Below are positions 1 through 64,000 of a stretch of DNA of 64,000 nt, in pieces. The notes beneath the pieces are model-generated. The model was not told the DNA's origin. It saw only the letters and a program-made list of their open reading frames with translations, and ran no database searches. The stretch's first letter is position 1; every line of letters starts with the position of its first letter. The stretch lies in assembly GCF_000317615.1 (NCBI RefSeq), contig NC_019780.1, positions 1,509,840 through 1,573,839 on the forward strand, given 5' to 3'. The translations under genes and the position numbers were made by a program. Source of the stretch: Dactylococcopsis salina PCC 8305. GTDB lineage: Bacteria; Cyanobacteriota; Cyanobacteriia; Cyanobacteriales; Rubidibacteraceae.

Positions 1-1
1 T

Positions 2-1309
2 ACCACCTCAAGCTATCGTAAAAGTCGTGGTTATGTAGTCAGTACAGACGATGATCAAACCGTAGAAGCGGTAATGAACGCCAGCACCTTTACCTCAATT
101 AAAGTGCTAGAAAACTGTTTAGACCCACAGGAAACCGTGTTAAGAGATTTGTATGTCTCCCTCGGTCGCTGTGTCTGCTTAGTGGATCAGAACGTAGAAC
201 GCTACTATGGCGAACAAATTAACAACTATTTCGAGTATCACGAAATTAAACTCGATAAATTAGTTTATCGGGCGATGGAAGTAGATAAAGGCATCTATAC
301 CGTTGAACGGATGCTTGGAGATTTCAAACGGTTGGGAGTCTCTCGTAACGAACCCGTTTTAATTGTTGGCGGTGGGGTTCTCACCGATACGGGTGGCTTG
401 GCTTGCGCCTTATATCACCGCAACACCCCTTATGTGATGCTTTCCACTTCCATTGTTGCGGGAATTGATGCCGGCCCTTCCCCACGTACCTGTTGCGATG
501 GCTTTGGCTATAAAAATCTTTTCGGCGCTTATCATGCTCCTGTATTATCGATCACCGATCGGTCTTTCTTCCGCACGTTAGAAGAAGGTTGGCTGAGACA
601 CGGTATCGCTGAGATCATTAAAATGGCAGTGGTGAAAGATGAGGAACTTTTCCGCTTCCTTGAACAAGCAGGAGAAGACTTAATCACCACTCGTTTTGGA
701 ACATTAGACTGTGATAGCCATGATCACATCAGTGTTCTGTCTCAAAAAATTCTCGGCGCAGCGATGCGGAGTTATGTAGAAGCAGAATACGATAACCTCT
801 ATGAAACCCATCAATGTCGTCCTCATGCTTATGGACATACTTGGTCGCCAGGGTTTGAAATCGAAGCAGGATTACTACACGGACACGCCGTAGCAACGGG
901 AATGGGTTTCGGTGCTTATCTCAGCTATCGTAACAACTGGATTAAAGAAAGCGACTTCCACCGCATTCTCAAGCTGATTAGTTCCTTTGGGTTAAGTCTG
1001 TGGCATGATGTGTTACTGAATAAAGATACCCTTTGGGCAGCGCAAGAGAAAATGGTACAAAAGCGTGGTGGTAATTTAGCCGCACCAATGCCAAAAGGAA
1101 CAATTGGTCAATGTGGCTATTTAAACCAACTCACCCGTGAACAACTCAACCAAGCCATTGAAGAATATCAAGCCATCTGTGCTGATTATCCTCGCAACGG
1201 CTGGGGAATTGATCCACATTGCCATGATGTCGGTTTAGAAAATCCTTCAACCGTTGGCACTCACCTTCCTGCTACACCCGAAGATGAGGAACTCCTTTCT
1301 CCCGTCTAA
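2..1309 (+). CDS. Sedoheptulose-7-phosphate cyclase family (C7-cyclitol synthase, DHQS superfamily), 5' partial
   Basis: The reading frame is open from base 2, so the true start lies before the window; the ATG at 74 is internal. The protein belongs to the 3-dehydroquinate synthase superfamily: NAD-binding GGGVLTDTGG, then the probable metal ligands Glu in GIAEIIKM, His in AYGHTWSP and His in LLHGHAV. AYGHTWSP and the C-terminal SYPRGG-like stretch (here DYPRNGWG) are typical of C7-sugar-phosphate cyclases (DDGS, EEVS, EVS) rather than DHQS. These enzymes cyclise sedoheptulose 7-phosphate to precursors of mycosporine-like amino acids or other cyclitols. The segment that reads GLIDASVAIK in DDGS, as I recall it, reads GIDAGPSPRTCCDGFGYKN here, so the subgroup and product are uncertain. 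No mysB or mysC homologue follows. Family assignment is firm; substrate outcome is inference. Confidence 0.8.
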   Translation, partial: TTSSYRKSRGYVVSTDDDQTVEAVMNASTFTSIKVLENCLDPQETVLRDLYVSLGRCVCLVDQNVERYYGEQINNYFEYHEIKLDKLVYRAMEVDKGIYTVERMLGDFKRLGVSRNEPVLIVGGGVLTDTGGLACALYHRNTPYVMLSTSIVAGIDAGPSPRTCCDGFGYKNLFGAYHAPVLSITDRSFFRTLEEGWLRHGIAEIIKMAVVKDEELFRFLEQAGEDLITTRFGTLDCDSHDHISVLSQKILGAAMRSYVEAEYDNLYETHQCRPHAYGHTWSPGFEIEAGLLHGHAVATGMGFGAYLSYRNNWIKESDFHRILKLISSFGLSLWHDVLLNKDTLWAAQEKMVQKRGGNLAAPMPKGTIGQCGYLNQLTREQLNQAIEEYQAICADYPRNGWGIDPHCHDVGLENPSTVGTHLPATPEDEELLSPV

Positions 1310-1895
1310 TACCAGGTTCACTCAATCAATGATCAAAAGTGGGTTGGGTAGAGACGTTCCATGGAACGTCTCCACGGGAAACCCAACACCAATCATGTAG
1401 GTTGGGTGGAGTTTACGAAACCCAACACCAATCAGTGACCAGTTACCAGTGACCAGTTACCAGTTACCAGTTGTGCTTAATCTAATCAATTACTTAGTAG
1501 CTTACAATCTGTTACGAATTAATTGCTTACTATTCACTGCTTACTGATCACTGATCACTGGTCACTGCAATGGGTGGAGAAGACGAAACCCAACACAAAT
1601 TATAGGCAATTACCTAAAAAATAAGGTGGGCAAGGCAAACCCTACGAGGATTATGCGCTGAAATAACGGGCGATCGCGCCTCTGAAAACAGCGATGTGGT
1701 CAAGCCATAGACATAAGACAAAGGACAAAAACGTGGGTTGGGTAGAGACGTTCCATGGAAAGCCTCCACACGAAACCCAACATCAAATATAACAGCCTCG
1801 AAGAAGTGCCATAGCGCGTCTCTAAAGGCTGATCAAAATAAGGCATCATGGAGGATGAGAAAAATTAATGAAGGAATTCTTTATTTAAGCGTTTT
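1310..1895. repeat. Intergenic REP and heptamer repeat cluster before dnaN
   Basis: This 586-bp gap has no convincing gene. It holds several palindromic REP-like units of the form GTTGGGT...AACCCAAC: 1341-1387, 1398-1428, 1570-1592 and 1734-1780. The first and last carry an inserted inner palindrome; at 1351-1372 it is two perfect 11-bp arms, GAGACGTTCCA and its complement. CCAGTGA/CCAGTTA heptamers run at about 1434-1470 and GATCACTG variants at 1540-1566. A second REP type (GGTGGGCAAGGCAAACCCTA) lies at 1625-1645. Transcription of dnaN presumably starts near the right end, but I could not place a clear promoter. Confidence 0.75.
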
Positions 1896-3047
1896 ATGAA
1901 AATTGTCTGTAGCCAAAGTGACCTAAAAACCAACCTGTCTCTTGTTAGTCGCGCTGTTCCCTCACGCCCCACTCATCCTGTTTTAGGAAATGTTTTATTC
2001 CAAACCGATGTGGAAACCCAACGCATTACTTTAACAGCGTTTGATCTGAGTTTAGGACTACAAACCAGTTTTCCCGCATCTGTGAGCGAAACTAAAACTT
2101 TTACCCTTCCTGCAAAACTTCTCAATGATATTGTGACTCGTCTTCCTGAAGGAGAAATTACCTTATTGGGAATGGAAGATGAGGAAGAAGAAGAAGAAAA
2201 TTTTACGGCGACTCTTGTTTCTGCGTCTGGGCGTTTTCGTCTGCGAGGAATGAGTGCGGAGGAGTTTCCTAGTCTGCCAGAAATTAGTACCACCGAGGCG
2301 TTGAAAGTTCCTGTGGAGGCGTTGATTGATGGTTTAAGTTCGACTCTTTTTGCGGCGAGTGCGGAAGAGGCGAAACAGGTGCTAACGGGGATTCACTTAA
2401 CTCGCAAGGAAGACAGTTTAGAATTTGCTGCCACTGATGGACACCGTTTAGCGGTGTTAGATACCACTACAGAAGGAATTGAGGGCGCAACCGAAGGCTT
2501 TGCGGTGACAATTCCCGCTCGTGCGTTGCGAGAGTTAGAGCGGATGATCAAGACACAAAAAGAAGGGGCTGTGGTTAATTTACTTTGTGATGAGGTACAA
2601 GTGGCATTTGAATTAGATTCACAACGCTTGACCAGTCGTAAGTTAGAGGGTGCTTATCCCGCTTATGATCAGTTGATTCCGAATCAGTTTTCTAAACAGG
2701 TGACGTTGGAAAGAAAGCAGTTGTTAAATAGTTTAGAGTTGGTGGCGGTTTTGGCGGATCAACAAAATAATGTGGTTAAGTTTAGTATTGATGATGACAA
2801 TCAACAGTTATCTTTGTCGGTAGATGCGAAGGAAGTGGGAAGTGCGACGGAATCGATCGCGGCACAAATTACAGGGGAAAGTATTGATATTGCTTTTAAT
2901 GTGAAATATCTGATGGATGGTTTGAAGGCGTTTAAGGGGAACGAAATTCAGATGCAATTAAATGAGGCAAGTCAACCGATTATTTTTACTCCTTTGGGAG
3001 GTTTGAAAATGACTTATTTAGTCATGCCTGTACAGTTGCGAGATTAA
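1896..3047 (+). CDS. dnaN: DNA polymerase III sliding clamp (beta subunit)
   Basis: Encodes the ring-shaped processivity factor that tethers DNA polymerase III to DNA. The 383-residue length is normal for the family, and the protein starts with the typical MKIVCSQ...L...VSRAVPSRPTHPVLGNVL. The middle carries ATDGHRLAV, a conserved clamp motif, and the C-terminus ends in the usual TYLVMPVQLRD, which forms part of the peptide-binding pocket. A Glu-rich insert (DEEEEEENF, about residue 95) lies in a domain I loop. The gene stands alone: upstream is a repeat-filled gap and downstream a minisatellite, and dnaA or gyrB are not adjacent, as is common in cyanobacteria. The ATG at 1896 gives the canonical N-terminus. 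Confidence 0.97.
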   Translation: MKIVCSQSDLKTNLSLVSRAVPSRPTHPVLGNVLFQTDVETQRITLTAFDLSLGLQTSFPASVSETKTFTLPAKLLNDIVTRLPEGEITLLGMEDEEEEEENFTATLVSASGRFRLRGMSAEEFPSLPEISTTEALKVPVEALIDGLSSTLFAASAEEAKQVLTGIHLTRKEDSLEFAATDGHRLAVLDTTTEGIEGATEGFAVTIPARALRELERMIKTQKEGAVVNLLCDEVQVAFELDSQRLTSRKLEGAYPAYDQLIPNQFSKQVTLERKQLLNSLELVAVLADQQNNVVKFSIDDDNQQLSLSVDAKEVGSATESIAAQITGESIDIAFNVKYLMDGLKAFKGNEIQMQLNEASQPIIFTPLGGLKMTYLVMPVQLRD

Positions 3048-3110
3048 TGAGATGAAACAGCGAAAATTCCTGATGAGTTTGTTTGTTTTACAGTGATCAG
3101 AACTCGGTTT

Positions 3111-3305
3111 GGGTTGCGTTTCTCTTCACCCCACCTACTTGTTGGGTTGCGTTTCTCTTCACCCCACCTACTTGTTGGGTTGCGTTTCTCTTCACCCCAC
3201 CTACTTGTTGGGTTGCGTTTCTCTTCACCCCACCTACTTGTTGGGTTGCGTTTCTCTTCACCCCACCTACTTGTTGGGTTTCGTTTCTCTTCACCCAACC
3301 TACTG
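3111..3305. repeat. 33-bp minisatellite, six copies
   Basis: Six head-to-tail units begin at 3111, 3144, 3177, 3210, 3243 and 3276. The unit starts GGGTTGCGTTTCTCTTCACC and continues with CCACCTACTTGTT. The sixth copy differs slightly (TTTCG for TTGCG, CAACC for CACCC). Each unit is half of the genome's GTTGGGTTTCG...CCCAACCTAC REP palindrome, so the array looks like a REP half-site that expanded in tandem. It ends exactly at the stop codon of the cyclase gene on the minus strand. Because 33 is a multiple of three it is open in several frames, but no repeat protein is inferred. Confidence 0.9.
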
Positions 3306-4958
3306 CCATTTGGCACGATAAACGGTGATCGCGCGATCGATGCCTTTAAATTTAGATTTCCCAATGGGAGAAAAAGCACTTTGATGTTTTAAGCGCTGAT
3401 AAGTTTCTTCACTAATCACGCACGCACCTGGATCACAAACCGATTCCAAGCGAGACGCTAGGTTAACCGTTCCCCCTAATACTGTATAGTCCACCCGTTG
3501 GGAGCTTCCGACGTCTCCCACGACGGCTTTCCCGCTATTGATCGCAATTCTTAACTCTAGGGGATGAGACAAAGCGCGAGACTGATTCAGGCTTTTTAAT
3601 CGTTCTAACATGGCTTTTGCGACTTTGACGGCTCGATCGGCGTGATCGGCTTGCGGTTCTGGTGCGCCAAAAAATGCCATGATACAGTCACCAATAAATT
3701 TATCTAATGTTCCTCCCATCGCAAACAATGGCTTCAACATCTCCTCAAAAAACCGATTCAGGAGGTCTGCTAATTCCTCTGGGGGTAATTGTTCCGATAA
3801 AGCGGTAAATCCCACAATATCCGCAAATAAAACGCTCACATCCGCTTCAATGGGGGTCAGTAAAGAATCCTCGATCGCGCCGAAAGTAATCAATTGTTGT
3901 ACCACTGCGGGAGAATGATAACGCTCTAACCGTTGACGGATGCGCTTTTGTTCTTGTAACCTGCGAGTGAGAAGCCAACGCTGGACACTCGCTGCCACTA
4001 AATTCGCAATTGTCGAGAAGAAACTTAAATCTTGATCCTGAGTGGAATACAATTGATCGAACCCCATCATCGCATCAGCATATAATACTCCCACTACTTC
4101 TTGGTCATTCCAAAGCGGAACCGCCAAAGCGTTGCCGATTCCCTTCATCAAGATGCTTTTTTCCTCAGCAAATCGTTGATCCACCTGAACATTCTTGGTT
4201 TTAATCGCCACTTTTTCCTGAAATACCTTCCGACAGATCGATCGACTAATCCAGTCTCCCTTATACAAATCGCTTAACTCTTGACGATAATACTGTCTTC
4301 CCTGCGCTCCGTGAAGTTGACGCGCTGCGGCTTTATAAATCTCCAGTTTTCCCGACCCATCCACATCAATCAAAAGCGCTAAACGTTCCACATTACGCAA
4401 TTCCTGAAAAATCACACTTTCCACCTGCGAAAAAATCGCCTCGATCGATTCCGCGCGATTCAAACCTTTGGCAATTTCCACAATGTATTGTAAACGAGCA
4501 TGAGCTAAATGGTCTGTACTGAGGGGGTCTTGACCATGATCCCCTTCAATCCAACGCTGTTGTAACTCTTCGGCGCTACGCAGAATCGTTTGTACTTCCG
4601 TTTGACTTTGACGAGGATTTTTGGCAGGTTGAGCAGGTGAAGAGGCGCTTTTTGCTAATTCCATTCTTATACCGACATTTCCCAGTTGAATCACATCACC
4701 ATCGTTAATTAATGTCGGTTGGTTAAGACGACCTTGATTGAGAAGTGTCCCATTGGTACTCCCCAAATCTTCAACACGCCATTTTCCTTGCGCCAAACGT
4801 CGAATTTGACAGTGACGACGAGAAACTTCGGAAGAGGGAAGATAAACATCGCATTCAGGTAAACGACCGAGGATCACCTGATCCTGAGCTACATCTAGAG
4901 TCTGCTCGGGACTCCCTTCTATGTAAATATGTAAGGTAAGCTCAGTGGTTGATTTCAT
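3300..4958 (-). CDS. FHA-GAF-class III adenylate/guanylate cyclase
   Basis: Signalling cyclase of about 552 residues. Domain order: FHA near residues 20-95 (VILGRLPECDVYLPSSEVSRRHC and DLGSTNGTLLNQG, the phosphothreonine-reading signature), GAF at about 160-330, then a class III catalytic domain from about 365. Catalytic features are visible: metal-binding Asp in VLFADIVGFT and in DKFIGDCIMAFFG, and transition-state Asn and Arg in VNLASRLES. A Lys in TLDKFIGD with DYT before VLGG is compatible with ATP as substrate, so adenylate cyclase is favoured. I chose the ATG at 4958 because it overlaps the preceding reading frame's TGA as ATGA; an ATG six codons upstream (4976) is also open. The C-terminus runs to the edge of the minisatellite. 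Confidence 0.88.
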   Translation of the reverse strand: MKSTTELTLHIYIEGSPEQTLDVAQDQVILGRLPECDVYLPSSEVSRRHCQIRRLAQGKWRVEDLGSTNGTLLNQGRLNQPTLINDGDVIQLGNVGIRMELAKSASSPAQPAKNPRQSQTEVQTILRSAEELQQRWIEGDHGQDPLSTDHLAHARLQYIVEIAKGLNRAESIEAIFSQVESVIFQELRNVERLALLIDVDGSGKLEIYKAAARQLHGAQGRQYYRQELSDLYKGDWISRSICRKVFQEKVAIKTKNVQVDQRFAEEKSILMKGIGNALAVPLWNDQEVVGVLYADAMMGFDQLYSTQDQDLSFFSTIANLVAASVQRWLLTRRLQEQKRIRQRLERYHSPAVVQQLITFGAIEDSLLTPIEADVSVLFADIVGFTALSEQLPPEELADLLNRFFEEMLKPLFAMGGTLDKFIGDCIMAFFGAPEPQADHADRAVKVAKAMLERLKSLNQSRALSHPLELRIAINSGKAVVGDVGSSQRVDYTVLGGTVNLASRLESVCDPGACVISEETYQRLKHQSAFSPIGKSKFKGIDRAITVYRAKWQ

Positions 4959-5206
4959 GGTTTTGGATACTGCCATTCCTCGGTTAACTCTATCGTAAAC
5001 AGGGTATCGGGAGGAACTGTAATTTTACTATCATTTGGCGAAGAAACTGAATTGTTGAAAGGGGTAATTTGCCATTGCTTTCCTTTTTCGGTTTCGATCG
5101 GTTCTACTGTCACGCCATCAGACATCACCAATCCCACCCCAAATTCCTGACATCACATCAATAGTATGATTTAAGCTGTTATCAAAAGCTAGTGCCGTAA
5201 CACCCA
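4955..5206 (-). pseudogene. Frameshifted small gene preceding the cyclase
   Basis: Two frames read as one short protein if two bases (CA) are restored near 5148: MGVTALAFDNSLNHTIDVMS, then EFGVGLVMSDGVTVEPIE onwards to EEWQYPKP. The ATG of the first part is at 5206. The TGA overlaps the cyclase ATG by four bases (ATGA), suggesting former translational coupling. I do not recognise the family. The upstream part (5207-5260) has in-frame stops, so the original gene may have been longer. The joined frame is my reconstruction; the second frame alone (from a GTG at 5137) is intact. Confidence 0.4.
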
Positions 5207-5343
5207 TTCTGTTTGCCGAATATTGTGGTAGAGATCACTTCTATTGTGCCACAATTGCTTATACAAAAACGGATGTTTTTCGCCCCCTAACCCCCAATAC
5301 TGGGGGGAATTAACTGGATTTTCCAATAAATAGAGATTTCAGA

Positions 5344-6309
5344 TTACACATTAAACGTCCACATCACGGGATTATCATCTAAATGATTGGTGACTTGTCG
5401 CCCAATTTGATCAATTTCTGCTAATTCGGCTTCTGATAAGTTGATCGTGGCGACTTTAGCGTTTCCGAGGGCTTGTTGCGGGTTTCTTGCGCCCGCGATC
5501 GCGCAGGTGTTGGGTTGAGCAATTAACCAACAGAGGGCTAATTGCGCTAAGGTACAGTTTTTCTTTTGCGCGATCGGGCGCAGTTGCTCGATCGCATCCA
5601 GTGCGCGTTGATAATGTTCTCCTTGAAACAGTTTATTTTTGGCGCGATGATCTCCTTCCTCAAACTGATGATTTGCTCCAAATTTACCAGTTAATAACCC
5701 TTGCGCGAGGGAAGAATAAGCTAACACCGAAATATTATTTTCCACACAATAGGGGATCAGTTCTTTTTCCGCTTGTCGCCAAAACAGAGAATAAGGCGGT
5801 TGAACACTATCAATTTGTCCATATTGTTGCGCTTCCGCCAGTTGAGCGCGAGAAAAATTAGAAACCCCAATCGCACGAATTTTTCCCTGTTCTTTGAGCG
5901 TATTTAGGGCTTTCATGGTTTCTTCAATGGGGACAATTTCGCTATTAAACGAGCCACTGGGCCAATGAATTTGATATAAATCTAAGTAATCGGTTTTGAG
6001 ATTCTGCAAAGAGCGATCGCAGGCTTCAATTACCTGGTCAAACTGTAAGTGAGTCGGAAACACCTTACTGGCTAATTGCACCTGATCTCTGACATCAGAC
6101 ACCGCTTTTGCGACAATTTGTTCCGAGTACCCGTCGCCATAAATTTCGGCGGTGTCAATGGTGGTGATACCCGTTTCAAATCCCGATCGAATCGCCTCGA
6201 TCGTTTCTGAATCATTAATTCCCGTCCACATTGACTTTCCAGCCTGCCATGTCCCCATCAAAATCGGGGCAATTTTCACATTGGACTTACCGAGCGATCG
6301 TAATTCCAT
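5344..6309 (-). CDS. Aldo/keto reductase
   Basis: NAD(P)H-dependent oxidoreductase of 321 residues, full length for the family. The catalytic tetrad is visible: Asp and Tyr in TIDTAEIYGDG, Lys in LASKVFPTH, His in LYQIHWPSG. The (beta/alpha)8 barrel signatures IGVSNFSRAQL and the cofactor-binding SSLAQGLLTGK and AIAGARNPQQ are also present. Cytosolic; the physiological carbonyl substrate cannot be told from sequence. The gene is monocistronic: its upstream flank carries a MITE (6435-6598), its downstream flank a decayed gene and a C-rich repeat (5281-5310). The ATG at 6309 gives a standard MELRSLG start. Confidence 0.9.
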   Translation of the reverse strand: MELRSLGKSNVKIAPILMGTWQAGKSMWTGINDSETIEAIRSGFETGITTIDTAEIYGDGYSEQIVAKAVSDVRDQVQLASKVFPTHLQFDQVIEACDRSLQNLKTDYLDLYQIHWPSGSFNSEIVPIEETMKALNTLKEQGKIRAIGVSNFSRAQLAEAQQYGQIDSVQPPYSLFWRQAEKELIPYCVENNISVLAYSSLAQGLLTGKFGANHQFEEGDHRAKNKLFQGEHYQRALDAIEQLRPIAQKKNCTLAQLALCWLIAQPNTCAIAGARNPQQALGNAKVATINLSEAELAEIDQIGRQVTNHLDDNPVMWTFNV

Positions 6310-6434
6310 CGTTGCTCCTATTTAATCAGAAATATCATCTCACAAAACTTGATTGATAGCATTTTTTAATCTCCTTAATTTTCCCCCAAAAGTAGGGAAT
6401 CAGGAGACTATCCAACGGGCTTACTTATTATTTA

Positions 6435-6598
6435 GTGCCTCCTGTTGGGAAACTGAAAGTTTTACCAAATAAGGATTTGAGGCGATTAAGTTCAGGAAGC
6501 GATTTTTCTTCCCCATCTCCCCCATCTCCCCCATCTCCCCCATCTTCCCCATCTCCCTTGCCTTACTCAACCAACCAATGGACTTTTTCAGCAACCCC
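6435..6598. mobile_element. MITE copy 1 (IS-related termini, 6-bp TSD TATTTA)
   Basis: A 164-bp element flanked by TATTTA at 6429-6434 and 6599-6604. The right end reads GGACTTTTTCAGCAACCCC, nearly the same as the right ends of the element at 7962-8193 and the IS at 31766-33428. The left end, GTGCCTCCTG then GAAACTGAAAG, aligns with the left end of the 7962 copy. The middle holds about five copies of a CCCCATCTC-type nonamer (about 6513-6558). It has no coding capacity. The right end reaches the stop codon of the membrane protein on the minus strand. Confidence 0.7.
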
Positions 6599-6960
6599 TA
6601 TTTATTGGTTTGAGATTTAATAAACACTTGATATCCCACATATCCCAAAGCCCCAATAATCGCCAACGTTAACACCGAGGTTAACAACTGAAAAACGGTT
6701 TTCAAAAGAGAGAGACTAATTCCGACTCCCACCGCACCAACAACGACTTTTCCCAGCAAAGGAAGCTCATCAAACCAGCGACGCACTTGATTCGTTATCC
6801 CTTGTACTTGACTAGAAAATTGATTAGAACTCGCACTCATCGGAGACGGTTGCGAAACATAATCTTGATTCGTGGTTTGTTTTTCATCACTAGCATTGAC
6901 CTCCGCTTCTAATTCTTGGAGTCGTTTTTCCCAGTCAGTTTGAGAATTTGGTTGATTCAT
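6598..6960 (-). CDS. Conserved small membrane protein
   Basis: A 120-residue protein with a polar N-terminal half (WEKRLQELEAEVN, possible short coiled coil, then a Ser/Gln-rich linker) and a C-terminal half with two hydrophobic segments, roughly residues 70-92 (LLGKVVVGAVGVGISLSLL) and 94-112 (LTSVLTLAIIGALGYVGYQV). The architecture resembles hypothetical proteins common in cyanobacteria; I know no function. The start is supported by an AAGGAAAGG-type ribosome binding site just upstream of the ATG at 6960. It is divergent from the exported protein gene at 7079, leaving about 118 bp for both promoters. Confidence 0.75.
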   Translation of the reverse strand: MNQPNSQTDWEKRLQELEAEVNASDEKQTTNQDYVSQPSPMSASSNQFSSQVQGITNQVRRWFDELPLLGKVVVGAVGVGISLSLLKTVFQLLTSVLTLAIIGALGYVGYQVFIKSQTNK

Positions 6961-7078
6961 TTTCCTTTCCTTTTGTAATTAAATGGACAGCTAACAAACA
7001 TGAACAGGTGAGGGAGAAATTGGTTACTTAATTAAGGGATAATATAAATAGAACAACCCCACTACAGGTTTATTCAAA

Positions 7079-7504
7079 ATGAAACGTCAAACCCTCCACC
7101 CCTTTCTTACCACAACCCTTGCCACCATTTTATTCGGTTTAACGGCAACTCGCTTGCTTGCCGACCCAATTTCTATCACCAGCGACTTTTCGGCACCGGT
7201 TACTAGGTCAGGTCAATCGGGAGGAGCAGTAGATAGCAATGATTGTGGCTTTGTTCCCAGTGCGCCACAAGAGGTGATTCAGGTGTCGGAAAGAATGAAT
7301 TATTTACGCATGAGTGTGGAGAGTGAAGGGGAAAACCCGACTCTTCTGGTGAAAGGACCGAACGGACGTTTTTGTATTTTGGCGGACTCTGGAGATGGTG
7401 CTTCTATGTCGGGAGTGTGGATGCCTGGCACTTATGAAGTTTATGTGGGAGACGAGCAAGGACAAAATCATCAATATACCCTTCGCCTCTCTACTCAGCA
7501 ATAG
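7079..7504 (+). CDS. Exported protein of unknown function
   Basis: A 141-residue protein with a signal peptide (KRQTLHPFLTTTLATILFGLTATRLLA, probable cleavage after LLA). The mature part has one probable disulfide (Cys in NDCGFVP and in GRFCILAD) and a C-terminal stretch, VWMPGTYEVYVGDEQG, that resembles a small beta-sandwich such as PPC domains of secreted proteins. Expected in the periplasm or outside. The upstream DNA is AT-rich with a plausible -10 (TATAAA) near 7044. No partner gene is evident: cp12 follows after about 155 bp. Confidence 0.75.
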   Translation: MKRQTLHPFLTTTLATILFGLTATRLLADPISITSDFSAPVTRSGQSGGAVDSNDCGFVPSAPQEVIQVSERMNYLRMSVESEGENPTLLVKGPNGRFCILADSGDGASMSGVWMPGTYEVYVGDEQGQNHQYTLRLSTQQ

Positions 7505-7660
7505 GTTAGATGGCTTTTCCTACAAAATTCTAAAAATGAAATTAAATTCTTCTGACAGAGATGTCGATCGGATAATGTACGTTAAGGTAGTAGGAGATGG
7601 TAAAGGTACTACTAAATTTCTTTTCAGCTAAAAGAATCGCAATTATAGGAGTGATAGTTT

Positions 7661-7885
7661 ATGAGTAATATCGAAAAAGAAATTGAACAGCAACGTGAAG
7701 AGGCACGGGAAGTTTGTGGCAGCGAAGGCACTGAGTCTCAAGACTGTGCGGTTGCTTGGGATACTGTAGAAGAGTTACAAGCGGAATATGCCCATCAACG
7801 CTCTGAGAAACCCAAGAAAACTTCTTTAGAGCAGTATTGTGACGAGAATCCCGAAGCGGCGGAATGCCGCGTCTATGATGATTAA
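7661..7885 (+). CDS. cp12: Calvin cycle regulator CP12
   Basis: A 74-residue intrinsically flexible protein that, when oxidised, binds GAPDH and phosphoribulokinase and switches off the Calvin cycle in the dark. All family marks are present: an N-terminal Cys pair (Cys19 and Cys29), the core AWDTVEELQAEYAHQR, and the C-terminal Cys pair (Cys60 and Cys69) within YCDENPEAAECRVYDD, which docks into GAPDH. A GGAG ribosome binding site lies nine bases before the ATG. A strong hairpin terminator follows at 7918-7953, so it is a single-gene transcript. Confidence 0.97.
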   Translation: MSNIEKEIEQQREEAREVCGSEGTESQDCAVAWDTVEELQAEYAHQRSEKPKKTSLEQYCDENPEAAECRVYDD

Positions 7886-7917
7886 CTTCTAACGTCGCCT
7901 GTTCATCATCAATCATC

Positions 7918-7953
7918 AGCAGTAGGAGTTTCGGCTTCTACTGCTTTGTTTTG
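7918..7953 (+). terminator. Rho-independent terminator of cp12
   Basis: Perfect 8-bp stem AGCAGTAG / CTACTGCT with a 12-base loop, followed by a T-rich tail (TTGTTTT). It lies 33 bp after the cp12 stop and just left of the MITE target duplication. Confidence 0.8.
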
Positions 7954-7961
7954 ACTAACTA

Positions 7962-8193
7962 GGGTTTCCTGAATAAAACTGAAACCTTTACCCAATGAGG
8001 CTTTAAGGCTCTTAACCCCTCAAAAAAGTGCAAGGAAATTGAACGCTCAATAGTGAAAACCCTGCATCAAAACTTTGAAATATTACCTCTTACCTCTTGC
8101 CTCTTACCTCTTACCTCTTGCCTCTTACCTCTTGCCTCTTGCCTTTTGCCTCTTGCCTTACTAAACCAACCAATGGACTTTTTCAGCAAACCC
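7962..8193. mobile_element. MITE copy 2 (IS-related termini, 6-bp TSD TAACTA)
   Basis: A 232-bp element flanked by TAACTA at 7956-7961 and 8194-8199. The left end GGGTTTCCTGAATAAAACTG and the right end CTTTTTCAGCAAACCC are imperfect inverted repeats and match the termini of the IS at 31766-33428 (GGGTCTGCTGAAAAAG / CTTTTTCAGCAAGCCC). The centre (about 8088-8160) is a run of CTCTTGC/CTCTTAC heptamers. The right-hand 40 bp are almost identical to MITE copy 1 (6555-6598). No ORF. The downstream TSD ends one base before the ATG of the transporter gene. Confidence 0.8.
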
Positions 8194-8200
8194 TAACTAT

Positions 8201-9118
8201 ATGTTTGGTTTTATTGCGATGCTTCTGGCAGCCACGTTTTTATCAATGCAAAATGTGGTTGTCCGTGTGTTTTTTCAGGGAAATGCTGAACTCGGTGGGC
8301 TGCTTCCTTCTGATTTTGAGCATACGATCCTGTTTTTGCAAACTCGAACCTTTTTTATGGTGATCTTTCTGAGTTTGCTTGCTTGGCGCATCTATCCCCA
8401 AACGTTTTTGGAAATTGTAAAGGGGAAACAGGAGTTAAAATCACCGTTAATCAGTGGTAGCATTTACTTTTTTACTGTAATTTTACTCTATTTGGCGATC
8501 GGGCAAATTCCAGCAGGAATTGCGGTGACGCTGTTTTTTGTTCACCCGATTATTGCCATGTTATGGGGCTGGTGGTTTAATCATTTGCGTCCCACTATTT
8601 TTCGGGGTGTAATTCTCATGGGAGTGGTGATTGGTTTAATTCTGGTGACACCTCAATTACAAGCAGATGTTTCCTCAGAGTTTACTCTAGGAGTGATCTG
8701 TGCTTTAGGCGCTGGCGTAGGTTTTGCCCTCTATGCGGTGACAGCACAAACGGCTTTGCTTAACTTTCATGCCCTCTCTTTTTCTCTCGTTACCTTTACG
8801 CTAATTTTCATCTTTTCTAGTTTTACGCTACTTTTCCTCAACATTACGATTTCCCCAAATGTCTGGCTTCCTCTCCTGATTTGGAGTCTGGGATCAGGAT
8901 TAATTACGGTGGGAGGATTAGTTTTTACTAATGTTGGCATTCGTTTGGTTGGTGCTTCCACAGCAACATTAGTGGGATCAATTGAACCCGCCTTAACTGC
9001 GGTTTTGGCGTGGATCATCTTACAAGAATCGATCGAACCCAGACAGATGATTGGGGTTGCCATTGTTACGATTAGTATTGCAGGATTAGGACTCGATCGC
9101 AGCGCGGTTAAACCTTAA
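8201..9118 (+). CDS. EamA/DMT-family transporter
   Basis: Ten-helix drug/metabolite exporter of 305 residues. Two EamA repeats are visible: residues about 1-145 (MLLAATFLSMQNVVVRVFF; AVTLFFVHPIIAMLWGWWF) and about 155-300 (GALGAGVGFALYAVTAQTAL; LVGSIEPALTAVLAWIILQE). It sits in the inner membrane; the substrate is unknown. The start is uncertain: ATG 8201 lies eight bases after a MITE and lacks a clear ribosome binding site, ATG 8219 is an alternative, and the original 5' end may have been displaced by the MITE. It converges on the response regulator gene, with the two stop codons overlapping by four bases. Confidence 0.88.
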   Translation: MFGFIAMLLAATFLSMQNVVVRVFFQGNAELGGLLPSDFEHTILFLQTRTFFMVIFLSLLAWRIYPQTFLEIVKGKQELKSPLISGSIYFFTVILLYLAIGQIPAGIAVTLFFVHPIIAMLWGWWFNHLRPTIFRGVILMGVVIGLILVTPQLQADVSSEFTLGVICALGAGVGFALYAVTAQTALLNFHALSFSLVTFTLIFIFSSFTLLFLNITISPNVWLPLLIWSLGSGLITVGGLVFTNVGIRLVGASTATLVGSIEPALTAVLAWIILQESIEPRQMIGVAIVTISIAGLGLDRSAVKP

Positions 9119-9861
9119 CTTAACTTAGATTCATGGAGGGAAAGGGGTTTTGGGATCGATCGAGCACTTTCTTGTTGCAACAACTCTAGATTCAACCGAT
9201 AGCCAACATTACGCACAGTTTGAATTAACTGCGGTTGTTTCGGATTGATTTCGAGTTTTTTCCGTAAGGATAGAATATGAGTGTCGATGGTGCGGAGATT
9301 ATCGATCGCCTCTGGCCAAGCACGGCGGAGCAATTCCAAGCGAGACAAAGCAATTCCTTGAGCCTGAGCCAAAACATAGAGTAAACTAAACTCTTGTGGT
9401 GTAAACTCCACCTTTTTCCCTTGTAAATAAACCTTACGTTGCGCCAAATTGATTTTTAACTGACCATAATCTAACAAGAGAGGAACATTCACCTCTCGGA
9501 AGCGCCGTGACAAAGCCTCCACTCGCGCCATAAACTCTCGCATCCCAAAAGGCTTCACTAAATAATCATCTGCACCCGCCTTTAAACCCGCAACAATATC
9601 ACTTTCCGCCCCTCGTGCTGATAACATGAGAATCAGCGACTGAGAGTAACAATGTAACCAATAACAGAACTCTAAGCTCTCTCCATCGGACAAATCAGCA
9701 TCTAAAATCACTAAAATCAGTTGTCCAGCTTCTAGAAACGGTTTCGCTTGTTGAATGCTTCCCGACCGACGCACAGAAAACTTTGCTTGTTGTAAATGCC
9801 AACCCAGAAGCGATCGTAAATGAGGATTCCCCTCAATAATGTGAATAGAAATTGACTTCAC
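9115..9861 (-). CDS. OmpR-type response regulator with a partly degenerate receiver
   Basis: A 248-residue transcription factor: receiver domain at 1-120 and winged-helix DNA-binding domain at about 130-230 (FTPQEFSLLYVLAQAQG, then RRAWPEAIDNLRTIDTHILSLRKKLE). The phospho-acceptor Asp54 (VILDADL) and Lys103 (VKPFG) are present, but the usual acidic pair near the N-terminus is reduced to Glu10 in IIEGNP. This pattern resembles NblR-like or orphan cyanobacterial regulators; the identity is not certain. No sensor kinase is adjacent. The gene is transcribed away from ycf66, with about 147 bp between the two starts. Confidence 0.85.
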   Translation of the reverse strand: MKSISIHIIEGNPHLRSLLGWHLQQAKFSVRRSGSIQQAKPFLEAGQLILVILDADLSDGESLEFCYWLHCYSQSLILMLSARGAESDIVAGLKAGADDYLVKPFGMREFMARVEALSRRFREVNVPLLLDYGQLKINLAQRKVYLQGKKVEFTPQEFSLLYVLAQAQGIALSRLELLRRAWPEAIDNLRTIDTHILSLRKKLEINPKQPQLIQTVRNVGYRLNLELLQQESARSIPKPLSLHESKLS

Positions 9862-10008
9862 GGTACTTAATAGCGACCATTACGGCGTAAATCAAAGGCT
9901 AACAAAAACTAACTTAAAATTCCGTAACAAGAGTTACTTACTTTGAGCTTTTACCTGATCTCCAAAAACCGATAAGATAAGATTACCGTTTTGGGAGGAT
10001 TAAAGATC

Positions 10009-10449
10009 ATGTTGGCTTTGTTACTCGCTCTTGCTGTCGCCTTGGCAAGTTTTCTGCTGTATTTTGCAGCGTTTTTCTTTCCCGAAGTGCATCGCAAAAG
10101 TGATTTTTATTGGAGTGGCTTAGGACTATTTTACGGTTTAGTGTTGTGGGTGTGTGCTGGACGGATCACAGGTGGGGTTTTACTGGGACAAACCGCGAGT
10201 GTCGCTTTATTATTGTGGTTTGGAACACAAACTTTAATCTTGCGCCGCGTTCTGGCTTCACCATCAGAAAAAACCAACATTTCTCAAAGCGTCGCCAGTC
10301 GTTTACAAAGTCTTTCTCCTCTGAAATTATGGCAAAAAAACAGTAAACAAGACACCCAAACCACGCCTAGTGTAACATCTTCTTCTACTCAGGAAACGGA
10401 CTCGATCGCCTCAGAAAAATCTTCATCTCAAGAAACAGATCAGTCGTAG
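10009..10449 (+). CDS. ycf66: Ycf66 family membrane protein
   Basis: A 146-residue protein of the cyanobacterial and plastid Ycf66 family. The N-terminal half has three hydrophobic segments (LALLLALAVALASFLLYF; FYWSGLGLFYGLVLWVC; GVLLGQTASVALLLWFG) and the family-type FFFPEVHRKSDFYWSG. The C-terminal third is polar and Ser/Thr-rich (SSSTQETDSIASEKSS) and probably disordered. I chose the ATG at 10009 because the upstream TTG at 9991 would put the GGGAGGA ribosome binding site inside the gene. The function in thylakoids is not established. A REP unit (10447-10485) separates it from ileS. Confidence 0.85.
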   Translation: MLALLLALAVALASFLLYFAAFFFPEVHRKSDFYWSGLGLFYGLVLWVCAGRITGGVLLGQTASVALLLWFGTQTLILRRVLASPSEKTNISQSVASRLQSLSPLKLWQKNSKQDTQTTPSVTSSSTQETDSIASEKSSSQETDQS

Positions 10450-10545
10450 GTTGGGTGGAGGTAACGAAACCCAACACTAATAGAGTTAAAATATCGGTAC
10501 GATCCTAATATAAACGTTCGATTAGCAGAGAACAACAGAAGACCC

Positions 10546-13428
10546 GTGACAACCAACAAGAGTTATAAAGATACCATTAACCTCCCGAAAACCGATTTTG
10601 CCATGCGAGCAAATGCCAAACAACGTGAACCAGAAATTCAGGAATTTTGGCAGCAGGAACAAGTTTACGAAACGCTCTCCCAGCAAAATCCGAAAGAGGT
10701 GTTTGTGTTACATGATGGACCCCCCTACGCCAATGGATCATTGCACATGGGACACGCCTTGAATAAAATTCTTAAGGATATCATTAATAAATATAAGCTA
10801 TTACAAGGTTATAAGGTGCGCTATGTCCCTGGTTGGGATTGTCACGGCTTACCGATCGAGCTAAAAGTTTTACAAAATATCGAAGAAAAAGATCGCGCCA
10901 ATTTAACCCCGATCAAGTTACGAAAAAAAGCGGCGAAGTTTGCGAATAAAACGATCGACACGCAACGAAAAGGCTTTAAACGCTATGGCGTGTGGGGAGA
11001 CTGGGAAAACCCTTATTTAACCCTAAACCCTGCTTATGAAGCGGCGCAAATTGGGGTTTTTGGGGAAATGGCGCTGAAAGGCTATATCTATCGGGGATTA
11101 AAACCCGTTCATTGGAGTCCAAGCTCAAAAACGGCTCTCGCTGAGGCAGAATTAGAATATCCAGAAGGACATACTTCCCCTAGTATCTATGCGGTTTTCC
11201 CTGTGACTGCTTTGGGAGAAGACGCAAAAGCATCATTAGGAGATTATCTTTTTAGTTTAGGGGTGGCGATTTGGACGACAACGCCTTGGACAATTCCAGG
11301 AAATTTGGCGGTGGCGGTGAATCCAGATTTAAATTATGCAGTAGTGGAACGATCGGGAGATAATAATGATTGTCGCTATCTGATTGTGGCTGCAGATTTG
11401 GTGGAGAAACTTTCCGCAACGTTGGAAGCGTCGCTAACGGTGAAAACCACTCTCCCAGGAAAAGCCTTAGAACATTGCAAATATCGTCATCCGTTGTTTG
11501 ACCGTGAAAGTGAAATTTTAATCGGTGGCGACTATATTACAACAGAATCGGGAACGGGATTAGTTCACACGGCGCCTGGTCATGGTCAAGAAGACTATGT
11601 GGTCGGAATGCGCTACGGTTTACCGATTCTGTCTCCTGTGGATGAACAGGGAACGTTTACTCAAGAAGCGGGAAAATTTGCAGGGTTAGCGGTTCTCGAT
11701 GGCGGGAATGATGCGATTATTGAGGCGTTACAAACGGCGAACTCTCTCCTGAAACAAGAACCCTATCAACACAAATATCCCTACGATTGGCGGACGAAAA
11801 AACCGACGATTTTTCGCGCAACAGAACAGTGGTTTGCTTCGGTGGAAGGCTTTAGAGACGCGGCGTTAAGTGCGATCGAGCAGGTAAACTGGTTACCGCA
11901 ACAGGGAGAAAACCGCATCCGATCAATGGTTTCTCAACGCAGTGATTGGTGCATTTCTCGTCAGCGCAGTTGGGGCGTTCCCATTCCTGTCTTTTACGAC
12001 GAAGAAACCAACGAACCGCTATTAACCCCAGAAACGATCGCCCATGTGCAAAATATTATTGCAGAAAAAGGCTCAGATGCGTGGTGGGAGTTATCCACAG
12101 AGGAGTTATTACCCCCAGAATATCGTGATAATGGTCGGACTTATCGCAAAGGAACAGATACGATGGATGTGTGGTTTGATTCGGGTTCATCTTGGGCTGC
12201 GGTTGCGAAACAGCGAGAGGAATTAAATTATCCCGTGGATATGTATCTCGAAGGATCAGATCAACATCGCGGTTGGTTTCAGTCGAGTTTATTAACCAGT
12301 GTTGCTACCCAAGGCGTCGCACCCTATAAAACCGTTCTCACTCATGGCTTTGTTTTGGATGAGAAAGGCTATAAAATGAGTAAATCTTTGGGAAATGTGG
12401 TTGATCCCGCCGTGATTATTGAAGGGGGGAAAAATCAAAAGCAAGAACCTGCTTATGGGGCGGATATTTTGCGCTTGTGGGCTTCTTCAGTGGATTATTC
12501 GGCGGATGTTCCCATTGGTCAAGGGATTCTGAAACAGTTGGCGGATGCTTATCGGAAAATTCGCAATACGGTGCGGTTTTTGTTGGGAAATCTCCACGAC
12601 TTTGATCCGAAGTATCATGGGGTACTTGATGAGAATTTACCCAGTTTAGATCGCTATATGTTACATCGCACCTCAGAAGTCTTTGAGGAGATCACCGCAG
12701 CGTTTGAGGAATATGAGTTTTTCCGCTTTTTCCAAACAGTACAGAATTTCTGTGTGGTGGATTTATCAAACTTCTATTTAGATATTGCCAAAGATCGCTT
12801 GTATATTTCAGATACCAATTCTCTGCGACGACGCAGTTGTCAGACAGTGTTAGCAATTATTGTCGAAAATCTTGCCCGCGCGATCGCGCCTGTATTGTGT
12901 CATACAGCAGAAGATATCTGGCAAAACATCCCTTATCCCACACCTCACAAATCTGTTTTTGCATCAGGATGGATTCCCAAAGAAACAGGTTGGAAAAATC
13001 CAGAATTAGGGGAAAGTTGGTCAAAATTACGGGAAATTCGCGGTGAAGTCAATAAAGTGATGGAACAAGCGCGTAATGAAAAACTGATCGGTGCGTCTTT
13101 AGAAGCGAAAGTCTTGTTATATGTTCCAGACACAGGATTAAGAGAACAATTGTCGCAGATGAATCCTACCGAAAGCATTGGGGAAGGATTGAATGTGGAT
13201 GAGTTACGGTATCTCTTCCTTGCGTCTCAAGTGGCGTTAGTGGAGACTTCAGAGGTGGTAAAAACCGCCCCCTATTACAGCGAAACGGAATTGGTGAGTG
13301 TGGGAATTATCCACGCTGATGGGGAAAAATGCGATCGATGCTGGAATTATTCGCCAACAGTGGGACAATTTGAAAATGATCCGACAATTTGCGATCGATG
13401 TCATCATGCGTTAGCGGGTAATTTCTAA
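10546..13428 (+). CDS. ileS: Isoleucyl-tRNA synthetase
   Basis: Class I aminoacyl-tRNA synthetase of 960 residues, charging tRNA-Ile and editing valine in its CP1 domain. The HIGH-type signature is in PPYANGSLHMGHALNK (about residues 62-77), the CP1 editing motif is in TTTPWTIPGNLAV, and the KMSKS loop is at about 609-613. The C-terminus has four zinc-binding cysteines (CDRCWNYSP and CDRCHHAL), a feature of bacterial-type IleRS. The GTG at 10546 gives the expected MTTNKSYKDTINLPKTDF start. The gene is flanked by REP units on both sides (10447-10485, 13440-13490), so it is probably a single transcription unit. Confidence 0.97.
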   Translation: MTTNKSYKDTINLPKTDFAMRANAKQREPEIQEFWQQEQVYETLSQQNPKEVFVLHDGPPYANGSLHMGHALNKILKDIINKYKLLQGYKVRYVPGWDCHGLPIELKVLQNIEEKDRANLTPIKLRKKAAKFANKTIDTQRKGFKRYGVWGDWENPYLTLNPAYEAAQIGVFGEMALKGYIYRGLKPVHWSPSSKTALAEAELEYPEGHTSPSIYAVFPVTALGEDAKASLGDYLFSLGVAIWTTTPWTIPGNLAVAVNPDLNYAVVERSGDNNDCRYLIVAADLVEKLSATLEASLTVKTTLPGKALEHCKYRHPLFDRESEILIGGDYITTESGTGLVHTAPGHGQEDYVVGMRYGLPILSPVDEQGTFTQEAGKFAGLAVLDGGNDAIIEALQTANSLLKQEPYQHKYPYDWRTKKPTIFRATEQWFASVEGFRDAALSAIEQVNWLPQQGENRIRSMVSQRSDWCISRQRSWGVPIPVFYDEETNEPLLTPETIAHVQNIIAEKGSDAWWELSTEELLPPEYRDNGRTYRKGTDTMDVWFDSGSSWAAVAKQREELNYPVDMYLEGSDQHRGWFQSSLLTSVATQGVAPYKTVLTHGFVLDEKGYKMSKSLGNVVDPAVIIEGGKNQKQEPAYGADILRLWASSVDYSADVPIGQGILKQLADAYRKIRNTVRFLLGNLHDFDPKYHGVLDENLPSLDRYMLHRTSEVFEEITAAFEEYEFFRFFQTVQNFCVVDLSNFYLDIAKDRLYISDTNSLRRRSCQTVLAIIVENLARAIAPVLCHTAEDIWQNIPYPTPHKSVFASGWIPKETGWKNPELGESWSKLREIRGEVNKVMEQARNEKLIGASLEAKVLLYVPDTGLREQLSQMNPTESIGEGLNVDELRYLFLASQVALVETSEVVKTAPYYSETELVSVGIIHADGEKCDRCWNYSPTVGQFENDPTICDRCHHALAGNF

Positions 13429-13439
13429 AATCAAACAAA

Positions 13440-13589
13440 GTAGGTTGGGTAGAGACGTTCCATGGAATGTCTCCACGCGAAACCCAACAGCAAAAAACGT
13501 AGGTTGGGTGGAGTTTACGAAACCCAACAGCAATCAGTCATTAGTCACTAGATCAATCCCCCCTAACCCCCCTTTGAAAGGGGGGAATA
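13440..13589. repeat. REP cluster after ileS
   Basis: Contains a GTAGGTTGGGT...AACCCAAC unit at 13440-13489 carrying the inner palindrome (here with one mismatch, GAGACGTTCCATGGAATGTC), a plain copy at 13499-13529, and a C-rich hairpin CCCCCCTTTGAAAGGGGGG at about 13565-13585. These may stop ileS transcripts but lack clean T tracts. Confidence 0.7.
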
Positions 13590-13653
13590 ATGGATCGGTA
13601 TGTAGCGCTAATTATTCACCCATGATATTAAACAGAGGAAAGGGAAAAAGAGA

Positions 13654-14298
13654 ATGGTTACACAAATCAAGAAAAACGTAAAAACAGAAACTTGGATTGA
13701 TAGCAGTTGGGACAATTATTTACAAGTTTTAGAAACGCTTCCTGATGAGAAAGGAAAATCTTATTATCATCATCAACAATATCGAATTGAAATGAGTCCT
13801 CTTGGAAATAGTCACGCCAGCGATCATTCTCTCATTAATTATATTGTTCATCTTTATGGAACACTTAAAGGAATTGAACTGAATGGAAAAGATAATCCGA
13901 CATTAAGAAAACCTAATTTCCGAGAAGCGCAAGCTGATCTCGCTTTTTATGTTGGGAAAAATGCTAATGTTATTCCCTGGGGAACAAGTATCATTAATTT
14001 AGATCAATATCCTGCGCCTAATTTAGTGATTGAAATAGCAAGTTCTTCTTTAGCAGATGATTTCGGGAAAAAACGGTTACTCTACGAAGATTTAGCAGTG
14101 GAAGAGTATTGGGTGGTTGATGTTAAAAAAGCACAAGTAACAGCGTTTAAGATAGAAAAACAAGGAAGTTATCGCCTCAATACGTCTCAAGTTTTACCCA
14201 ATTTAGAAATTAGTTTAGTCACAGAAGCATTGCTTCAAAGTCGAGAAACTACTCATACACAAGTTGGAAATTGGTTGTTACAACAGTTTCAGAATTAA
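13654..14298 (+). CDS. Uma2 family (DUF820) putative endonuclease
   Basis: A 214-residue protein of the PD-(D/E)XK-like Uma2 family, greatly expanded in cyanobacteria. Visible core: RIEMSPLGNSHASDHSLI (strand-turn preceding the first helix), EAQADLAFYV (active-site Asp), LVIEIASSSLADD with Glu, then EYWVVDVKKAQV. The biological role is not established. It is followed two bases after its stop by a second Uma2 gene, likely co-transcribed. A GAGGAAAGGG purine stretch lies 10-20 bases before the ATG. Confidence 0.85.
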   Translation: MVTQIKKNVKTETWIDSSWDNYLQVLETLPDEKGKSYYHHQQYRIEMSPLGNSHASDHSLINYIVHLYGTLKGIELNGKDNPTLRKPNFREAQADLAFYVGKNANVIPWGTSIINLDQYPAPNLVIEIASSSLADDFGKKRLLYEDLAVEEYWVVDVKKAQVTAFKIEKQGSYRLNTSQVLPNLEISLVTEALLQSRETTHTQVGNWLLQQFQN

Positions 14299-14299
14299 A

Positions 14300-14851
14300 A
14301 TGATTACGGATCAAGAATTAACATTAGAACAATTTCTTAATCTTCCTCAAGATGATGTTACTTATGAGTTTTTTAATGGAAAAGTAACGCCGAAAATGTT
14401 TCCGAAACGCTTTCACTCGCGGTTAACAGTTGCGCTATGTTTGATTCTAGAACAGTGGAGAAAAAATCAAGGAGAAGTGGGAATTGAATGGAGTGTGATT
14501 TTAGAAAAAGATGGGAAAAGTTGGGCGCCTGTTCCCGATTTATTGTATATTTCTAATCAGCGTTTACCTTTAAATCGCTTTGAAGATGAAGCCTGTCCAT
14601 TTCCCCCAGAGTTAGTGATAGAAATTATTTCTTCAGGTCAAACTTTTGGCGAGTTGACAGAAAAAGCAACTTCTTATCTAAAAGCAGGGGTCGATCGAGT
14701 TTGGCTGGTTGATCCGAAGGCGCAAACAATCACGATTTTTTCGTTCAATTATCTCCCTGAAACTAAACGGAAAGATGACAGCTTAAATGATGATTTGTTT
14801 CCCGATTTAGACATAACTGTTGGAGAGGTTTTCCAAAAAGCTGGCTGGTAA
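14300..14851 (+). CDS. Uma2 family (DUF820) putative endonuclease
   Basis: A 183-residue paralogue of the upstream protein, but in the other common Uma2 subtype (LTLEQFLNLPQDDVTYEFFNGKVTPKM at the N-terminus). Active-site region: PVPDLLYIS with Asp, ELVIEIISSGQTFGEL with Glu, and VWLVDPKAQTITIF. The ATG at 14300 lies two bases after the preceding stop codon; an in-frame TTG at 14264 would overlap that gene and is less likely. The two genes probably form a pair. Whether they restrict DNA or act otherwise is unknown. Confidence 0.85.
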   Translation: MITDQELTLEQFLNLPQDDVTYEFFNGKVTPKMFPKRFHSRLTVALCLILEQWRKNQGEVGIEWSVILEKDGKSWAPVPDLLYISNQRLPLNRFEDEACPFPPELVIEIISSGQTFGELTEKATSYLKAGVDRVWLVDPKAQTITIFSFNYLPETKRKDDSLNDDLFPDLDITVGEVFQKAGW

Positions 14852-14887
14852 AGCAAACATCTATTTTAGTTCTATTTCAGAGAGTTT

Positions 14888-15217
14888 TTATGTCCATTTT
14901 ACTTTTTCCTCGTGACCCCAAAATCCCTCATATTTTTTCACGGTTACATCTCCCAAAACTTGCACCTGACAGGCTAAACGGCGAGTTGTGTTTGGGTGAT
15001 GAGGCGGTAAAGATAAACGGGCTTTTTCTTGCCAACTTGGTGCGGAAACTTCTCCCTCTATTTCTACAGTACAAGTGCCGCACGTTCCTAGTCCATAGCA
15101 GTTAATAAAACTGGCGGCTTCATTGTAGAGATCAACTTTGTTTTTGAGTAATACATCACGGAGATTTTCGCCGCGATCGCAGGTAAAGGTTTTTCCTTGA
15201 GCAGTGATTTGGGGCAT
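14888..15217 (-). CDS. [2Fe-2S] ferredoxin, plant-type fold
   Basis: A 109-residue electron carrier. The cluster ligands are Cys40, Cys46, Cys49 (CYGLGTCGTC) and Cys83 (RRLACQVQV). The loop spacing differs slightly from photosynthetic PetF (CRAGACSTC), which fits a specialised ferredoxin of the FdxC or chloroplast-like FdC type; donor and acceptor are unknown. The C-terminal extension KYEGFWGHEEKVKWT is rich in aromatic and charged residues. It converges on the Uma2 pair and is divergent from the methyltransferase gene, with about 126 bp between the starts. Confidence 0.85.
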   Translation of the reverse strand: MPQITAQGKTFTCDRGENLRDVLLKNKVDLYNEAASFINCYGLGTCGTCTVEIEGEVSAPSWQEKARLSLPPHHPNTTRRLACQVQVLGDVTVKKYEGFWGHEEKVKWT

Positions 15218-15343
15218 GATAAAATTTGAAGATAACTGTCTTTCTATTTTAAACCAGTTTAAACCAGTCGGTTCTCATCTGATTTGCTATGGTACAACAA
15301 AATCAGGTATGGTGGCTATGTTTGTAATCAAGAGGCAATAATA

Positions 15344-16123
15344 ATGAGTAACGATTCTGGTGTTAAAACGGACGAAAAGAAACAGCATTTTGATGATATC
15401 TATATGGAGTCCACTCCTGTTCCTTTTAAGGAACGGATTATTGATGCTTTAGATTATATTTCTGATGATAATAATCGGCAAACTTTCGATCGACTAATTT
15501 TGCCTTGGTGTGAAAAACAAGAAGGAAAAGTGATTCCTTACGTGGATTTATGTTGCTGTTTTGGTAACACAACGTTAGCGATCGCGCATAATATGACAGT
15601 AGAGGAGATTCGAGAAAATTGGAAGGATGCAGCAACCGCACAAAAGCCTCTCAAACCGCGCCGTTTGCATCTTCAAACTTCTGGAATTGATCTGTCTGAA
15701 AACGCGCTTCAGTATGCGGAAAATGCAGGGATTTTCGATCGAACCATACAAGCGAATTTAAACCAACCTTCTGCGGAGAAAAAAGCAGCAGTGCTAAATA
15801 CAATGAAAGAAGCAGACATTTTAGTTTCCACTGCGTCTTTAGTTTACTTAGAAGAAAGCGCGATCGAGGAGTTAATTTCCACGTTTGCTAATGCTCCCCG
15901 TGAAGGGTATTGTCTGGTTAATTTCCTCAATCCCTTTGGTTTAGAAAAAGCAGACGCAACCAAACGAATTTTACTACAAAATCTTGATTTTGTGGGTAGC
16001 ACCGCCACTCGCCACCGTCGAATGTCTCCCCTCGAACAAGAAAACTATCCCGGTGAGGAATGGTCATTACTCGAAATTTGGGTTTTAAAGCGTAAGGGCT
16101 TGAAACAGAAAGTGGAAACTTAA
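15344..16123 (+). CDS. SAM-dependent methyltransferase (class I)
   Basis: A 259-residue protein with a Rossmann methyltransferase core: VIPYVDLCCCFGNTTLAIAHNM (motif I, unusual Cys cluster in place of DLGCG), GIDLSENALQYAENAG (acidic loop), ADILVSTASLVYLEE (post II). Substrate unknown. I chose the ATG at 15344 rather than the open frame from 15284 because the upstream part is AT-rich leader with no ribosome binding site. It is directly followed by candidate RNA element A, which begins at its stop codon. Confidence 0.75.
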   Translation: MSNDSGVKTDEKKQHFDDIYMESTPVPFKERIIDALDYISDDNNRQTFDRLILPWCEKQEGKVIPYVDLCCCFGNTTLAIAHNMTVEEIRENWKDAATAQKPLKPRRLHLQTSGIDLSENALQYAENAGIFDRTIQANLNQPSAEKKAAVLNTMKEADILVSTASLVYLEESAIEELISTFANAPREGYCLVNFLNPFGLEKADATKRILLQNLDFVGSTATRHRRMSPLEQENYPGEEWSLLEIWVLKRKGLKQKVET

Positions 16124-16372
16124 CCATTTCTTAACTTAGTTAGCCAAATTAACTAATATAATACAAGAGTGGCTAACTTTAACTGATCAATAACCAAGAC
16201 AGTTTAAGAATAAGTCACTTTTTGGCGGTGAGTTACATCGTGTCAGCCTGTGGACTGGTTAACGCCGACGTTGCCAGAAAAAGCCCTGAGCGGAAAGAAG
16301 CAGGAAGTGGACATCAGAGTAAATCAGGTTTTGAGTAAACGTGGTTAAGTCTGAGTAAGTTCCTCATAACGG
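16120..16372 (+). ncRNA. Candidate structured RNA or element, copy A
   Basis: About 250 bp that align almost end to end with 55198-55450, including an uninterrupted identical block of about 35 bases (16222-16256). The centre is a hairpin: CTGG (16255-16258), TT, AACG, loop CCGA, CGTT, G, CCAG (16274-16277). In copy B the outer stem is CTAG/CTAG, so one pair changed from G-C to A-T on both sides, as expected for a selected RNA helix. A TATAAT box (16157-16162) on this strand lies inside an 8-bp inverted repeat (GTTAGCCA 16139-16146 / TGGCTAAC 16170-16177). It sits between convergent genes. Strand and boundaries are inferred. It does not look like RNase P RNA, tmRNA, SRP RNA or rRNA. Confidence 0.55.
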
Positions 16373-16398
16373 ATAACCGTAACTTTCTCATTGCTTCC

Positions 16399-17679
16399 TT
16401 AGCTAACCACTGATAACCCTTCTACTAAGAGAGAAGGAGTGACATAAGAACCGTTAATTTGTGAGTCTCCCCCAAGCGCAAGCAGATGATTGAAAGCGGT
16501 GTAAATGTTACCAGCGACCATTGTATCCTTGACTCGACCAGTGATTTGTCCGTTTTGGACGCGATAACCGAGTTCGATGTTAGCGGAAAAGTCACCAGAG
16601 AGATCAGCATCTTCTCCTAAAAGTTGGTCAATGACTAAACCATCATCCAGTTGAGTGATTAAGTCTTGTAAGTCGCCATTCCCTGGCGTAACAATCAGGT
16701 TGATTAAACTAGGGGTCGGATAACGCCCTAAACTGGGACGAAACCCGTTTCCAGTGCTACCAATTCCTAGTTTACGCCCGATCGCGCGATCGGTGTAAAA
16801 TTGTTCAATGCGACCTTGATTGATCAAAGTAAGCTCGCGAGTTGATGTTCCCTCATCATCAAATGGACAACGCTCTGGGTTGCGCGTGGGGTCTTGTTTT
16901 AACGTAATCTGATCTGAGATCACTTGCTCATGGCTTCGATCGCCCCAAGGGGATGTTCCTTCCCATACCTGTTTCCCATTGAGAGCAGCGATCACGGTTT
17001 CCCAGAATAAATTCGCCGCTTTCGGGGTAAAAATAATGGGAACGCGACCTTGTGGGGGAGAAACAGTAACCGAAGCCCAGTTCATTGCTTGACAAATTCT
17101 TTTTTTTATGGTATGCAAATCAATCTCCTCCGAAGATTCGCTACCGTCAGCAATGCCTAAAAAATCCTCTCCTCTCACCCATTCCACTTGTAAAAACGCA
17201 CTGGTGCTGATCTCGGTGTATTGACAATCAGTTCCTTGTGTGTTGAGCAGGCGAGTGGTGTGTTGTTCGCAGTCTAGTTCCCCAGTACACAAGACGCTAG
17301 AATTATAGTTTAACAGTTCCTCGATCGCGCTTTTTCCCTCTGTAATTAAACTCTCTGGGGAGATCAGCTTGCCTTGGCTGGGATAAACTTGTTGATGGTT
17401 GGGAGTAAGCTCGATCGATGCTGGCGTATTAAGCGCACATAAACCTAACGCTCGTGTCACCAACTCATTAGCATCTGCATCGCCATAAGCGACTGTCACC
17501 CCAGGGGATCGATCGCGCCACACCCGTAACGCGATTCCCTCTGATTCCACTGTTTCCAACTGTTTTAAGCGATTTGCTTCAAAATAGACAGGATGCCCAC
17601 GAGAGATCACTTGATACACTTCCGCCTCTTCTGCGCCCGCCGATCGCGCTTTCTCTAAAACCTCTTCTGGATCAATCAT
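16399..17679 (-). CDS. TldD/PmbA family protein (TldE-like)
   Basis: A 426-residue member of the TldD/TldE family, which in E. coli forms a heterodimeric protease acting on unfolded or microcin-type peptides. This subunit lacks an HExxxH zinc motif in the expected central region, so it is the non-catalytic TldE/PmbA type. Family marks are EEAEVYQV near the N-terminus, PIIFTPKAANLFWETV in the middle, and RELTLINQGRIEQFYTDR followed by a Gly/Asn-rich stretch. TldD itself is not in this window. It is transcribed towards RNA element A and preceded by a REP cluster. Confidence 0.88.
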   Translation of the reverse strand: MIDPEEVLEKARSAGAEEAEVYQVISRGHPVYFEANRLKQLETVESEGIALRVWRDRSPGVTVAYGDADANELVTRALGLCALNTPASIELTPNHQQVYPSQGKLISPESLITEGKSAIEELLNYNSSVLCTGELDCEQHTTRLLNTQGTDCQYTEISTSAFLQVEWVRGEDFLGIADGSESSEEIDLHTIKKRICQAMNWASVTVSPPQGRVPIIFTPKAANLFWETVIAALNGKQVWEGTSPWGDRSHEQVISDQITLKQDPTRNPERCPFDDEGTSTRELTLINQGRIEQFYTDRAIGRKLGIGSTGNGFRPSLGRYPTPSLINLIVTPGNGDLQDLITQLDDGLVIDQLLGEDADLSGDFSANIELGYRVQNGQITGRVKDTMVAGNIYTAFNHLLALGGDSQINGSYVTPSLLVEGLSVVS

Positions 17680-17699
17680 CTGACTTAAATTCTCCCGCT

Positions 17700-17880
17700 C
17701 TAATGCGTTTCATCTTTTACCGTAGGGTGGGCACTGCCCACCCTACGACTGGCGTTGGGTTTCGTTTTCTCCACCCAACCTACATTTTATCTTTTCCCCC
17801 CAATCATCGGGGGGTTAGGGGGGATTATTCCTTGATTGGCGTTGGGTTTCGTTTTCTCCACCCAACCTGCTTTTTATTGT
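17700..17880. repeat. REP cluster upstream of the TldE-like gene
   Basis: Holds a perfect palindrome CGTAGGGTGGGCA/TGCCCACCCTACG around 17721-17747, two GTTGGGTTTCG...CCACCCAACCT units (17754-17784 and 17842-17872), and a CCCCCCAATCATCGGGGGG hairpin (17797-17816). No gene seen here. Confidence 0.75.
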
Positions 17881-18067
17881 GAAGTTCTGTTAAAAAAATT
17901 CCCAAAATCAATTCGGGAGTTGACAAAATTAATTCCAAACTGTAACAATAGATACAGAAATAAAGAAATCGTTCATCTCTCTGATGAGTTTAATCAAGGA
18001 GAGACGGAAGTAGGGAAACTCCCGAAGGAACGCGCCTCAACCAGATCGAATTCAAGGAGGCGAATCC

Positions 18068-18403
18068 ATGAAACTTACTTATCGCGGTGTCCAATACGAA
18101 AACAATACTCCCGTCGTCGAAACTACAGAAGGCGAAGTTGCTGGCAAATATCGTGGTTTAGACTGGCGTTTTCACGAGCTGAAAAAACCGTTACACTTAC
18201 AGCCAAGAGCTAACCTGACCTATCGAGGAATTACCTATGAGGTTCATCCTGCGCTCACGTCTGATGTATCTGTGAAGCCAAACGCTGCTTATATCTCGAC
18301 GCAGGCGAAAGCGCGAGGCTTAATGCGTAATCAGGTGCTAAATTTCAAAAAACGCCAAAAATCAATGTTAAGTCGCGCTAATGCAGAAATCGGTCTCAAA
18401 TAA
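18068..18403 (+). CDS. DUF4278 protein
   Basis: A 111-residue cyanobacterial protein. The N-terminal MKLTYRGVQYENNTPVVETTE and a second half-copy, ANLTYRGITYEVHP, show an internal duplication of the LTYRGxxY motif that defines DUF4278. The C-terminal part, rich in Lys/Arg (RNQVLNFKKRQKSMLSRA), may bind nucleic acid, but that is only a guess. The start is firmly set by AAGGAGG seven bases before the ATG. A good terminator follows at 18441-18482. Members of this family are often stress-responsive in cyanobacteria; nothing here proves it. Confidence 0.85.
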   Translation: MKLTYRGVQYENNTPVVETTEGEVAGKYRGLDWRFHELKKPLHLQPRANLTYRGITYEVHPALTSDVSVKPNAAYISTQAKARGLMRNQVLNFKKRQKSMLSRANAEIGLK

Positions 18404-18440
18404 GCTGAAAATTGCCGTTTTAGCGCTTAAATGAATTAAG

Positions 18441-18482
18441 AATCCTCCACCAACCTAATTTTAGGGGATGTGGGGGATTTTT
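18441..18482 (+). terminator. Rho-independent terminator after DUF4278
   Basis: Stem AATCCTCCAC (18441-18450) pairs with GTGGGGGATT (18470-18479, one G-T pair), and TTTTT follows. It ends the DUF4278 transcript 38 bp after the stop. Confidence 0.75.
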
Positions 18483-18633
18483 AGTAAGATTGTCCCCGAA
18501 AACAATCAGATCGGTAATCGTAATTTTGACCGTTTAATATGTCAAAATAGAACCGTATTTAGGATAGTAAACAATTCCGCAATATATCTTGATCAATACA
18601 CCTAAAAACATATCATTGGCTCAGGAGAAAACG

Positions 18634-18945
18634 ATGCTACACCGCAAGCTCCATCAATTTTGTAACGAAGGTCGTGAAGTCTGCATTTTCTTGCGGGATC
18701 AGCAACGCTGGATTGAAGAAGCACGAATCGTTAGTTTAGAAGGTGACTTGATGACGGTGCGCTACGAAATCGATGAAGATGAAGAAATTAGCTCTTGGGA
18801 GGAGATTATTCGTATAGAAAGTATTGCCTCTATTACCCATCGCCTAGCGTCAGTGAGCCGCGCTGATATTGACCCCCTTATTTCTGATGATTGTCCTGAA
18901 GCAGAACAAATTTATCCCCGTTATCCTGATTATCCTCAAGAATGA
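18634..18945 (+). CDS. Conserved cyanobacterial protein (DUF6679-like)
   Basis: A 103-residue acidic soluble protein: MLHRKLHQFCNEGREVCIFLRDQQRWIEEARI, then MTVRYEIDEDEEISSWEEIIRIESI. The predicted fold is a small beta-barrel (Sm/SH3-like); the name DUF6679 is from memory. I chose the ATG at 18634 because CAGGAGAAAAC lies just upstream; the open frame from 18589 has no site. It converges with the metallo-hydrolase gene, 11 bp between stops. Function unknown. Confidence 0.65.
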   Translation: MLHRKLHQFCNEGREVCIFLRDQQRWIEEARIVSLEGDLMTVRYEIDEDEEISSWEEIIRIESIASITHRLASVSRADIDPLISDDCPEAEQIYPRYPDYPQE

Positions 18946-18956
18946 TTGCACTCAGG

Positions 18957-20561
18957 TTAATCGGTTTCGGGTAATGGCTCAAAAACGGGACAATAGCCCT
19001 CTGGCGTTACTTGAAACCCATAGAGAGGGGAAGCAGGGTTACGGCAATGTTGGCGTTGACGATGGCGACAATTGCCACAGCTTGCTGTTTCACGAGGAAG
19101 TTTTTCGTCGCTGGTTTGTTGCAGAATCTCTTTCTGGGATAAACCACGCAACACCAGTTCTTCCCCTTGCCAACGTGCCTTCACTAATCCCGTATCGGAA
19201 AAGTTATGCCAGCGTGGATCGTTGATAATGCTACTGGGAAGTTGAATGTTGATGAGTTTTTCTGCTTCTTTGACTTCCCCTTCATAATTGGTTTCTGCTG
19301 GGGCTGCTGGTTGGAGAAATTTCTCGCCAATGTGCAGTTCGACTTCGGTTTTTGCTTCTGGGAGATGGAGATGATAACGATTTTGTAATTCTTCTAGACT
19401 GGTAAGGTCAATGAGATAGTTTTTGAGACCATGAACAAAGATGACGTGCTGGGGACGCAGGTTGTGGATCAGTTGAGTTGTTCCTAAACCGTCGCTGTGT
19501 TGGGCGAGAAGGTAGGTTTCAGTATGCCAGGGAACACTTCTTGCCGGGGATTTTAGTGGGGTGGGGGTTTCCGCTTGGAAGATGACCCATTGTTGCTGAT
19601 TGTAGTGGCGCAGGATGTCTTCCCAGTTTGAGTTTTCTTCCACGAGGAGAAGCGTCGCAGCTTGATTTAAGTCTGATTTATTGGTGAGCAGGCGCACTCT
19701 AGGACGCACCCGATCGTCCCAAAATAAGGGCTGATGTTTGGCAAAATTTTGTATAGAATCGGGAAGATGAGGGAGGATGGAGAGATAGGCTTCACAGACA
19801 GGCGCGATCGTTGCCTCGACCCAAATATCAAGGTCACGACCTGTAAATTGATGATGCGATCGAAGCAGGACTAAAATTTCTTGTGCTAAACCGAAATAAG
19901 GCACAGGTAAGACAATATTTTTTCCCTGTGTCAAGGTTTCACTTAACCGCGCCATTAACTGATTTTCCTGTTGGCGGCGGTGAGGATGTCGCGCTGTACC
20001 ATAACTCCCTTCCACAATCATCACATCAGGGGAAAAGTCTCGTAACGCTTCAATGGATAATCCTTCCGCTAAACGGGAGTTAGACAGGAAAAAATCACCC
20101 GTATAAAGCAGACGATGCTCTCGTTGATCAGTGATATAAGTGAGGGCGATCGCGCAAGCACCGGGTAAATGACCCGCAGGATATAATTTGACAGTGAGAT
20201 TGTCTGCTAACGCAATGCGCGATCGAGTTGGTAAAGCATGAGCTAAACTGGGAATTTCCTCTTCTTCCAACCAATTCAGATGGAGCAATTGCACCGTTAC
20301 TTCACTGGCATAAATCGGCACATCAGGAAACGCACGATGCAAAGCCAATAAGCCCCGCGCATGGTCAGGGTGAGCATGACTACATAAAATTAAATCGATC
20401 GAAGGTAAATTAGCCTGAGCGGTAATTAAATCCTCAACTTCATGTAGTCCACAATCAAGGAGCAAACGATGTTCTCCCAACTGCAAGAAAAAACAAACCC
20501 CCTCCCCCTGATGACCGACCGCATAGGAATAAAAACAGAGAGGGGAAGAGAAGTCACTCAT
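18957..20561 (-). CDS. Metallo-beta-lactamase/beta-CASP hydrolase
   Basis: A 534-residue enzyme of the beta-CASP branch of the metallo-beta-lactamase fold, often RNA nucleases. The metal site is visible as SHAHPDHARG (HxHxDH, about residue 58), His in YPAGHLPGAC, and Asp in LLYTGDFFLS; the C-terminal VFVHG supplies another His. The C-terminus adds a Cys-rich tail (CGNCRHRQRQHCRN ... GYCPVF), a possible zinc knuckle that is not part of the core fold. ATG 20561 (MSDFSSP) is preferred over the ATG two codons upstream. Divergent from the small membrane protein region. Confidence 0.82.
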   Translation of the reverse strand: MSDFSSPLCFYSYAVGHQGEGVCFFLQLGEHRLLLDCGLHEVEDLITAQANLPSIDLILCSHAHPDHARGLLALHRAFPDVPIYASEVTVQLLHLNWLEEEEIPSLAHALPTRSRIALADNLTVKLYPAGHLPGACAIALTYITDQREHRLLYTGDFFLSNSRLAEGLSIEALRDFSPDVMIVEGSYGTARHPHRRQQENQLMARLSETLTQGKNIVLPVPYFGLAQEILVLLRSHHQFTGRDLDIWVEATIAPVCEAYLSILPHLPDSIQNFAKHQPLFWDDRVRPRVRLLTNKSDLNQAATLLLVEENSNWEDILRHYNQQQWVIFQAETPTPLKSPARSVPWHTETYLLAQHSDGLGTTQLIHNLRPQHVIFVHGLKNYLIDLTSLEELQNRYHLHLPEAKTEVELHIGEKFLQPAAPAETNYEGEVKEAEKLINIQLPSSIINDPRWHNFSDTGLVKARWQGEELVLRGLSQKEILQQTSDEKLPRETASCGNCRHRQRQHCRNPASPLYGFQVTPEGYCPVFEPLPETD

Positions 20562-20589
20562 GATCAACTGAACTAATTTTTATCAAACT

Positions 20590-20712
20590 TTAGTGAGCCG
20601 AGCCATTGCCATGATAATCTTCCGAATCATAAAAACCGTTTTTTGTCCCAAAAAATAAACAAGAAACAATAAACAGCGCTGATAAAATCACTAAAATTAA
20701 CTTAACATCCAT
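20590..20712 (-). CDS. ndhP: NdhP-like 40-residue membrane protein
   Basis: A complete small gene: ATG at 20712, stop at 20590, encoding 40 residues. One transmembrane helix (LILVILSALFIVSCLFF) is followed by the conserved tail GTKNGFYDSEDYHGNGSAH. GGAGG lies ten bases before the ATG. The helix plus a C-terminal NGFYDSxxYHGNGSAH is, from memory, the signature of cyanobacterial NdhP, a single-helix subunit of the NDH-1 complex next to NdhD/NdhF. The gene itself is well supported; the name is moderately so. Confidence 0.65.
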   Translation of the reverse strand: MDVKLILVILSALFIVSCLFFGTKNGFYDSEDYHGNGSAH

Positions 20713-20838
20713 AAAAAATCTAACCTCCAGAATAATACCGCTCTACCAACTTTAATCAAACTTTACCCGTAAAGGTAGAGCAATTTGATCAAGGGAGTCG
20801 GGATAATTTACTTTTTGAATCATTATATCTTGTGCCTC

Positions 20839-21753
20839 ATGCCATCGGAAAAAAGAATCGTGAGAAAACTGAAGAGCTTATTTGCCCTCCTCAAAGAAAC
20901 TTTTACCCAGTGGCTAGAGCATAAAGCCCCCCGCCTAGCCGCCGCCTTAGCCTACTATATGGTTTTTTCCCTTGCTCCTTTGCTAGTGATTGCCATTGCC
21001 ATTGCAGGAGCAATATTTGGCGAAGACGCTGCTCGTGGGGAAATTGTCGCTCGAATTAGTGGCTTTGTTGGTCAAGATGCTGCCAGTGTCATTGAAAAAG
21101 CGATTACCAATGCCAGTCAGCCCGATTTAAGTAACGTTGCTTCTCTGATTAGTATTGCTGTCCTTCTTTTCGGTGCGTCTGGTGTTTTCGCACAACTTCA
21201 AGATGCGCTGAATACAATTTGGAGTGTGCAACCGCGACCGGGGCGAGTGGTTAGACAATTTATCAGCAAACGGATTTTATCTTTTGCGATGGTTTTAGGT
21301 TTAGGTCTTTTTGTCATCCTCTCCCTTCTCCTCACCGCCGCGATTTCTGCTTTAAGTCAATTGGAATTACTGCCTGGGTTTCCTTTCCTCTGGAAAACCC
21401 TCTCTCTAGCGGTTTCGTTTGGTTTAGTTACCCTATTTTTTGCCTTAGTCTTTAAGTTTCTCCCTGATGCCAAAGTTGCTTGGAGTGATGTTTGGATGGG
21501 AGCAATTATTACTTCTATTTTATTCGCCATCGGGCGATCGTTGCTGGGATGGTATTTGGGAAAAACCAGTTTTGCTTCTACTTATGGCGCGGCTGGTTCT
21601 TTAATTGTCCTTCTCGCATGGATTTATTATTCAGCACAAATTCTCTTTTTAGGCGCAGAATTTACGGAAGTTTATGCTCGTAAATATGGCTCTCACATTA
21701 CCCCCAATTGTCACTCCATGAGAATTACAACCACCCCCCTTGATGAACAATAA
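20839..21753 (+). CDS. YihY/BrkB family membrane protein
   Basis: A 304-residue inner membrane protein with six predicted helices. Family marks: APRLAAALAYYMVFSLAPLLVIAIAIAG near residue 28, SGVFAQLQDALNTIWSV in the middle, and TYGAAGSLIVLLAWIYYSAQILFLGAEFTEVYARKYG near the end. Once called RNase BN by error, the family is now seen as transporters or envelope proteins of uncertain role. I chose the ATG at 20839 (MPSEKRIV) since the open frame from 20785 adds an odd hydrophobic stretch. The long 100-bp tandem array starts right after its stop codon. Confidence 0.88.
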   Translation: MPSEKRIVRKLKSLFALLKETFTQWLEHKAPRLAAALAYYMVFSLAPLLVIAIAIAGAIFGEDAARGEIVARISGFVGQDAASVIEKAITNASQPDLSNVASLISIAVLLFGASGVFAQLQDALNTIWSVQPRPGRVVRQFISKRILSFAMVLGLGLFVILSLLLTAAISALSQLELLPGFPFLWKTLSLAVSFGLVTLFFALVFKFLPDAKVAWSDVWMGAIITSILFAIGRSLLGWYLGKTSFASTYGAAGSLIVLLAWIYYSAQILFLGAEFTEVYARKYGSHITPNCHSMRITTTPLDEQ

Positions 21754-23157
21754 TCAGTGACCAGTGACCAGTGACCAGTGACCAGTGACCAGTGACCAGT
21801 TACCAGTGACCAGTCATTAAGAAACGAGTAGAGAGAAAAGAGAAAAATAGGCATTTAAACTCACTTCTAAATTCTCTCTTCTCACTTCTTGATTCCCAGT
21901 GACCAGTGACCAGTCATTAAGAAACGAGTAGAGAGAAAAGAGAAAAATAGGCATTTAAACTCACTTCTAAATTCTCTCTTCTCACTTCTTGATTCCCAGT
22001 GACCAGTGACCAGTCATTAAGAAACGAGTAGAGAGAAAAGAGAAAAATAGGCATTTAAACTCACTTCTAAATTCTCTCTTCTCACTTCTTGATTCCCAGT
22101 GACCAGTGACCAGTCATTAAGAAACGAGTAGAGAGAAAAGAGAAAAATAGGCATTTAAACTCACTTCTAAATTCTCTCTTCTCACTTCTTGATTCCCAGT
22201 GACCAGTGACCAGTCATTAAGAAACGAGTAGAGAGAAAAGAGAAAAATAGGCATTTAAACTCACTTCTAAATTCTCTCTTCTCACTTCTTGATTCCCAGT
22301 GACCAGTGACCAGTCATTAATAAAACGAGTAGAGAGAAAAGAGAAAAATAGGCATTTAAACTCACTTCTAAATTCTCTCTTCTCACTTCTTGATTCCCAG
22401 TGACCAGTGACCAGTCATTAAGAAACGAGTAGAGAGAAAAGAGAAAAATAGGCATTTAAACTCACTTCTAAATTCTCTCTTCTCACTTCTTGATTCTCAG
22501 TGACCAGTGACCAGTGACCAGTCATTAAGAAACGAGTAGAGAGAAAAGAGAAAAATAGGCATTTAAACTCACTTCTAAATTCTCTCTTCTCACTTCTTGA
22601 TTCCCAGTGACCAGTGACCAGTGACCAGTCATTAAGAAACGAGTAGAGAGAAAAGAGAAAAATAGGCATTTAAACTCACTTCTAAATTCTCTCTTCTCAC
22701 TTCTTGATTCCCAGTGACCAGTGACCAGTCATTAAGAAACGAGTAGAGAGAAAAGAGAAAAATAGGCATTTAAACTCACTTCTAAATTCTCTCTTCTCAC
22801 TTCTTGATTCCCAGTGACCAGTGACCAGTCATTAAGAAACGAGTAGAGAGAAAAGAGAAAAATAGGCATTTAAACTCACTTCTAAATTCTCTCTTCTCAC
22901 TTCTTGATTCCCAGTGATCAGTGACCAGTGACCAGTGACCAGTCATTAAGAAACGAGTAGAGAGAAAAGAGAAAAATAGGCATTTAAACTCACTTCTAAA
23001 TTCTCTCTTCTCACTTCTTGATTCCCAGTGATCAGTGACCAGTGACCAGTGACCAGTCATTAAGAAACGAGTAGAGAGAAAAGAGAAAAATAGGCATTTA
23101 AACTCACTTCTAAATTCTCTCTTCTCACTTCTTGATTCCCAGTGACCAGTGACCAGT
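21754..23157. repeat. Tandem array: 13 copies of a 100-bp unit with CCAGTGA heptamers
   Basis: After a run of CCAGTGA heptamers (21755-21814), thirteen nearly identical units begin at 21815, 21915, 22015, 22115, 22215, 22315, 22416, 22523, 22630, 22730, 22830, 22944 and 23058. Each has CATTAAGAAACGAGTAGAGA, a purine-rich then pyrimidine-rich body, TTCTTGATTCC, and two to four CCAGTGA heptamers. Spacing is 100 bp, except for steps of 101, 107, 107, 114 and 114, explained by a 1-bp insertion (near 22321) and by one or two extra heptamers. The array ends 67 bp before the proposed trpB start. Open frames across it are a by-product. Confidence 0.95.
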
Positions 23158-23223
23158 AGTTCTCAAACTTAAAACGATTTAGAATGGGACTGTTTGCCAT
23201 TTTGTAGAGAAATCAGAAGCCAA

Positions 23224-24462
23224 GTGACAGTATCATCAGTATCATCAGTTTTTCCTACGTCTCAATATCCTGATGCCAAAGGGCGTTTTGGTGAATTTGG
23301 CGGAAAATATGTTCCCGAAACCCTCATCCATGCTCTTAGTGAGTTAGAAACCGCTTATGAGCAAATTCGCCGTGATCCAGATTATAATCAACAGTTAACA
23401 CAATTATTAAATGATTATGTGGGGCGACCCAGTCCCCTTTATTTTGCCGAACGTCTCAGTGAACATTATGCCCAACCCAACGGCACGAAACCGCAAATTT
23501 ACCTCAAACGGGAAGACTTAAACCATACGGGAGCGCATAAAATTAATAATGCGATCGCGCAGGTGCTTTTAGCTCGTAAAATGGGGAAAAAGCGCATTAT
23601 TGCCGAAACTGGGGCGGGTCAACATGGCGTTGCCACAGCAACCGTTTGCGCTCGTTTTGGCTTAGACTGTGTGATTTATATGGGCGTTCACGATATGGAA
23701 CGTCAAGCATTAAATGTGTTTCGGATGCGGTTAATGGGAGCAACCGTTGAACCTGTAGAAGCAGGAAATGGAACGCTGAAAGATGCCACTTCCCAAGCGA
23801 TTCGAGATTGGGTGACGAATGTGGAAACCACTCACTATATTTTAGGTTCGGTGGCGGGTCCTCATCCCTATCCCATGATTGTCCGCGATTTTCATGCCAT
23901 TATTGGTAAAGAAACCCGTGAACAATGTCAAGAAAAATGGGGCGGCTTACCCGATATTCTCTTAGCTTGTGTCGGTGGCGGCTCCAATGCGATGGGATTA
24001 TTTGCGGAATTTGTCTCTGAACCTGCAATTCGCCTCATTGGGGTGGAAGCTGGTGGCGAGGGTATTAATTCCCCTAAACACGCCGCCACGCTCACGAGAG
24101 GGAAGCCAGGAGTGTTACATGGTGCGATGAGTTATCTACTCCAAGATGGGGAAGGACAAGTCACGGAAGCTCATTCTATCAGTGCTGGGTTAGATTATCC
24201 AGGAGTGGGACCCGAACATAGTTATCTAAAAGATAGTAATCGCGCTGAATACTATAGTGTGACAGATGCCGAAGCAGTGGAGGCATTTCAACGAATGTCC
24301 CGTTTAGAGGGGATTATTCCCGCGTTAGAAACCGCTCATGCGTTTGCTTATTTGGAAACCCTTTGTCCTCAACTCTCTGGCTCACCGAAAATTGTGATTA
24401 ATTGTTCGGGACGCGGTGATAAAGATGTGCAAACGGTCGCCAAATACTTGGAGGAGCATTAA
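23224..24462 (+). CDS. trpB: Tryptophan synthase beta chain
   Basis: PLP enzyme that joins indole and serine to make tryptophan. Full length (about 412 residues) with [16 protein letters not shown] at the start, the PLP lysine in [15 protein letters not shown], the catalytic stretch [14 protein letters not shown], the phosphate-binding GGGSNAMG and C-terminal CSGRGDKD. The start is uncertain: I favour the GTG at 23224 ([20 protein letters not shown]), since the TTG at 23194 would add an unusual N-terminus; no good ribosome binding site is visible. trpA is not adjacent. The upstream leader is taken up by the 1.4-kb array. It overlaps the next gene as TAATG. Confidence 0.95.
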
Positions 24463-25091
24463 TGAATTTGTCGAAATTACAAGTTTGCGATCGAGATTTA
24501 TCTCCAGAATTATTAGAACAGTATAAAGCAAGTCCCGCCGTTGCTGTAGATACAGAAACAATGGGTTTAAATCCCATGCGCGATCGGCTCTGTTTAGTGC
24601 AATTATGTGATGCAGAAGGGAACGTAACCATGATTCGCATCGCCAAAGGACAACAGAAAGCGGAATATCTGCAACAATTACTGGCGGCTCAAAATGTTGA
24701 AAAAGTTTTCCATTTTGCTCGGTTTGATGTCGCCCAGTTTTATAATACGTTTGGGGTGATGACAACCCCGATTTTCTGTACAAAAATTGCTAGTAAAATG
24801 GCGCGGACTTATACCTCTAGTCATGGTTTAAAGAGCTTAGTACAGGAATTAGAGCAAATTGAACTGGATAAGCGTTCTCAAAGCTCAGACTGGGGAAATA
24901 TCGAAAATCTATCCCCAGAACAGTTAAGTTATGCGGCGAATGATGTTCGTTATTTGATCAGTTTGAAAACAAGGTTAGAAAAAATGCTACAACGAGAGGA
25001 ACGTTGGGAATTAACCCAAGAATGTTTTACTTGTATCCCGACTTTTGTCAAGTTAGATTTACAACAGTTTGATCACATTTTTGAACATTAG
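24462..25091 (+). CDS. RNase D-like 3'-5' exonuclease
   Basis: A 209-residue DEDDy-type exonuclease domain without HRDC domains, shorter than E. coli RNase D. Catalytic residues: Asp and Glu in AVAVDTETMGL (about residue 30), Asp in FHFARFDVAQ (about 88), and Tyr/Asp in LSYAANDVRYL (about 155). It probably trims structured RNAs. Its ATG shares a base with the trpB stop (TAATG), which predicts translational coupling. Three REP units follow its stop codon. Confidence 0.9.
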   Translation: MNLSKLQVCDRDLSPELLEQYKASPAVAVDTETMGLNPMRDRLCLVQLCDAEGNVTMIRIAKGQQKAEYLQQLLAAQNVEKVFHFARFDVAQFYNTFGVMTTPIFCTKIASKMARTYTSSHGLKSLVQELEQIELDKRSQSSDWGNIENLSPEQLSYAANDVRYLISLKTRLEKMLQREERWELTQECFTCIPTFVKLDLQQFDHIFEH

Positions 25092-25099
25092 ATAGCCAA

Positions 25100-25235
25100 A
25101 ACGTAGGTGGGGTGGAGGTGACGAAACCCAACAGCCAAAGCGTAGGTGGGGTGGAGGTGACGAAACCCAACAGTTACCAGTAGCCAAACGGCGGTAAAAT
25201 GTTGGGTTGCGCGGTAGCTTCACCCCACCTACGAC
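25100..25235. repeat. Three REP units after the RNase D-like gene
   Basis: Two direct copies of GTAGGTGGGGTGGAGGTGAC followed by GAAACCCAACAG (25103-25134 and 25142-25173), then an inverted copy with GTTGGGTTGCG...CACCCCACCTAC (25201-25232). The first two are separated by GCCAAAGC, so the pair looks like a short tandem duplication. Confidence 0.75.
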
Positions 25236-25309
25236 TAAAAAAAGTCTCATATATCACAGACTAAAGATTAACTCAAACCCAAGTCAGCAAGCTGTAATCG
25301 TGGAAGTAA

Positions 25310-25524
25310 TGCACATTAAACAAAAAATTTCGGAAGAGAAAAAAGAGAATGAGGAAAGCAGACGCACTCTTGTTTTACAGCTTTTGAAACAGGAGTTAGC
25401 GTTAAATTGTGGGGAAGTTTGCTCGATCGGTGATGAGAGTCTTGAGGGATGGTTGATTTTAGGCAGTGTAGAGGCTCGAGGTTTGAATCATTTTTTACCA
25501 CGTTGCAAATTTCGATCGGTCTAG
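25310..25524 (+). pseudogene. Probable gene remnant, unidentified
   Basis: A 71-residue frame from the ATG at 25310: a charged helix (HIKQKISEEKKENEESRRTLVLQLLKQEL), then LNCGEVCSIGDESLEGWLILGSVEA. The helix and the spacing loosely recall the C-terminal DUF4351 tail of cyanobacterial PD-(D/E)XK transposase-like proteins, where RxLVLRLL is followed by a Glu- and Leu-rich segment, but conserved positions are missing. No ribosome binding site and no neighbour in the same operon. Most likely the decayed 3' end of a former gene; it could also be spurious. Confidence 0.25.
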
Positions 25525-25639
25525 CCTTTTTTCCGCTCAATTAGAAGAAGTATCAGCCCCCTAACCCCCAATCTTGGGGGAACTAGATGGCATCTCCTTT
25601 TCAGATCTGAGAAGTATCAGCCCCCTAACCCCCAATCTT

Positions 25640-25685
25640 GAGGAGCGACCCTGGCGAGGTTTCCTCGCCTAAGGAACGCGCGACG
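25640..25685 (-). repeat. Conserved-flank hairpin repeat, copy 1
   Basis: Read on the minus strand: CGTCGCGCGTTCC, then a 7-bp stem GGCGAGG / CCTCGCC with an AAA loop, then GGGTCGCTCCTC. The flanks are the same as at 40911-40956, but the stem is entirely different there. Just left of it, two copies of a unit starting AGAAGTATCAGCCCCCTAAC (25548 and 25609) form a direct repeat of about 60 bp. Confidence 0.6.
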
Positions 25686-25805
25686 GTGGGGAATTAGATG
25701 GCATCCCCTTTTCATATCTGCTTTGATCGCGTAAACTGGCAACAGTTTCGCAGTATTCATAAGGCTTTAATTTTGCCATCTTTCGTCACCAGTGGAATCG
25801 CATCT

Positions 25806-27689
25806 ATGCAACAGGATAATAACTTAAAACTGACGCTTTTTAGTGGTAAAGGAGGAGTGGGAAAAACCACTGTTTCTTGTAGTTTTGCGCGAAATTTGGC
25901 GCGATCGCATCCTCAAGATCGCATTTTATTACTTTCCACTGATCCAGCGCATTCAGTGGGAGACGTGCTAGATTTGCCTGTAGGAGAAACCGCCACCCCA
26001 TTAAGCGATCTTCCTAATCTCCAAGTTCGCGCCTTAAATGCGGTAACACTTCTCGGAGAATTTAAAGAACGCTACGGAGATACTCTCGAAGTGTTAGTGG
26101 AACGAGGAAGTTTTGTGGATGGGGAAGATTTAACTCCCGCTTGGGATTTGGGATGGCCCGGTTTAGATGAGTTAATGGGCGTTTTGGAGATTCAACGGCT
26201 GTTTAATGAAGATGAAGTCGATCGCATCGTCGTCGATATGGCGCCGAGTGGTCACAGTCTCCATTTATTCGAGATGATGGACTTTTTAGATAACTTTCTC
26301 GGTGGGTTAGAGGGGTTTCAAGAAAAACATCGCGTGATGGTGAGAAGTTTGTCTCGCAACTACACACCTGATGAGACAGACGAGTTTTTAGACAAAATGC
26401 GGGATGATCTCGCCAGAGGTCGATCGATGCTGCAAGATGAGCAAAAAACCGCTTGCATTGTGGGCGCGATCGCACAGCCCATGAGTTGGTTAGAAACCCA
26501 AGACTTTATAACCTCACTTCAAGCGCTTAAAATTCCCTGTGGCGGTGCTTTTGTCAATCGAATCATCCCCAACGACAGCAACTCCCCAGCAACGCTCGAT
26601 CGATTTTATGAACAACAGCAACTTCTCACGCAATTTCGCGATCTCCTGCAACCGTTACCCTTGTATGGCGTACCCGAACAAGATTCTGATCCCGTCGGAG
26701 GAGCGTCTTTAGATGAACTTTTCCCCAAAATTCAACCCGTAGAAGAGATTACACTGATTGAACAACCCGAAACCATTTCCTTCCCAGAAGCAATCCCACC
26801 TGGACTTCCCGACTGGATCGAAGAAAACTCACAACTGCTTTTAATTGGGGGGAAAGGGGGTGTCGGAAAAACCACTACCGCAGCCAGTATCGGTTGGGGA
26901 ATGGCGCAACGTCACCCCGACAAAAAAATCCGTTTAATGTCCATTGATCCTGCTCATTCTTTAGCCGATGCTTTAGACGCTCCCCTCGGACATGATCCCG
27001 TTGCTGTCACCGACAATTTGAGCGCCCAAGAAATTGATTCCGACTTGCTTTTAGATCAGTTTCGGGAAGACTATCTCTGGGAATTAGCAGAAATGATGAG
27101 TGGGGGAAACGGCGACACTGAAGGGTTACAGCTTGCTTATGGGCCCGAATCGTGGCGACAAATGGTTTCGCAAGGACTGCCTGGGGTAGATGAAATGTTA
27201 GCGTTGTTAACGGTTGTGGACTTGTTAGAAGCAGGGGAACAAGATTTAATTATTGTTGATACCGCCCCCACTGGTCATCTGTTACGCTTTTTAGAAATGC
27301 CAACCGCCTTAACCGACTGGTTGAGTTGGATATTTAAGCTGTGGATGAAGTATCAAGCCGTTGCTGGTCACATGGAATTGGTGACGCGGTTACGTCAGCT
27401 AAGAAAACGAGTGGTTAACACTCATAAAAAGTTACAGGATGCGGATTATACTGAGTTTATCGGGGTGTTACAAAATCAGAGCGCGATCGTCGCAGAAACG
27501 CAACGGATGACGGAAGCATTGGAGGAACAAGGGATTTCTCAACGATATATTATCCACAATCGTTATCATCCCCATCAAGAAATTGATGTCAATCGGTTTC
27601 CGAATCAAACCGTAGTGCGGCTTCCTCTTTTACCTCGATCGATTCCCGCTTTAGAACGAATTGAAGGAGCGGCAAAACTCTTGTTTTAA
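25806..27689 (+). CDS. Two-domain ArsA/GET3 family ATPase
   Basis: About 628 residues with two tandem ArsA/TRC40 ATPase halves. P-loops: FSGKGGVGKTTVS near residue 13 and IGGKGGVGKTTTA near residue 347, both with the deviant Walker A Lys. Each half keeps the switch I type motif TDPAHSVGD / IDPAHSLADALD and a switch II Asp (VVDMAPSGH, IVDTAPTGH). The family includes arsenite pump ATPases and tail-anchored protein chaperones; no arsB or arsR is nearby, so an arsenic role is not supported. The ATG at 25806 starts at the P-loop domain; the frame is open back to 25698 through repeat-like DNA. Photolyase follows after 18 bp. Confidence 0.85.
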   Translation: MQQDNNLKLTLFSGKGGVGKTTVSCSFARNLARSHPQDRILLLSTDPAHSVGDVLDLPVGETATPLSDLPNLQVRALNAVTLLGEFKERYGDTLEVLVERGSFVDGEDLTPAWDLGWPGLDELMGVLEIQRLFNEDEVDRIVVDMAPSGHSLHLFEMMDFLDNFLGGLEGFQEKHRVMVRSLSRNYTPDETDEFLDKMRDDLARGRSMLQDEQKTACIVGAIAQPMSWLETQDFITSLQALKIPCGGAFVNRIIPNDSNSPATLDRFYEQQQLLTQFRDLLQPLPLYGVPEQDSDPVGGASLDELFPKIQPVEEITLIEQPETISFPEAIPPGLPDWIEENSQLLLIGGKGGVGKTTTAASIGWGMAQRHPDKKIRLMSIDPAHSLADALDAPLGHDPVAVTDNLSAQEIDSDLLLDQFREDYLWELAEMMSGGNGDTEGLQLAYGPESWRQMVSQGLPGVDEMLALLTVVDLLEAGEQDLIIVDTAPTGHLLRFLEMPTALTDWLSWIFKLWMKYQAVAGHMELVTRLRQLRKRVVNTHKKLQDADYTEFIGVLQNQSAIVAETQRMTEALEEQGISQRYIIHNRYHPHQEIDVNRFPNQTVVRLPLLPRSIPALERIEGAAKLLF

Positions 27690-27707
27690 TGTAATGAAAG
27701 GGGATTA

Positions 27708-29138
27708 ATGGAATTAGTTTTATTTTGGCATCGGCGCGACTTACGGCTTAAGGATAACATAGGACTCTTTCAAGCCCATCAAAAAACAGCGAAAGTGTTA
27801 GGAGTCTTTTGTTTTGATCCGCAACTCTTAAAAAAAGATCAGGTTGCACCCGCAAGGATAAAATATCTGTTGGGATGTTTGCAGGAACTTCAGGAAAATT
27901 ATCGCCGCGTGGGAAGCGATTTATTGATTTTGAACGCTGATCCTGTGACTGCGATTTCTAATCTGGCTCAAACCCTTAACGCCACAGGAGTATTCTGGAA
28001 TCAAGATATTGAACCCTATTCCAGAAAGCGCGATCGAGCAGTACAATCGGCTTTAGAAGAACAAGGAATTACCGTCCAAACCTTTTGGGATCAACTGCTT
28101 CATTCCCCAGGAGACATTTTAACCAAAAGCGATGAACCCTATAAAGTTTATACTCCCTTTTGGAAAAACTGGCAAAAACAGGACAAAGCAACACCAACAG
28201 GAGAAATCAAAAGTCTAGACGGGTTAACCTCAGAAGAACACCGCAAAGCTGATACTGTTGGCGTGATTCCCTTGCCGAAACTGAACGATTTGGGATTTAG
28301 TTGGGAAAACGAACTTCCCTTAACCCCAGGGGAAAGCGCCGCCAGAGACAGATTACAATGGTTTTGCGATCGCGCCATTCTTGACTACGATCAAAATCGC
28401 AATTATCCCGCGATCGAGGGTACATCTATTTTAAGCGCCGCCCTAAAATTCGGTGCAATTGGCATCCGTGAAGTGTGGGAAGCCACCAACCAAGCTGAAG
28501 AAAACACCCGTAGCGACGAAGCCAGAGACAACATCAACGCTTGGCGACAAGAACTAGCATGGCGAGAATTTTATCAACACGCCCTTTATTTCTTCCCAGA
28601 ATTAGCAAAGGGACCCTATCGCGAGCAATTTAAATCGTTTCCTTGGGAGAATAATCAAGACCACTTTGAGGCGTGGTGTAACGGAGAAACAGGCTATCCC
28701 ATTGTCGATGCTGCCATGCGCCAACTCAATACAACAGGCTGGATGCACAACCGTTGTCGAATGATTGTAGCAAGTTTCCTCACCAAAGACCTAATCATCA
28801 ATTGGCAATGGGGAGAAGCCTATTTCATGCAAACCCTATTTGATGGGGATTTAGCCGCCAATAACGGCGGTTGGCAATGGAGCGCATCCAGTGGAATGGA
28901 CCCCAAACCCCTACGCATTTTTAACCCCGCTTCCCAGGCGCAAAAATTCGATCCTGATGGCGAGTATATTCGTTACTGGTTACCAGAATTAAATTCCATA
29001 GACACAGGAAACTTACTCACAGGTAATATTTCGCCACTGGAAAGAGAAGGTTTAGGTTACACAGCCCCGATCATTGATCATAAACAACAGCAACGAAAAT
29101 TCAAGCAACTTTATCAGCAACAAAAAGACAATCTGTAA
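27708..29138 (+). CDS. phrA: CPD photolyase (cryptochrome/photolyase family)
   Basis: Light-driven repair enzyme for cyclobutane pyrimidine dimers, 476 residues. The N-terminal alpha/beta domain ([16 protein letters not shown]) binds the antenna chromophore, probably 8-HDF in cyanobacteria. The C-terminal FAD domain has the signature [20 protein letters not shown] (about residues 345-364), WQWGE, and [13 protein letters not shown] typical of class I CPD photolyases. RELAWREF (here [13 protein letters not shown]) lines the FAD site. It lies 18 bp after the ArsA-like gene, so the two may share a transcript. A REP unit follows its stop. Confidence 0.92.
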
Positions 29139-29225
29139 AAAATTTGTAGGTTGGGTGAAGGTAACGTAACCCAACACCGCCAAGTAGCCAAGTCAGGTGG
29201 GCAAGGCAAACCCTACAATGAGAAC
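29139..29225. repeat. Two REP units after photolyase
   Basis: A GTAGGTTGGGTGAAGGTAAC...CCCAAC unit at 29145-29176 and a GTGGGCAAGGCAAACCCTAC unit at 29197-29217. The region to 29341 holds AT-rich sequence, probably the porin promoter. Confidence 0.7.
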
Positions 29226-29359
29226 TAGATTAAAATCAGATTAAATTTTCATTAAAAATGTAACTTCACTCACAATGTGATCAATTAGACCAATATAGAA
29301 TGAACTAAGGCAAAATCGAACGATTATCTGTCTTTTTAATTGTGAGAGGAGTTGAAATT

Positions 29360-31006
29360 GTGAATATATCTTGGAGAAAACTTTTAATGGTCGCTCCCTC
29401 TGTGTTGGGAGTGTTTGCAATGGCACAAACCACCTTAGCGGATGAAACCGAATCCCAGAGCGAAATTTTAGATCAAGTAGAAACCTACCACAACGGTGGA
29501 GCAAGTTTAGATCAAGTGAATAGCGTCTTCCAGCTACGAGACGTTTCCCCAGGAGACTGGGCTTTTGAAGCACTGCGAAATTTAGTCGAACGTTACGGTT
29601 GTATTGCAGGTTATCCCGATGGAACATTTCGCGGAAATCGAGCGCTGACTCGTTACGAATTTGCTGCGGGTTTAAATGCTTGTTTACAACAAATTGAGCG
29701 TCTAATTGCTGCGAATACAGGGGGTAGTGGTGATGTTAATCAAGGGGACTTAGCAACCCTCCAACGCTTGACTCAAGAATTTGAAGCAGAACTTGCCACA
29801 CTGGGAACAAGAGTTGATAACTTAGAAGGTCGTGTTGGCTTCTTAGAAGATAATCAGTTTTCCACCACCACTAAACTTAACGGAAGTGTTGTGTTTGACT
29901 TAGCCGTCGCAGGCGGTGATCAAAAAGCAGTTGGTGGACAAGCTATCTTTTCGCCACCTGGGGTTAATTTCGATAATGATAACGATGATGTCGAGGAAGG
30001 GATACACTTCACTAACCGAGTGCGTATCAACCTAGACAGCAGTTTCACAGGACGAGATCGTTTACGAACACGGTTAGAAACTGCTAATAATATTACTCTC
30101 GGAGGTGCAACTGGGGCCAGTGCAACTGCTCGTAACCTTGGCGCTGGTGGCGGTGGTATTCGTCTTGACCAACTCATGTATAGTTTTCCCGTTGGGGATA
30201 ATATAATTGCTCATGTAGGAGCAACTGGTGTTTTGGTGGATGATATCTTTGACGCTGGTTCTACTGCTTCCTTTGCTTATGGGTCTATTAACCTTTTTAC
30301 TGCCTATAATAATCTGATTTACGATGTCAGTTCTTCTGACAGTGCAGGTTTTGGCGCAAATATTGTACTCAATGACCTGATACAACTGGATTTAGGTTAC
30401 TTTACGGGGAGTGGCGCAACTGATCCCGATGAAGGGCTGTTTGGAGGAAATTATTCTGCTGGAGCGCAATTGGGCTTTGATTTTGGCGAAGTTGATCTTT
30501 CCTTAGCTTATCTCCGCAGTTATCAAGTGGGAGGAAATCTTTCTGGCTTTGTAGGTAGTCCTGCGGCTGCGACTCCTTTTCCTGATGACAATGGTAATAA
30601 TCTCGCTAATTCGGCAGATCATTTTGGCGTTCATGCCAACTGGCGTGTTAGTCAGCGTTTTAGTGTCGGAGGATATTTTGGTTTAGTGGATGCTCAAACT
30701 GAAGTGGAACCTCAAGCAAGTGCGGAAATAGTCAACTGGTTAGTAAATACCTCTTTCCCCGATTTAGGAAAAGAAGGAAGCGTTCTCATCTTAGCGTTTG
30801 GTCAACCGCCTAAACTTACTGATTCTGGTGGCGATGCTGAAGCAACAGACCCAGATACTGGATATTTGTTAAATTTGGAGTATCAATATCCCATTAATAA
30901 CAATATCAGCATTGTTCCTGGGGGTTATGTTTTATTTAACCCTGACCACAATGATAATAATGATACGATTTATGTCGGTCGTCTGCGGACATTGTTTAGT
31001 TTCTAA
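29360..31006 (+). CDS. SLH-domain outer membrane porin (iron uptake porin type)
   Basis: A 548-residue exported protein. The signal peptide is WRKLLMVAPSVLGVFAMAQTTLA. Next comes an S-layer homology domain at about 45-105 (VSPGDWAFEALRNLVERYGC...YPDGTFRGNRALTRYEFAAGLNACL), which anchors to the cell wall, and a coiled coil at about 125-160 (LATLQRLTQEFEAELATLGTRVDNLEGR). The rest is a beta-barrel ending in the C-terminal Phe (LRTLFSF) expected for BAM insertion. This is the Slr1841/Slr1908-type cyanobacterial porin family, tied to ion and iron uptake. The GTG at 29360 is chosen because GAGAGGAG lies eight bases upstream. Confidence 0.88.
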   Translation: MNISWRKLLMVAPSVLGVFAMAQTTLADETESQSEILDQVETYHNGGASLDQVNSVFQLRDVSPGDWAFEALRNLVERYGCIAGYPDGTFRGNRALTRYEFAAGLNACLQQIERLIAANTGGSGDVNQGDLATLQRLTQEFEAELATLGTRVDNLEGRVGFLEDNQFSTTTKLNGSVVFDLAVAGGDQKAVGGQAIFSPPGVNFDNDNDDVEEGIHFTNRVRINLDSSFTGRDRLRTRLETANNITLGGATGASATARNLGAGGGGIRLDQLMYSFPVGDNIIAHVGATGVLVDDIFDAGSTASFAYGSINLFTAYNNLIYDVSSSDSAGFGANIVLNDLIQLDLGYFTGSGATDPDEGLFGGNYSAGAQLGFDFGEVDLSLAYLRSYQVGGNLSGFVGSPAAATPFPDDNGNNLANSADHFGVHANWRVSQRFSVGGYFGLVDAQTEVEPQASAEIVNWLVNTSFPDLGKEGSVLILAFGQPPKLTDSGGDAEATDPDTGYLLNLEYQYPINNNISIVPGGYVLFNPDHNDNNDTIYVGRLRTLFSF

Positions 31007-31078
31007 TTCCTTTTAATTGTAGGTTCGGTGTTTAGTATGACAGCCAAAGTTGGGTTTCGTGACTTCCGCCCAACCTAC

Positions 31079-31765
31079 ATTTTACAGTGACCAGTGATCA
31101 GTGATCAGTAAGCAGTGAATTAATAATCGATCAATCTTTCACTTTTATAGCAATCCCAAATCATTTGTAAAAAATTGATTAATGAAAGCCCCCAGTATTG
31201 GGGGTTTGGGGGCAAAACAATTTACGAATTACCTAGTACTGCTATATTAATTAAGTTTGAGAACTACTGGTAACTGGTAACTGCTGAACTGGTCACTGAT
31301 TGATGTTGGGTTTCGTGACCTTCACCCAACCTACATTTTACAGTGACCAGTGATCAGTGATCAGTAAGCAGTGAATTAATAATCGATCAATCTTTCACTT
31401 TTATAGCAATCCCAAATCATTTGTAAAAAATTGATTAATGAAAGCCCCCAGTATTGGGGGTTTGGGGGCAAAACAATTTACGAATTACCTAGTATTGCTA
31501 TATTAATTAAGTTTGAGAACTACTGGTAACTGGTAACTGCTGAACTGGTCACTGATTGATGTTGGGTTTCGTGACCTTCACCCAACCTACATTTTACAGT
31601 GACCAGTGATCAGTGATCAGTAAGCAGTGAATTAATAATCGATCAATCTTTCACTTTTATAGCAATCCCAAATCATTTGTAAAAAATTGATTAATGAAAG
31701 CCCCCAGTATTGGGGGTTTGGGGGCAAAACAATTTACGAATTACCTAGTATTGCTATATTAATTA
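31079..31765. repeat. 256-bp direct repeat, three copies (third split by the IS)
   Basis: Units begin at 31079, 31335 and 31591 (exact 256-bp steps). Each contains TTTTACAGTGACCAGTGATC, the small MITE-like element (31146-31246 and its shifts), CTGGTAACTGGTAACTG and the REP unit GTTGGGTTTCGTGACCTTCA. The third copy stops at 31765 and resumes at 33429 on the other side of the IS, with the rest of the unit running to about 33513. Copies differ by only a few bases (for example TACTGC against TATTGC), so the expansion is recent. Confidence 0.92.
31146..31246. mobile_element. Small MITE with TATAGCARTCC ends (also 31402-31502, 31658-31758)
   Basis: A 101-bp element with inverted ends TATAGCAATCC and TATAGCAGTAC, and a central hairpin GCCCCCAGTATTGGGGGTTT. 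A diverged, inverted copy of 119 bp lies at 54260-54378, whose ends TATAGCAATCCTAAAT and TATAGCAGTCCTATTT pair well. Non-coding. The TATA ends suggest a TA-targeting (Tc1/IS630-like) mobiliser, but none is in the window. Confidence 0.65.
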
Positions 31766-33428
31766 GGGTCTGCTGAAAAAGTACGCGATCGCTACCCCCT
31801 AAGCCAGCGCTTGAAAAGAACACTGCCTAAACATTAGATTTGCTTATGTTTAAGCCACTTAGAATAACGAGTAGTAATTAATAAGTCTAGTTTTCCTAAA
31901 AAAAGACAAAAAAGAAGATAATACCCCCTTGAAAATAAGGTGTTTAAATTCATTACTAGAAAGGAGATAGCAATTGCTGTTTCTGAAGTATTTGAAAGTT
32001 TTGTCATGATTAAATTTAAGCCTTCTCTTCTTTTTCCCTGACCAAATTTCCCTTCGATTTCATTTCTAATTCTTGCATCTAATTGGGCTTGTTTTTTTTC
32101 TTCTAAACTAACTGATTTCTTCGGGCGCCCCAAAGGAGGGCCACTGATTCTAATTCCTCTCTCTTTACACCACGCACGGTTTTCTCGACTTCGATAAATT
32201 TGATCGACATGAACCGATTCTGGATAATGCCCCGTATAATTTCTAAACGCTTCGACTTGTGCTTTCAAATCTTTTGATTCATTAAAGTTATCCCAACTTA
32301 AGTGGTCTAAAAACACAAAACCATCATAATAACTAGCAGAGATTTTTGCCCCGAATTCTGTATTTTGTCTAGCCTTTCCCCTTACTATTGGACGAAGATA
32401 CGGCTGAGTTAAACTCACAATCCTATCTTCAATACTGTTCTTTTTGTTATCAAACATCCCAAGTTGTTGACGGTAAATTTCTTGAACGACTAATAACAGT
32501 TGATAGTCTCTTCTTTTTAAAACAGTAAGCTCGGCTCCTAAGTTTACTAATTCATCAATATGCTTCAAGTTTCTTTTTAAATATTGTAACTGCTTTTTGA
32601 TAGCTTGAGTGCGCTTTTTTCGGGAAGGTTTTTTTTGCTTAGCAATCGCTAAATAATCCTTTCTTGCTTTTTTTCGATAAGTTCTTGGTTTGGCTTTTAA
32701 CTTTCCTTTCTGTGTTTTATAAAGTTTATCAATAACTTTTTCTGTGTGCTTTCTCGCTTCATTTAATAATCCTAAATCCGTCGGATACTTAATATCAGAA
32801 GGCGTACAAGTAGCATCGAGCATTAATTTTCCTTTATTTTTTACAGATTCACTTTCTTCTTTTTTTTTTTCTTCTTGCGGAATATTTTCCTCTTTCTCTT
32901 GTTGAACTTCAACCACTCGGCGATTAATTTCATTAATTAGTTTCGGTGTGATTCTTTTTCTAAAATGAACCAACATTGAAGAATCAAAACTCGGTTCATT
33001 TTGATAAGAATTTAAGCCGATAAAGTATTGTAAATAAGGATTTTCTCGAATTTGCTCAACCGTTTCGCGGTCGCTAATACCTAACTTTTCTTTGATAATT
33101 AAAGCTCACTTAGCCATTCTAAATTCTTTGGCTGGTGCTCCTTGATCGGGATCAAAATACTTTTCATATTCTTGTTCAAATTCTTCCCAGGGAATCATGT
33201 CAGCTAAAATGATCCACCGATTGGTACTTGACAATTGTCCCTGAAAGGGTAGTGAAAAGTCTTCTGGGGGAGTGGGTTCAGATTGTATTTTTCGATACAT
33301 TTCAGGGAATTACCAATGTTCATGCAAGGGTTTTGCTCGATTTTACCCCATTTTCTTGCAGAAGAGTCGGTTCCCAAGGAGATCAAACCCTTACAGGCGA
33401 AGGCGATCGCGCCTTTTTCAGCAAGCCC
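31766..33428 (-). mobile_element. IS5-type insertion sequence, 6-bp TSD TAATTA
   Basis: A 1663-bp element with inverted ends GGGTCTGCTGAAAAAG and CTTTTTCAGCAAGCCC, both followed inward by GCGATCGC. The target duplication TAATTA is at 31760-31765 and 33429-33434, inside the third copy of the 256-bp repeat, and the uninterrupted sequence of copies 1 and 2 (TATTAATTAAGTTTG) confirms the junctions. It encodes one transposase, inactivated by a stop codon. Family assignment rests on the DDE pattern of the transposase. Confidence 0.88.
31834..33300 (-). pseudogene. IS5/IS1182-type transposase with a premature stop
   Basis: The 488-codon frame is intact except for a TGA at 33106-33108: ...APAKEFRMAK, stop, ALIIKEKLGISDRETVEQI... 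The frame on both sides is the same, so a single nonsense mutation explains it. DDE residues: Asp in KLMLDATCTPSDI, Asp in VHVDQIYRSREN, Glu in RNEIEGKFGQGKR. The middle is a long Lys/Arg-rich helical insert. The downstream part (380 residues from ATG 32976) could in principle be translated alone but lacks the N-terminal DNA-binding part. Confidence 0.88.
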
Positions 33429-33485
33429 TAATTAAGTTTGAGAACTACTGGTAACTGGTAACTGCTGAACTGGTCACTGATTGAT

Positions 33486-33553
33486 GTTGGGTTTCGTGAC
33501 CTTCACCCAACCTACAAGCGGTTGGGTTTCGTGACCTCCACCCAACCTACGAA
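33486..33553. repeat. Two REP units right of the IS
   Basis: GTTGGGTTTCGTGACCTTCA with CCCAACCTAC (33487-33513, the end of the third 256-bp unit) and a second copy 6 bp later (33519-33550) with GACCTCCACCCAACCTAC. The second is not part of the 256-bp unit. Confidence 0.7.
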
Positions 33554-33558
33554 TAGAA

Positions 33559-34350
<792 letters not shown>

Positions 34351-34460
34351 CTATTTACATCCTCACCATTCTTTATTCCTTGAGTCTCTATTGTAAAGAA
34401 TGGTTAAAAAACTTAACACTCTGTAAAATAGTAACAACACAAAAAAAAGGAGCATCGCTT

Positions 34461-35888
34461 ATGACACAATCTAGCGCGATCGTGCTGACGTTTTGCCTGT
34501 TTTTGTTGCTATTTGTTGCAGTCGGGATTTATTCCTCAAGATATCAGCAACGAACCACCACTGATTACTTGTTAGCGAGTCGTAACGTTAACCCCTGGTT
34601 TACCGCCCTTTCTGCGTTGGCAACTGGACAAAGTGCTTTCTTATTTACAGGACAAGTAGGGTATGCTTATACAACAGGCATTTCTGCGATTTGGTTGCTG
34701 ATTGGTTGGGCGATCGGAGATTATATGGCGTGGTGGTTTGTGTTCAAAAGACTGCGAGAAGTGTCAGAACAAGACAACGCAGAAACGGTTTCCGCGGTTC
34801 TCGGTCAAGGCAAATTACGCATCATTGCCTCCTTGTCAGCATTAATTACAGTGATTTTTCTAGGCACTTATGCGGCGGCGCAATTAGTGGCGAGTAGTAA
34901 AGCACTCAACGCGGTTTTTGGATGGAATTATCAGTTTGGGATTATTATCGGTGCAGTGATTGTGGTGCTGTATTGCTTTTCTGGGGGGATTCGAGCCTCA
35001 ATTTGGACGGATGCCGTGCAGTCGATGGTGATGCTCGGTTCGTTACTTATTCTATTTACAATTGCCATTGGGGAGTGTCAAGGATTTAACGGACTCTGGA
35101 CTCAACTTAGCGCGATCGACCCTGATCTAACTCGTTTTAACCCGACCCGTTTACAATGGGGATTCCTGCCTTTCTTTATCGGCTGGATTGTTGCGGGATT
35201 TGGAGCAGTAGGTCAACCTCATATCATGGTGCGGGCAATGGCAATTAACTCTCCTCATAATCTGACCTTAGCACGTAATGTCAAAGTCATCGTTGGTTTA
35301 GTCACCTCTTGCACTGCCATCACCATTGGTTTAGCCGCACGAGTGTTAACGCCAGATTTAGTTGCCAACAGCGACCCAGAATTGGCACTTCCCTATTTAG
35401 CCTTAGACTTGTTACCTGCCGTTTTGGTGGGGTTAATGTTAGCGGGACTATTTTCAGCGACCGTTTCCACTGCTGACTCCCAAATTTTATCTTGTTCGGC
35501 GGCGCTATCCCAAGACCTACTTCCTCAAACCAATCAATCCTATAAACTCGCCAAACTCGCCACCCTCACTGTAACCGCGATCGTGCTGATGATTGCCCTT
35601 TCTGGTAGTAATAGCGTTTTTACCCTCGTCACCTTTGCTTGGTCAGCACTTGCTTCGAGTTTAGGACCGGTAGCAATGGTACGAATCTTTGAACGTCCCT
35701 TAAACTCGATCGTTGCTGTCACCATGATGGTTACAGGTCTGACAACTGCTTTAATCTGGGATCAAATGGGTCTATCTAGTGCCTTATACGAAGCCTTACC
35801 TGGGATGGCAATGGGATTGATCGTTTATGGGATTTGGTGGGGCTTATTCGCCTCAAAAACTAAGGCCGAAGAAACCGACATCTCTTGA
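34461..35888 (+). CDS. Sodium:solute symporter (SSF family)
   Basis: A 475-residue membrane protein with 12-13 predicted helices. SSF marks are TDYLLASRNVNPWFTALSALATGQSAF near residue 35, the GRLREVSEQDNAETV-like loop after helix 3, GFGAVGQPHIMVRAMAI in the centre, and LAGLFSATVSTADSQILSCSAAL, which holds the Na2-site Ser/Thr residues. The subfamily is closest in look to PutP-type proline carriers; in a halotolerant cell this could serve proline or compatible-solute uptake, which is inference. AAAAGGAG precedes ATG 34461; the ORF extension to 34380 is leader. Confidence 0.87.
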   Translation: MTQSSAIVLTFCLFLLLFVAVGIYSSRYQQRTTTDYLLASRNVNPWFTALSALATGQSAFLFTGQVGYAYTTGISAIWLLIGWAIGDYMAWWFVFKRLREVSEQDNAETVSAVLGQGKLRIIASLSALITVIFLGTYAAAQLVASSKALNAVFGWNYQFGIIIGAVIVVLYCFSGGIRASIWTDAVQSMVMLGSLLILFTIAIGECQGFNGLWTQLSAIDPDLTRFNPTRLQWGFLPFFIGWIVAGFGAVGQPHIMVRAMAINSPHNLTLARNVKVIVGLVTSCTAITIGLAARVLTPDLVANSDPELALPYLALDLLPAVLVGLMLAGLFSATVSTADSQILSCSAALSQDLLPQTNQSYKLAKLATLTVTAIVLMIALSGSNSVFTLVTFAWSALASSLGPVAMVRIFERPLNSIVAVTMMVTGLTTALIWDQMGLSSALYEALPGMAMGLIVYGIWWGLFASKTKAEETDIS

Positions 35889-36013
35889 TTGATCCATTGG
35901 AGGATTTTTTTCAGTAATTCTTGATTATTTCCTCCTATTGAGAGAATATGAGATGATAGTCTTTATAATATGTAATAAAAGTAACCAAAATCTAAACAGT
36001 AAAAATAGATTAC

Positions 36014-39000
36014 ATGGTTAAGCAATCAAACTCTAAAGTTATGACAACAACCCAAACCAAAGTAAAAAGTGCCTTCCTAGAAAGACTCCATTCCCCAGAA
36101 CGTCCAGTTCTCGTCTTCGACGGCGGTATGGGAACTTCCTTACAAAGGCAAGAATTGACCTTAGAGGACTTTGGCACTGCGGAACTCGAAGGTTGCAACG
36201 AATACCTCGTTAAATCCAAACCCGAAGCCATTGAACAAGTCCACCGCGAATTTTTAGAAGCGGGTGCTGATGTCATCGAAACCGATAGTTTCGGTTCCAG
36301 TTCTGTGGTTCTAGCGGAATATAACATTCCCGAACAAGCATACGAACTCAGCAAAATGGCATCGGAACTGGCTAAACGGGTCGCTAATGAGTATTCAACA
36401 CCAGAAAAACCCCGTTTTGTCGCTGGTGCAATGGGACCGACCACCAAACTTCCCACCCTTGCTCATATTGACTTTGACACCATGAAAGAGTCCTATCGGG
36501 TTCAAGCTGAGGGGCTTTATGATGGCGGAGCCGACTTATTTATCATCGAAACCTGTCAAGATGTGCTTCAAATTAAATCCGCTTTAAATGCAGTGGAAGA
36601 ACTGTTTGCCCAGAAAGGCGATCGCATCCCAATTATGGTTTCCATCACAATGGAAGTCATGGGAACAATGCTCGTGGGAACAGAAATTGATGCAGCGTTG
36701 ACCATTCTCGAACCCTATAACATTGACATCTTAGGACTGAACTGCGCCACCGGTCCCGACAAGATGAAAGAACATATCAAATATCTGTCGGAACACTCTC
36801 CATTTACCATTTCTTGTATTCCCAACGCAGGGCTACCAGAAAACGTCGGTGGACAAGCGCACTATAAACTAACCCCGATGGAACTCCGCATGGCGTTAAT
36901 GCACTTCGTAGAAGACTTAGGCGTGCAGGTCATTGGTGGCTGTTGTGGAACGCGACCCGACCACATTGAGCAACTAGCAGACATTGCCAAAGAACTAAAA
37001 CCTGCCGAACGTAACCCGAAAAACGAGTGCGCCGCTGCTTCCATTTACAGCACCCAGAATTACATTCAAGATAACTCCTTCCTCATTATTGGAGAGCGTC
37101 TCAACGCCAGTGGGTCGAAAAAAACCCGCACGCTTTTAAACGAAGAAGACTGGGACGGCTTAGTATCTATCGCCAAATCACAAGTTAAAGAAGGGGCGCA
37201 CGTTCTCGATGTCAACGTTGATTATGTGGGACGTGACGGTGAACGGGATATGTACGAAGTGGTTTCACGTTTGGTGAATAACGTCACCTTACCCCTAATG
37301 GTGGATTCCACCGAATGGACAAAAATGGAAGTGGGGTTAAAAACCGCAGGTGGAAAATGCCTCATTAACTCCACCAACTACGAAGATGGAGAAGAACGCT
37401 TTTTCAAAGTCTTAGAACTTGGCAAAAAATATGGTGCGGGTGTCGTCATCGGAACCATTGACGAAGACGGGATGGCACGAACAGCGCAGAAAAAATTTGA
37501 AATTGCTCAACGGGCGTACCGTCAAGCCGTAGAATCTGGCATTCCCCCCTCGGAAATTTTCTTTGACTCCCTTGCTTTACCGATTTCCACAGGAATTGAA
37601 GAAGACCGTGTGAATGGTAAAGAAACCATGGAGTCCATTCGTCTCATTCGGGAAAACTTACCAGAATGTCACGTGATGCTAGGGGTTTCTAACCTCTCCT
37701 TTGGTTTAAATTCCGCTGCCAGGGTGGCGCTCAATTCTGTGTTTCTCCATGATGCGGTAGAAGCGGGAATGGATGCGGCAATTGTCAGCGCCAGTAAAAT
37801 TGTTCCCCTTGCCAAAATTGAAAAAGAACATCAGCAGATTTGCCGTGATTTAATTTACGATAATCGTCAGTTTAATGAAGATGGCATCTGTGTTTATGAT
37901 CCCCTGACCAAGCTAACGGAAGTCTTCGCTGGGAAAAAAGCGGAAGTGGCTGCTTCTAGCATGGAAAATCTTTCCATTGAAGACAAGCTCAAACAGCACA
38001 TTATTGATGGGGAACGCATTGGCTTAAATGATGTTCTCGATGAAGCGATGAAGACTTATCCGCCGTTGGATATTATTAACAAGTATCTCCTTGATGGGAT
38101 GAAAGTGGTTGGAGAACGCTTCGGCGCTGGAGAAATGCAACTTCCTTTCGTGCTACAGTCTGCGGAAACCATGAAAGCCGCAGTGGCGCATCTAGAACCG
38201 CACATGGAAAAAGATGAGGCGGGAGATAATGCCAAAGGAACGTTCCTCATTGCCACGGTAAAAGGAGATGTTCACGATATCGGTAAGAATTTAGTGGATA
38301 TTATCCTCTCTAATAATGGCTATCGCGTGATTAACATTGGCATTAAACAGCCAGTGGATAACATTATCGCTGCCTATGAAGAGCATAATGCTGACTGTAT
38401 CGCCATGAGTGGGTTGTTGGTGAAATCAACCGCCTTTATGAAGGATAATTTGGAAACCTTCAATGAAAAAGGAATTAGTGTTCCTGTGATTCTTGGTGGG
38501 GCGGCGTTGACACCGAAATTTGTTTATGGTGATTGTCAGGAGGTTTATAACGGTAAGGTGGTTTACGGGAAAGATGCGTTTTCTGACCTTAACTTTATGG
38601 ACAAGTTAATGCCCGCGAAAGAGGCTGGACAATGGGATGATTTACAAGGCTTCTTAGGCGAGTTTGCTGAGGAAGAAGACGGAAAAGCCATTAAAGCTAA
38701 GGCGAAAGCGGAAAAAGCAGAAAGTAATGGCAAGGCGGAAACCGAAGAAAATGGCAAAGCAGAAGAACCGAAAGTTGTGGATACGACTCGTTCCGAAGCT
38801 GTGGAGGTTAATGTAGAACGTCCCACGCCGCCATTCTGGGGTTATAAGTTGCTGACTCCTGATGAGATTCCGATGGATGAGATGCTTTGGTATCTCGATA
38901 AACAGGCGCTGTTTGCGGGACAATGGCAGTTCCGCAAGAAGAAAAGTCAATCCCGAGAAGAGTATGATCAGTTTTTACAAGAGACGGTTGAGCCGATTCT

Positions 39001-39649
39001 CGCGGAGTGGAAGCAACGATCGAAAGCGGAGAATTTACTCCATCCGCAACTGATTTATGGTTATTATCCTTGTTGTTCCGAAGGAAATACCTTGTATCTG
39101 TTTGATCCAAAATTAATCGAAGAGAAAGGGACAATTCCAAAGGGGACAGAACCGATCGCAGCGTTTGAGTTCCCCCGTCAACGATCGGGACAACGCTTGT
39201 GTATCGCTGACTTCTACGCGCCGAAAGAGTCGGGAATTATTGATGTGTTCCCAATGCAAGCGGTAACAGTGGGAGAAATTGCCACCGAATACGCGAAAGA
39301 GTTGTTTGAGGCGGATCAATACACCGATTACCTCTATTTCCACGGTTTTGGGGTGCAAGCCGCTGAGGCTCTAGCAGAGTGGGGACACGCCCGCATCCGT
39401 GAGGAGTTAGGATTTGGGGATGAAGACCCCGACAATATTCGGGATGTGTTGGCGCAACGCTATCGCGGTTCTCGTTACAGTTTCGGTTATCCTGCTTGTC
39501 CGAACATTAACGATCAATACAAACTTCTCGATCTGTTAGAGACGAAACAAATTAATCTCTACATGGACGAAAGTGAGCAAATCTATCCCGAACAATCGAC
39601 CACCGCGATCGTGTCTCATCACCCGATCGCCCGTTACTTCAGCGCATAA
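36014..39649 (+). CDS. metH: Cobalamin-dependent methionine synthase
   Basis: Transfers a methyl group from methyltetrahydrofolate to homocysteine through cobalamin; 1211 residues. Domain order: homocysteine domain ([11 protein letters not shown]; zinc Cys in LGLNCATGP and the GGCCGT pair near residue 310), pterin domain ([22 protein letters not shown]), cobalamin cap and binding domain with DVHDIGKN (about residue 753, His is the lower Co ligand), and the C-terminal reactivation domain ([11 protein letters not shown]). A Lys/Glu/Ala-rich linker ([16 protein letters not shown]) separates the last two. ATG 36014 or 36041 may be the start. The upstream leader (35889-36013) has a TATAAT at 35964 but is too short for a full cobalamin riboswitch. 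Confidence 0.95.
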
Positions 39650-39658
39650 TCCCCGTAG

Positions 39659-39682
39659 GGTGGGCACTTGCCCACCTTTTTT
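39659..39682 (+). terminator. metH terminator built from a REP half
   Basis: Stem GGTGGGC / GCCCACC with a short loop, followed by TTTTTT. The sequence is the left part of the same repeat as 17721-17747 (GTAGGGTGGGCA), with its right end replaced by a T tract, so a repeat seems to have been adopted as terminator. Confidence 0.75.
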
Positions 39683-39766
39683 GTCAAAGAAAGAAAATAG
39701 ATTGTCCTTTGTGATCAGGAAGTTAAGAGCGCGATCGCTGTTTCAATCGTTTACAATAAAACAGTC

Positions 39767-40190
39767 AGAAAGCCATCCGTTTGAAACGGATGGATGAATC
39801 CAACGACCGCGCTCAGGAACAGGCGAACAAAGACTTTAGTCTTCTGTGTCTGCTATAATGTACGAAACCCAAAGATGGTGAAAAACCCGTCAGGTTCATT
39901 AAAAAACCTTGTTAATACTTAAACAACGGAGTCTTGCTCGCGCCCTATGAAAGTAACTTGCAAGTAATCTAGAAGTAGAGATACAGCTAAACTTTTGTTT
40001 AGCCGAGGTCTTTAGGGCATATTTGAACGTGCCATCCTCACTTCGCTCCGGCTTCGGGAGACTCCTTTCTAACACTCGATTTGTGATTTTAACTTCGACA
40101 AGCGGACACGCTCGCGTGTCGAAGTGCAGTTACCATCCATTGAGTTGTTTCGATTGGAATCCACGCGATTTTAATCCGTGGAGAGTTCAA
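39767..40190. mobile_element. Possible non-autonomous IS200/IS605-type element
   Basis: About 425 bp between two hairpins of the kind seen at IS605 ends. On the left, GCCATCCGTTTGAAACGGAT with GGATGAATCC (39772-39801) is close in form to the left end of the TnpB element at 58925-58970. On the right, GGAATCCACGCGATTTTAAT with CCGTGGAGAGTTCAAAT (40155-40191). Inside is a TATAAT box (39853-39858), then roughly 150 bp able to fold (AAACTTTTGTTTAG hairpin at 39989-40002) and GACACGCTCGCGTGTC (40110-40125). There is no long ORF. It may be a deletion derivative that makes a small RNA; the ends are tentative. Confidence 0.35.
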
Positions 40191-40451
40191 ATCATGGCTT
40201 ACCTAGTATTTCATGTAATGCTGGTAGGCGAGGCAAACCCTACTTGTCTCTAGACTTGTAAGGAGAAGGCGCGATCGCGTCTTTGAGTCATAACTTTTGT
40301 CGGGTGAGCAGCGATCGCTGTTTGCGGTGAAGGGCGCGATCAGCTTTGGAGGCGCAACCATAAAGAAGTTATAATCAGGGAAAGGCTAATTGCATCAGTC
40401 GTCAGCATCGCAGCGATCGCGCTTTGAGGAAGTAATAGGAGAAATCGAAAA

Positions 40452-40694
40452 ATGAAAATGACAGAAAAAGAGAGAGAACAAAAGCAAGCTGGCGATCAAA
40501 CTGAAAGACAAGGAAGAGATTTCAATACTTTTTCTCAACGATTAGTTACTTTTTCTGCTGCTGGCTTAACGATTGGCGGCGTAATTAGCGGAACACTTGG
40601 CGGAGGGATTGGACTTGCTATAGGAGCGCTGACTGGATTAGGCTTCTGGTTAAATGAAGATGAATCCTCTAAGCCTCAATATGATCGCCAATAG
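40452..40694 (+). CDS. Small glycine-zipper membrane protein
   Basis: An 80-residue protein: charged N-terminus (MTEKEREQKQAGDQTERQGRD), then one glycine-rich hydrophobic hairpin (ITIGGVISGTLGGGIGLAIGALTGLGFW, small-xxx-small spacing) and an acidic tail. It probably inserts in a membrane as a helical hairpin. A TAGGAG ribosome binding site lies 15-20 bases upstream, and a second ATG at 40458 is possible. The broken gene at 40710 starts 15 bp after its stop, so the two once formed an operon. Function unknown. Confidence 0.7.
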   Translation: MKMTEKEREQKQAGDQTERQGRDFNTFSQRLVTFSAAGLTIGGVISGTLGGGIGLAIGALTGLGFWLNEDESSKPQYDRQ

Positions 40695-40709
40695 TTCCAG
40701 AAAATCCCC

Positions 40710-40806
40710 TTGTCAGACTACCTTACTCCACTCATTGAAACAGACATCTTATTTAATCTTGGTGTCTTGGGAATTGTCATGACAATACTTGGCTACACTG
40801 TAGCGC
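40710..40806 (+). pseudogene. 5' part of a split small membrane-protein gene
   Basis: A TTG-started frame (or ATG 40779) encoding SDYLTPLIETDILFNLGVLG and IVMTILGYTVA, one clean transmembrane helix, then running into hairpin repeats at about 40807 where the sequence becomes low in coding character (RCTLSKALCLLQYE...). The matching 3' part is proposed at 47980-48206. The gap between them holds the mobile island. Linking the two parts is inference, based on position, orientation and membrane character. Confidence 0.5.
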
Positions 40807-40910
40807 GATGCACTTTGAGCAAAGCTCTTTGCTTATTACAATATGAACTACTCGCAATCCGCCTTCGGCTGAGATTGCGGTTTCTGACGCTTCCTTGCGG
40901 ATTCCCGCAT

Positions 40911-40956
40911 CGTCGCGCGTTCCCTAGCGCCGTAAGACGGCGCGGGGTCGCTCCTC
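40911..40956 (+). repeat. Conserved-flank hairpin repeat, copy 2
   Basis: CGTCGCGCGTTCC, then a 7-bp stem GCGCCGT / ACGGCGC with an AAG loop (40927-40943), then GGGTCGCTCCTC. The flanks match 25640-25685 on the opposite strand; the stem does not. It lies in a hairpin cluster (40812-41070) that also contains AGCAAAGCTCTTTGCT, CGCAATC/GATTGCG and CTCAAG/CTTGAG stems. Confidence 0.6.
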
Positions 40957-41081
40957 TTTTTCGCCCCTAGTTGCGCCATGCTTCCGCATGACGTAGAGCT
41001 AGATGACTCTGCGTCTGACGAGGCACGTCCCGTACCCCGTAACGCTGCCTCAAGCATAACTTGAGCCGCGTTAATAATTAA

Positions 41082-43437
41082 AGTCAGTGAAGAGGTCGCC
41101 CCCTCCACTGCTCTCCAAAACGGTACGTGAGACTTTCACCTCATACCGCTCCTCAGTTAAACGGCTGTTGTCATCAGCACGTCACCAGCATATCGTTTTC
41201 CCATCGGTAATCCTCTGGGATAATGGAAACCACTCGATTGTAGCTCCCATCCGTTCTGGTCTTTTCATCGTGGCAGTGTCGATGGAGCAGTTGCCAGTTT
41301 TTATATTCATCCTTACCACCTTTAGAGTAGGGGACGATATGGTCAACCTCTAATAAGTCTCCATCTCGGAAAAACAATCCGCAGTGAGCGCATTTCCCTT
41401 TCTGCTTCTTGAGCAACGATGCTGTTCGCTTAGGCATCTCAGGGTGTTTGCCCATTCTTGAACTCCAATAGATTAGGTCGCCGTCATAGGGGCTTTTATC
41501 TCCCTTAACTTTGACATGGCGGATGATTGCTGTTCGTGAGTGCTTCATTAGCACCATAGGATTAGACCCTTCACGAGGAGTAGCAAACGCCCATTTATCG
41601 CCACCTATCCTTCGGAAGTATTTGGATTTTACCCACTTTCTCCCTTTGTTTCGATGACGTTTTATACCCCATTTGAATAGTTTCCAGAAAATCAGATAAT
41701 CTAGTCTTGAGAAGACCTTTTGACTTACTCCTATAGAGAAGTAATTACACCAACCTCTGATTATGGGATTAAGTTTAGCAATCAGAACAGCTTGAGACTG
41801 TCCTTTATACTTATCTATTACCTCACATATCTTCTGATAGTGCCTTTCTTGACTTTCCTTACTAGGGGTGGTGAGCGTTTTGAATCCCAGAATCTGACCT
41901 TTTGAATCCCTTCCTGATGTATATTTACCCACCTTGTATTGGCGGATATTAAAGCCTAAGAAGTTAAATCCTGCTTTTTCTTCTTTATGATTTTCAAGGG
42001 TGTGGGCGATTCTAGTTTTACTCGGTTTTAATTCTAAACCCATGTCCGCCAACCATTCTGTGACAACCTCTTTACATCTATGAACAACGGCTAGATCTTT
42101 ATGTAAGATTACAAAATCATCCGCATATCGGATTATACTAACAGAATCTTTTTTATCCCTTAATGGTAATTGATATCCATTTGGACGTTTCATATCAAAA
42201 CTGCCAGCAATAGATTTAATCTTATCTTCCATACCGTGTAGTGCGATATTAGCCAATAGTGGAGATACGACCCCACCTTGTGGCGTACCCTCAAACGTTG
42301 GTGAAAACTCCTTGCCTTCCATTACCCCTGACTTGAGCCACGCTCGGATTTGCCTCCGAAACGTGGGGAAGGTATTTAATTTATTCAGAAGTCTCTCGTG
42401 GTCGATACGGTCGAAACATTTAGATATATCCGCATCAAGCACGTATTTAGGTTTGTACCGAATAGCGTCGAAAATTGCCCGTATGGCATCATGGGCTGAA
42501 CGTCCTGCTCGAAACCCGTAAGAATTTGGCTCGAAAACCGCCTCCCATTCAGGTTCTAAGGCTAGTTTTACTAACGCTTGTAGCGCACGGTCATACATGG
42601 TAGGTATTCCCAAAGGTCTTTCCTCCCCATTAGGCTTCGGAATCTTAACCCTCCGAGTTGGTTTAACCTTTGAACTCAGTTTCAGATTATTTACGAGCTT
42701 CATACGTGCTACTGGGGACAAGGATTTAACCCCATCCACTCCCGCCGTCTTTTTGCCCTGATTATCCTGTGTAACTCTACGCACCGCTAAAACCTTAGCC
42801 GACCAAGACTTTACTAACAATTTCTGGAGTCTGCGAACTGCTTTGACATCACCACGACGAGACGCTTTGTAGATGCGCTTTTGGAGCTTATAGACGACTC
42901 TCTCGACCTCATGCCAATCGATATCGCCCCATTTAATACATCGGTTGTCCGTGTTCATAACTTATGTACTCACTACTTGTACCTCTACAATCCATCTAAC
43001 CGTGAGTCCGTCAGCGTATCCTTGCCATTACAGCAAGTCGTTTGCTTCTGACTCAATCTTCCTCCCCCGCTACCTACCAAATGGGGTAGATTTTGCGTCT
43101 AAGCTGACTACTCAACTCATCGACCAGAATTGAGAGTAAACGAGGGAGTTACTTCGTTCCCTGCGACCTTTGGTTTGTCTCCTTTAGGAGGGATACTCTT
43201 CACCGAGTTTGAGGGTGGCACTGACAAATAGATGCGAATCCTCTTGTCACCCCAACTATTGCCCTTTTGGGACTCCCAGAGTAGTCAACCTGATTTCTCT
43301 GGTTAGAAGTCACGATGATTCAATCGTATCCTTAGACCTTGTTCCCCATAGAGACTTGCTAACGGGATTGGGACACAGGCTGTCCTTTCTCTTTCCGCTT
43401 CTATTCCCGCTTTACGGATTGATGGCTAGTCGCTACC
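41082..43437 (-). mobile_element. Group II intron 1
   Basis: The ribozyme frame is visible on the minus strand. Domain V is at about 41119-41150 (AGCGGTATGAGGTGAAAG then TCTCACGTACCGTT), domain VI is the AGTGGAGG...CCTCTTCACT hairpin at about 41084-41108, and the 3' end is near 41082. The 5' end is put near 43436, where GTAGCGACTAGCC could be a variant of the usual GTGCGAC; this is tentative. It carries a complete maturase ORF in domain IV. Its 5' end almost touches the 3' end of intron 2. Confidence 0.8.
41174..42958 (-). CDS. ltrA: Group II intron reverse transcriptase/maturase with HNH
   Basis: A 594-residue intron-encoded protein, complete. Reverse transcriptase blocks: PLGIPTMYDRALQALVKLAL, SYGFRAGRSAHDAI, VLDADISKCFDRI, GTPQGGVVSPLLANI, and the catalytic IIRYADDFVI. 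The maturase X domain follows (about 330-440: KLNPIIRGWCNYF). The C-terminus holds an HNH nuclease with two Cys pairs and the signature LEVDHIVPYSKGG...LLHRHCHDEKT. All active-site residues are present, so the protein could support splicing and mobility. It is related to but clearly distinct from the protein of intron 2. Confidence 0.93.
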   Translation of the reverse strand: MNTDNRCIKWGDIDWHEVERVVYKLQKRIYKASRRGDVKAVRRLQKLLVKSWSAKVLAVRRVTQDNQGKKTAGVDGVKSLSPVARMKLVNNLKLSSKVKPTRRVKIPKPNGEERPLGIPTMYDRALQALVKLALEPEWEAVFEPNSYGFRAGRSAHDAIRAIFDAIRYKPKYVLDADISKCFDRIDHERLLNKLNTFPTFRRQIRAWLKSGVMEGKEFSPTFEGTPQGGVVSPLLANIALHGMEDKIKSIAGSFDMKRPNGYQLPLRDKKDSVSIIRYADDFVILHKDLAVVHRCKEVVTEWLADMGLELKPSKTRIAHTLENHKEEKAGFNFLGFNIRQYKVGKYTSGRDSKGQILGFKTLTTPSKESQERHYQKICEVIDKYKGQSQAVLIAKLNPIIRGWCNYFSIGVSQKVFSRLDYLIFWKLFKWGIKRHRNKGRKWVKSKYFRRIGGDKWAFATPREGSNPMVLMKHSRTAIIRHVKVKGDKSPYDGDLIYWSSRMGKHPEMPKRTASLLKKQKGKCAHCGLFFRDGDLLEVDHIVPYSKGGKDEYKNWQLLHRHCHDEKTRTDGSYNRVVSIIPEDYRWENDMLVTC

Positions 43438-43447
43438 GTAGGGGTTA

Positions 43448-45930
43448 ACCTAAGCCAAGAGGTCGCCCTCTTGACTCGGCTTCAGAACGGTACGTGAAAC
43501 TTTCGCTTCATACCGCTCCTCTCCAAACTACGCTGTGTTAACAGCACTTCCCTGCTTAGTTTCCGATTTACGACCTTTCTTGGTTTTCTTTTGGGTTTTC
43601 TTTTGACCCTTATTATCCATTTGTCGTTGTCGGTCTTCGGCAGTTTTTTGATGGTGACAATGACGATGGAGTAACTGTAAGTTCTTGTAGTCATCTCTAC
43701 CCCCTTCAGCTTTGGGGATGATGTGGTCAACTTCTTCTACATCTCCATCCTTAAAGTAAAGTCCACAACGGGTACATTTGCCTTTCTGGCGCTTCATCAG
43801 AGTAGCAACCCGTTTTGGTGTGCCAGGATATTCACCCCGACGTTTACTCCAGTACCGCCAGTCTCCATCGTAAGGAGACCTCGTACCCTCGATTTTTATA
43901 TGTCTTTCAATTGGTGTCCATGCGTGTTTCCACAGTTCGTGCGTACCCGCAACAGGAGAGTTTGGTACATCGGAAGGAGTTGAAAAGACCCATTTTGCGT
44001 TTCTCTTTTCTCCATCTAAATTTTTCTCCTTAGTCAAATGAAAGTATCTTTCTTCACACCATTTGAGGGTTTTATTAGGATGACGGCGTTTTGTCCAGCG
44101 ACGTAATTTGTTATAGACTGAGTTGTCTATGTGTTGGAACGTTTCTTTCGAGCAGACTGTTTTGTGATAGTTGCACCAACCCATGATGATGGGATTAAGT
44201 TTATCAATGATTACCTCTTGGGATTTACCTTTCATTGAATCTAATACTTCAACAATCTTTTCGTAATGTGTTTTGATACTCTTGTCGCTAGGTTTAATTA
44301 TTGTTTTGAATCCGAGTAAATTGCCATTTGTGTTTTTTCCTGAGTGTCTCTTCCCGACCTTATATTGTCGGACGTTCCACCCTAGAAAGTCGAACCCTGC
44401 TTTCGTTTCTTCCGTATCATGCAAGGTATGGCAAATTCTCGTCTTGCTCTCGCTTATTTCTAAGCCTAAGCCATGTAACCACTGTTCAATAAGCGTTTTC
44501 GCCTGTTGGATGATGGATTTATCCTTGTGGAGAACAACGAAATCATCTGCATACCTGATAAGAGAGATACTTTTAATATTAGTTTGTTTTTTCCCTTTCC
44601 AAGTTTCAGTCCATTGTTTTATGTACTCTTCAAGTCCATGCAGGGCGATGTTTGCCAATAGAGGACTTATCACCCCTCCTTGTGGTGTTCCCTCATTTGT
44701 TGGAAACCAATCGCCTCTATCCAATACCCCCGATTTCAACCAAGCTCGAATTTGTCGAGCCATAGTCGGGGTTGTATTCAGTTTTTGTAAGAGAACATTG
44801 TGATTTATGCGGTCGAAGCATTTTGAAATGTCAGCATCTAAAACCCATTTGGATTTTTGTTTGATAGCCGAATATATTGCTCCGCACGCATCATGGCAAG
44901 AACGTCCTGGTCTGAATCCGTATGAGTTAGGCTCGAATTTTGCTTCCCATTCTGGTTCTAAAGCCAATTTGAGAAGTGCTTGCCTCGCACGGTCTTCCAT
45001 TACTGGAATACCCAAGCCACGTTTTTCTTTGCGACCTGGTTTTGGAATCCAGACCCGTCTTAAGGATTTCCCCTTCCCTGTAAGGGTCAGGTTTTCAGCA
45101 AGGCTCAACCGTTGTTTAGGACTTAGGCTTTTCACCCCATCTATCCCTGCGGTATTTTTACCTTGGTTATCCTGCGAAATGCGCCGTACTGCTAAGAGCT
45201 TGGCACACCAAGACCGTAACAATAATCTTTGGAGTTTGTGAACTTTAGCCACGTCACCACTTTGAGAAGCTCGATAAATCCGCTTTTGGAGCTTAAACAC
45301 CCGTATTTCAACCTCCTTCCAGTCAATCTGACTCCACTCCGTCTCTGCCATGAGATTAAACCCAAAGCCTAACCAGAGCATTAAAAAGGTCTTTGTCCGA
45401 GCATCACATTTATACCTGATTTGGTTCATAACTTTACTCTACTTTACTTATTATCTTCGTAATCTAAAGTGGATACGTCTGCTTGTCCTTCCTGTTACAG
45501 AAGGCGTTTGCTTCTTATCCAATCCCGCCCTCGCTCAACCCAGCAAATGAGCCAGATATTGCATCCCGACAGACTACTTGAGAAATCGACCTTTCCCAAG
45601 AGTATGAACGAGGGTTACTTCGTTCCTAATTTCCATTGATTGAGACCTTAGCCCCCTACTCTCCACCGCACAAATTTGGAGATGTGATATAAGCTATACT
45701 AAACTTCTATCCTCTTGTGGTGAGCATATTTCGCTCCCTGCGATCAGCCTTTACGCAGGATTGAAATTACGATGGTTCAAACGTAGGTTCGTTGACTAGA
45801 CGTAGCCTCTTGCTAGGGATTTACCAGATTAGGCTTCCAGCAGTGACCCCATTTAACCCTGCTTCATCCTCAAGTGGTCAACTCTATAGATGAGGGTTAC
45901 GCTGTCCTCTCACACCCTGAGAGGGATGGA
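43448..45930 (-). mobile_element. Group II intron 2
   Basis: Domain V is at about 43485-43518 (AGCGGTATGAAGCGAAAG then TTTCACGTACCGTTC), and domain VI is the GAGTCAAGAGG...CCTCTTGGCTTA hairpin at 43449-43480, with the 3' end near 43448. The domain I part lies upstream of the ORF (45430 to about 45930); its CCTAGCAAG and TACGTTTGAACCATCGTAAT stretches align with CGTTAGCAAG and TACGATTGAATCATCGTGAC of intron 1. The 5' end is not pinned down: GTGTGAGAGG (about 45932) is a candidate. Confidence 0.75.
43528..45351 (-). CDS. ltrA: Group II intron reverse transcriptase/maturase with HNH
   Basis: A 607-residue protein from the ATG at 45351 (MAETEWSQIDWKEVE); the open frame reaches back to 45429 but that part lies in intron RNA. 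Reverse transcriptase motifs: GLGIPVMEDRARQALLKLAL, SYGFRPGRSCHDAC, VLDADISKCFDRI, GTPQGGVISPLLANI, LIRYADDFVV. The X domain has KLNPIIMGWCNYH. The HNH domain is CTRCGLYFKDGDVEEVDHII...LLHRHCHHQKT. A basic tail (KKTQKKTKKGRKSETK) extends past the family norm. Complete and probably active by sequence. It shares the same layout as the intron 1 protein. Confidence 0.93.
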   Translation of the reverse strand: MAETEWSQIDWKEVEIRVFKLQKRIYRASQSGDVAKVHKLQRLLLRSWCAKLLAVRRISQDNQGKNTAGIDGVKSLSPKQRLSLAENLTLTGKGKSLRRVWIPKPGRKEKRGLGIPVMEDRARQALLKLALEPEWEAKFEPNSYGFRPGRSCHDACGAIYSAIKQKSKWVLDADISKCFDRINHNVLLQKLNTTPTMARQIRAWLKSGVLDRGDWFPTNEGTPQGGVISPLLANIALHGLEEYIKQWTETWKGKKQTNIKSISLIRYADDFVVLHKDKSIIQQAKTLIEQWLHGLGLEISESKTRICHTLHDTEETKAGFDFLGWNVRQYKVGKRHSGKNTNGNLLGFKTIIKPSDKSIKTHYEKIVEVLDSMKGKSQEVIIDKLNPIIMGWCNYHKTVCSKETFQHIDNSVYNKLRRWTKRRHPNKTLKWCEERYFHLTKEKNLDGEKRNAKWVFSTPSDVPNSPVAGTHELWKHAWTPIERHIKIEGTRSPYDGDWRYWSKRRGEYPGTPKRVATLMKRQKGKCTRCGLYFKDGDVEEVDHIIPKAEGGRDDYKNLQLLHRHCHHQKTAEDRQRQMDNKGQKKTQKKTKKGRKSETKQGSAVNTA

Positions 45931-46287
45931 CTTGAATTAACGGGTTATACCCTACCTGTTTCTTAGCCGAAGCTCCACAGATTCTCACCAACATGGAAAT
46001 CAAGTTGTCAAGGTTTAATACCCCGAAGGGTTCTCACCAAGCTCTGGCTTATACTCCGTAGTTCGAGAGAACTACAGCGTTTTCACCAGAAACGAATCGC
46101 ACAATATGCTTTCAACCAAGTGCCTTGGCGACAGGACTTGAGTTGTTATGGGAGTTAACCCTTCCAGTGGTCTTTGCTGTTGCTACACTGGTCACTCTCA
46201 CCTATAAGGTCACAGAGTTGTCAACTGAGAGGGATTAAAGTGCGAACTCTACCTAATCGGTTACCCCTCAGAAGCCAGTCGTCCCCA

Positions 46288-47422
46288 TCACCATAAAGGT
46301 GTGTTTAGACTGAACGAATCGCACTCGCGATCTTCGGAATGACCACAATGCTTGCAGACATGGACTCTATCGCTTAAGGTTTTCTTAGTTAATTTCCAAC
46401 ATTTGGCACAGCGTTGAGTTGGTTTAACTGTTCGAGTAGAAACTTCGGCGTAAATACCACCTGCTTCCTCAACCTTGTATTTGATGTTGTCTTTAGTCAT
46501 TCCAATCGCAACATCAAGCAAAGAACGGTTTAGACCAGCTTTCTGCTTTTTGCCCTTGCATGCAAGCTTTGCGAGTCATTCCTTTGAGCGTTAGTTTCTC
46601 TGTAGCAACCATGCTATTATCGCTAACTATTTGTGCTGCTACTTGATGCGACCAATCATGTCTCTTATTAGAAACTTTACGCTTAACCTTGCTAATTTGC
46701 TTTTGATGTTTCTTCCATCTGCGAGAGGCTTTTACCTTTCCTTTTTCTGGACGACGTTTCCGTCGGAGGTTCTTAGAAAGTTGATTGACTTTTTCTTGAG
46801 CTTTGGCTTGGAATTTGGGAGCTTCGATAAACTCACCGTTAGAAGTCGCAACTGCTACCTTACACCCAAAGTCTAACCCAATTGCTCCTTTACCTGTCTC
46901 TCTGGTTGGTTCGCACTGAACTGTAATCGAGGCATACCAATCTTTTCCATCCCAAAAGATAGTACAAGTATTAGGAACACCCCAAGTTCTTGCTTGACCT
47001 CGCATTTGGATTTTTAATCCCAAGTCTTTAAGCTCTAAATAACCATTTTTCCCGTCAGAATGAGCCTTCCAGCCTGCTTTATCGGGATAAGTCCAACCCC
47101 GATAATTCCTTCTTTTTTTGAATCTAGGGTATTTTCCTAATCCTTTGAAGAAGCGTTGGAATCCAAAATCAACTCTTTTTAGAGTGGCTTGGAGGGTATG
47201 ACTGCCAAACTGTTTATATTCTGGCAATTCCTCCTTAAACGTTGGAAGACTATTCTGTTGGTCAAAGTAACTAATCGAGTTGCCAAACTTTTGATACTGT
47301 GTCTTCCGATGGGAGAGCGCAGCATTGTATAAGTCGCAGTGGGCTTTCCTAGTATAATGAAGTTTTTGCTCTGCGGACTTTTTTGGATAAAGTTTGAAGG
47401 TGACTCGACGAGTTGTAACCAT
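46288..47422 (-). pseudogene. tnpB: TnpB RNA-guided nuclease, frameshifted
   Basis: Two frames reconstruct one TnpB. The first (MVTTRRVTFKLYPKKSAEQ... to MTRKACMQGQ) has the RuvC Asp in IGLDFGCKVAV and the Glu in MVATEKLTLKGM. A frameshift near 46555 moves the rest (GKKQKAGLNRSLLDVAIGM...) to another frame, which has the zinc finger CAKCWKLT...CKHCGHSEDRE. The C-terminus then diverges from the usual DRDxNAA motif (ECDSFSLNTPLW), so the third RuvC segment looks damaged too. TnpB proteins cut DNA using RNA from the element's end; this one is almost certainly inactive. Confidence 0.85.
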
Positions 47423-47469
47423 GACAAGAACTTAGTTAATATAGTTTTAGTATAACACAGGTATAGGTT

Positions 47470-47886
47470 GTGTCAATCAAACCAAGAAAGGGTTCTCATA
47501 GCGTTTTTAGCGTGCGACTGCACTTTGTTTTTGTTACCCACTATAGAAGAAAGATAATAACAGCACAAATGTTAGAACGACTTCGAGAGATGAGTTGGCA
47601 GGTTTGTAAGAAGATGGATTGTGAGTTGATTGAAATGTCTGGAGAATCAGATCACGTACATCTCTTGGTTGATTTCCATCCAAGAAACTCGATATCTGCT
47701 GTAGCAGGGTCTCTGAAGTCATCCACTAGCAGAGCAATGAAAAAAGATTTCCCAGAACAAGTAAGGCGATTTTATAAGGAGGGAATATCTTTTTGGTCTA
47801 AGTCCTATTATGTTGCATCTTCTGGAGGTGCGCCTATTGAGAAGTTAAAAGACTACATTAAAGCACAAAATGAACCAAAACTTTAG
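47470..47886 (+). CDS. tnpA: IS200/IS605 transposase TnpA (Y1 HUH)
   Basis: A 138-residue single-strand transposase. The HUH motif is in SDHVHLLVDF and the catalytic Tyr in WSKSYYVASSGGAPIEKLKDYI; the first strand HFVFVTHYRRKII is typical. The GTG at 47470 is the start. It appears intact and could mobilise this element and related hairpin-ended copies (58.9 kb, perhaps 39.8 kb). Divergent from tnpB. Confidence 0.92.
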   Translation: MSIKPRKGSHSVFSVRLHFVFVTHYRRKIITAQMLERLREMSWQVCKKMDCELIEMSGESDHVHLLVDFHPRNSISAVAGSLKSSTSRAMKKDFPEQVRRFYKEGISFWSKSYYVASSGGAPIEKLKDYIKAQNEPKL

Positions 47887-47979
47887 TTATGAAAAATTTT
47901 CGGACGTTGAGTCCTCAAATTTTTGCGAAGCACCTTCCCCACGCCGCTTCGCGCTCGCGTGGGGACTGCCGCGCTTGAT

Positions 47980-48206
47980 TTCAAGAATTATTTTTAATTG
48001 GTGCTGGTGTGTTTGGAGTTGTATCTGGTTTGAAACTGGCGATTTTACCTTTTCAATCGCAAGTGATTAAATCGACATTAGGCTTTGATCGTTGGGTACT
48101 TATTATTGGAGCTTATGCAGTTATAGAAATTTCATTAATACAGATTATTGATGTTCAAAGAAAGTGGCTACTCTCTCAAGAAAGCAAGACTGACAAGAGA
48201 GAATGA
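47980..48206 (+). pseudogene. 3' part of a split small membrane-protein gene
   Basis: An open frame without a start: FQELFLIGAGVFGVVSGLKL, then ILPFQSQVIKSTLGFDRW, a second helix VLIIGAYAVIEISLIQII, and a polar tail VQRKWLLSQESKTDKRE. It starts right after the last hairpin of the island. Two transmembrane segments and a same-strand position fit the 5' part at 40710-40806, giving a protein of roughly 105-110 residues with three helices. Confidence 0.5.
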
Positions 48207-48422
48207 CCCCTCGGCTAGATACACTTGCGCGATCTGATCGCTGTTTATGGTGAAGGGCGCGATCATCTTTTCAATGTTTGACATCATGGCTGATCCCGCA
48301 TCTCATGGAATGCTGGTGGGCGAGGCAAACCCTACTTTATGCTCCTCACGCGATCGCTGCGCGTGAGAGGCGCGATTGATCGCGACCAAGATTTTCTATC
48401 CTTTCGTGCTGAAGAGATGAAA

Positions 48423-48614
48423 TCACTCTTCCATCTCCTTAATTTTCTGTTGAATGATTCGTCCCGTTTCTTCCCAACCTGTAGGAGGATACCAAGTTGG
48501 ATTAGGATCGCGACTCATTAATTCTCGTAAAGCAGAAGAAAACTTATCATCATCGTTACGATGCTCTGAAAGATATTGTTTTAACTGTGTTTCATTAAGT
48601 TCACTTAAATTCAT
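48423..48614 (-). CDS. DUF6887 family protein
   Basis: A 63-residue protein: MNLSELNETQLKQYLSEHRN, DDDKFSSALRELMSRDPNPT, WYPPTGWEETGRIIQQKIKE. The YLSEHRND...F..AL.EL..RDPN.TWYPP pattern is that of DUF6887 as I recall it. The ATG overlaps the stop of the DUF6888 gene as ATGA, so the pair is translationally coupled. The two-gene layout and small sizes resemble toxin-antitoxin pairs, but no toxin fold is recognised. Function unknown. Confidence 0.75.
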   Translation of the reverse strand: MNLSELNETQLKQYLSEHRNDDDKFSSALRELMSRDPNPTWYPPTGWEETGRIIQQKIKEMEE

Positions 48615-48790
48615 ACAAACCTCCATTCCCCATCGGGGGGTATAATCAGCGCGATGTTGTCTTCCTCGCCCGCTTGGATATAAATTGTCTCTTGCTGACT
48701 ATCATATCGATAAACATTGATGGGTTGATAGCAGTTTGATAACCACTGAGATAAGATTAACGCCTGTAAGCATTGTTGGTAAGTTGGCAT
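48611..48790 (-). CDS. DUF6888 family protein
   Basis: A 59-residue protein: MPTYQQCLQALILSQWLSNC, YQPINVYRYDSQQETIYIQA, GEEDNIALIIPPDGEWRFV. The QWLSN.YQPIN start and the IQAGxEDNIxIIIPxDGxWRF end fit DUF6888. I chose the ATG at 48790, since the open frame to 48835 lacks family similarity. It precedes and overlaps the DUF6887 gene by four bases. The pair recurs together in cyanobacterial genomes, by my recollection. Confidence 0.75.
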   Translation of the reverse strand: MPTYQQCLQALILSQWLSNCYQPINVYRYDSQQETIYIQAGEEDNIALIIPPDGEWRFV

Positions 48791-49054
48791 GAGTTTGATC
48801 TTTAATTTCAAGTCAAGAATCAAGTTTACTGCCAACCGTGAAAATTCGATAATAACATTGCGAATCAGTTCCTCGAAGCGTGATCGCCTCTAGTAGTGAA
48901 GGGAAAAGCGCGATGACTACGGCTCGATCTTTGACCTACGGTTTTGGGAAGCGCGATTATTAAAGAATTTATCAGATGATTACCCATGATCTTAAGGGGG
49001 TTTGAGGCGCTATATTGATCAATTAAGAATTTAGTTTTTCACAGCAAGTGAACA

Positions 49055-49621
49055 ATGGAACTAGCGGAATGTTACCGATTATTAGAATTAAAGCCCGATG
49101 CAGATGTGGACATGATCAAAGCCTCTTATCGACGGTTGGCGAGACGTTATCATCCTGATGTCAATCCTAACAACCGAGAAGAAGCGCACCAGAAGTTTAT
49201 TCAGGTGACAGAAGCCTATAAGTTGGTTTTAGAACGAGTTTCTAAACAGGAAAAGTCTGCTCCCTCTTCATCGAAAACTGAGGCGAAAACCACAGTTAAA
49301 CGGAAGTCTCCTCCCGCTTCTAAGTTTGATCAAAAAGTCAAATGGGAGGCGTATGAACAATTACAGGATTTACTACAACAAGGAAAGTTTGTACGAGCGA
49401 CGACTCTAGTGGAAAGTTTGGCGAAACGGTTTCCTAATGATTCAGAGGTGCGACAATGGCAAGGGATTACTTATCAGCAACGGGGACGACAGTTAATCAA
49501 GGAACAACAGTTTGATTTGGCAAGAACTTTCCTGAAAAAGGCTTTAAGTACAGACCCACACAACCGCCGTCTTTGGTATGAGGTCGATCGAGATTTTCAA
49601 CGTCTTGACCCTCTTTTGTGA
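49055..49621 (+). CDS. J-domain protein with TPR-like C-terminus
   Basis: A 188-residue protein. The N-terminal J domain (residues 4-65: CYRLLELKPDADVDMIKASYRRLARRYHPDVNP, with the HPD that triggers DnaK ATPase) is followed by a Ser/Lys linker and a helical part of about two TPR-like repeats (KWEAYEQLQDLLQQGKFVRATTLVESLAKRFPND; YQQRGRQLIKEQQFDLARTFLKKALSTDP). No zinc finger or DnaJ C-terminal domain, so it is a specialised class C co-chaperone. GTGAACAATGG precedes the start. Convergent with the CRR6-type gene. Confidence 0.88.
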   Translation: MELAECYRLLELKPDADVDMIKASYRRLARRYHPDVNPNNREEAHQKFIQVTEAYKLVLERVSKQEKSAPSSSKTEAKTTVKRKSPPASKFDQKVKWEAYEQLQDLLQQGKFVRATTLVESLAKRFPNDSEVRQWQGITYQQRGRQLIKEQQFDLARTFLKKALSTDPHNRRLWYEVDRDFQRLDPLL

Positions 49622-49704
49622 TTTGAGACGGCGATCGAGCGACATTGCAACTAAGTCTAACTGGAAAAATTTCTCGGATCAATTCTCGGATCAAAAGATT
49701 CGCT

Positions 49705-50193
49705 TCAATCCACATCAGCTAAACTTTCAAAAAACGATTCCTCTACCTCATATCCCAACATCTGACTAAAACTAATAATCCGTCCGTAACCAGAAATCTC
49801 TTTTTCCAGTAACCAATCATATAAAACAAAAACCTTTCTCATCACAAATAATTCTAGAGCTTCTGGGTTAAACTGAATCCCCTCAGCGCGACTAAACTGA
49901 TGGGGAACTAACATCGCTGTATAACGGGCTAATTCGCCATTGCGCCAGTGGAGAAAGAAAATAAACCAAGGATAAACCGTGTCCAAACGCAAAAACCAAA
50001 GCCTAATTTCGGGAACTTCTGAAAGCTCGCGGGGATCAGTGGGATTACGGGGATAATCAAACTCAAATTGGAATTGTTGTTCGTATTCCGTGAGGTTTCC
50101 CCCACTTAAAATTGGGTCTAATTCCTTTTTTAGGGGTGATAAGTCTAAACGATCGATGCTATCTTGAGTTAACTTGATGGTTATAGTCATCAT
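49705..50193 (-). CDS. CRR6-type NDH-1 assembly factor (DUF1817)
   Basis: A 162-residue soluble protein. The central LRLDTVYPWFIFFLHWRNGELARYTAMLVPHQFSRAEGIQFNPEALELFVMRKVFVLYDWLL is the conserved core of the Chlororespiratory Reduction 6 family, which in chloroplasts and cyanobacteria is needed to assemble the NdhI arm of the NDH-1 complex. Length fits the cyanobacterial form. The start is ATG 50193 or the adjacent ATG 50190. It is divergent from the TPR gene, with 44 bp between the two starts. Confidence 0.8.
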   Translation of the reverse strand: MMTITIKLTQDSIDRLDLSPLKKELDPILSGGNLTEYEQQFQFEFDYPRNPTDPRELSEVPEIRLWFLRLDTVYPWFIFFLHWRNGELARYTAMLVPHQFSRAEGIQFNPEALELFVMRKVFVLYDWLLEKEISGYGRIISFSQMLGYEVEESFFESLADVD

Positions 50194-50237
50194 TCAAAAA
50201 AATCAGTGTTGTGAACTATCTTAAAACAAGGAGCGGT

Positions 50238-51113
50238 ATGAGTTTAAAAAAGAATTGGCTACTTTCACTCCTTGCTTGCGCTGGAATGTGGAGTATAACA
50301 CTTCCCGCTTCCGCACAAGCATTACTCCCACATACTTTAGAACCAAATCCAGAAAATTTAGAACAACAAGGGTTAGCACTAGCACAAGATGCCGCGCAAC
50401 TGGTACGCTTTCAGCAGTATGATCAGGCGTTAGCACGAGCAAAAGTGGCGACCCAACTTGCTCCTGAAACCTATCAACCCTGGTTTATTTGGGGAAGTCT
50501 CGCAGCGAGAAACGAAAACACGGATCAGGCGATCGTGGCGTTGAAAAAGGCGCGAGAATTAGCACCAGAAGAAGCACGAGTGTTATTTACCCTCGGTTCA
50601 ACTTATTTCCAGAAAGGAGATTATAACCAAGCCGTAGCAACGATCGAAGCAGGTTTAAACCTAGAACCCAATTCCCCAGAAGCACTGTTTGATCTGGGAA
50701 ACGCTTATCTGAAACTCAACGAATACGATAGCGCGATCGCATCCTATGAAAAAGCCTATACCCTCGAAGAAGGATTTTGGCCCGCCATTAATAATATTGG
50801 CTTGATTCAATACGAACAAGGAGACATCTCCCAAGCCATCAAAAATTGGCGCACCGCCGCCGAAATTGCACAAAATCCCACAGAACCCAGACTCGCCATT
50901 GCGGTAGCCCTTTATCAACAGGGAAACCAAGAAAAAGCGCTCTCTCTCGGAAAAAAAGCTCTGACTTCTGACAGTCGATATGCTAACCTCGATTTCTTAG
51001 AGGAAAACCTCTGGGGAAAAACCTTACTCTCGGATACAGCAGCGTTTTTCGCGTCACCGGTGATGGAAGGGACAATCAGTCGTTTACAAGTTAACCCCAC
51101 TGAGGATAATTAG
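50238..51113 (+). CDS. Exported TPR protein
   Basis: A 291-residue protein with a signal peptide (KKNWLLSLLACAGMWSITLPASAQA) and at least four tetratricopeptide repeats from about residue 45 to 220 (YDQALARAKVATQLAPE; TDQAIVALKKARELAPE; YNQAVATIEAGLNLEPN; YDSAIASYEKAYTLEEG; ISQAIKNWRTAAEIAQN). It probably scaffolds a complex at the thylakoid or periplasmic side. ATG 50238 is chosen since AAGGAG lies 5-10 bases upstream; the longer frame from 50211 has none. Confidence 0.85.
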   Translation: MSLKKNWLLSLLACAGMWSITLPASAQALLPHTLEPNPENLEQQGLALAQDAAQLVRFQQYDQALARAKVATQLAPETYQPWFIWGSLAARNENTDQAIVALKKARELAPEEARVLFTLGSTYFQKGDYNQAVATIEAGLNLEPNSPEALFDLGNAYLKLNEYDSAIASYEKAYTLEEGFWPAINNIGLIQYEQGDISQAIKNWRTAAEIAQNPTEPRLAIAVALYQQGNQEKALSLGKKALTSDSRYANLDFLEENLWGKTLLSDTAAFFASPVMEGTISRLQVNPTEDN

Positions 51114-51204
51114 CTTAGAAAAATTTGTTAGGGGTGACTTGTTCTCTGGTAATACTGATTGAGGGAAAACCAATATAAATGGCAAACAGCAACAGGTAGT
51201 AAGA

Positions 51205-53700
51205 ATGGCAAAACAGTTAAATCTTATGGGTGATGCTCAAATTATCCCCACCTCACTCCATACCGAGATGGAGCAATCTTATCTAGAATATGCGATGAGT
51301 GTGATTGTGGGACGGGCGCTTCCTGATGTTCGAGATGGCTTAAAGCCAGTTCATCGGCGGATTTTGTATGCTATGCACGAGTTGGGGTTAACCCCCGATC
51401 GACCTTTTCGCAAATGCGCTCGTGTGGTGGGAGATGTTTTGGGGAAATATCATCCCCATGGCGATCAAGCGGTGTATGATGCACTGGTGCGGATGGTGCA
51501 GGAGTTTTCGACTCGTTATCCTTTACTCGCGGGGCATGGTAATTTTGGCTCTTTAGATAATGATCCCCCGGCGGCGATGCGTTACACGGAAACCCGTCTC
51601 GCTTCGATCGCCCAAGAATCCCTCTTAAATAACATTGGTGAAGCAACTGTTGATTTTGTCGGCAACTTTGATAATTCTCAACAAGAGCCAGTGGTATTAC
51701 CCGCACAATTGCCATTACTGCTGCTGAATGGTTGCTCTGGGATTGCGGTGGGAATGGCGACAAATATTCCCCCTCATAATTTAGGGGAAGTGGTGAATGG
51801 CTTAATTAAACTCATTGATCAGCCGAATTTATCCGATGAGAAGTTATGGGAGTTAATTCCCGCGCCTGATTTTCCCACTGGTGGCGAAATTATTGATTTA
51901 GAAGGGGTACGGGATGCTTATCGCACCGGACGGGGAACGATTCGAGTGCGTGGGGTGGTGAAGGTGGAGCATCTCCATTCTGAGACGAAATCGAGAGGGA
52001 AAGGAAAAGGGAAACGAAAGCGCGATCGAGATGCGTTAGTCGTAACCGAATTTCCCTACCAAGTGAATAAAGCGGCTTGGATTGAAAAAGTTGCTGAATT
52101 AGTCAATGGCGGACGCATAGAAGGAATTGCCGATATTCGTGATGAAAGCGATCGCGCTGGGGTGCGAGTGGTGATTGAATTAAAGCGCGATGTCTCTCCG
52201 AATACGGTATTAGAACAGCTTTATCACCAAACCGCATTACAATCGAATTTTGGGACGATTTTACTAGCATTAGTGGATAATGCGCCTCGTCAGCTATCCT
52301 TACGACAATTATTAGACAATTTCCTGCAATTTCGAGAAGAGACTCTCACCCGACAATATACCCATCAGCTAGAAGGGGCGAGAAAACGGTTACATCTCGC
52401 GGAAGGATTACTCGCAGCCCTCAAAAATTTAGATACAGTGATCGATATTCTGAGAAATGCTCCCGATGGTAGCACCGCCAAAGCGCAGTTACAGGTACAG
52501 TTGGGAATGACCGATGAGCAGGGAGACTCGATCTTAGCAATGCCAATGCGCCGTTTAACGGGGTTAGAGCGACAAAAGTTAGAGAAGGAAGTGACGGAGT
52601 TACAAACGGAAATTGGTCAGTTAGAGACGTTGTTGGGCGATCGCAATGAGTTACTGAAGGCGTTAAAAAAAGAGCTTCGATCGCTGAAAAGACGGTTTGG
52701 GAATGAAAGACGCACTCGCATTGTCACCACAGAAAAGAAAACTAAATCAAATCCTGTTGCTAAAGAGAAAGCCACATCTCCCCAAAAAACATCACAAGCA
52801 ACTCCTCCCGATTCCGCGCTGATTGAGATTACTCAACAGGGAAAAGTCTATTGGTGTGAAGAAGCAACTACGGAAAAAGAGAGTAAAACTAAGGATTTTG
52901 TCGTATTTCGGAGCAAAATTCCACAAGAGCAACCGTTAATCACGATTACTGATTTTGGGAAAGCGTACAGCTTAAAAACAGATGGTATTACTCCTGTTTC
53001 TGCTAAACAAAAAACATCCCTCAATAAAGTGTTACAAGGGATGAATCCGCAAACGGAAGAAACGCTTTTACACCATCTTCCTTTACCGCAACAAGATGTT
53101 ATCCTGTTGACACAGCAAGGACGGATTAAACGCTTGTCAGCGTCGGAAGTCGCATCGATCGGGAATCGGGGATTAAGTTTAATTCGCTTAAAAGAGGGCG
53201 ATCGGCTCGCCGATTTCTGTTTAACCGCAACTGGGGAAAACTTGCTTTTAGCCACCTCTAGCGGTAGGATTCTACGGTTTATCGTCAATGATCAACAACT
53301 TCCTGTAACGAGTCGCACCGCACAAGGGAATTTAGCAACAAGGTTATGGCAATCAGAAACGCCAGTGGGTTGTGTTTCTCTCCAAGCTGATGAGGCAGTT
53401 TTAGTAATCTCACAACAAGGCTATGCGAAACGTCTTTCTGTAAATACGATTCGACGGGGAAGTCGGGGTGATATTGGAACGCAATGTCTGCAATTTATTA
53501 ATCGTTTCGATCGAGTTGTAGGAATGATAGAAGCTCGATCGGACAATGACAAGGTGAAAGTATTGACAAATCAAAAACGAGTGCTGACTTTAAACCTGAA
53601 AGATATTCCCTTCGCGGGGAAAGATGGAGTGGGCGATCGCGTGATTACTCTAAAATCAGAAGAAGCGATCGCCGAGATCATATCGATCATTAATTATTGA
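51205..53700 (+). CDS. Type IIA topoisomerase subunit A (GyrA/ParC-like)
   Basis: An 831-residue DNA-cleaving subunit. The catalytic Tyr127 is in [12 protein letters not shown], with [19 protein letters not shown] and [14 protein letters not shown] before it and the coiled coil [22 protein letters not shown] near 470. A basic insert ([14 protein letters not shown], about 262-275) and a Lys-rich linker (about 515-535) lie before the C-terminal beta-pinwheel. I do not see a canonical GyrA box (QRRGGKG); the nearest stretch is RRGSRGD. Cyanobacteria carry both GyrA and a second ParC-like subunit, and this one, starting MAKQLNL...[10 protein letters not shown], looks like the second kind. It meets psb28 tail to tail, overlapping by 7 bp. 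Confidence 0.88.
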
Positions 53701-54071
53701 TTATTTTGATCCTGATATCCCATCCCATTGGCTTCAGCATAACGTTCCATAAAACGCATGAATCTGTCCCAATGGTCATCTTGTTCAATCACAAAAGAAC
53801 ATTCGACTCGTTGTAAATCATCTCCTTCGGGGCCACCATAAATAAAGCGTAAAGAGTCAGGTTCAACGGATATTTTTCCTTCTGAATCAGTTAAATTTAA
53901 CGCCTTAGAAAATCGTTGACGAAAACTATTAAACCGTTCTAAGGCTTCTAGTTTTTCAAAAATCATCAGCACATTATGACAACCAGTAGATTTTTCTTTA
54001 CGAAGCCGAACATCGCTCACTTCTTCGGGAAGCCCCTCGAAAAACTCGATCGTTGGTAAGGTTTCAGTCAT
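53694..54071 (-). CDS. Psb28-type photosystem II assembly protein (Psb28-2-like)
   Basis: A 125-residue protein with the Psb28 pattern: [20 protein letters not shown] at the N-terminus, [14 protein letters not shown], then [30 protein letters not shown]. Psb28 binds the cytoplasmic face of PSII assembly intermediates. The C-terminal extension ([19 protein letters not shown]) is longer than in Psb28-1 and matches what I recall for Psb28-2. The stop overlaps the end of the topoisomerase gene by 7 bp. Upstream is a REP-rich gap. Confidence 0.82.
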
Positions 54072-54125
54072 TATTAATTGGAATTTTATTTAGCACGACA
54101 CGCCTATCACTTATATCAGGTTCGC

Positions 54126-54240
54126 TCAATCAATGATAAAAAGTAGGTTGGGTGTAGCGAAGCGAAACCCAACACCAATTATAAACAATTACCCGAACCT
54201 GATATTAGCCCCCCTAGTAGGTTGGGGGGATAAACTGTAA
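54126..54240. repeat. REP units between psb28 and petM
   Basis: A GTAGGTTGGGTGTAGCGAAG...CGAAACCCAAC unit (54143-54174) within AGGTTCGCTCAATCAATGAT / CAATTACCCGAACCTGATAT, which are inverted flanks. The same larger unit occurs at 1313-1345 and at 60255-60342, so the REP sits in a bigger palindrome there. CCCCCCTAGTAGGTTGGGGGG lies at 54210-54230. Confidence 0.65.
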
Positions 54241-54259
54241 CCTGAATATTTAGAAATCG

Positions 54260-54378
54260 TATAGCAATCCTAAATGAATCGTAAATTGTTTTTGCCCCCC
54301 AATCCTCACCTTCGCTCCGGCCCAAGTTTGGGGGGCTTCCATGAGTAAACTTTTTACAAATGAAATAGGACTGCTATA
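54260..54378. mobile_element. Small MITE with TATAGCARTCC ends, inverted copy
   Basis: A 119-bp element with ends TATAGCAATCCTAAATGAAT and, on the other strand, TATAGCAGTCCTATTTCATT, and a central CCCCCCAA...TTGGGGGG stem with an insert CCTCACCTTCGCTCCGG. Related to 31146-31246 in inverse orientation. It ends four bases from the petM stop codon and probably now serves as, or blocks, the petM terminator. Confidence 0.7.
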
Positions 54379-54382
54379 TTAA

Positions 54383-54496
54383 CTATTCAGCATTATTGCC
54401 TTGAATTTTTAGGAGTAAAAACCCCCAAGCTAAACCGACAAGAATTAAAGTGGATGATAAAACAGCAGCATTAAAAATGATTGTGTTGGCAGTCAT
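54383..54496 (-). CDS. petM: Cytochrome b6f complex subunit 7
   Basis: A 37-residue single-helix membrane protein: [20 protein letters not shown] and [16 protein letters not shown]. The [13 protein letters not shown] end is diagnostic of PetM, one of the small peripheral subunits of the b6f complex in thylakoids. A GGAG ribosome binding site lies 5-8 bases before the ATG at 54496. Monocistronic; divergent from the 2TM protein gene, with a MITE four bases after its stop. Confidence 0.92.
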
Positions 54497-54584
54497 AAAT
54501 CTCCGTTATTACTTAAAGTGTGATACGACACGATCGTCTTAGACAATGATAATATAGTTTTGTAGGTTCTGGAAATGCTTGCTT

Positions 54585-54845
54585 ATGCCGCCTCGTTGGC
54601 CCCGTAAACCCACCCGTGAAGACCCCGCTTATCGTAAACTAGAAGACCGAATTAATTTTGCGGTTCATGTAGCTGCTTTTTTGCTTATTAACTCTGGATC
54701 ATGGTTTTTTCAACAACTGAGTCATCCTGAGTGGCAATGGACGCTCTGGCTCACAATAAGCTGGTTAATTGTCCTAGCGTTACATTTGATTTACATTAGC
54801 GCGATCGCAGACTATTCAACAAATCCCAAAAAAACCGATGGCTAA
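54585..54845 (+). CDS. 2TM domain protein
   Basis: An 86-residue membrane protein: basic N-terminus PPRWPRKPTREDPAYRKLED, then two helices (FAVHVAAFLLINSGSWFF; WTLWLTISWLIVLALHLIYI) separated by QQLSHPEWQ. This is the 2TM domain layout found fused to kinases or alone in cyanobacteria; function unknown. I chose ATG 54585 over the TTG at 54579. The stop overlaps the start of the DUF3181 gene by 8 bases (ATGGCTAA). Confidence 0.82.
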   Translation: MPPRWPRKPTREDPAYRKLEDRINFAVHVAAFLLINSGSWFFQQLSHPEWQWTLWLTISWLIVLALHLIYISAIADYSTNPKKTDG

Positions 54846-55131
54846 CTCTACCCAAGATATTGAAGCGCTGGCAGCGGATATTGGCGATAAAATCTACATT
54901 GATGTGGCTAAATGGCATCTCTATCTCTCTGATGCTCATTTACACACCACTATTGCGGAACAAATCTATCCTCTCCTCGAAAACAAAAGCCTAACAGAAG
55001 AACAAGTACAAGACATTCTCCGACGCACAAAGGTAAAGCTAGGGGGAGGAAAAACCGAGCTTCCGTTACTCGATTTAATCCCTGACAATGGGCTAAAAGA
55101 CCTCATGGCGTTACTCGAAGATCATAGCTAA
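54838..55131 (+). CDS. DUF3181 protein
   Basis: A 97-residue cyanobacterial soluble protein: IEALAADIGDKIYIDVAKWH, LYLSDAHLHTTIAEQIYPLL, then a C-terminal helix pair with GGGKTELPLLDLIP. The fit to DUF3181 is good; no function is known. Its start overlaps the end of the 2TM gene, so both are co-translated. RNA element B begins about 67 bp after its stop. Confidence 0.82.
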   Translation: MANSTQDIEALAADIGDKIYIDVAKWHLYLSDAHLHTTIAEQIYPLLENKSLTEEQVQDILRRTKVKLGGGKTELPLLDLIPDNGLKDLMALLEDHS

Positions 55132-55197
55132 CTTTAATTGTCCTCTGTCCTTCGTAATTCGTCAGAGATAACTAAGGGCTAGGAACAGAAACTAAAA

Positions 55198-55450
55198 ACT
55201 TAACCATTCTTTAACCTAGTTAGGCAAATTAACTGATATAGTTCGATAGTGGCTAACTTAAACTGATCGATAACCAAGACAGTTCAAAGAAAGTCACTTT
55301 TGGCGGTGAGTTACATCGTGTCAGCCTGTGGACTAGATAACGCCGACGTTGCTAGGAAAAGCCCAAGCGTGGAAAGAAGCAGGAAGTGGACATCAGACTC
55401 TATCAGGCTTTTAGAAGCTATGGGTAAGTTTGAGTAAGTTCCTCATAACG
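55198..55450 (+). ncRNA. Candidate structured RNA or element, copy B
   Basis: Counterpart of 16120-16372. Shared landmarks in order: CTTAACCATT, CAAATTAACT, a -10-like TATAGT (55237-55242), GTGGCTAACTT, ATAACCAAGACAGTT, the 35-base identical block (55300-55334), the hairpin CTAG-AT-AACG-CCGA-CGTT-G-CTAG (55333-55355), GGAAAGAAGCAGGAAGTGGA, CATCAGA, and GAGTAAGTTCCTCATAACGG. Differences are scattered substitutions and short indels, not blocks. Like copy A it lies on the same strand as the gene before it and between convergent genes. It has no coding frame. Confidence 0.55.
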
Positions 55451-55472
55451 GTAAGTAATCAATAACTAATTG

Positions 55473-55560
55473 GTGTTGGGTTTCGTAAACTCCACCCAAC
55501 CTACTTCTACCAGGGGGATGACTGGTTCCCCCCTTAATAAGGGGGGCTAGGGGGGATCAT
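55473..55560. repeat. REP and C-rich hairpin after element B
   Basis: GTTGGGTTTCGTAAACTCCA...CCCAACCTAC (55475-55504) and a CCCCCCTTAATAAGGGGGG hairpin (55529-55548) extended by GGTT/GGGGATC flanks. The latter recurs at 60395-60420. The stop codon of the glycosyltransferase follows. Confidence 0.7.
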
Positions 55561-55561
55561 T

Positions 55562-56980
55562 TTAAGTCTCGCAGCTTTGTTCCCCTTGATGAGACGTTTT
55601 AACCCACTTTAATTTTTTCGGACGCACTGCCAGACGAGCCGTCATACTAGGAATAATCAGTAACCAGTGGATCATGTAGATTGTTCCCCGTAAAGTTTCC
55701 CCAAAGATTTCTCCCCAGTTTTGGGGCGTTTTTGGGTTTTGGGTGTTTTGCAGTCCTCTGAACATTCCCCAGATGGAAAAGCTGAACATAATACTGGTTG
55801 CTGGGAAATAAAGCGGCGCTTCTTGTCGTAACAGCACCATCAATAAGTCTGGAATTGCTGCTGTTGGGAGAATGTATTGGAAGAGTAGAAAAGTAATCAA
55901 ATCAAAGGTTTTACCAATCCCCATCGGGTTACGAATGATCCAGCGCCAATAATCGAGATAACGCTGATAACCGCCTTCTGCCCAACGATTCCGTTGATGC
56001 CAAAGGGCGATCGCGCTTGTCACGCCTTCCTCTTGTACAGTGGGATGAGACACAAAACCAATGTCCCATCCGTCTAAATGTAAGCGCATGGTTAAATCAA
56101 GGTCATCGGTGATGGTTTGCTCATTCCATTTCCCGCAACTGGCTAAAGCACGACGACGGACAAATTGACCATTCCCTCGTAATTCTCCAATTCCCCCTAA
56201 ACCGATGCGATGTTCTTGAAAATAGCTGTCTAAAGCCATTTCTGCTTGTTGTCCTTTTGTCCAAAAGTTGAGATCGGCGTTAGCAATGCTTTTCCGCACC
56301 TGTACCGCTCCCATGCTTTCCTGATGGAAGAAAGGAACAACCTGACGTAAAATATCGGATGGAATTTGAGCATCAGCATCAAAAACCGCAACAATTTCTC
56401 CCTTACTGAGGGTGAGTGCTTGATTGAGCGCTCCTGATTTGCCGCCAGTGGCGTTCGCCGATCGATGCAAAACGTTTAATTGACGATATTTTTGAGCGAA
56501 CTGATCCAATAAAATCGGGGTTCGATCGGTGCTATGGTCATCAATGAGCCAGATTTCATATTTATCTTGGGGATAATCGAGATGACAGAGATTTTCCACT
56601 AAATCAGTGATTACTGTTTCTTCGTTTTTCGCCGCGACGAGAATGGAGACTGTCGGAATGGACTCTTGATCACTTTCTGCTAACGCGGGAGGAGAAGCAA
56701 CGGGACGGCTGCACAATAGACGAGTGACTTGTAGGGTAAAAACCGCCGTCACTGCTAGAACCAGCCATGATCCCCAAGAAATGAGATGTAGCGCGATCGT
56801 GGTTCCCCAAATCATCATCAGAGTGACTGCGGCTTTCCAGCGTCTTCCCCCTAAACCTTGGAAAAAGTCGCTACTCCATTCCTCCTCGTCTTCGGTTTCA
56901 ACATCAGACCAAAGAAGGGCTTCGATCGACGAGCTTAACTCTTCGTAAGAATTGTTGTCTGTCCAAGAATTTTGTGGCAT
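55562..56980 (-). CDS. Glycosyltransferase family 2, membrane-bound
   Basis: A 472-residue processive-type GT2 enzyme. Hydrophobic segments flank the catalytic domain: about 50-85 at the N-terminus and three or four from about 345 (TFDLITFLLFQYILPTAAI; SIMFSFSIWGMF). Catalytic marks: IWLIDDHSTDRTP, AVFDADAQIP (DxD), TDDLDLTMRLHLDGW and the QRNRWAEGG (Q/RxxRW) motif. The N-terminus is acidic (EALLWSDVETEDEEEWSS). It could make a beta-linked polysaccharide or a glycolipid; which one cannot be told. Divergent from the desaturase-SDR gene. Confidence 0.87.
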   Translation of the reverse strand: MPQNSWTDNNSYEELSSSIEALLWSDVETEDEEEWSSDFFQGLGGRRWKAAVTLMMIWGTTIALHLISWGSWLVLAVTAVFTLQVTRLLCSRPVASPPALAESDQESIPTVSILVAAKNEETVITDLVENLCHLDYPQDKYEIWLIDDHSTDRTPILLDQFAQKYRQLNVLHRSANATGGKSGALNQALTLSKGEIVAVFDADAQIPSDILRQVVPFFHQESMGAVQVRKSIANADLNFWTKGQQAEMALDSYFQEHRIGLGGIGELRGNGQFVRRRALASCGKWNEQTITDDLDLTMRLHLDGWDIGFVSHPTVQEEGVTSAIALWHQRNRWAEGGYQRYLDYWRWIIRNPMGIGKTFDLITFLLFQYILPTAAIPDLLMVLLRQEAPLYFPATSIMFSFSIWGMFRGLQNTQNPKTPQNWGEIFGETLRGTIYMIHWLLIIPSMTARLAVRPKKLKWVKTSHQGEQSCET

Positions 56981-57117
56981 ACAGGTTAGGGGTGACGATT
57001 GACAGGATAGTGCTTTTAGTTCTATCTTAACTTTAGATAATAAAACTTAATTTTTATTAAAAATCAAAGCATAATTATTGTTGGGAGTATAACTCAAAAC
57101 GTTTAGGTTGCAAAAAA

Positions 57118-58305
57118 ATGTTAATGGAAGGGTTGAGATTAGGCTCGATCGCGCTGTTTACGGTGATTTGGGTCGAATTAATTCGGGATAGTTATCATGT
57201 CTTATCCCATTATTGGAAGCCGTTATATCGGTTACATCAAATTCATCATCGCGTATTTCGTCCTGATTTGAGTGTGATGAATGAAGAGTTATATCGTCGT
57301 TCTCAGTGGCAAAATGATGTTCCAGAATGTTTGGTGATGCTGGTGGGAAGTGTTCTCCCCTGGCTTTTGGTTTCCCATTGGGTTGCGTTTACAGGTAGTG
57401 TTTACACATTGGGATTTTTACTGGGGGCGATCGCGCGAGGGAGTGGTCTCGCCTATGCCGACGAAATTACCGATTTAACTCACCGTCCTGGCAATTTTAC
57501 CACGCTTCCTGGACAGTGGCAGGTAAATCGTCCCTATCACTGGCGACATCATTTCGATAATCAAAACGCCTATTATTGTAGTACCTTCACGATCGTGGAT
57601 AAATTATTAGGAAGTGCCTTGTCTTTAAAAGGAAAACGAGTCGCGGTGACGGGTGCGTCAGGAACATTAGGAAAAGCCTTATTATTCGTGTTGCGCGATC
57701 GAGGCGCAAAAGTAACCGCTTTTTCTTCAAAATCAGAACCGATTTTGTTAGCGGATGAGACAGAAATTAACCCGATCGTTTGGGAAATTGGAAAAGAAAC
57801 AGAAGTGACTTCTACTCTCGAAAAGATTGATATTTTAATTATCAATCATGGCATTAATGTTCATGGCGATCGAAGCGAAACCGCTATAGAAAACTCTTAT
57901 CAAGTTAATGTCTTTTCCAGTTGGAGACTTTTAGAAACCTTCCTCAAAACCATTCAAACCAATGAAGATAAAGCTCGAAAAGAAGTGTGGGTAAATACCT
58001 CAGAAGCAGAAGTCAATCCTGCATTTAGTCCCCTTTATGAACTCTCAAAACGAACACTAGGAGATTTAGTTACTCTCCGTCGTTTAGATGCTCCCTGTGT
58101 AATTCGGAAACTAATTTTAGGGCCATTTAAAAGTAATCTTAACCCGATCGGAGTCATGTCAGCGCAGTGGGTTGCGCAACAAATTGTTAATTTAGCTGTC
58201 CGCGATTTTCGGAATATTATTGTTACGATTAACCCAATTACTTATTTAGTTTTCCCCTGGAAAGAGTTTTTAGTTTCGACTTACTTTAAATTATTTAGTA
58301 AGTAA
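57118..58305 (+). CDS. Bifunctional sterol desaturase-like / short-chain dehydrogenase fusion
   Basis: A 395-residue fusion. Residues 1-170 form a membrane hydroxylase/desaturase-like domain with His clusters HVLSHYWKPLYRLHQIHHRVF and HWRHHFDNQNAYY that would bind a di-iron centre. Residues 175-380 form an SDR domain: nucleotide motif VTGASGTLGKA, NHG in LIINHGINVHG, and YELSK as the catalytic YxxxK. The combination occurs as a known cyanobacterial family (annotated as bifunctional sterol desaturase/SDR), probably acting on a carotenoid or lipid. The substrate is not known. ATG 57118 or 57124 may be the start. Confidence 0.85.
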   Translation: MLMEGLRLGSIALFTVIWVELIRDSYHVLSHYWKPLYRLHQIHHRVFRPDLSVMNEELYRRSQWQNDVPECLVMLVGSVLPWLLVSHWVAFTGSVYTLGFLLGAIARGSGLAYADEITDLTHRPGNFTTLPGQWQVNRPYHWRHHFDNQNAYYCSTFTIVDKLLGSALSLKGKRVAVTGASGTLGKALLFVLRDRGAKVTAFSSKSEPILLADETEINPIVWEIGKETEVTSTLEKIDILIINHGINVHGDRSETAIENSYQVNVFSSWRLLETFLKTIQTNEDKARKEVWVNTSEAEVNPAFSPLYELSKRTLGDLVTLRRLDAPCVIRKLILGPFKSNLNPIGVMSAQWVAQQIVNLAVRDFRNIIVTINPITYLVFPWKEFLVSTYFKLFSK

Positions 58306-58910
58306 ATCAGTTATCAATTGACGCAGAAATCAACGGCAATTAACACTAATTATATTAATCATGTTTCCTCTCAATCACAAACGTCGTCAAATTTTACGTT
58401 GGTTCGCCCTTGCCACTGGTGCGGCAATTCTTCCCGCTGCTTGTCGTCAATCTAGCAATTCTCAAGCTCCGATCGCTTCCAGTTTGAAGTTACAAGGAAA
58501 TCCTGCTTCGGATCAAGTGTCTCCTGTTGCGTTATTGCAAACCAACGATCGAGTTGCAGGGGTTTCTAAAATCCTTGATCTCTTACAACCAGAAGGCTTG
58601 AGCGATCGAAGCGTCTTTATTAAGCCCAATTACAACACGGGTGATCCCGCACCAGCTGCCACTGATACCGATTTATTAGATCAGTTAATCACGGAAATTG
58701 AAAACGCTGGGGCTGGCTCGATCACGATCGGCGATCGGTCTGGTATGGCACAAACTCGTGAAGCAATGCAACAGAAGGGCGTGTTTGATCTCGCTGCGAA
58801 ACGTGGTTTAGAAACAGTCGTTTTTGATGAAATGTCCGCAGAACAATGGCAATATTTTGACGCAGAAGGCACGCACTGGAAACAAGGATTTGCGATCGCT
58901 CGTCCCATTT

Positions 58911-59631
58911 TAGCAAAATAAGCGAGAATCCTACGACTACACCCGAAGGGTTAGTCGCTAGATGAATCGCTTTTTTATATTGACAATGATTTATAAATAA
59001 GCTAAACTATAAATAAGTTTGTTCCATAATTATCTCGGAAGCAGAAAGGCTCTAGTAACAGAAACAAAGCTCGTCATCAAGTAGCCAGAGTTCATAAAAA
59101 GGTTTCTAACAGCAGGGAAGATTTTCTACACAAACTAAGTCGTAGCTTAGTTGACGAAAACCAAGTCATTTGTGTAGAGAATCTAGCAGTTAAGAACATG
59201 ATGAAGAACCATAATCTGGCTAAAGCCATTAGTCAAGTTGGTTGGGGACAGTTCTGTACTATGCTGAAGTACAAAGCTGAACAAGACGGTAAAACCTATG
59301 TTGAGGTTGACCGCTTTTTCCCTAGTTCAAAGACTTGCAACGTCTGCTTAAATCAAGTTGATAGTCTGCCACTAGATGTTCGCAGTTGGAAATGCTCAAA
59401 CTGTGGAACAGAGCATGACAGAGATATCAACGCTGCTAAAAACATCAGAGACGAAGGATTACGAATTATTGCCTGTGGGACACGGGATGACAGCTTGGTT
59501 CGCCAAGGCTGAAAAAGCCTATCGCCGGATGTCAGACTTGGAAATAGTCTATTTGGAGATTATGGAAAAGCATTCTTTTGGGTAGGAAGCTCCTTCTACA
59601 TTGCGTTAGCAATTAGAAGAGGGTAGTTCAC
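58911..59631 (+). mobile_element. Truncated IS200/IS605 element (TnpB C-terminus plus both ends)
   Basis: The left end is marked by a hairpin (CTACGACTACACCCGAAGGG TTAGTCG, 58931-58957) and the right end by the stem CTCCTTCTA / TAGAAGAGGG then GTAGTTCAC (59590-59631), typical of TnpB-only elements. No target duplication is expected or seen. Most of the tnpB gene is missing. The right-end stem is where TnpB guide RNAs form, so a transcript would carry the adjoining DUF362 bases as guide. Ends are accurate to about 5 bp. Confidence 0.75.
59030..59512 (+). pseudogene. TnpB C-terminal fragment
   Basis: An open frame of 160 residues without the N-terminal half or the first RuvC Asp. It keeps the Glu motif (QVICVENLAVKNM), the zinc finger (CNVCLNQVDSLP...CSNCGTEHD) and the last RuvC segment DRDINAAKNI. 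An ATG at 59198 could start a shorter peptide. It cannot be catalytic. It may still protect or process the guide-like RNA end, but this is speculation. Confidence 0.8.
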
Positions 59632-60129
59632 ATGCAGGTGCGGTGATTAATACTTGCTGTCTGAAAACGCATCGCTTTGGCGGTCATTTTACCCTCTCCT
59701 TAAAAAATACCATTGGCATGGTGGCGAAATACGTTCCAGGTGACGAGTTTAATTATATGGGAGATTTACATTCCTCTCCTCATCAGCGCAAAATGATCGC
59801 AGAAGCCAACGCCGCTTATCAACCTAATCTGGTGTTATTGGATGGAGTAGAAGCCTTTGTTAATGGTGGCCCCGCAAATGGGAGGAAAGTGGCAGCGAAT
59901 GTTATGATTGCAGGGCGCGATCGAGTCGCAGTGGATGTTGTGGGGTTAGCCTTGCTTCGATCGTTGGGAACAACTCGACAAGTGTCTGAGGGTTCAATTT
60001 GGGATTTAGAACAAATCCAAAGAGCAACAGAATTAGGATTAGGGGCGAGTCACAGCGAACAAATTGAAATTCTCACCGCAGATACCCCCAGTCAAAAATT
60101 AGCCGATCAAGTTCGATCGATGATCTAAA

Positions 60130-60440
60130 GAGTAGGTTGGGTGAAGGAGACGAAACCTTAAACTAGGTAGGTTGGGTGGAGGGAAGCGAAACCCAACAAA
60201 ATTAGACGAGTAGAGACATTTAATCGAACGTCTCTACAGAATAGTTATAATATCGGGTTCACTCAATCAATCATAAAAAGTAGGTTGGGTGAAGCGAAGC
60301 GAAACCCAACACAAATTATAAGCATTTACCTGAACCTAGTATAAGTTGCAATAGCTTGCAATACCATTTTCAAAAATTCAGGTTACAGTCGATCCCCCCA
60401 ACCCCCCTTAATAAGGGGGGCTGAGTTGATCGTTGATGTA
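60130..60440. repeat. REP cluster before the peroxiredoxin gene
   Basis: Plain GTAGGTTGGGTGAAGGAGAC (60132-60155) and GTAGGTTGGGTGGAGGGAAG units (60167-60199), an inner-palindrome relic GAGACATTTAATCGAACGTC (60211-60231), a unit inside the larger CAGGTTC-type palindrome (60255-60342) and a CCCCCCTTAATAAGGGGGG hairpin (60402-60420). No gene seen in this stretch. Confidence 0.7.
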
Positions 60441-60477
60441 GCACCAATTGTTTAAAGTGGTATTAGAAGATCAAATG

Positions 60478-61020
60478 TTAACTTTTAGCCCCTTTGAGAT
60501 AAGCTAACATCGTATCAGCATCAGAAACCTCAAACGGGTCTGTGGGACAATTATCTTGATAGTCAGGTTCAATAAACATCTTTTCAATTTGACGATCGTT
60601 GACTACCATCGAATAACGCCAAGAACGCATTCCGAAGCCGAGGTTATCTTTCTCCACCAACATTCCCATTTTACGGGTGAAGTCAGCATTGCCATCGGGA
60701 AGCATAAATACTTTTTCCACTCCCTGTTTTTTCGCCCATTGGAACATAACGAAAGCATCATTCACAGAGAGACAGATTACTTCGTCAACGCCTTGAGCGC
60801 GGATTTCATCATATAATTCTTCGTAACGGGGCAAATGCGTTGAGGAACAAGTGGGAGTAAATGCACCAGGAAGCGCAAATAAAACCACTCGTTTACCGCC
60901 GAAAATATCTGCTGTCGTGCGATCTTGCCAACGGAACGGATTTTCTCCTCCCACTGACTCATCACGAACACGGGTACGAAAAACAACATCAGGAACTGTT
61001 TGTTGAACCGCTACACTCAT
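60478..61020 (-). CDS. Type II (Prx5-like) peroxiredoxin
   Basis: A 180-residue peroxidase that reduces H2O2 and organic peroxides with glutathione or glutaredoxin. The peroxidatic Cys (about residue 58) is in [35 protein letters not shown] and the [10 protein letters not shown] strand are typical of type II enzymes. No second (resolving) Cys is at the usual spot, which fits a 1-Cys-type mechanism; a Cys near residue 161 ([14 protein letters not shown]) is a feature of cyanobacterial PrxII. Monocistronic, with AAGGAGAC before the ATG. Confidence 0.92.
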
Positions 61021-61108
61021 TTAAGCGTCTCCTTAATCATAAAATGACTTAACGAGTGTTAATATATCGTGTTGAGTGCCGATATTAAATAAGTCTTGGG
61101 AAAGATCA

Positions 61109-61738
61109 TTATTGTTTCTCTCTTACCCACTGACGAAATGCTTTCATTGTCTGATTACGTCCTTGAGTTTTGCACTGTTGCAAAAATTCGGGAATTGCTT
61201 TAGTTAGGGGAAACTGCGGAAAAATTGAACTCCTAGTGGAAATTTGATACTTTCCTTGCTCTAAAATGCTGATCTGTAAGTTACCTTGTCTAAACTGCCA
61301 TAATTCTGGAACGCCTAAAGCTGCATAAATTTCGGGATAACTACGTGAAGTGATTTCAATTTCTAAGGCTAAATCGGGAGGTGGATCAACAGTTAAATCA
61401 ATGCGTTCTTTTCCCCGTATTAAGGCTTCATTTTCGATATAAAAACAATTATCTGGTTCGATTCCCTGTTGCATTAATTCGTTTTTAAACGTCGTTGAAC
61501 CTAACGGATAAAATTCTCGATCGAGTTCTTCTAAGAGAATTTCTATAAAATTGGTAATAAAGTTTTTATTGATCTCAGGTTCAGGAAGGGGAGTCACAAT
61601 TTCTAATCTTCCTTGATTATAGGCAAGACGCGAGGAATGATTTTCTCGATCGGTCTCTTCTAAAATTGTTTCCAATGTTTTCCAACTGACTTCCTTAAAT
61701 AAGACTTTTTTGCCGACAGAAACCGTGATTTGATCCAT
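61109..61738 (-). CDS. Uma2 family (DUF820) putative endonuclease
   Basis: A 209-residue Uma2 protein: VSWKTLETILEETDRENHSS at the N-terminus, YNQGRLEIVTPLPEP, CFYIENEALIRGKERIDLTVDPPPDLALEIEITSRSYP (active-site Asp/Glu), VPELWQFRQGNLQI. Third member of this family in the window, not tandem with the others and only distantly similar. The start at ATG 61738 lies close to gltX: a hairpin GGGCGAA/TTCGCCC (61761-61780) separates the two genes. Confidence 0.85.
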   Translation of the reverse strand: MDQITVSVGKKVLFKEVSWKTLETILEETDRENHSSRLAYNQGRLEIVTPLPEPEINKNFITNFIEILLEELDREFYPLGSTTFKNELMQQGIEPDNCFYIENEALIRGKERIDLTVDPPPDLALEIEITSRSYPEIYAALGVPELWQFRQGNLQISILEQGKYQISTRSSIFPQFPLTKAIPEFLQQCKTQGRNQTMKAFRQWVREKQ

Positions 61739-61795
61739 TCTTTTGTCCTCTCACTCTCTTGAGGGCGAACCACCATTCGCCCCATAACAATTGGC

Positions 61796-63247
61796 TTAAT
61801 TGTTAATCGTTGCTAAGGCTTTTTCTAAACGCACTCGATCGAGTCCTTTTTGATTTAATAATAACCAAGACTGCATGAGATCATGTCCTTTTACATCTCC
61901 AGTTAACGCAGCCCGTAGAGACTTCATCACTAAACCTTTTTTCACTCCCTGTTCTTTGGTAACAGTTTTAATCAGTTGTTTCGCTTCTTCTTCGGTGAAT
62001 TGATCTTGCTGTTTTATCGCTTCAGAAATCTTTTCAATCACGGATTTTACTCCGTCTTGTTGGAGTTGAGAAACCGCTTCCTCTTTAAATTCTATATCCG
62101 TTTGGAAGAAGACTTTGGTTTGTTCTACCGCGTCCGTGAGACGAGTTAAACTAGGGGCAATTAAAGCGCTGACTTGTTCTAACCAAGGACGATTATTTTC
62201 TAAATCAACCTTATATCCTGCTTCTTGCCAAAAGGGTGCTAACATTTCCACTAAGCGCTGGGGTTCAATTTTATGGATATACTGGCTGTTAATCCAATCC
62301 AGTTTTGACCAGTCAAATTTGGCGGCGGATTTACTGACTCGATCGAGGCTGAAGTGTTTAGCCGCTTCTTCTAGGGTAAATAATTCTTCCGTAGAATCGG
62401 GAGGAGTCCAACCAAGCAACGTCATATAATTTGCCATTGCTTCGGGAACAAATCCCATTTTATAGAAATCAGAAATGGCAGTAACGTTGTCGCGTTTGGA
62501 AAGTTTTTGTCCTTGTTCGTTCAAAATCAAGGGCGTGTGTGCAAATTCTGGAATGCTACCACCGAGGGCTTCATAAAGTAAAATTTGCTTGGCAGTATTG
62601 GCGATATGATCTTCACCGCGAATCACATGGCTAATCTTCATGTCCATATCATCTACTACCACCGCCAGATTGTATAACGGTTGTCCTAAATCTTCGCGAC
62701 TACTCGCCCTTGCGATCACCATATCACCGCCGAGATCGCTTCCTTCCCAAGTTAGTGTTCCCCGAATCTGATCGTTCCAGATGATTTGGCGATTATCGTC
62801 AATTTTAAAGCGAATGACGGGCTTTCTCCCTTCCGCTTCAAAGGCTTTTTCTTCTTCGGGAGTGAGATTACGATGGCGATTGTCGTAACGCGGTGCTTGA
62901 TTACGTGCTTTTTGTGATTCTCGTAACTGGTTTAATTCGTCTTCGGTGGTGTAACACCGATAAGCATATCCTTGATCTAAAAGAGTTTGTACGGCTTGTT
63001 TGTAGAGATGTAGCCGTTCACTTTGAAAATAGGGGCCCTCATCCCATTGCATTCCCAGCCAAGCTAGACCATCTTTGATATTCTGGGTATATTCGGGGCG
63101 CGATCGAGCTTGGTCGGTATCCTCCACTCGAATGATAAATGTCCCCCCTTCATGGCGCGCAAATAGCCAATTAAAGACCGCCGTGCGGGCGGTTCCAATA
63201 TGTAGATTTCCGGTTGGACTCGGTGCAATTCGCACTCTTACTGTCAC
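61796..63247 (-). CDS. gltX: Glutamyl-tRNA synthetase
   Basis: Class I synthetase, 483 residues, charging tRNA-Glu (and in cyanobacteria usually tRNA-Gln, corrected by GatCAB; also feeding tetrapyrrole synthesis). The HIGH motif is in [15 protein letters not shown] (about residues 8-22), the KMSKS motif is KLSKRD (about 249), and the anticodon-binding helical domain occupies the last 150 residues. No zinc-binding insertion is visible, as in many cyanobacterial forms. Divergent from the J-domain gene at 63378, with 130 bp between starts. Confidence 0.96.
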
Positions 63248-63377
63248 AGCGTTTCCCTCGCGATCGTTTTTCCAATTATTCTATCATTATTTTGGGTTGG
63301 GAATGCGCGATCGAAATCTCCAACGCTAAAGTAGAAAACGTGGGCAATTGTCCATCAAACCTGATCAACTCAAAGCA

Positions 63378-64000
63378 ATGCTTCACCGCGACCACTACCA
63401 AATTCTTGGTTTAACCCCAGACGCAACGCAAAAAGAAATTAAAGAAGCCTATCGTCGTTTAGCAAAGGAATTTCATCCCGATCGAAGCGAGGATCAGGAA
63501 GCCCACGAGAAAATTATATCAATCAATGCTGCTTACGAAGTGCTAGGGAATCCCACCCTAAAAGCCTCTTATGATCGGGCTTTTTGCCAAAAACGAACCC
63601 AACGCAACGCCAAGGCACAACGACAATATCAACGCCAACGACAAAAGCAACGCCACAGCGAAGATCAAATTACTCACTGGTTAAAATACGTTTATCAACC
63701 GATTATCAAACAAGTCGAGGAAATTGTTTTTCCCCTTGATACTCAAATTGATTTCCTCGCGGGTGATCCCTTTGATGACGAGTTACTCCAAACCTTTCAA
63801 AGTTATCTCGAAAACTGTCGTCACTTAGTCCAACAAGCGAAACAGTCGCTTCGATCGCAACCGAACCCTTCTAGTTTAGCTGGAACCGCAGCGAATCTAT
63901 ACTATTGTCTCAATCAACTGGATGACGGAATCGAAGAATTAGCTTATTTCCCCTTCAATTTTGATGAAAGCCATCTTCACACAGGAAAAGAATTATTCCG
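63378..64000 (+). CDS. J-domain protein, 3' partial
   Basis: The frame is open to the window's end (207 codons). J domain at residues 3-66 (HYQILGLTPDATQKEIKEAYRRLAKEFHPDRSEDQEAHEK), including HPD. A Gln/Arg-rich linker (KRTQRNAKAQRQYQRQRQKQ) precedes a helical region (WLKYVYQPIIKQVEEIVFPLDTQIDFLAGDPFDDELL) typical of a cyanobacterial co-chaperone family with unknown client. No DnaJ zinc finger in the part present. The start is ATG 63378; upstream frames lack a good site. Confidence 0.85.
   Translation, partial: MLHRDHYQILGLTPDATQKEIKEAYRRLAKEFHPDRSEDQEAHEKIISINAAYEVLGNPTLKASYDRAFCQKRTQRNAKAQRQYQRQRQKQRHSEDQITHWLKYVYQPIIKQVEEIVFPLDTQIDFLAGDPFDDELLQTFQSYLENCRHLVQQAKQSLRSQPNPSSLAGTAANLYYCLNQLDDGIEELAYFPFNFDESHLHTGKELF

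Follow-up and report, generated by a model that had tools for sequence, protein, structure and literature searches.

The SDRs of Nostoc are reportedly very small mobile repeats of cyanobacteria, some of which have a shared secondary structure with compensatory changes and lie nested in other repeats; SDR4, SDR5, and SDR6 reportedly measure 21–27 nt and have one secondary structure in common. SDR5 sits inside HIP1 (PMC4390886). REPINs, or REP doublets, are composed of two inverted REPs and are tied to a RAYT gene (Bertels and Rainey 2011, PMC3116915). As described by Di Nocera and coworkers (2013, PMC3733652), the CGTC-tagged REPs have stems of 8–9 bp that start with A-T pairs, loops of 4–5 nt, and CCA tails, and CGTC-type ends include TGTC and CCTC. 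The Results of that paper give five phyla for the CGTC repeats, cyanobacteria not among them, whereas the abstract mentions cyanobacteria and planctomycetes for both super-families; GTAG-12, GTAG-15, and GTAG-16 are the cyanobacterial GTAG families. Hairpins can also be shaped by polymerases. Stems maintained by template switching are described in PMC8794818, and PMC8604942 attributes arm homogenisation and spacer inversion to polymerase template switching, in arms longer than 9 bp only.

The window analyzed here, a 64,000-nucleotide stretch of the Dactylococcopsis salina PCC 8305 genome, contains two members of a dispersed hairpin repeat of about 46–51 bp. The kind, a REP- or SDR-like hairpin repeat, is already known; a description of the family was not found in the literature searched, and part of the family may be named among the small dispersed repeats (SDRs) of Nostoc in Elhai et al. 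2008. The family shares conserved flanking sequence, dispersal, and a non-autonomous character with the REPINs (PMC3116915), but it has one hairpin, the ends of which are unequal in most of the subfamilies read, in place of an inverted REP pair with its RAYT gene. No linked RAYT was present in the loci searched (30 Y1 and nine other loci). The length of 46–51 nt differs from the 21–27 nt reported for the Nostoc SDRs, which were compared with the family by description, and a HIP1 setting such as that of SDR5 was not noticed at the family sites listed. Short hairpins and intragenic copies are common to the family and to the CGTC- and GTAG-tagged REPs (PMC3733652), and a tag at one end may be. 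The unpaired end is CGTC in most copies from the window genus, CCTC in another subfamily, and ACTC and TGGT in others. The stem, loop, and tail of the CGTC-tagged REPs differ from those found here, which are a 7-bp stem with a Y-R pair and a bulge, a loop of mostly 3 nt, and a tail of TCCTC or TCGTC. GTAG at the hairpin end was not seen among the listed copies when both strands were inspected by eye.

The first copy has a length of 46 bp, occupies positions 40911–40956 on the plus strand, and was identified by a genome pattern search and a covariance model. It can be divided into a fixed left flank CGTCGCGCGTTCC (40911–40923), a C followed by the two-base bulge TA (40924–40926), a free stem GCGCCGT with the loop AAG and the second arm ACGGCGC (40927–40943), and a G followed by the fixed right flank GGGTCGCTCCTC (40944–40956). 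The free stem was delimited by folding, alignment, and a covariation count. The C pairs with the G at position 40944 and covaries with a T-A pair elsewhere. GCGTTCC, within CGTCGCGCGTTCC, pairs imperfectly with GGGTCGC, with one T.T mismatch and one T.G. The dinucleotide AT precedes the element in most of the window-genus copies read and may be part of it. The second copy, at positions 25640–25685, is on the minus strand and has the stem GGCGAGG/CCTCGCC with the loop AAA, the bulge TA, and a T-A closing pair. Both copies are thus as an earlier note, made from the sequence alone, had described them: the 13 bases of CGTCGCGCGTTCC and the 12 bases of GGGTCGCTCCTC are identical between them, and all seven pairs are perfect in each of the two different stems. 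The note had overlooked two features: the bases that adjoin the two flanks on the inside change in concert, C..G versus T..A, and the two-base bulge TA is kept in both copies.

In the window genome, a single contig of 3,781,008 bases, the exact flank pair at a spacing of 10–40 nt has three matches and the backward-read pattern has none. In a fourth copy, each of the flanks contains one mismatch, and a covariance-model search with E-values up to 10 returned the same four copies. The comparison of stems at all genomic flank matches, which the note had proposed, yields three stems among the four copies, the third being GCGGAAC, present in the other two copies with the loops CCGC and CAA. Inside the window, the right flank alone has four matches with up to two mismatches versus 3.10 expected, which is not significant, and the left flank alone has three versus 0.55 expected, a weak excess that was equalled in 3 of 100 shuffles. 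It is the pair of flanks, and not either flank singly, that is beyond chance.

The family extends beyond this genome. The pattern of CGTCGCGCGTTCC and GGGTCGCTCC separated by 10–40 nt is present in four of the six genomes of the genus, and that of CGCGCGTTCC and GGGTCGCTCC with the same spacing in four of nine genomes of the family and five of 388 of the order. At E-values up to 0.01, 81 of the 388 order genomes, from 35 of the 149 genera, contain matches to the covariance model R1; this order-wide search used stricter filters and scored 16 candidates per genome, so that its copy numbers are lower bounds. GCGTTCC followed after 17–28 nt by GGGTCGC occurs in 259 copies in seven genomes, where the backward-read pattern has no match, and in 238 copies in 16 further genomes, where the backward-read pattern has two. 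The exact pattern was present in 55 stretches of a wider contig collection, from which the genome of the window is possibly absent; two are in records with a cyanobacterial title or genus name (L076 and L097), and the remaining stretches were taken as chance from the record titles. An identical 46-mer with ACTCGCG, the stem GCGCCGT, and the loop GCG is shared by L118, L119, L121, and L124, from four genomes of three families. Further outer arms are ACTCGCG and CCTCGCG, each with CGCTCGTC, TGGTGCG with CGCACCGC, AGGTGCG with CGCACCTC, CGTCGGG with CCCTCCTC, and CGGAGCG with CGCTCCTC, as well as GGTCAG..CTGACC and GGTGAG..CTCACC. The outer arms therefore covary between subfamilies too. Copies nested within other copies of the same family are found in L153 and L187 (genomes G124 and G279).

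The structure of the hairpin is based on an alignment of 11 copies from five genomes and two genera, with DNA folds for four of the copies and RNA folds for three. From the outside inwards, the fold is formed by GCG paired with CGC, the T.T mismatch, the T.G, CC paired with GG, the Y-R pair, and the two-base bulge on the 5' side; above the bulge, a stem of 7 bp, or 6 bp in the copy from Xenococcus, is closed by a loop of 3–4 bases. The DNA folds are only moderately better than those of shuffled sequences (as good a fold is reached by 19, 6, 4, and 11 of 200 shuffles). In the 11 copies, 98.1% of the 154 cells pair, versus a shuffled mean of 81.2% and 39.0–52.6% for slid controls; the structure was derived from the same 11 sequences, and the slid control is favored by construction. 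Seven of the 14 pairs have changes on both sides, a number reached by 5 of 500 shuffles. The typed set comprises 288 cores of 35 nt, of which 138 are from the seven-genome set, nine from the window genus, and 141 from the 16-genome set, the two larger groups being drawn from 150 listed copies of the 259 and 150 of the 238. Six or seven of the seven stem positions pair in 229 of the 288 cores, which contain 43 distinct perfect stems. The note had offered two alternatives, a selected structure or an exchanged cassette such as a nested palindrome, and the first of these stands on the pairing in both sets. The remaining 59 cores misfit the 7-bp stem; of the 38 of them that were listed, 32 belong by eye to a second type, GCGYC..GRCGC, which has a shorter stem. 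The base GCGTTCC...GGGTCGC is fixed in sequence within the main subfamilies; its invariance among the typed copies is built in because they were selected by an exact base match. Other bases, GGTGCG, CGTCGGG, and GGTCAG, also exist.

We consider it probable that the family is a small mobile repeat, an imperfect hairpin with a fixed base, the paired stem of which changes stepwise and in part by template switching. The element would be a very small DNA repeat of about 46–51 bp, mobile or mobilized, with a single imperfect hairpin as its fold. The lower part of the hairpin, which includes the outer arms, GCGTTCC..GGGTCGC with the kept mismatch, the Y-R pair, and the bulge, is conserved in sequence inside a subfamily, presumably as the recognition site of some protein or process; the fixed base with its kept mismatch and bulge argues for recognition of both shape and sequence there. 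The upper part, the 7-bp helix and short loop, would mainly have to pair. Its stem probably changes mostly one pair at a time, and the second arm may then be made to match by selection for pairing or, alternatively, by DNA template switching, a single event that would copy one arm onto the other and could flip the loop.

Homologous sites exist with and without the element, and two of the empty ones are in the window. An element-free duplicate of the surroundings of copy 2 is located at 25536–25607, with the junction at approximately 25575/25576, and in comparison with this empty site copy 2 represents a net gain of 47 nt. Three filled sites in G001 and G004, genomes of the window genus, have their empty homologue at window positions 31905–32205 (junction at approximately 32055/32056), within a DDE-transposase gene (31834–32976, minus strand; Pfam DDE_Tnp_1_2). 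Additional filled and empty pairs, some of which rest on short or diverged flank matches, are L113/L215, L148/L149, L162/L176, L177/L121, L177/L124, L202/L191, and L202/L201. The net insertion is approximately 46–48 nt for CGCG-type copies and 51 nt for the TTGGTGCG-type. An exact target duplication was considered and rejected, since no duplication was constant across the filled and empty comparisons. The intergenic unit at window positions 25546–25700, which contains the motif CCCCCTAACCCCCAATCTTGGGGG, is tandemly duplicated, and elsewhere (L001, L007, L128, and L146) the hairpin is likewise found in variants of this motif.

Several individual sites look like insertions into the loop of another hairpin. 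Such insertion is not the rule, as the joined flanks form 5.16 spanning pairs at 68 sites and 5.10 at 1946 control points; the 69 sites collected include L061, which is acidobacterial and probably a chance match, and which enters the site counts where its flanks sufficed. Insertion in frame is not the rule either, and is avoided overall: stop-free frames are present in 22 of 66 elements versus 1125 of 1858 nearby control windows. Copies that leave the frame open are found in G279 inside the genes for Uma2 (L218) and tnpB (L221), each with approximately 17 extra codons by eye. The palindromic elements of Rickettsia are comparable in-gene insertions that leave the reading frame open. The family marks small insertions in cyanobacteria, some of them inside genes with an open frame.

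The identity of the mover is a separate matter, and the following proposal is compatible with the preferred account. It is possible, though we regard it as doubtful, that the element is of the REP type and is moved by a Y1 tyrosine transposase (IS200/IS605 or RAYT), with the hairpin as the substrate. Y1_Tnp matches are present in all 16 genomes examined, and elements of the Y1 transposase family typically have imperfect, bulged hairpins and insert without a clear target duplication. However, the whole window genome has one Y1_Tnp match, at 47500–47868 on the plus strand, and its locus (L199) contains no R1 match. Among 39 loci, 30 of them Y1 loci taken from more than 150 Y1 matches and nine of them others, an R1 match with an E-value up to 1 occurs in ten, and no Y1 gene has matches to both its left and its right. 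The surroundings of the matches were read in nine of the ten loci; the tenth, L223, had been taken for its hairpin copy. The lack of a visible GTAG tag also speaks against such a mover.

The loops of the 181 distinct copies of type I are AAA in 65, GAA in 20, AAG in 16, TTT in 12, and others in the rest, and one loop, TTA, mixes A and T. For eight of the 11 TTT cores there is a twin in which AAA is the sole difference. The footprint of a template switch, a loop replaced by its reverse complement with the rest unchanged, is thus present in the TTT/AAA twins and in two pairs at matching sites. L175 in G216 has AAA and L179 in G279 has TTT within 46 bases that are otherwise identical, and their flanks are 91% identical over 120 bases and 93% over 41 bases; a third homologue of this site, L150 in G161, has the loop CAA. 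L170 and L185, both in a repeated context of G216, differ by AAA/TTT in an otherwise identical 46-mer, with flanks 91% identical over 35 and 96% over 26 bases. Among the 63 non-homopolymer loops, reverse-complement twins were found for four, plain reversed twins for eight, and complement-only twins for none, and since reversed twins outnumber reverse-complement twins, this sub-test fails to single out inversion. Arm homogenisation, one-step compensatory changes, and spacer inversion are features that the family would share with the template-switch hairpins of PMC8794818 and PMC8604942. The hairpins in those papers are from RNA genes and yeast genes, whereas here they are the many copies of a mobile repeat, and the perfect arm of 7 bp compares with arms of more than 9 bp in PMC8604942. 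Given the AAA/TTT loop twins, at least some of the changes are likely to have arisen by template switching.

The twins also speak against selection alone, by which the hairpin would act as RNA or single-stranded DNA and would be maintained by point mutations and compensating mutations without template switching. They occur in several stems, twice at matching sites, while A/T-mixed loops are limited to the one copy in 181. Selection at the RNA level would be expected to tolerate G-U, yet G.T or T.G pairs account for 3 of 1267, and C.A or A.C, which are G.U on the other strand, for 9 of 1267, five of these nine being the same stem pair. Single-mismatch copies, as expected from point mutation, do exist (18 of the 181 distinct copies), and some selection for shape is needed in any case, because the copying of arms would tend to erase the bulge and the fixed T.T mismatch, both of which are kept. 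On this evidence, we find selection alone unlikely.

The stems themselves bear on the second alternative of the note, that the stem-loop is an independent small palindrome inserted into, or swapped between, copies of the flanking repeat. Among the 32 distinct perfect stems of the seven-genome set and the genus copies, 31 have a neighbor that differs by one base pair. The mean distance to the nearest stem is 1.03, versus 1.34 (sd 0.09) after column shuffling, and none of 500 shuffles is as low. Seven of the 18 single-mismatch copies bridge two stems that are both found in perfect form, in five cases GCGCCGT and GCGTCGT. The network of single-pair steps and these intermediates favor stepwise, pair-preserving change over the exchange of cassettes, and we read the stems as descending mostly by single-pair steps. 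The Y-R pair is CG in 105, TA in 74, and CA in two of the 181 distinct copies. Stem type is associated with the Y-R pair and with the bulge (0 of 500 permutations each) and with the genome (3 of 500), and is not associated with the loop in the seven-genome set and the genus copies (118 of 500). The core has the same length in 138 of the 150 listed copies of the seven-genome set, whereas nested insertion would vary it.

Other observations are those that cassette exchange would explain. The same stem is found with several different outer arms, and the stem-loop GCGGAGGAAACCTCCGC also occurs in an unrelated repeat (in six of 30 contexts read by eye, from 56 matches). L187 has one hairpin within the upper portion of a second one. 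In the related genome G004 (L160), the place of copy 1 is taken by a very different family member, with flanks that are 96% identical over 68 and 93% over 115 bases. L202 in G124 and the second hairpin of L221 in G279, at a tnpB site, have by eye similar flanks and the same outer arms around unrelated stems. Of the two alternatives of the note, the selected structure is supported and the exchanged cassette less well so. The two sites with quite different members between the same flanks reflect either two insertions at one point, replacement of the stem, or deep divergence in place, and no other evidence weighs more heavily against a purely stepwise account. Since the member that differs at the 40911 site also has other outer arms and another base, it is either a diverged copy or a different element as a whole. 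On this evidence, the exchange of cassettes is quite improbable. It seems to us very unlikely that the loop flips and arm copying are by-products of the element's own movement and not random accidents of replication; the stem would then be rewritten by transposition itself, since in each move a single strand would fold and its hairpin be opened or copied, which could homogenize the arms and invert the loop.

With their fixed base and changing stem, the hundreds of copies amount to an experiment of nature on the upkeep of pairing in hairpins. The family would allow one-pair changes, arm copying, and loop flips to be counted at homologous sites.

Other elements were observed in the course of the analysis. 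The arrangement CTTTCAAGGT-GCGGAGGAAACCTCCGC-ACACAGCCCCTC and its variants constitute a different repeat in G000 and G002 (L158, L159, L167, L173, L178, and L183), which may, as a guess, be an IS605-type end. A divergent tnpB-like gene is, by eye, seemingly located beside the Y1_Tnp match at 47500–47868. Copy 1 is surrounded by a context of approximately 180 bases (window 40880–40910; L160 positions 1391–1665) that is 93–96% identical in G004, and the longer context includes other small hairpins such as GCGGATTCCCGC. Two group II introns lie close together beyond the methionine synthase gene (36014–39649), with matches at 41077–41154 and 43444–43521 (minus strand) and their reverse-transcriptase/maturase/HNH proteins at 41174–42958 and 43528–45429. 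A link between the hairpin and these introns was rejected on the two window copies: copy 1 is beyond an intron 3' end, but there is no intron match near copy 2. Rfam at the gathering threshold has five matches in the window, none at copy 1 or copy 2. A glutamine riboswitch (RF01739) is located at positions 17968–18036 with a score of 60.8 bits.
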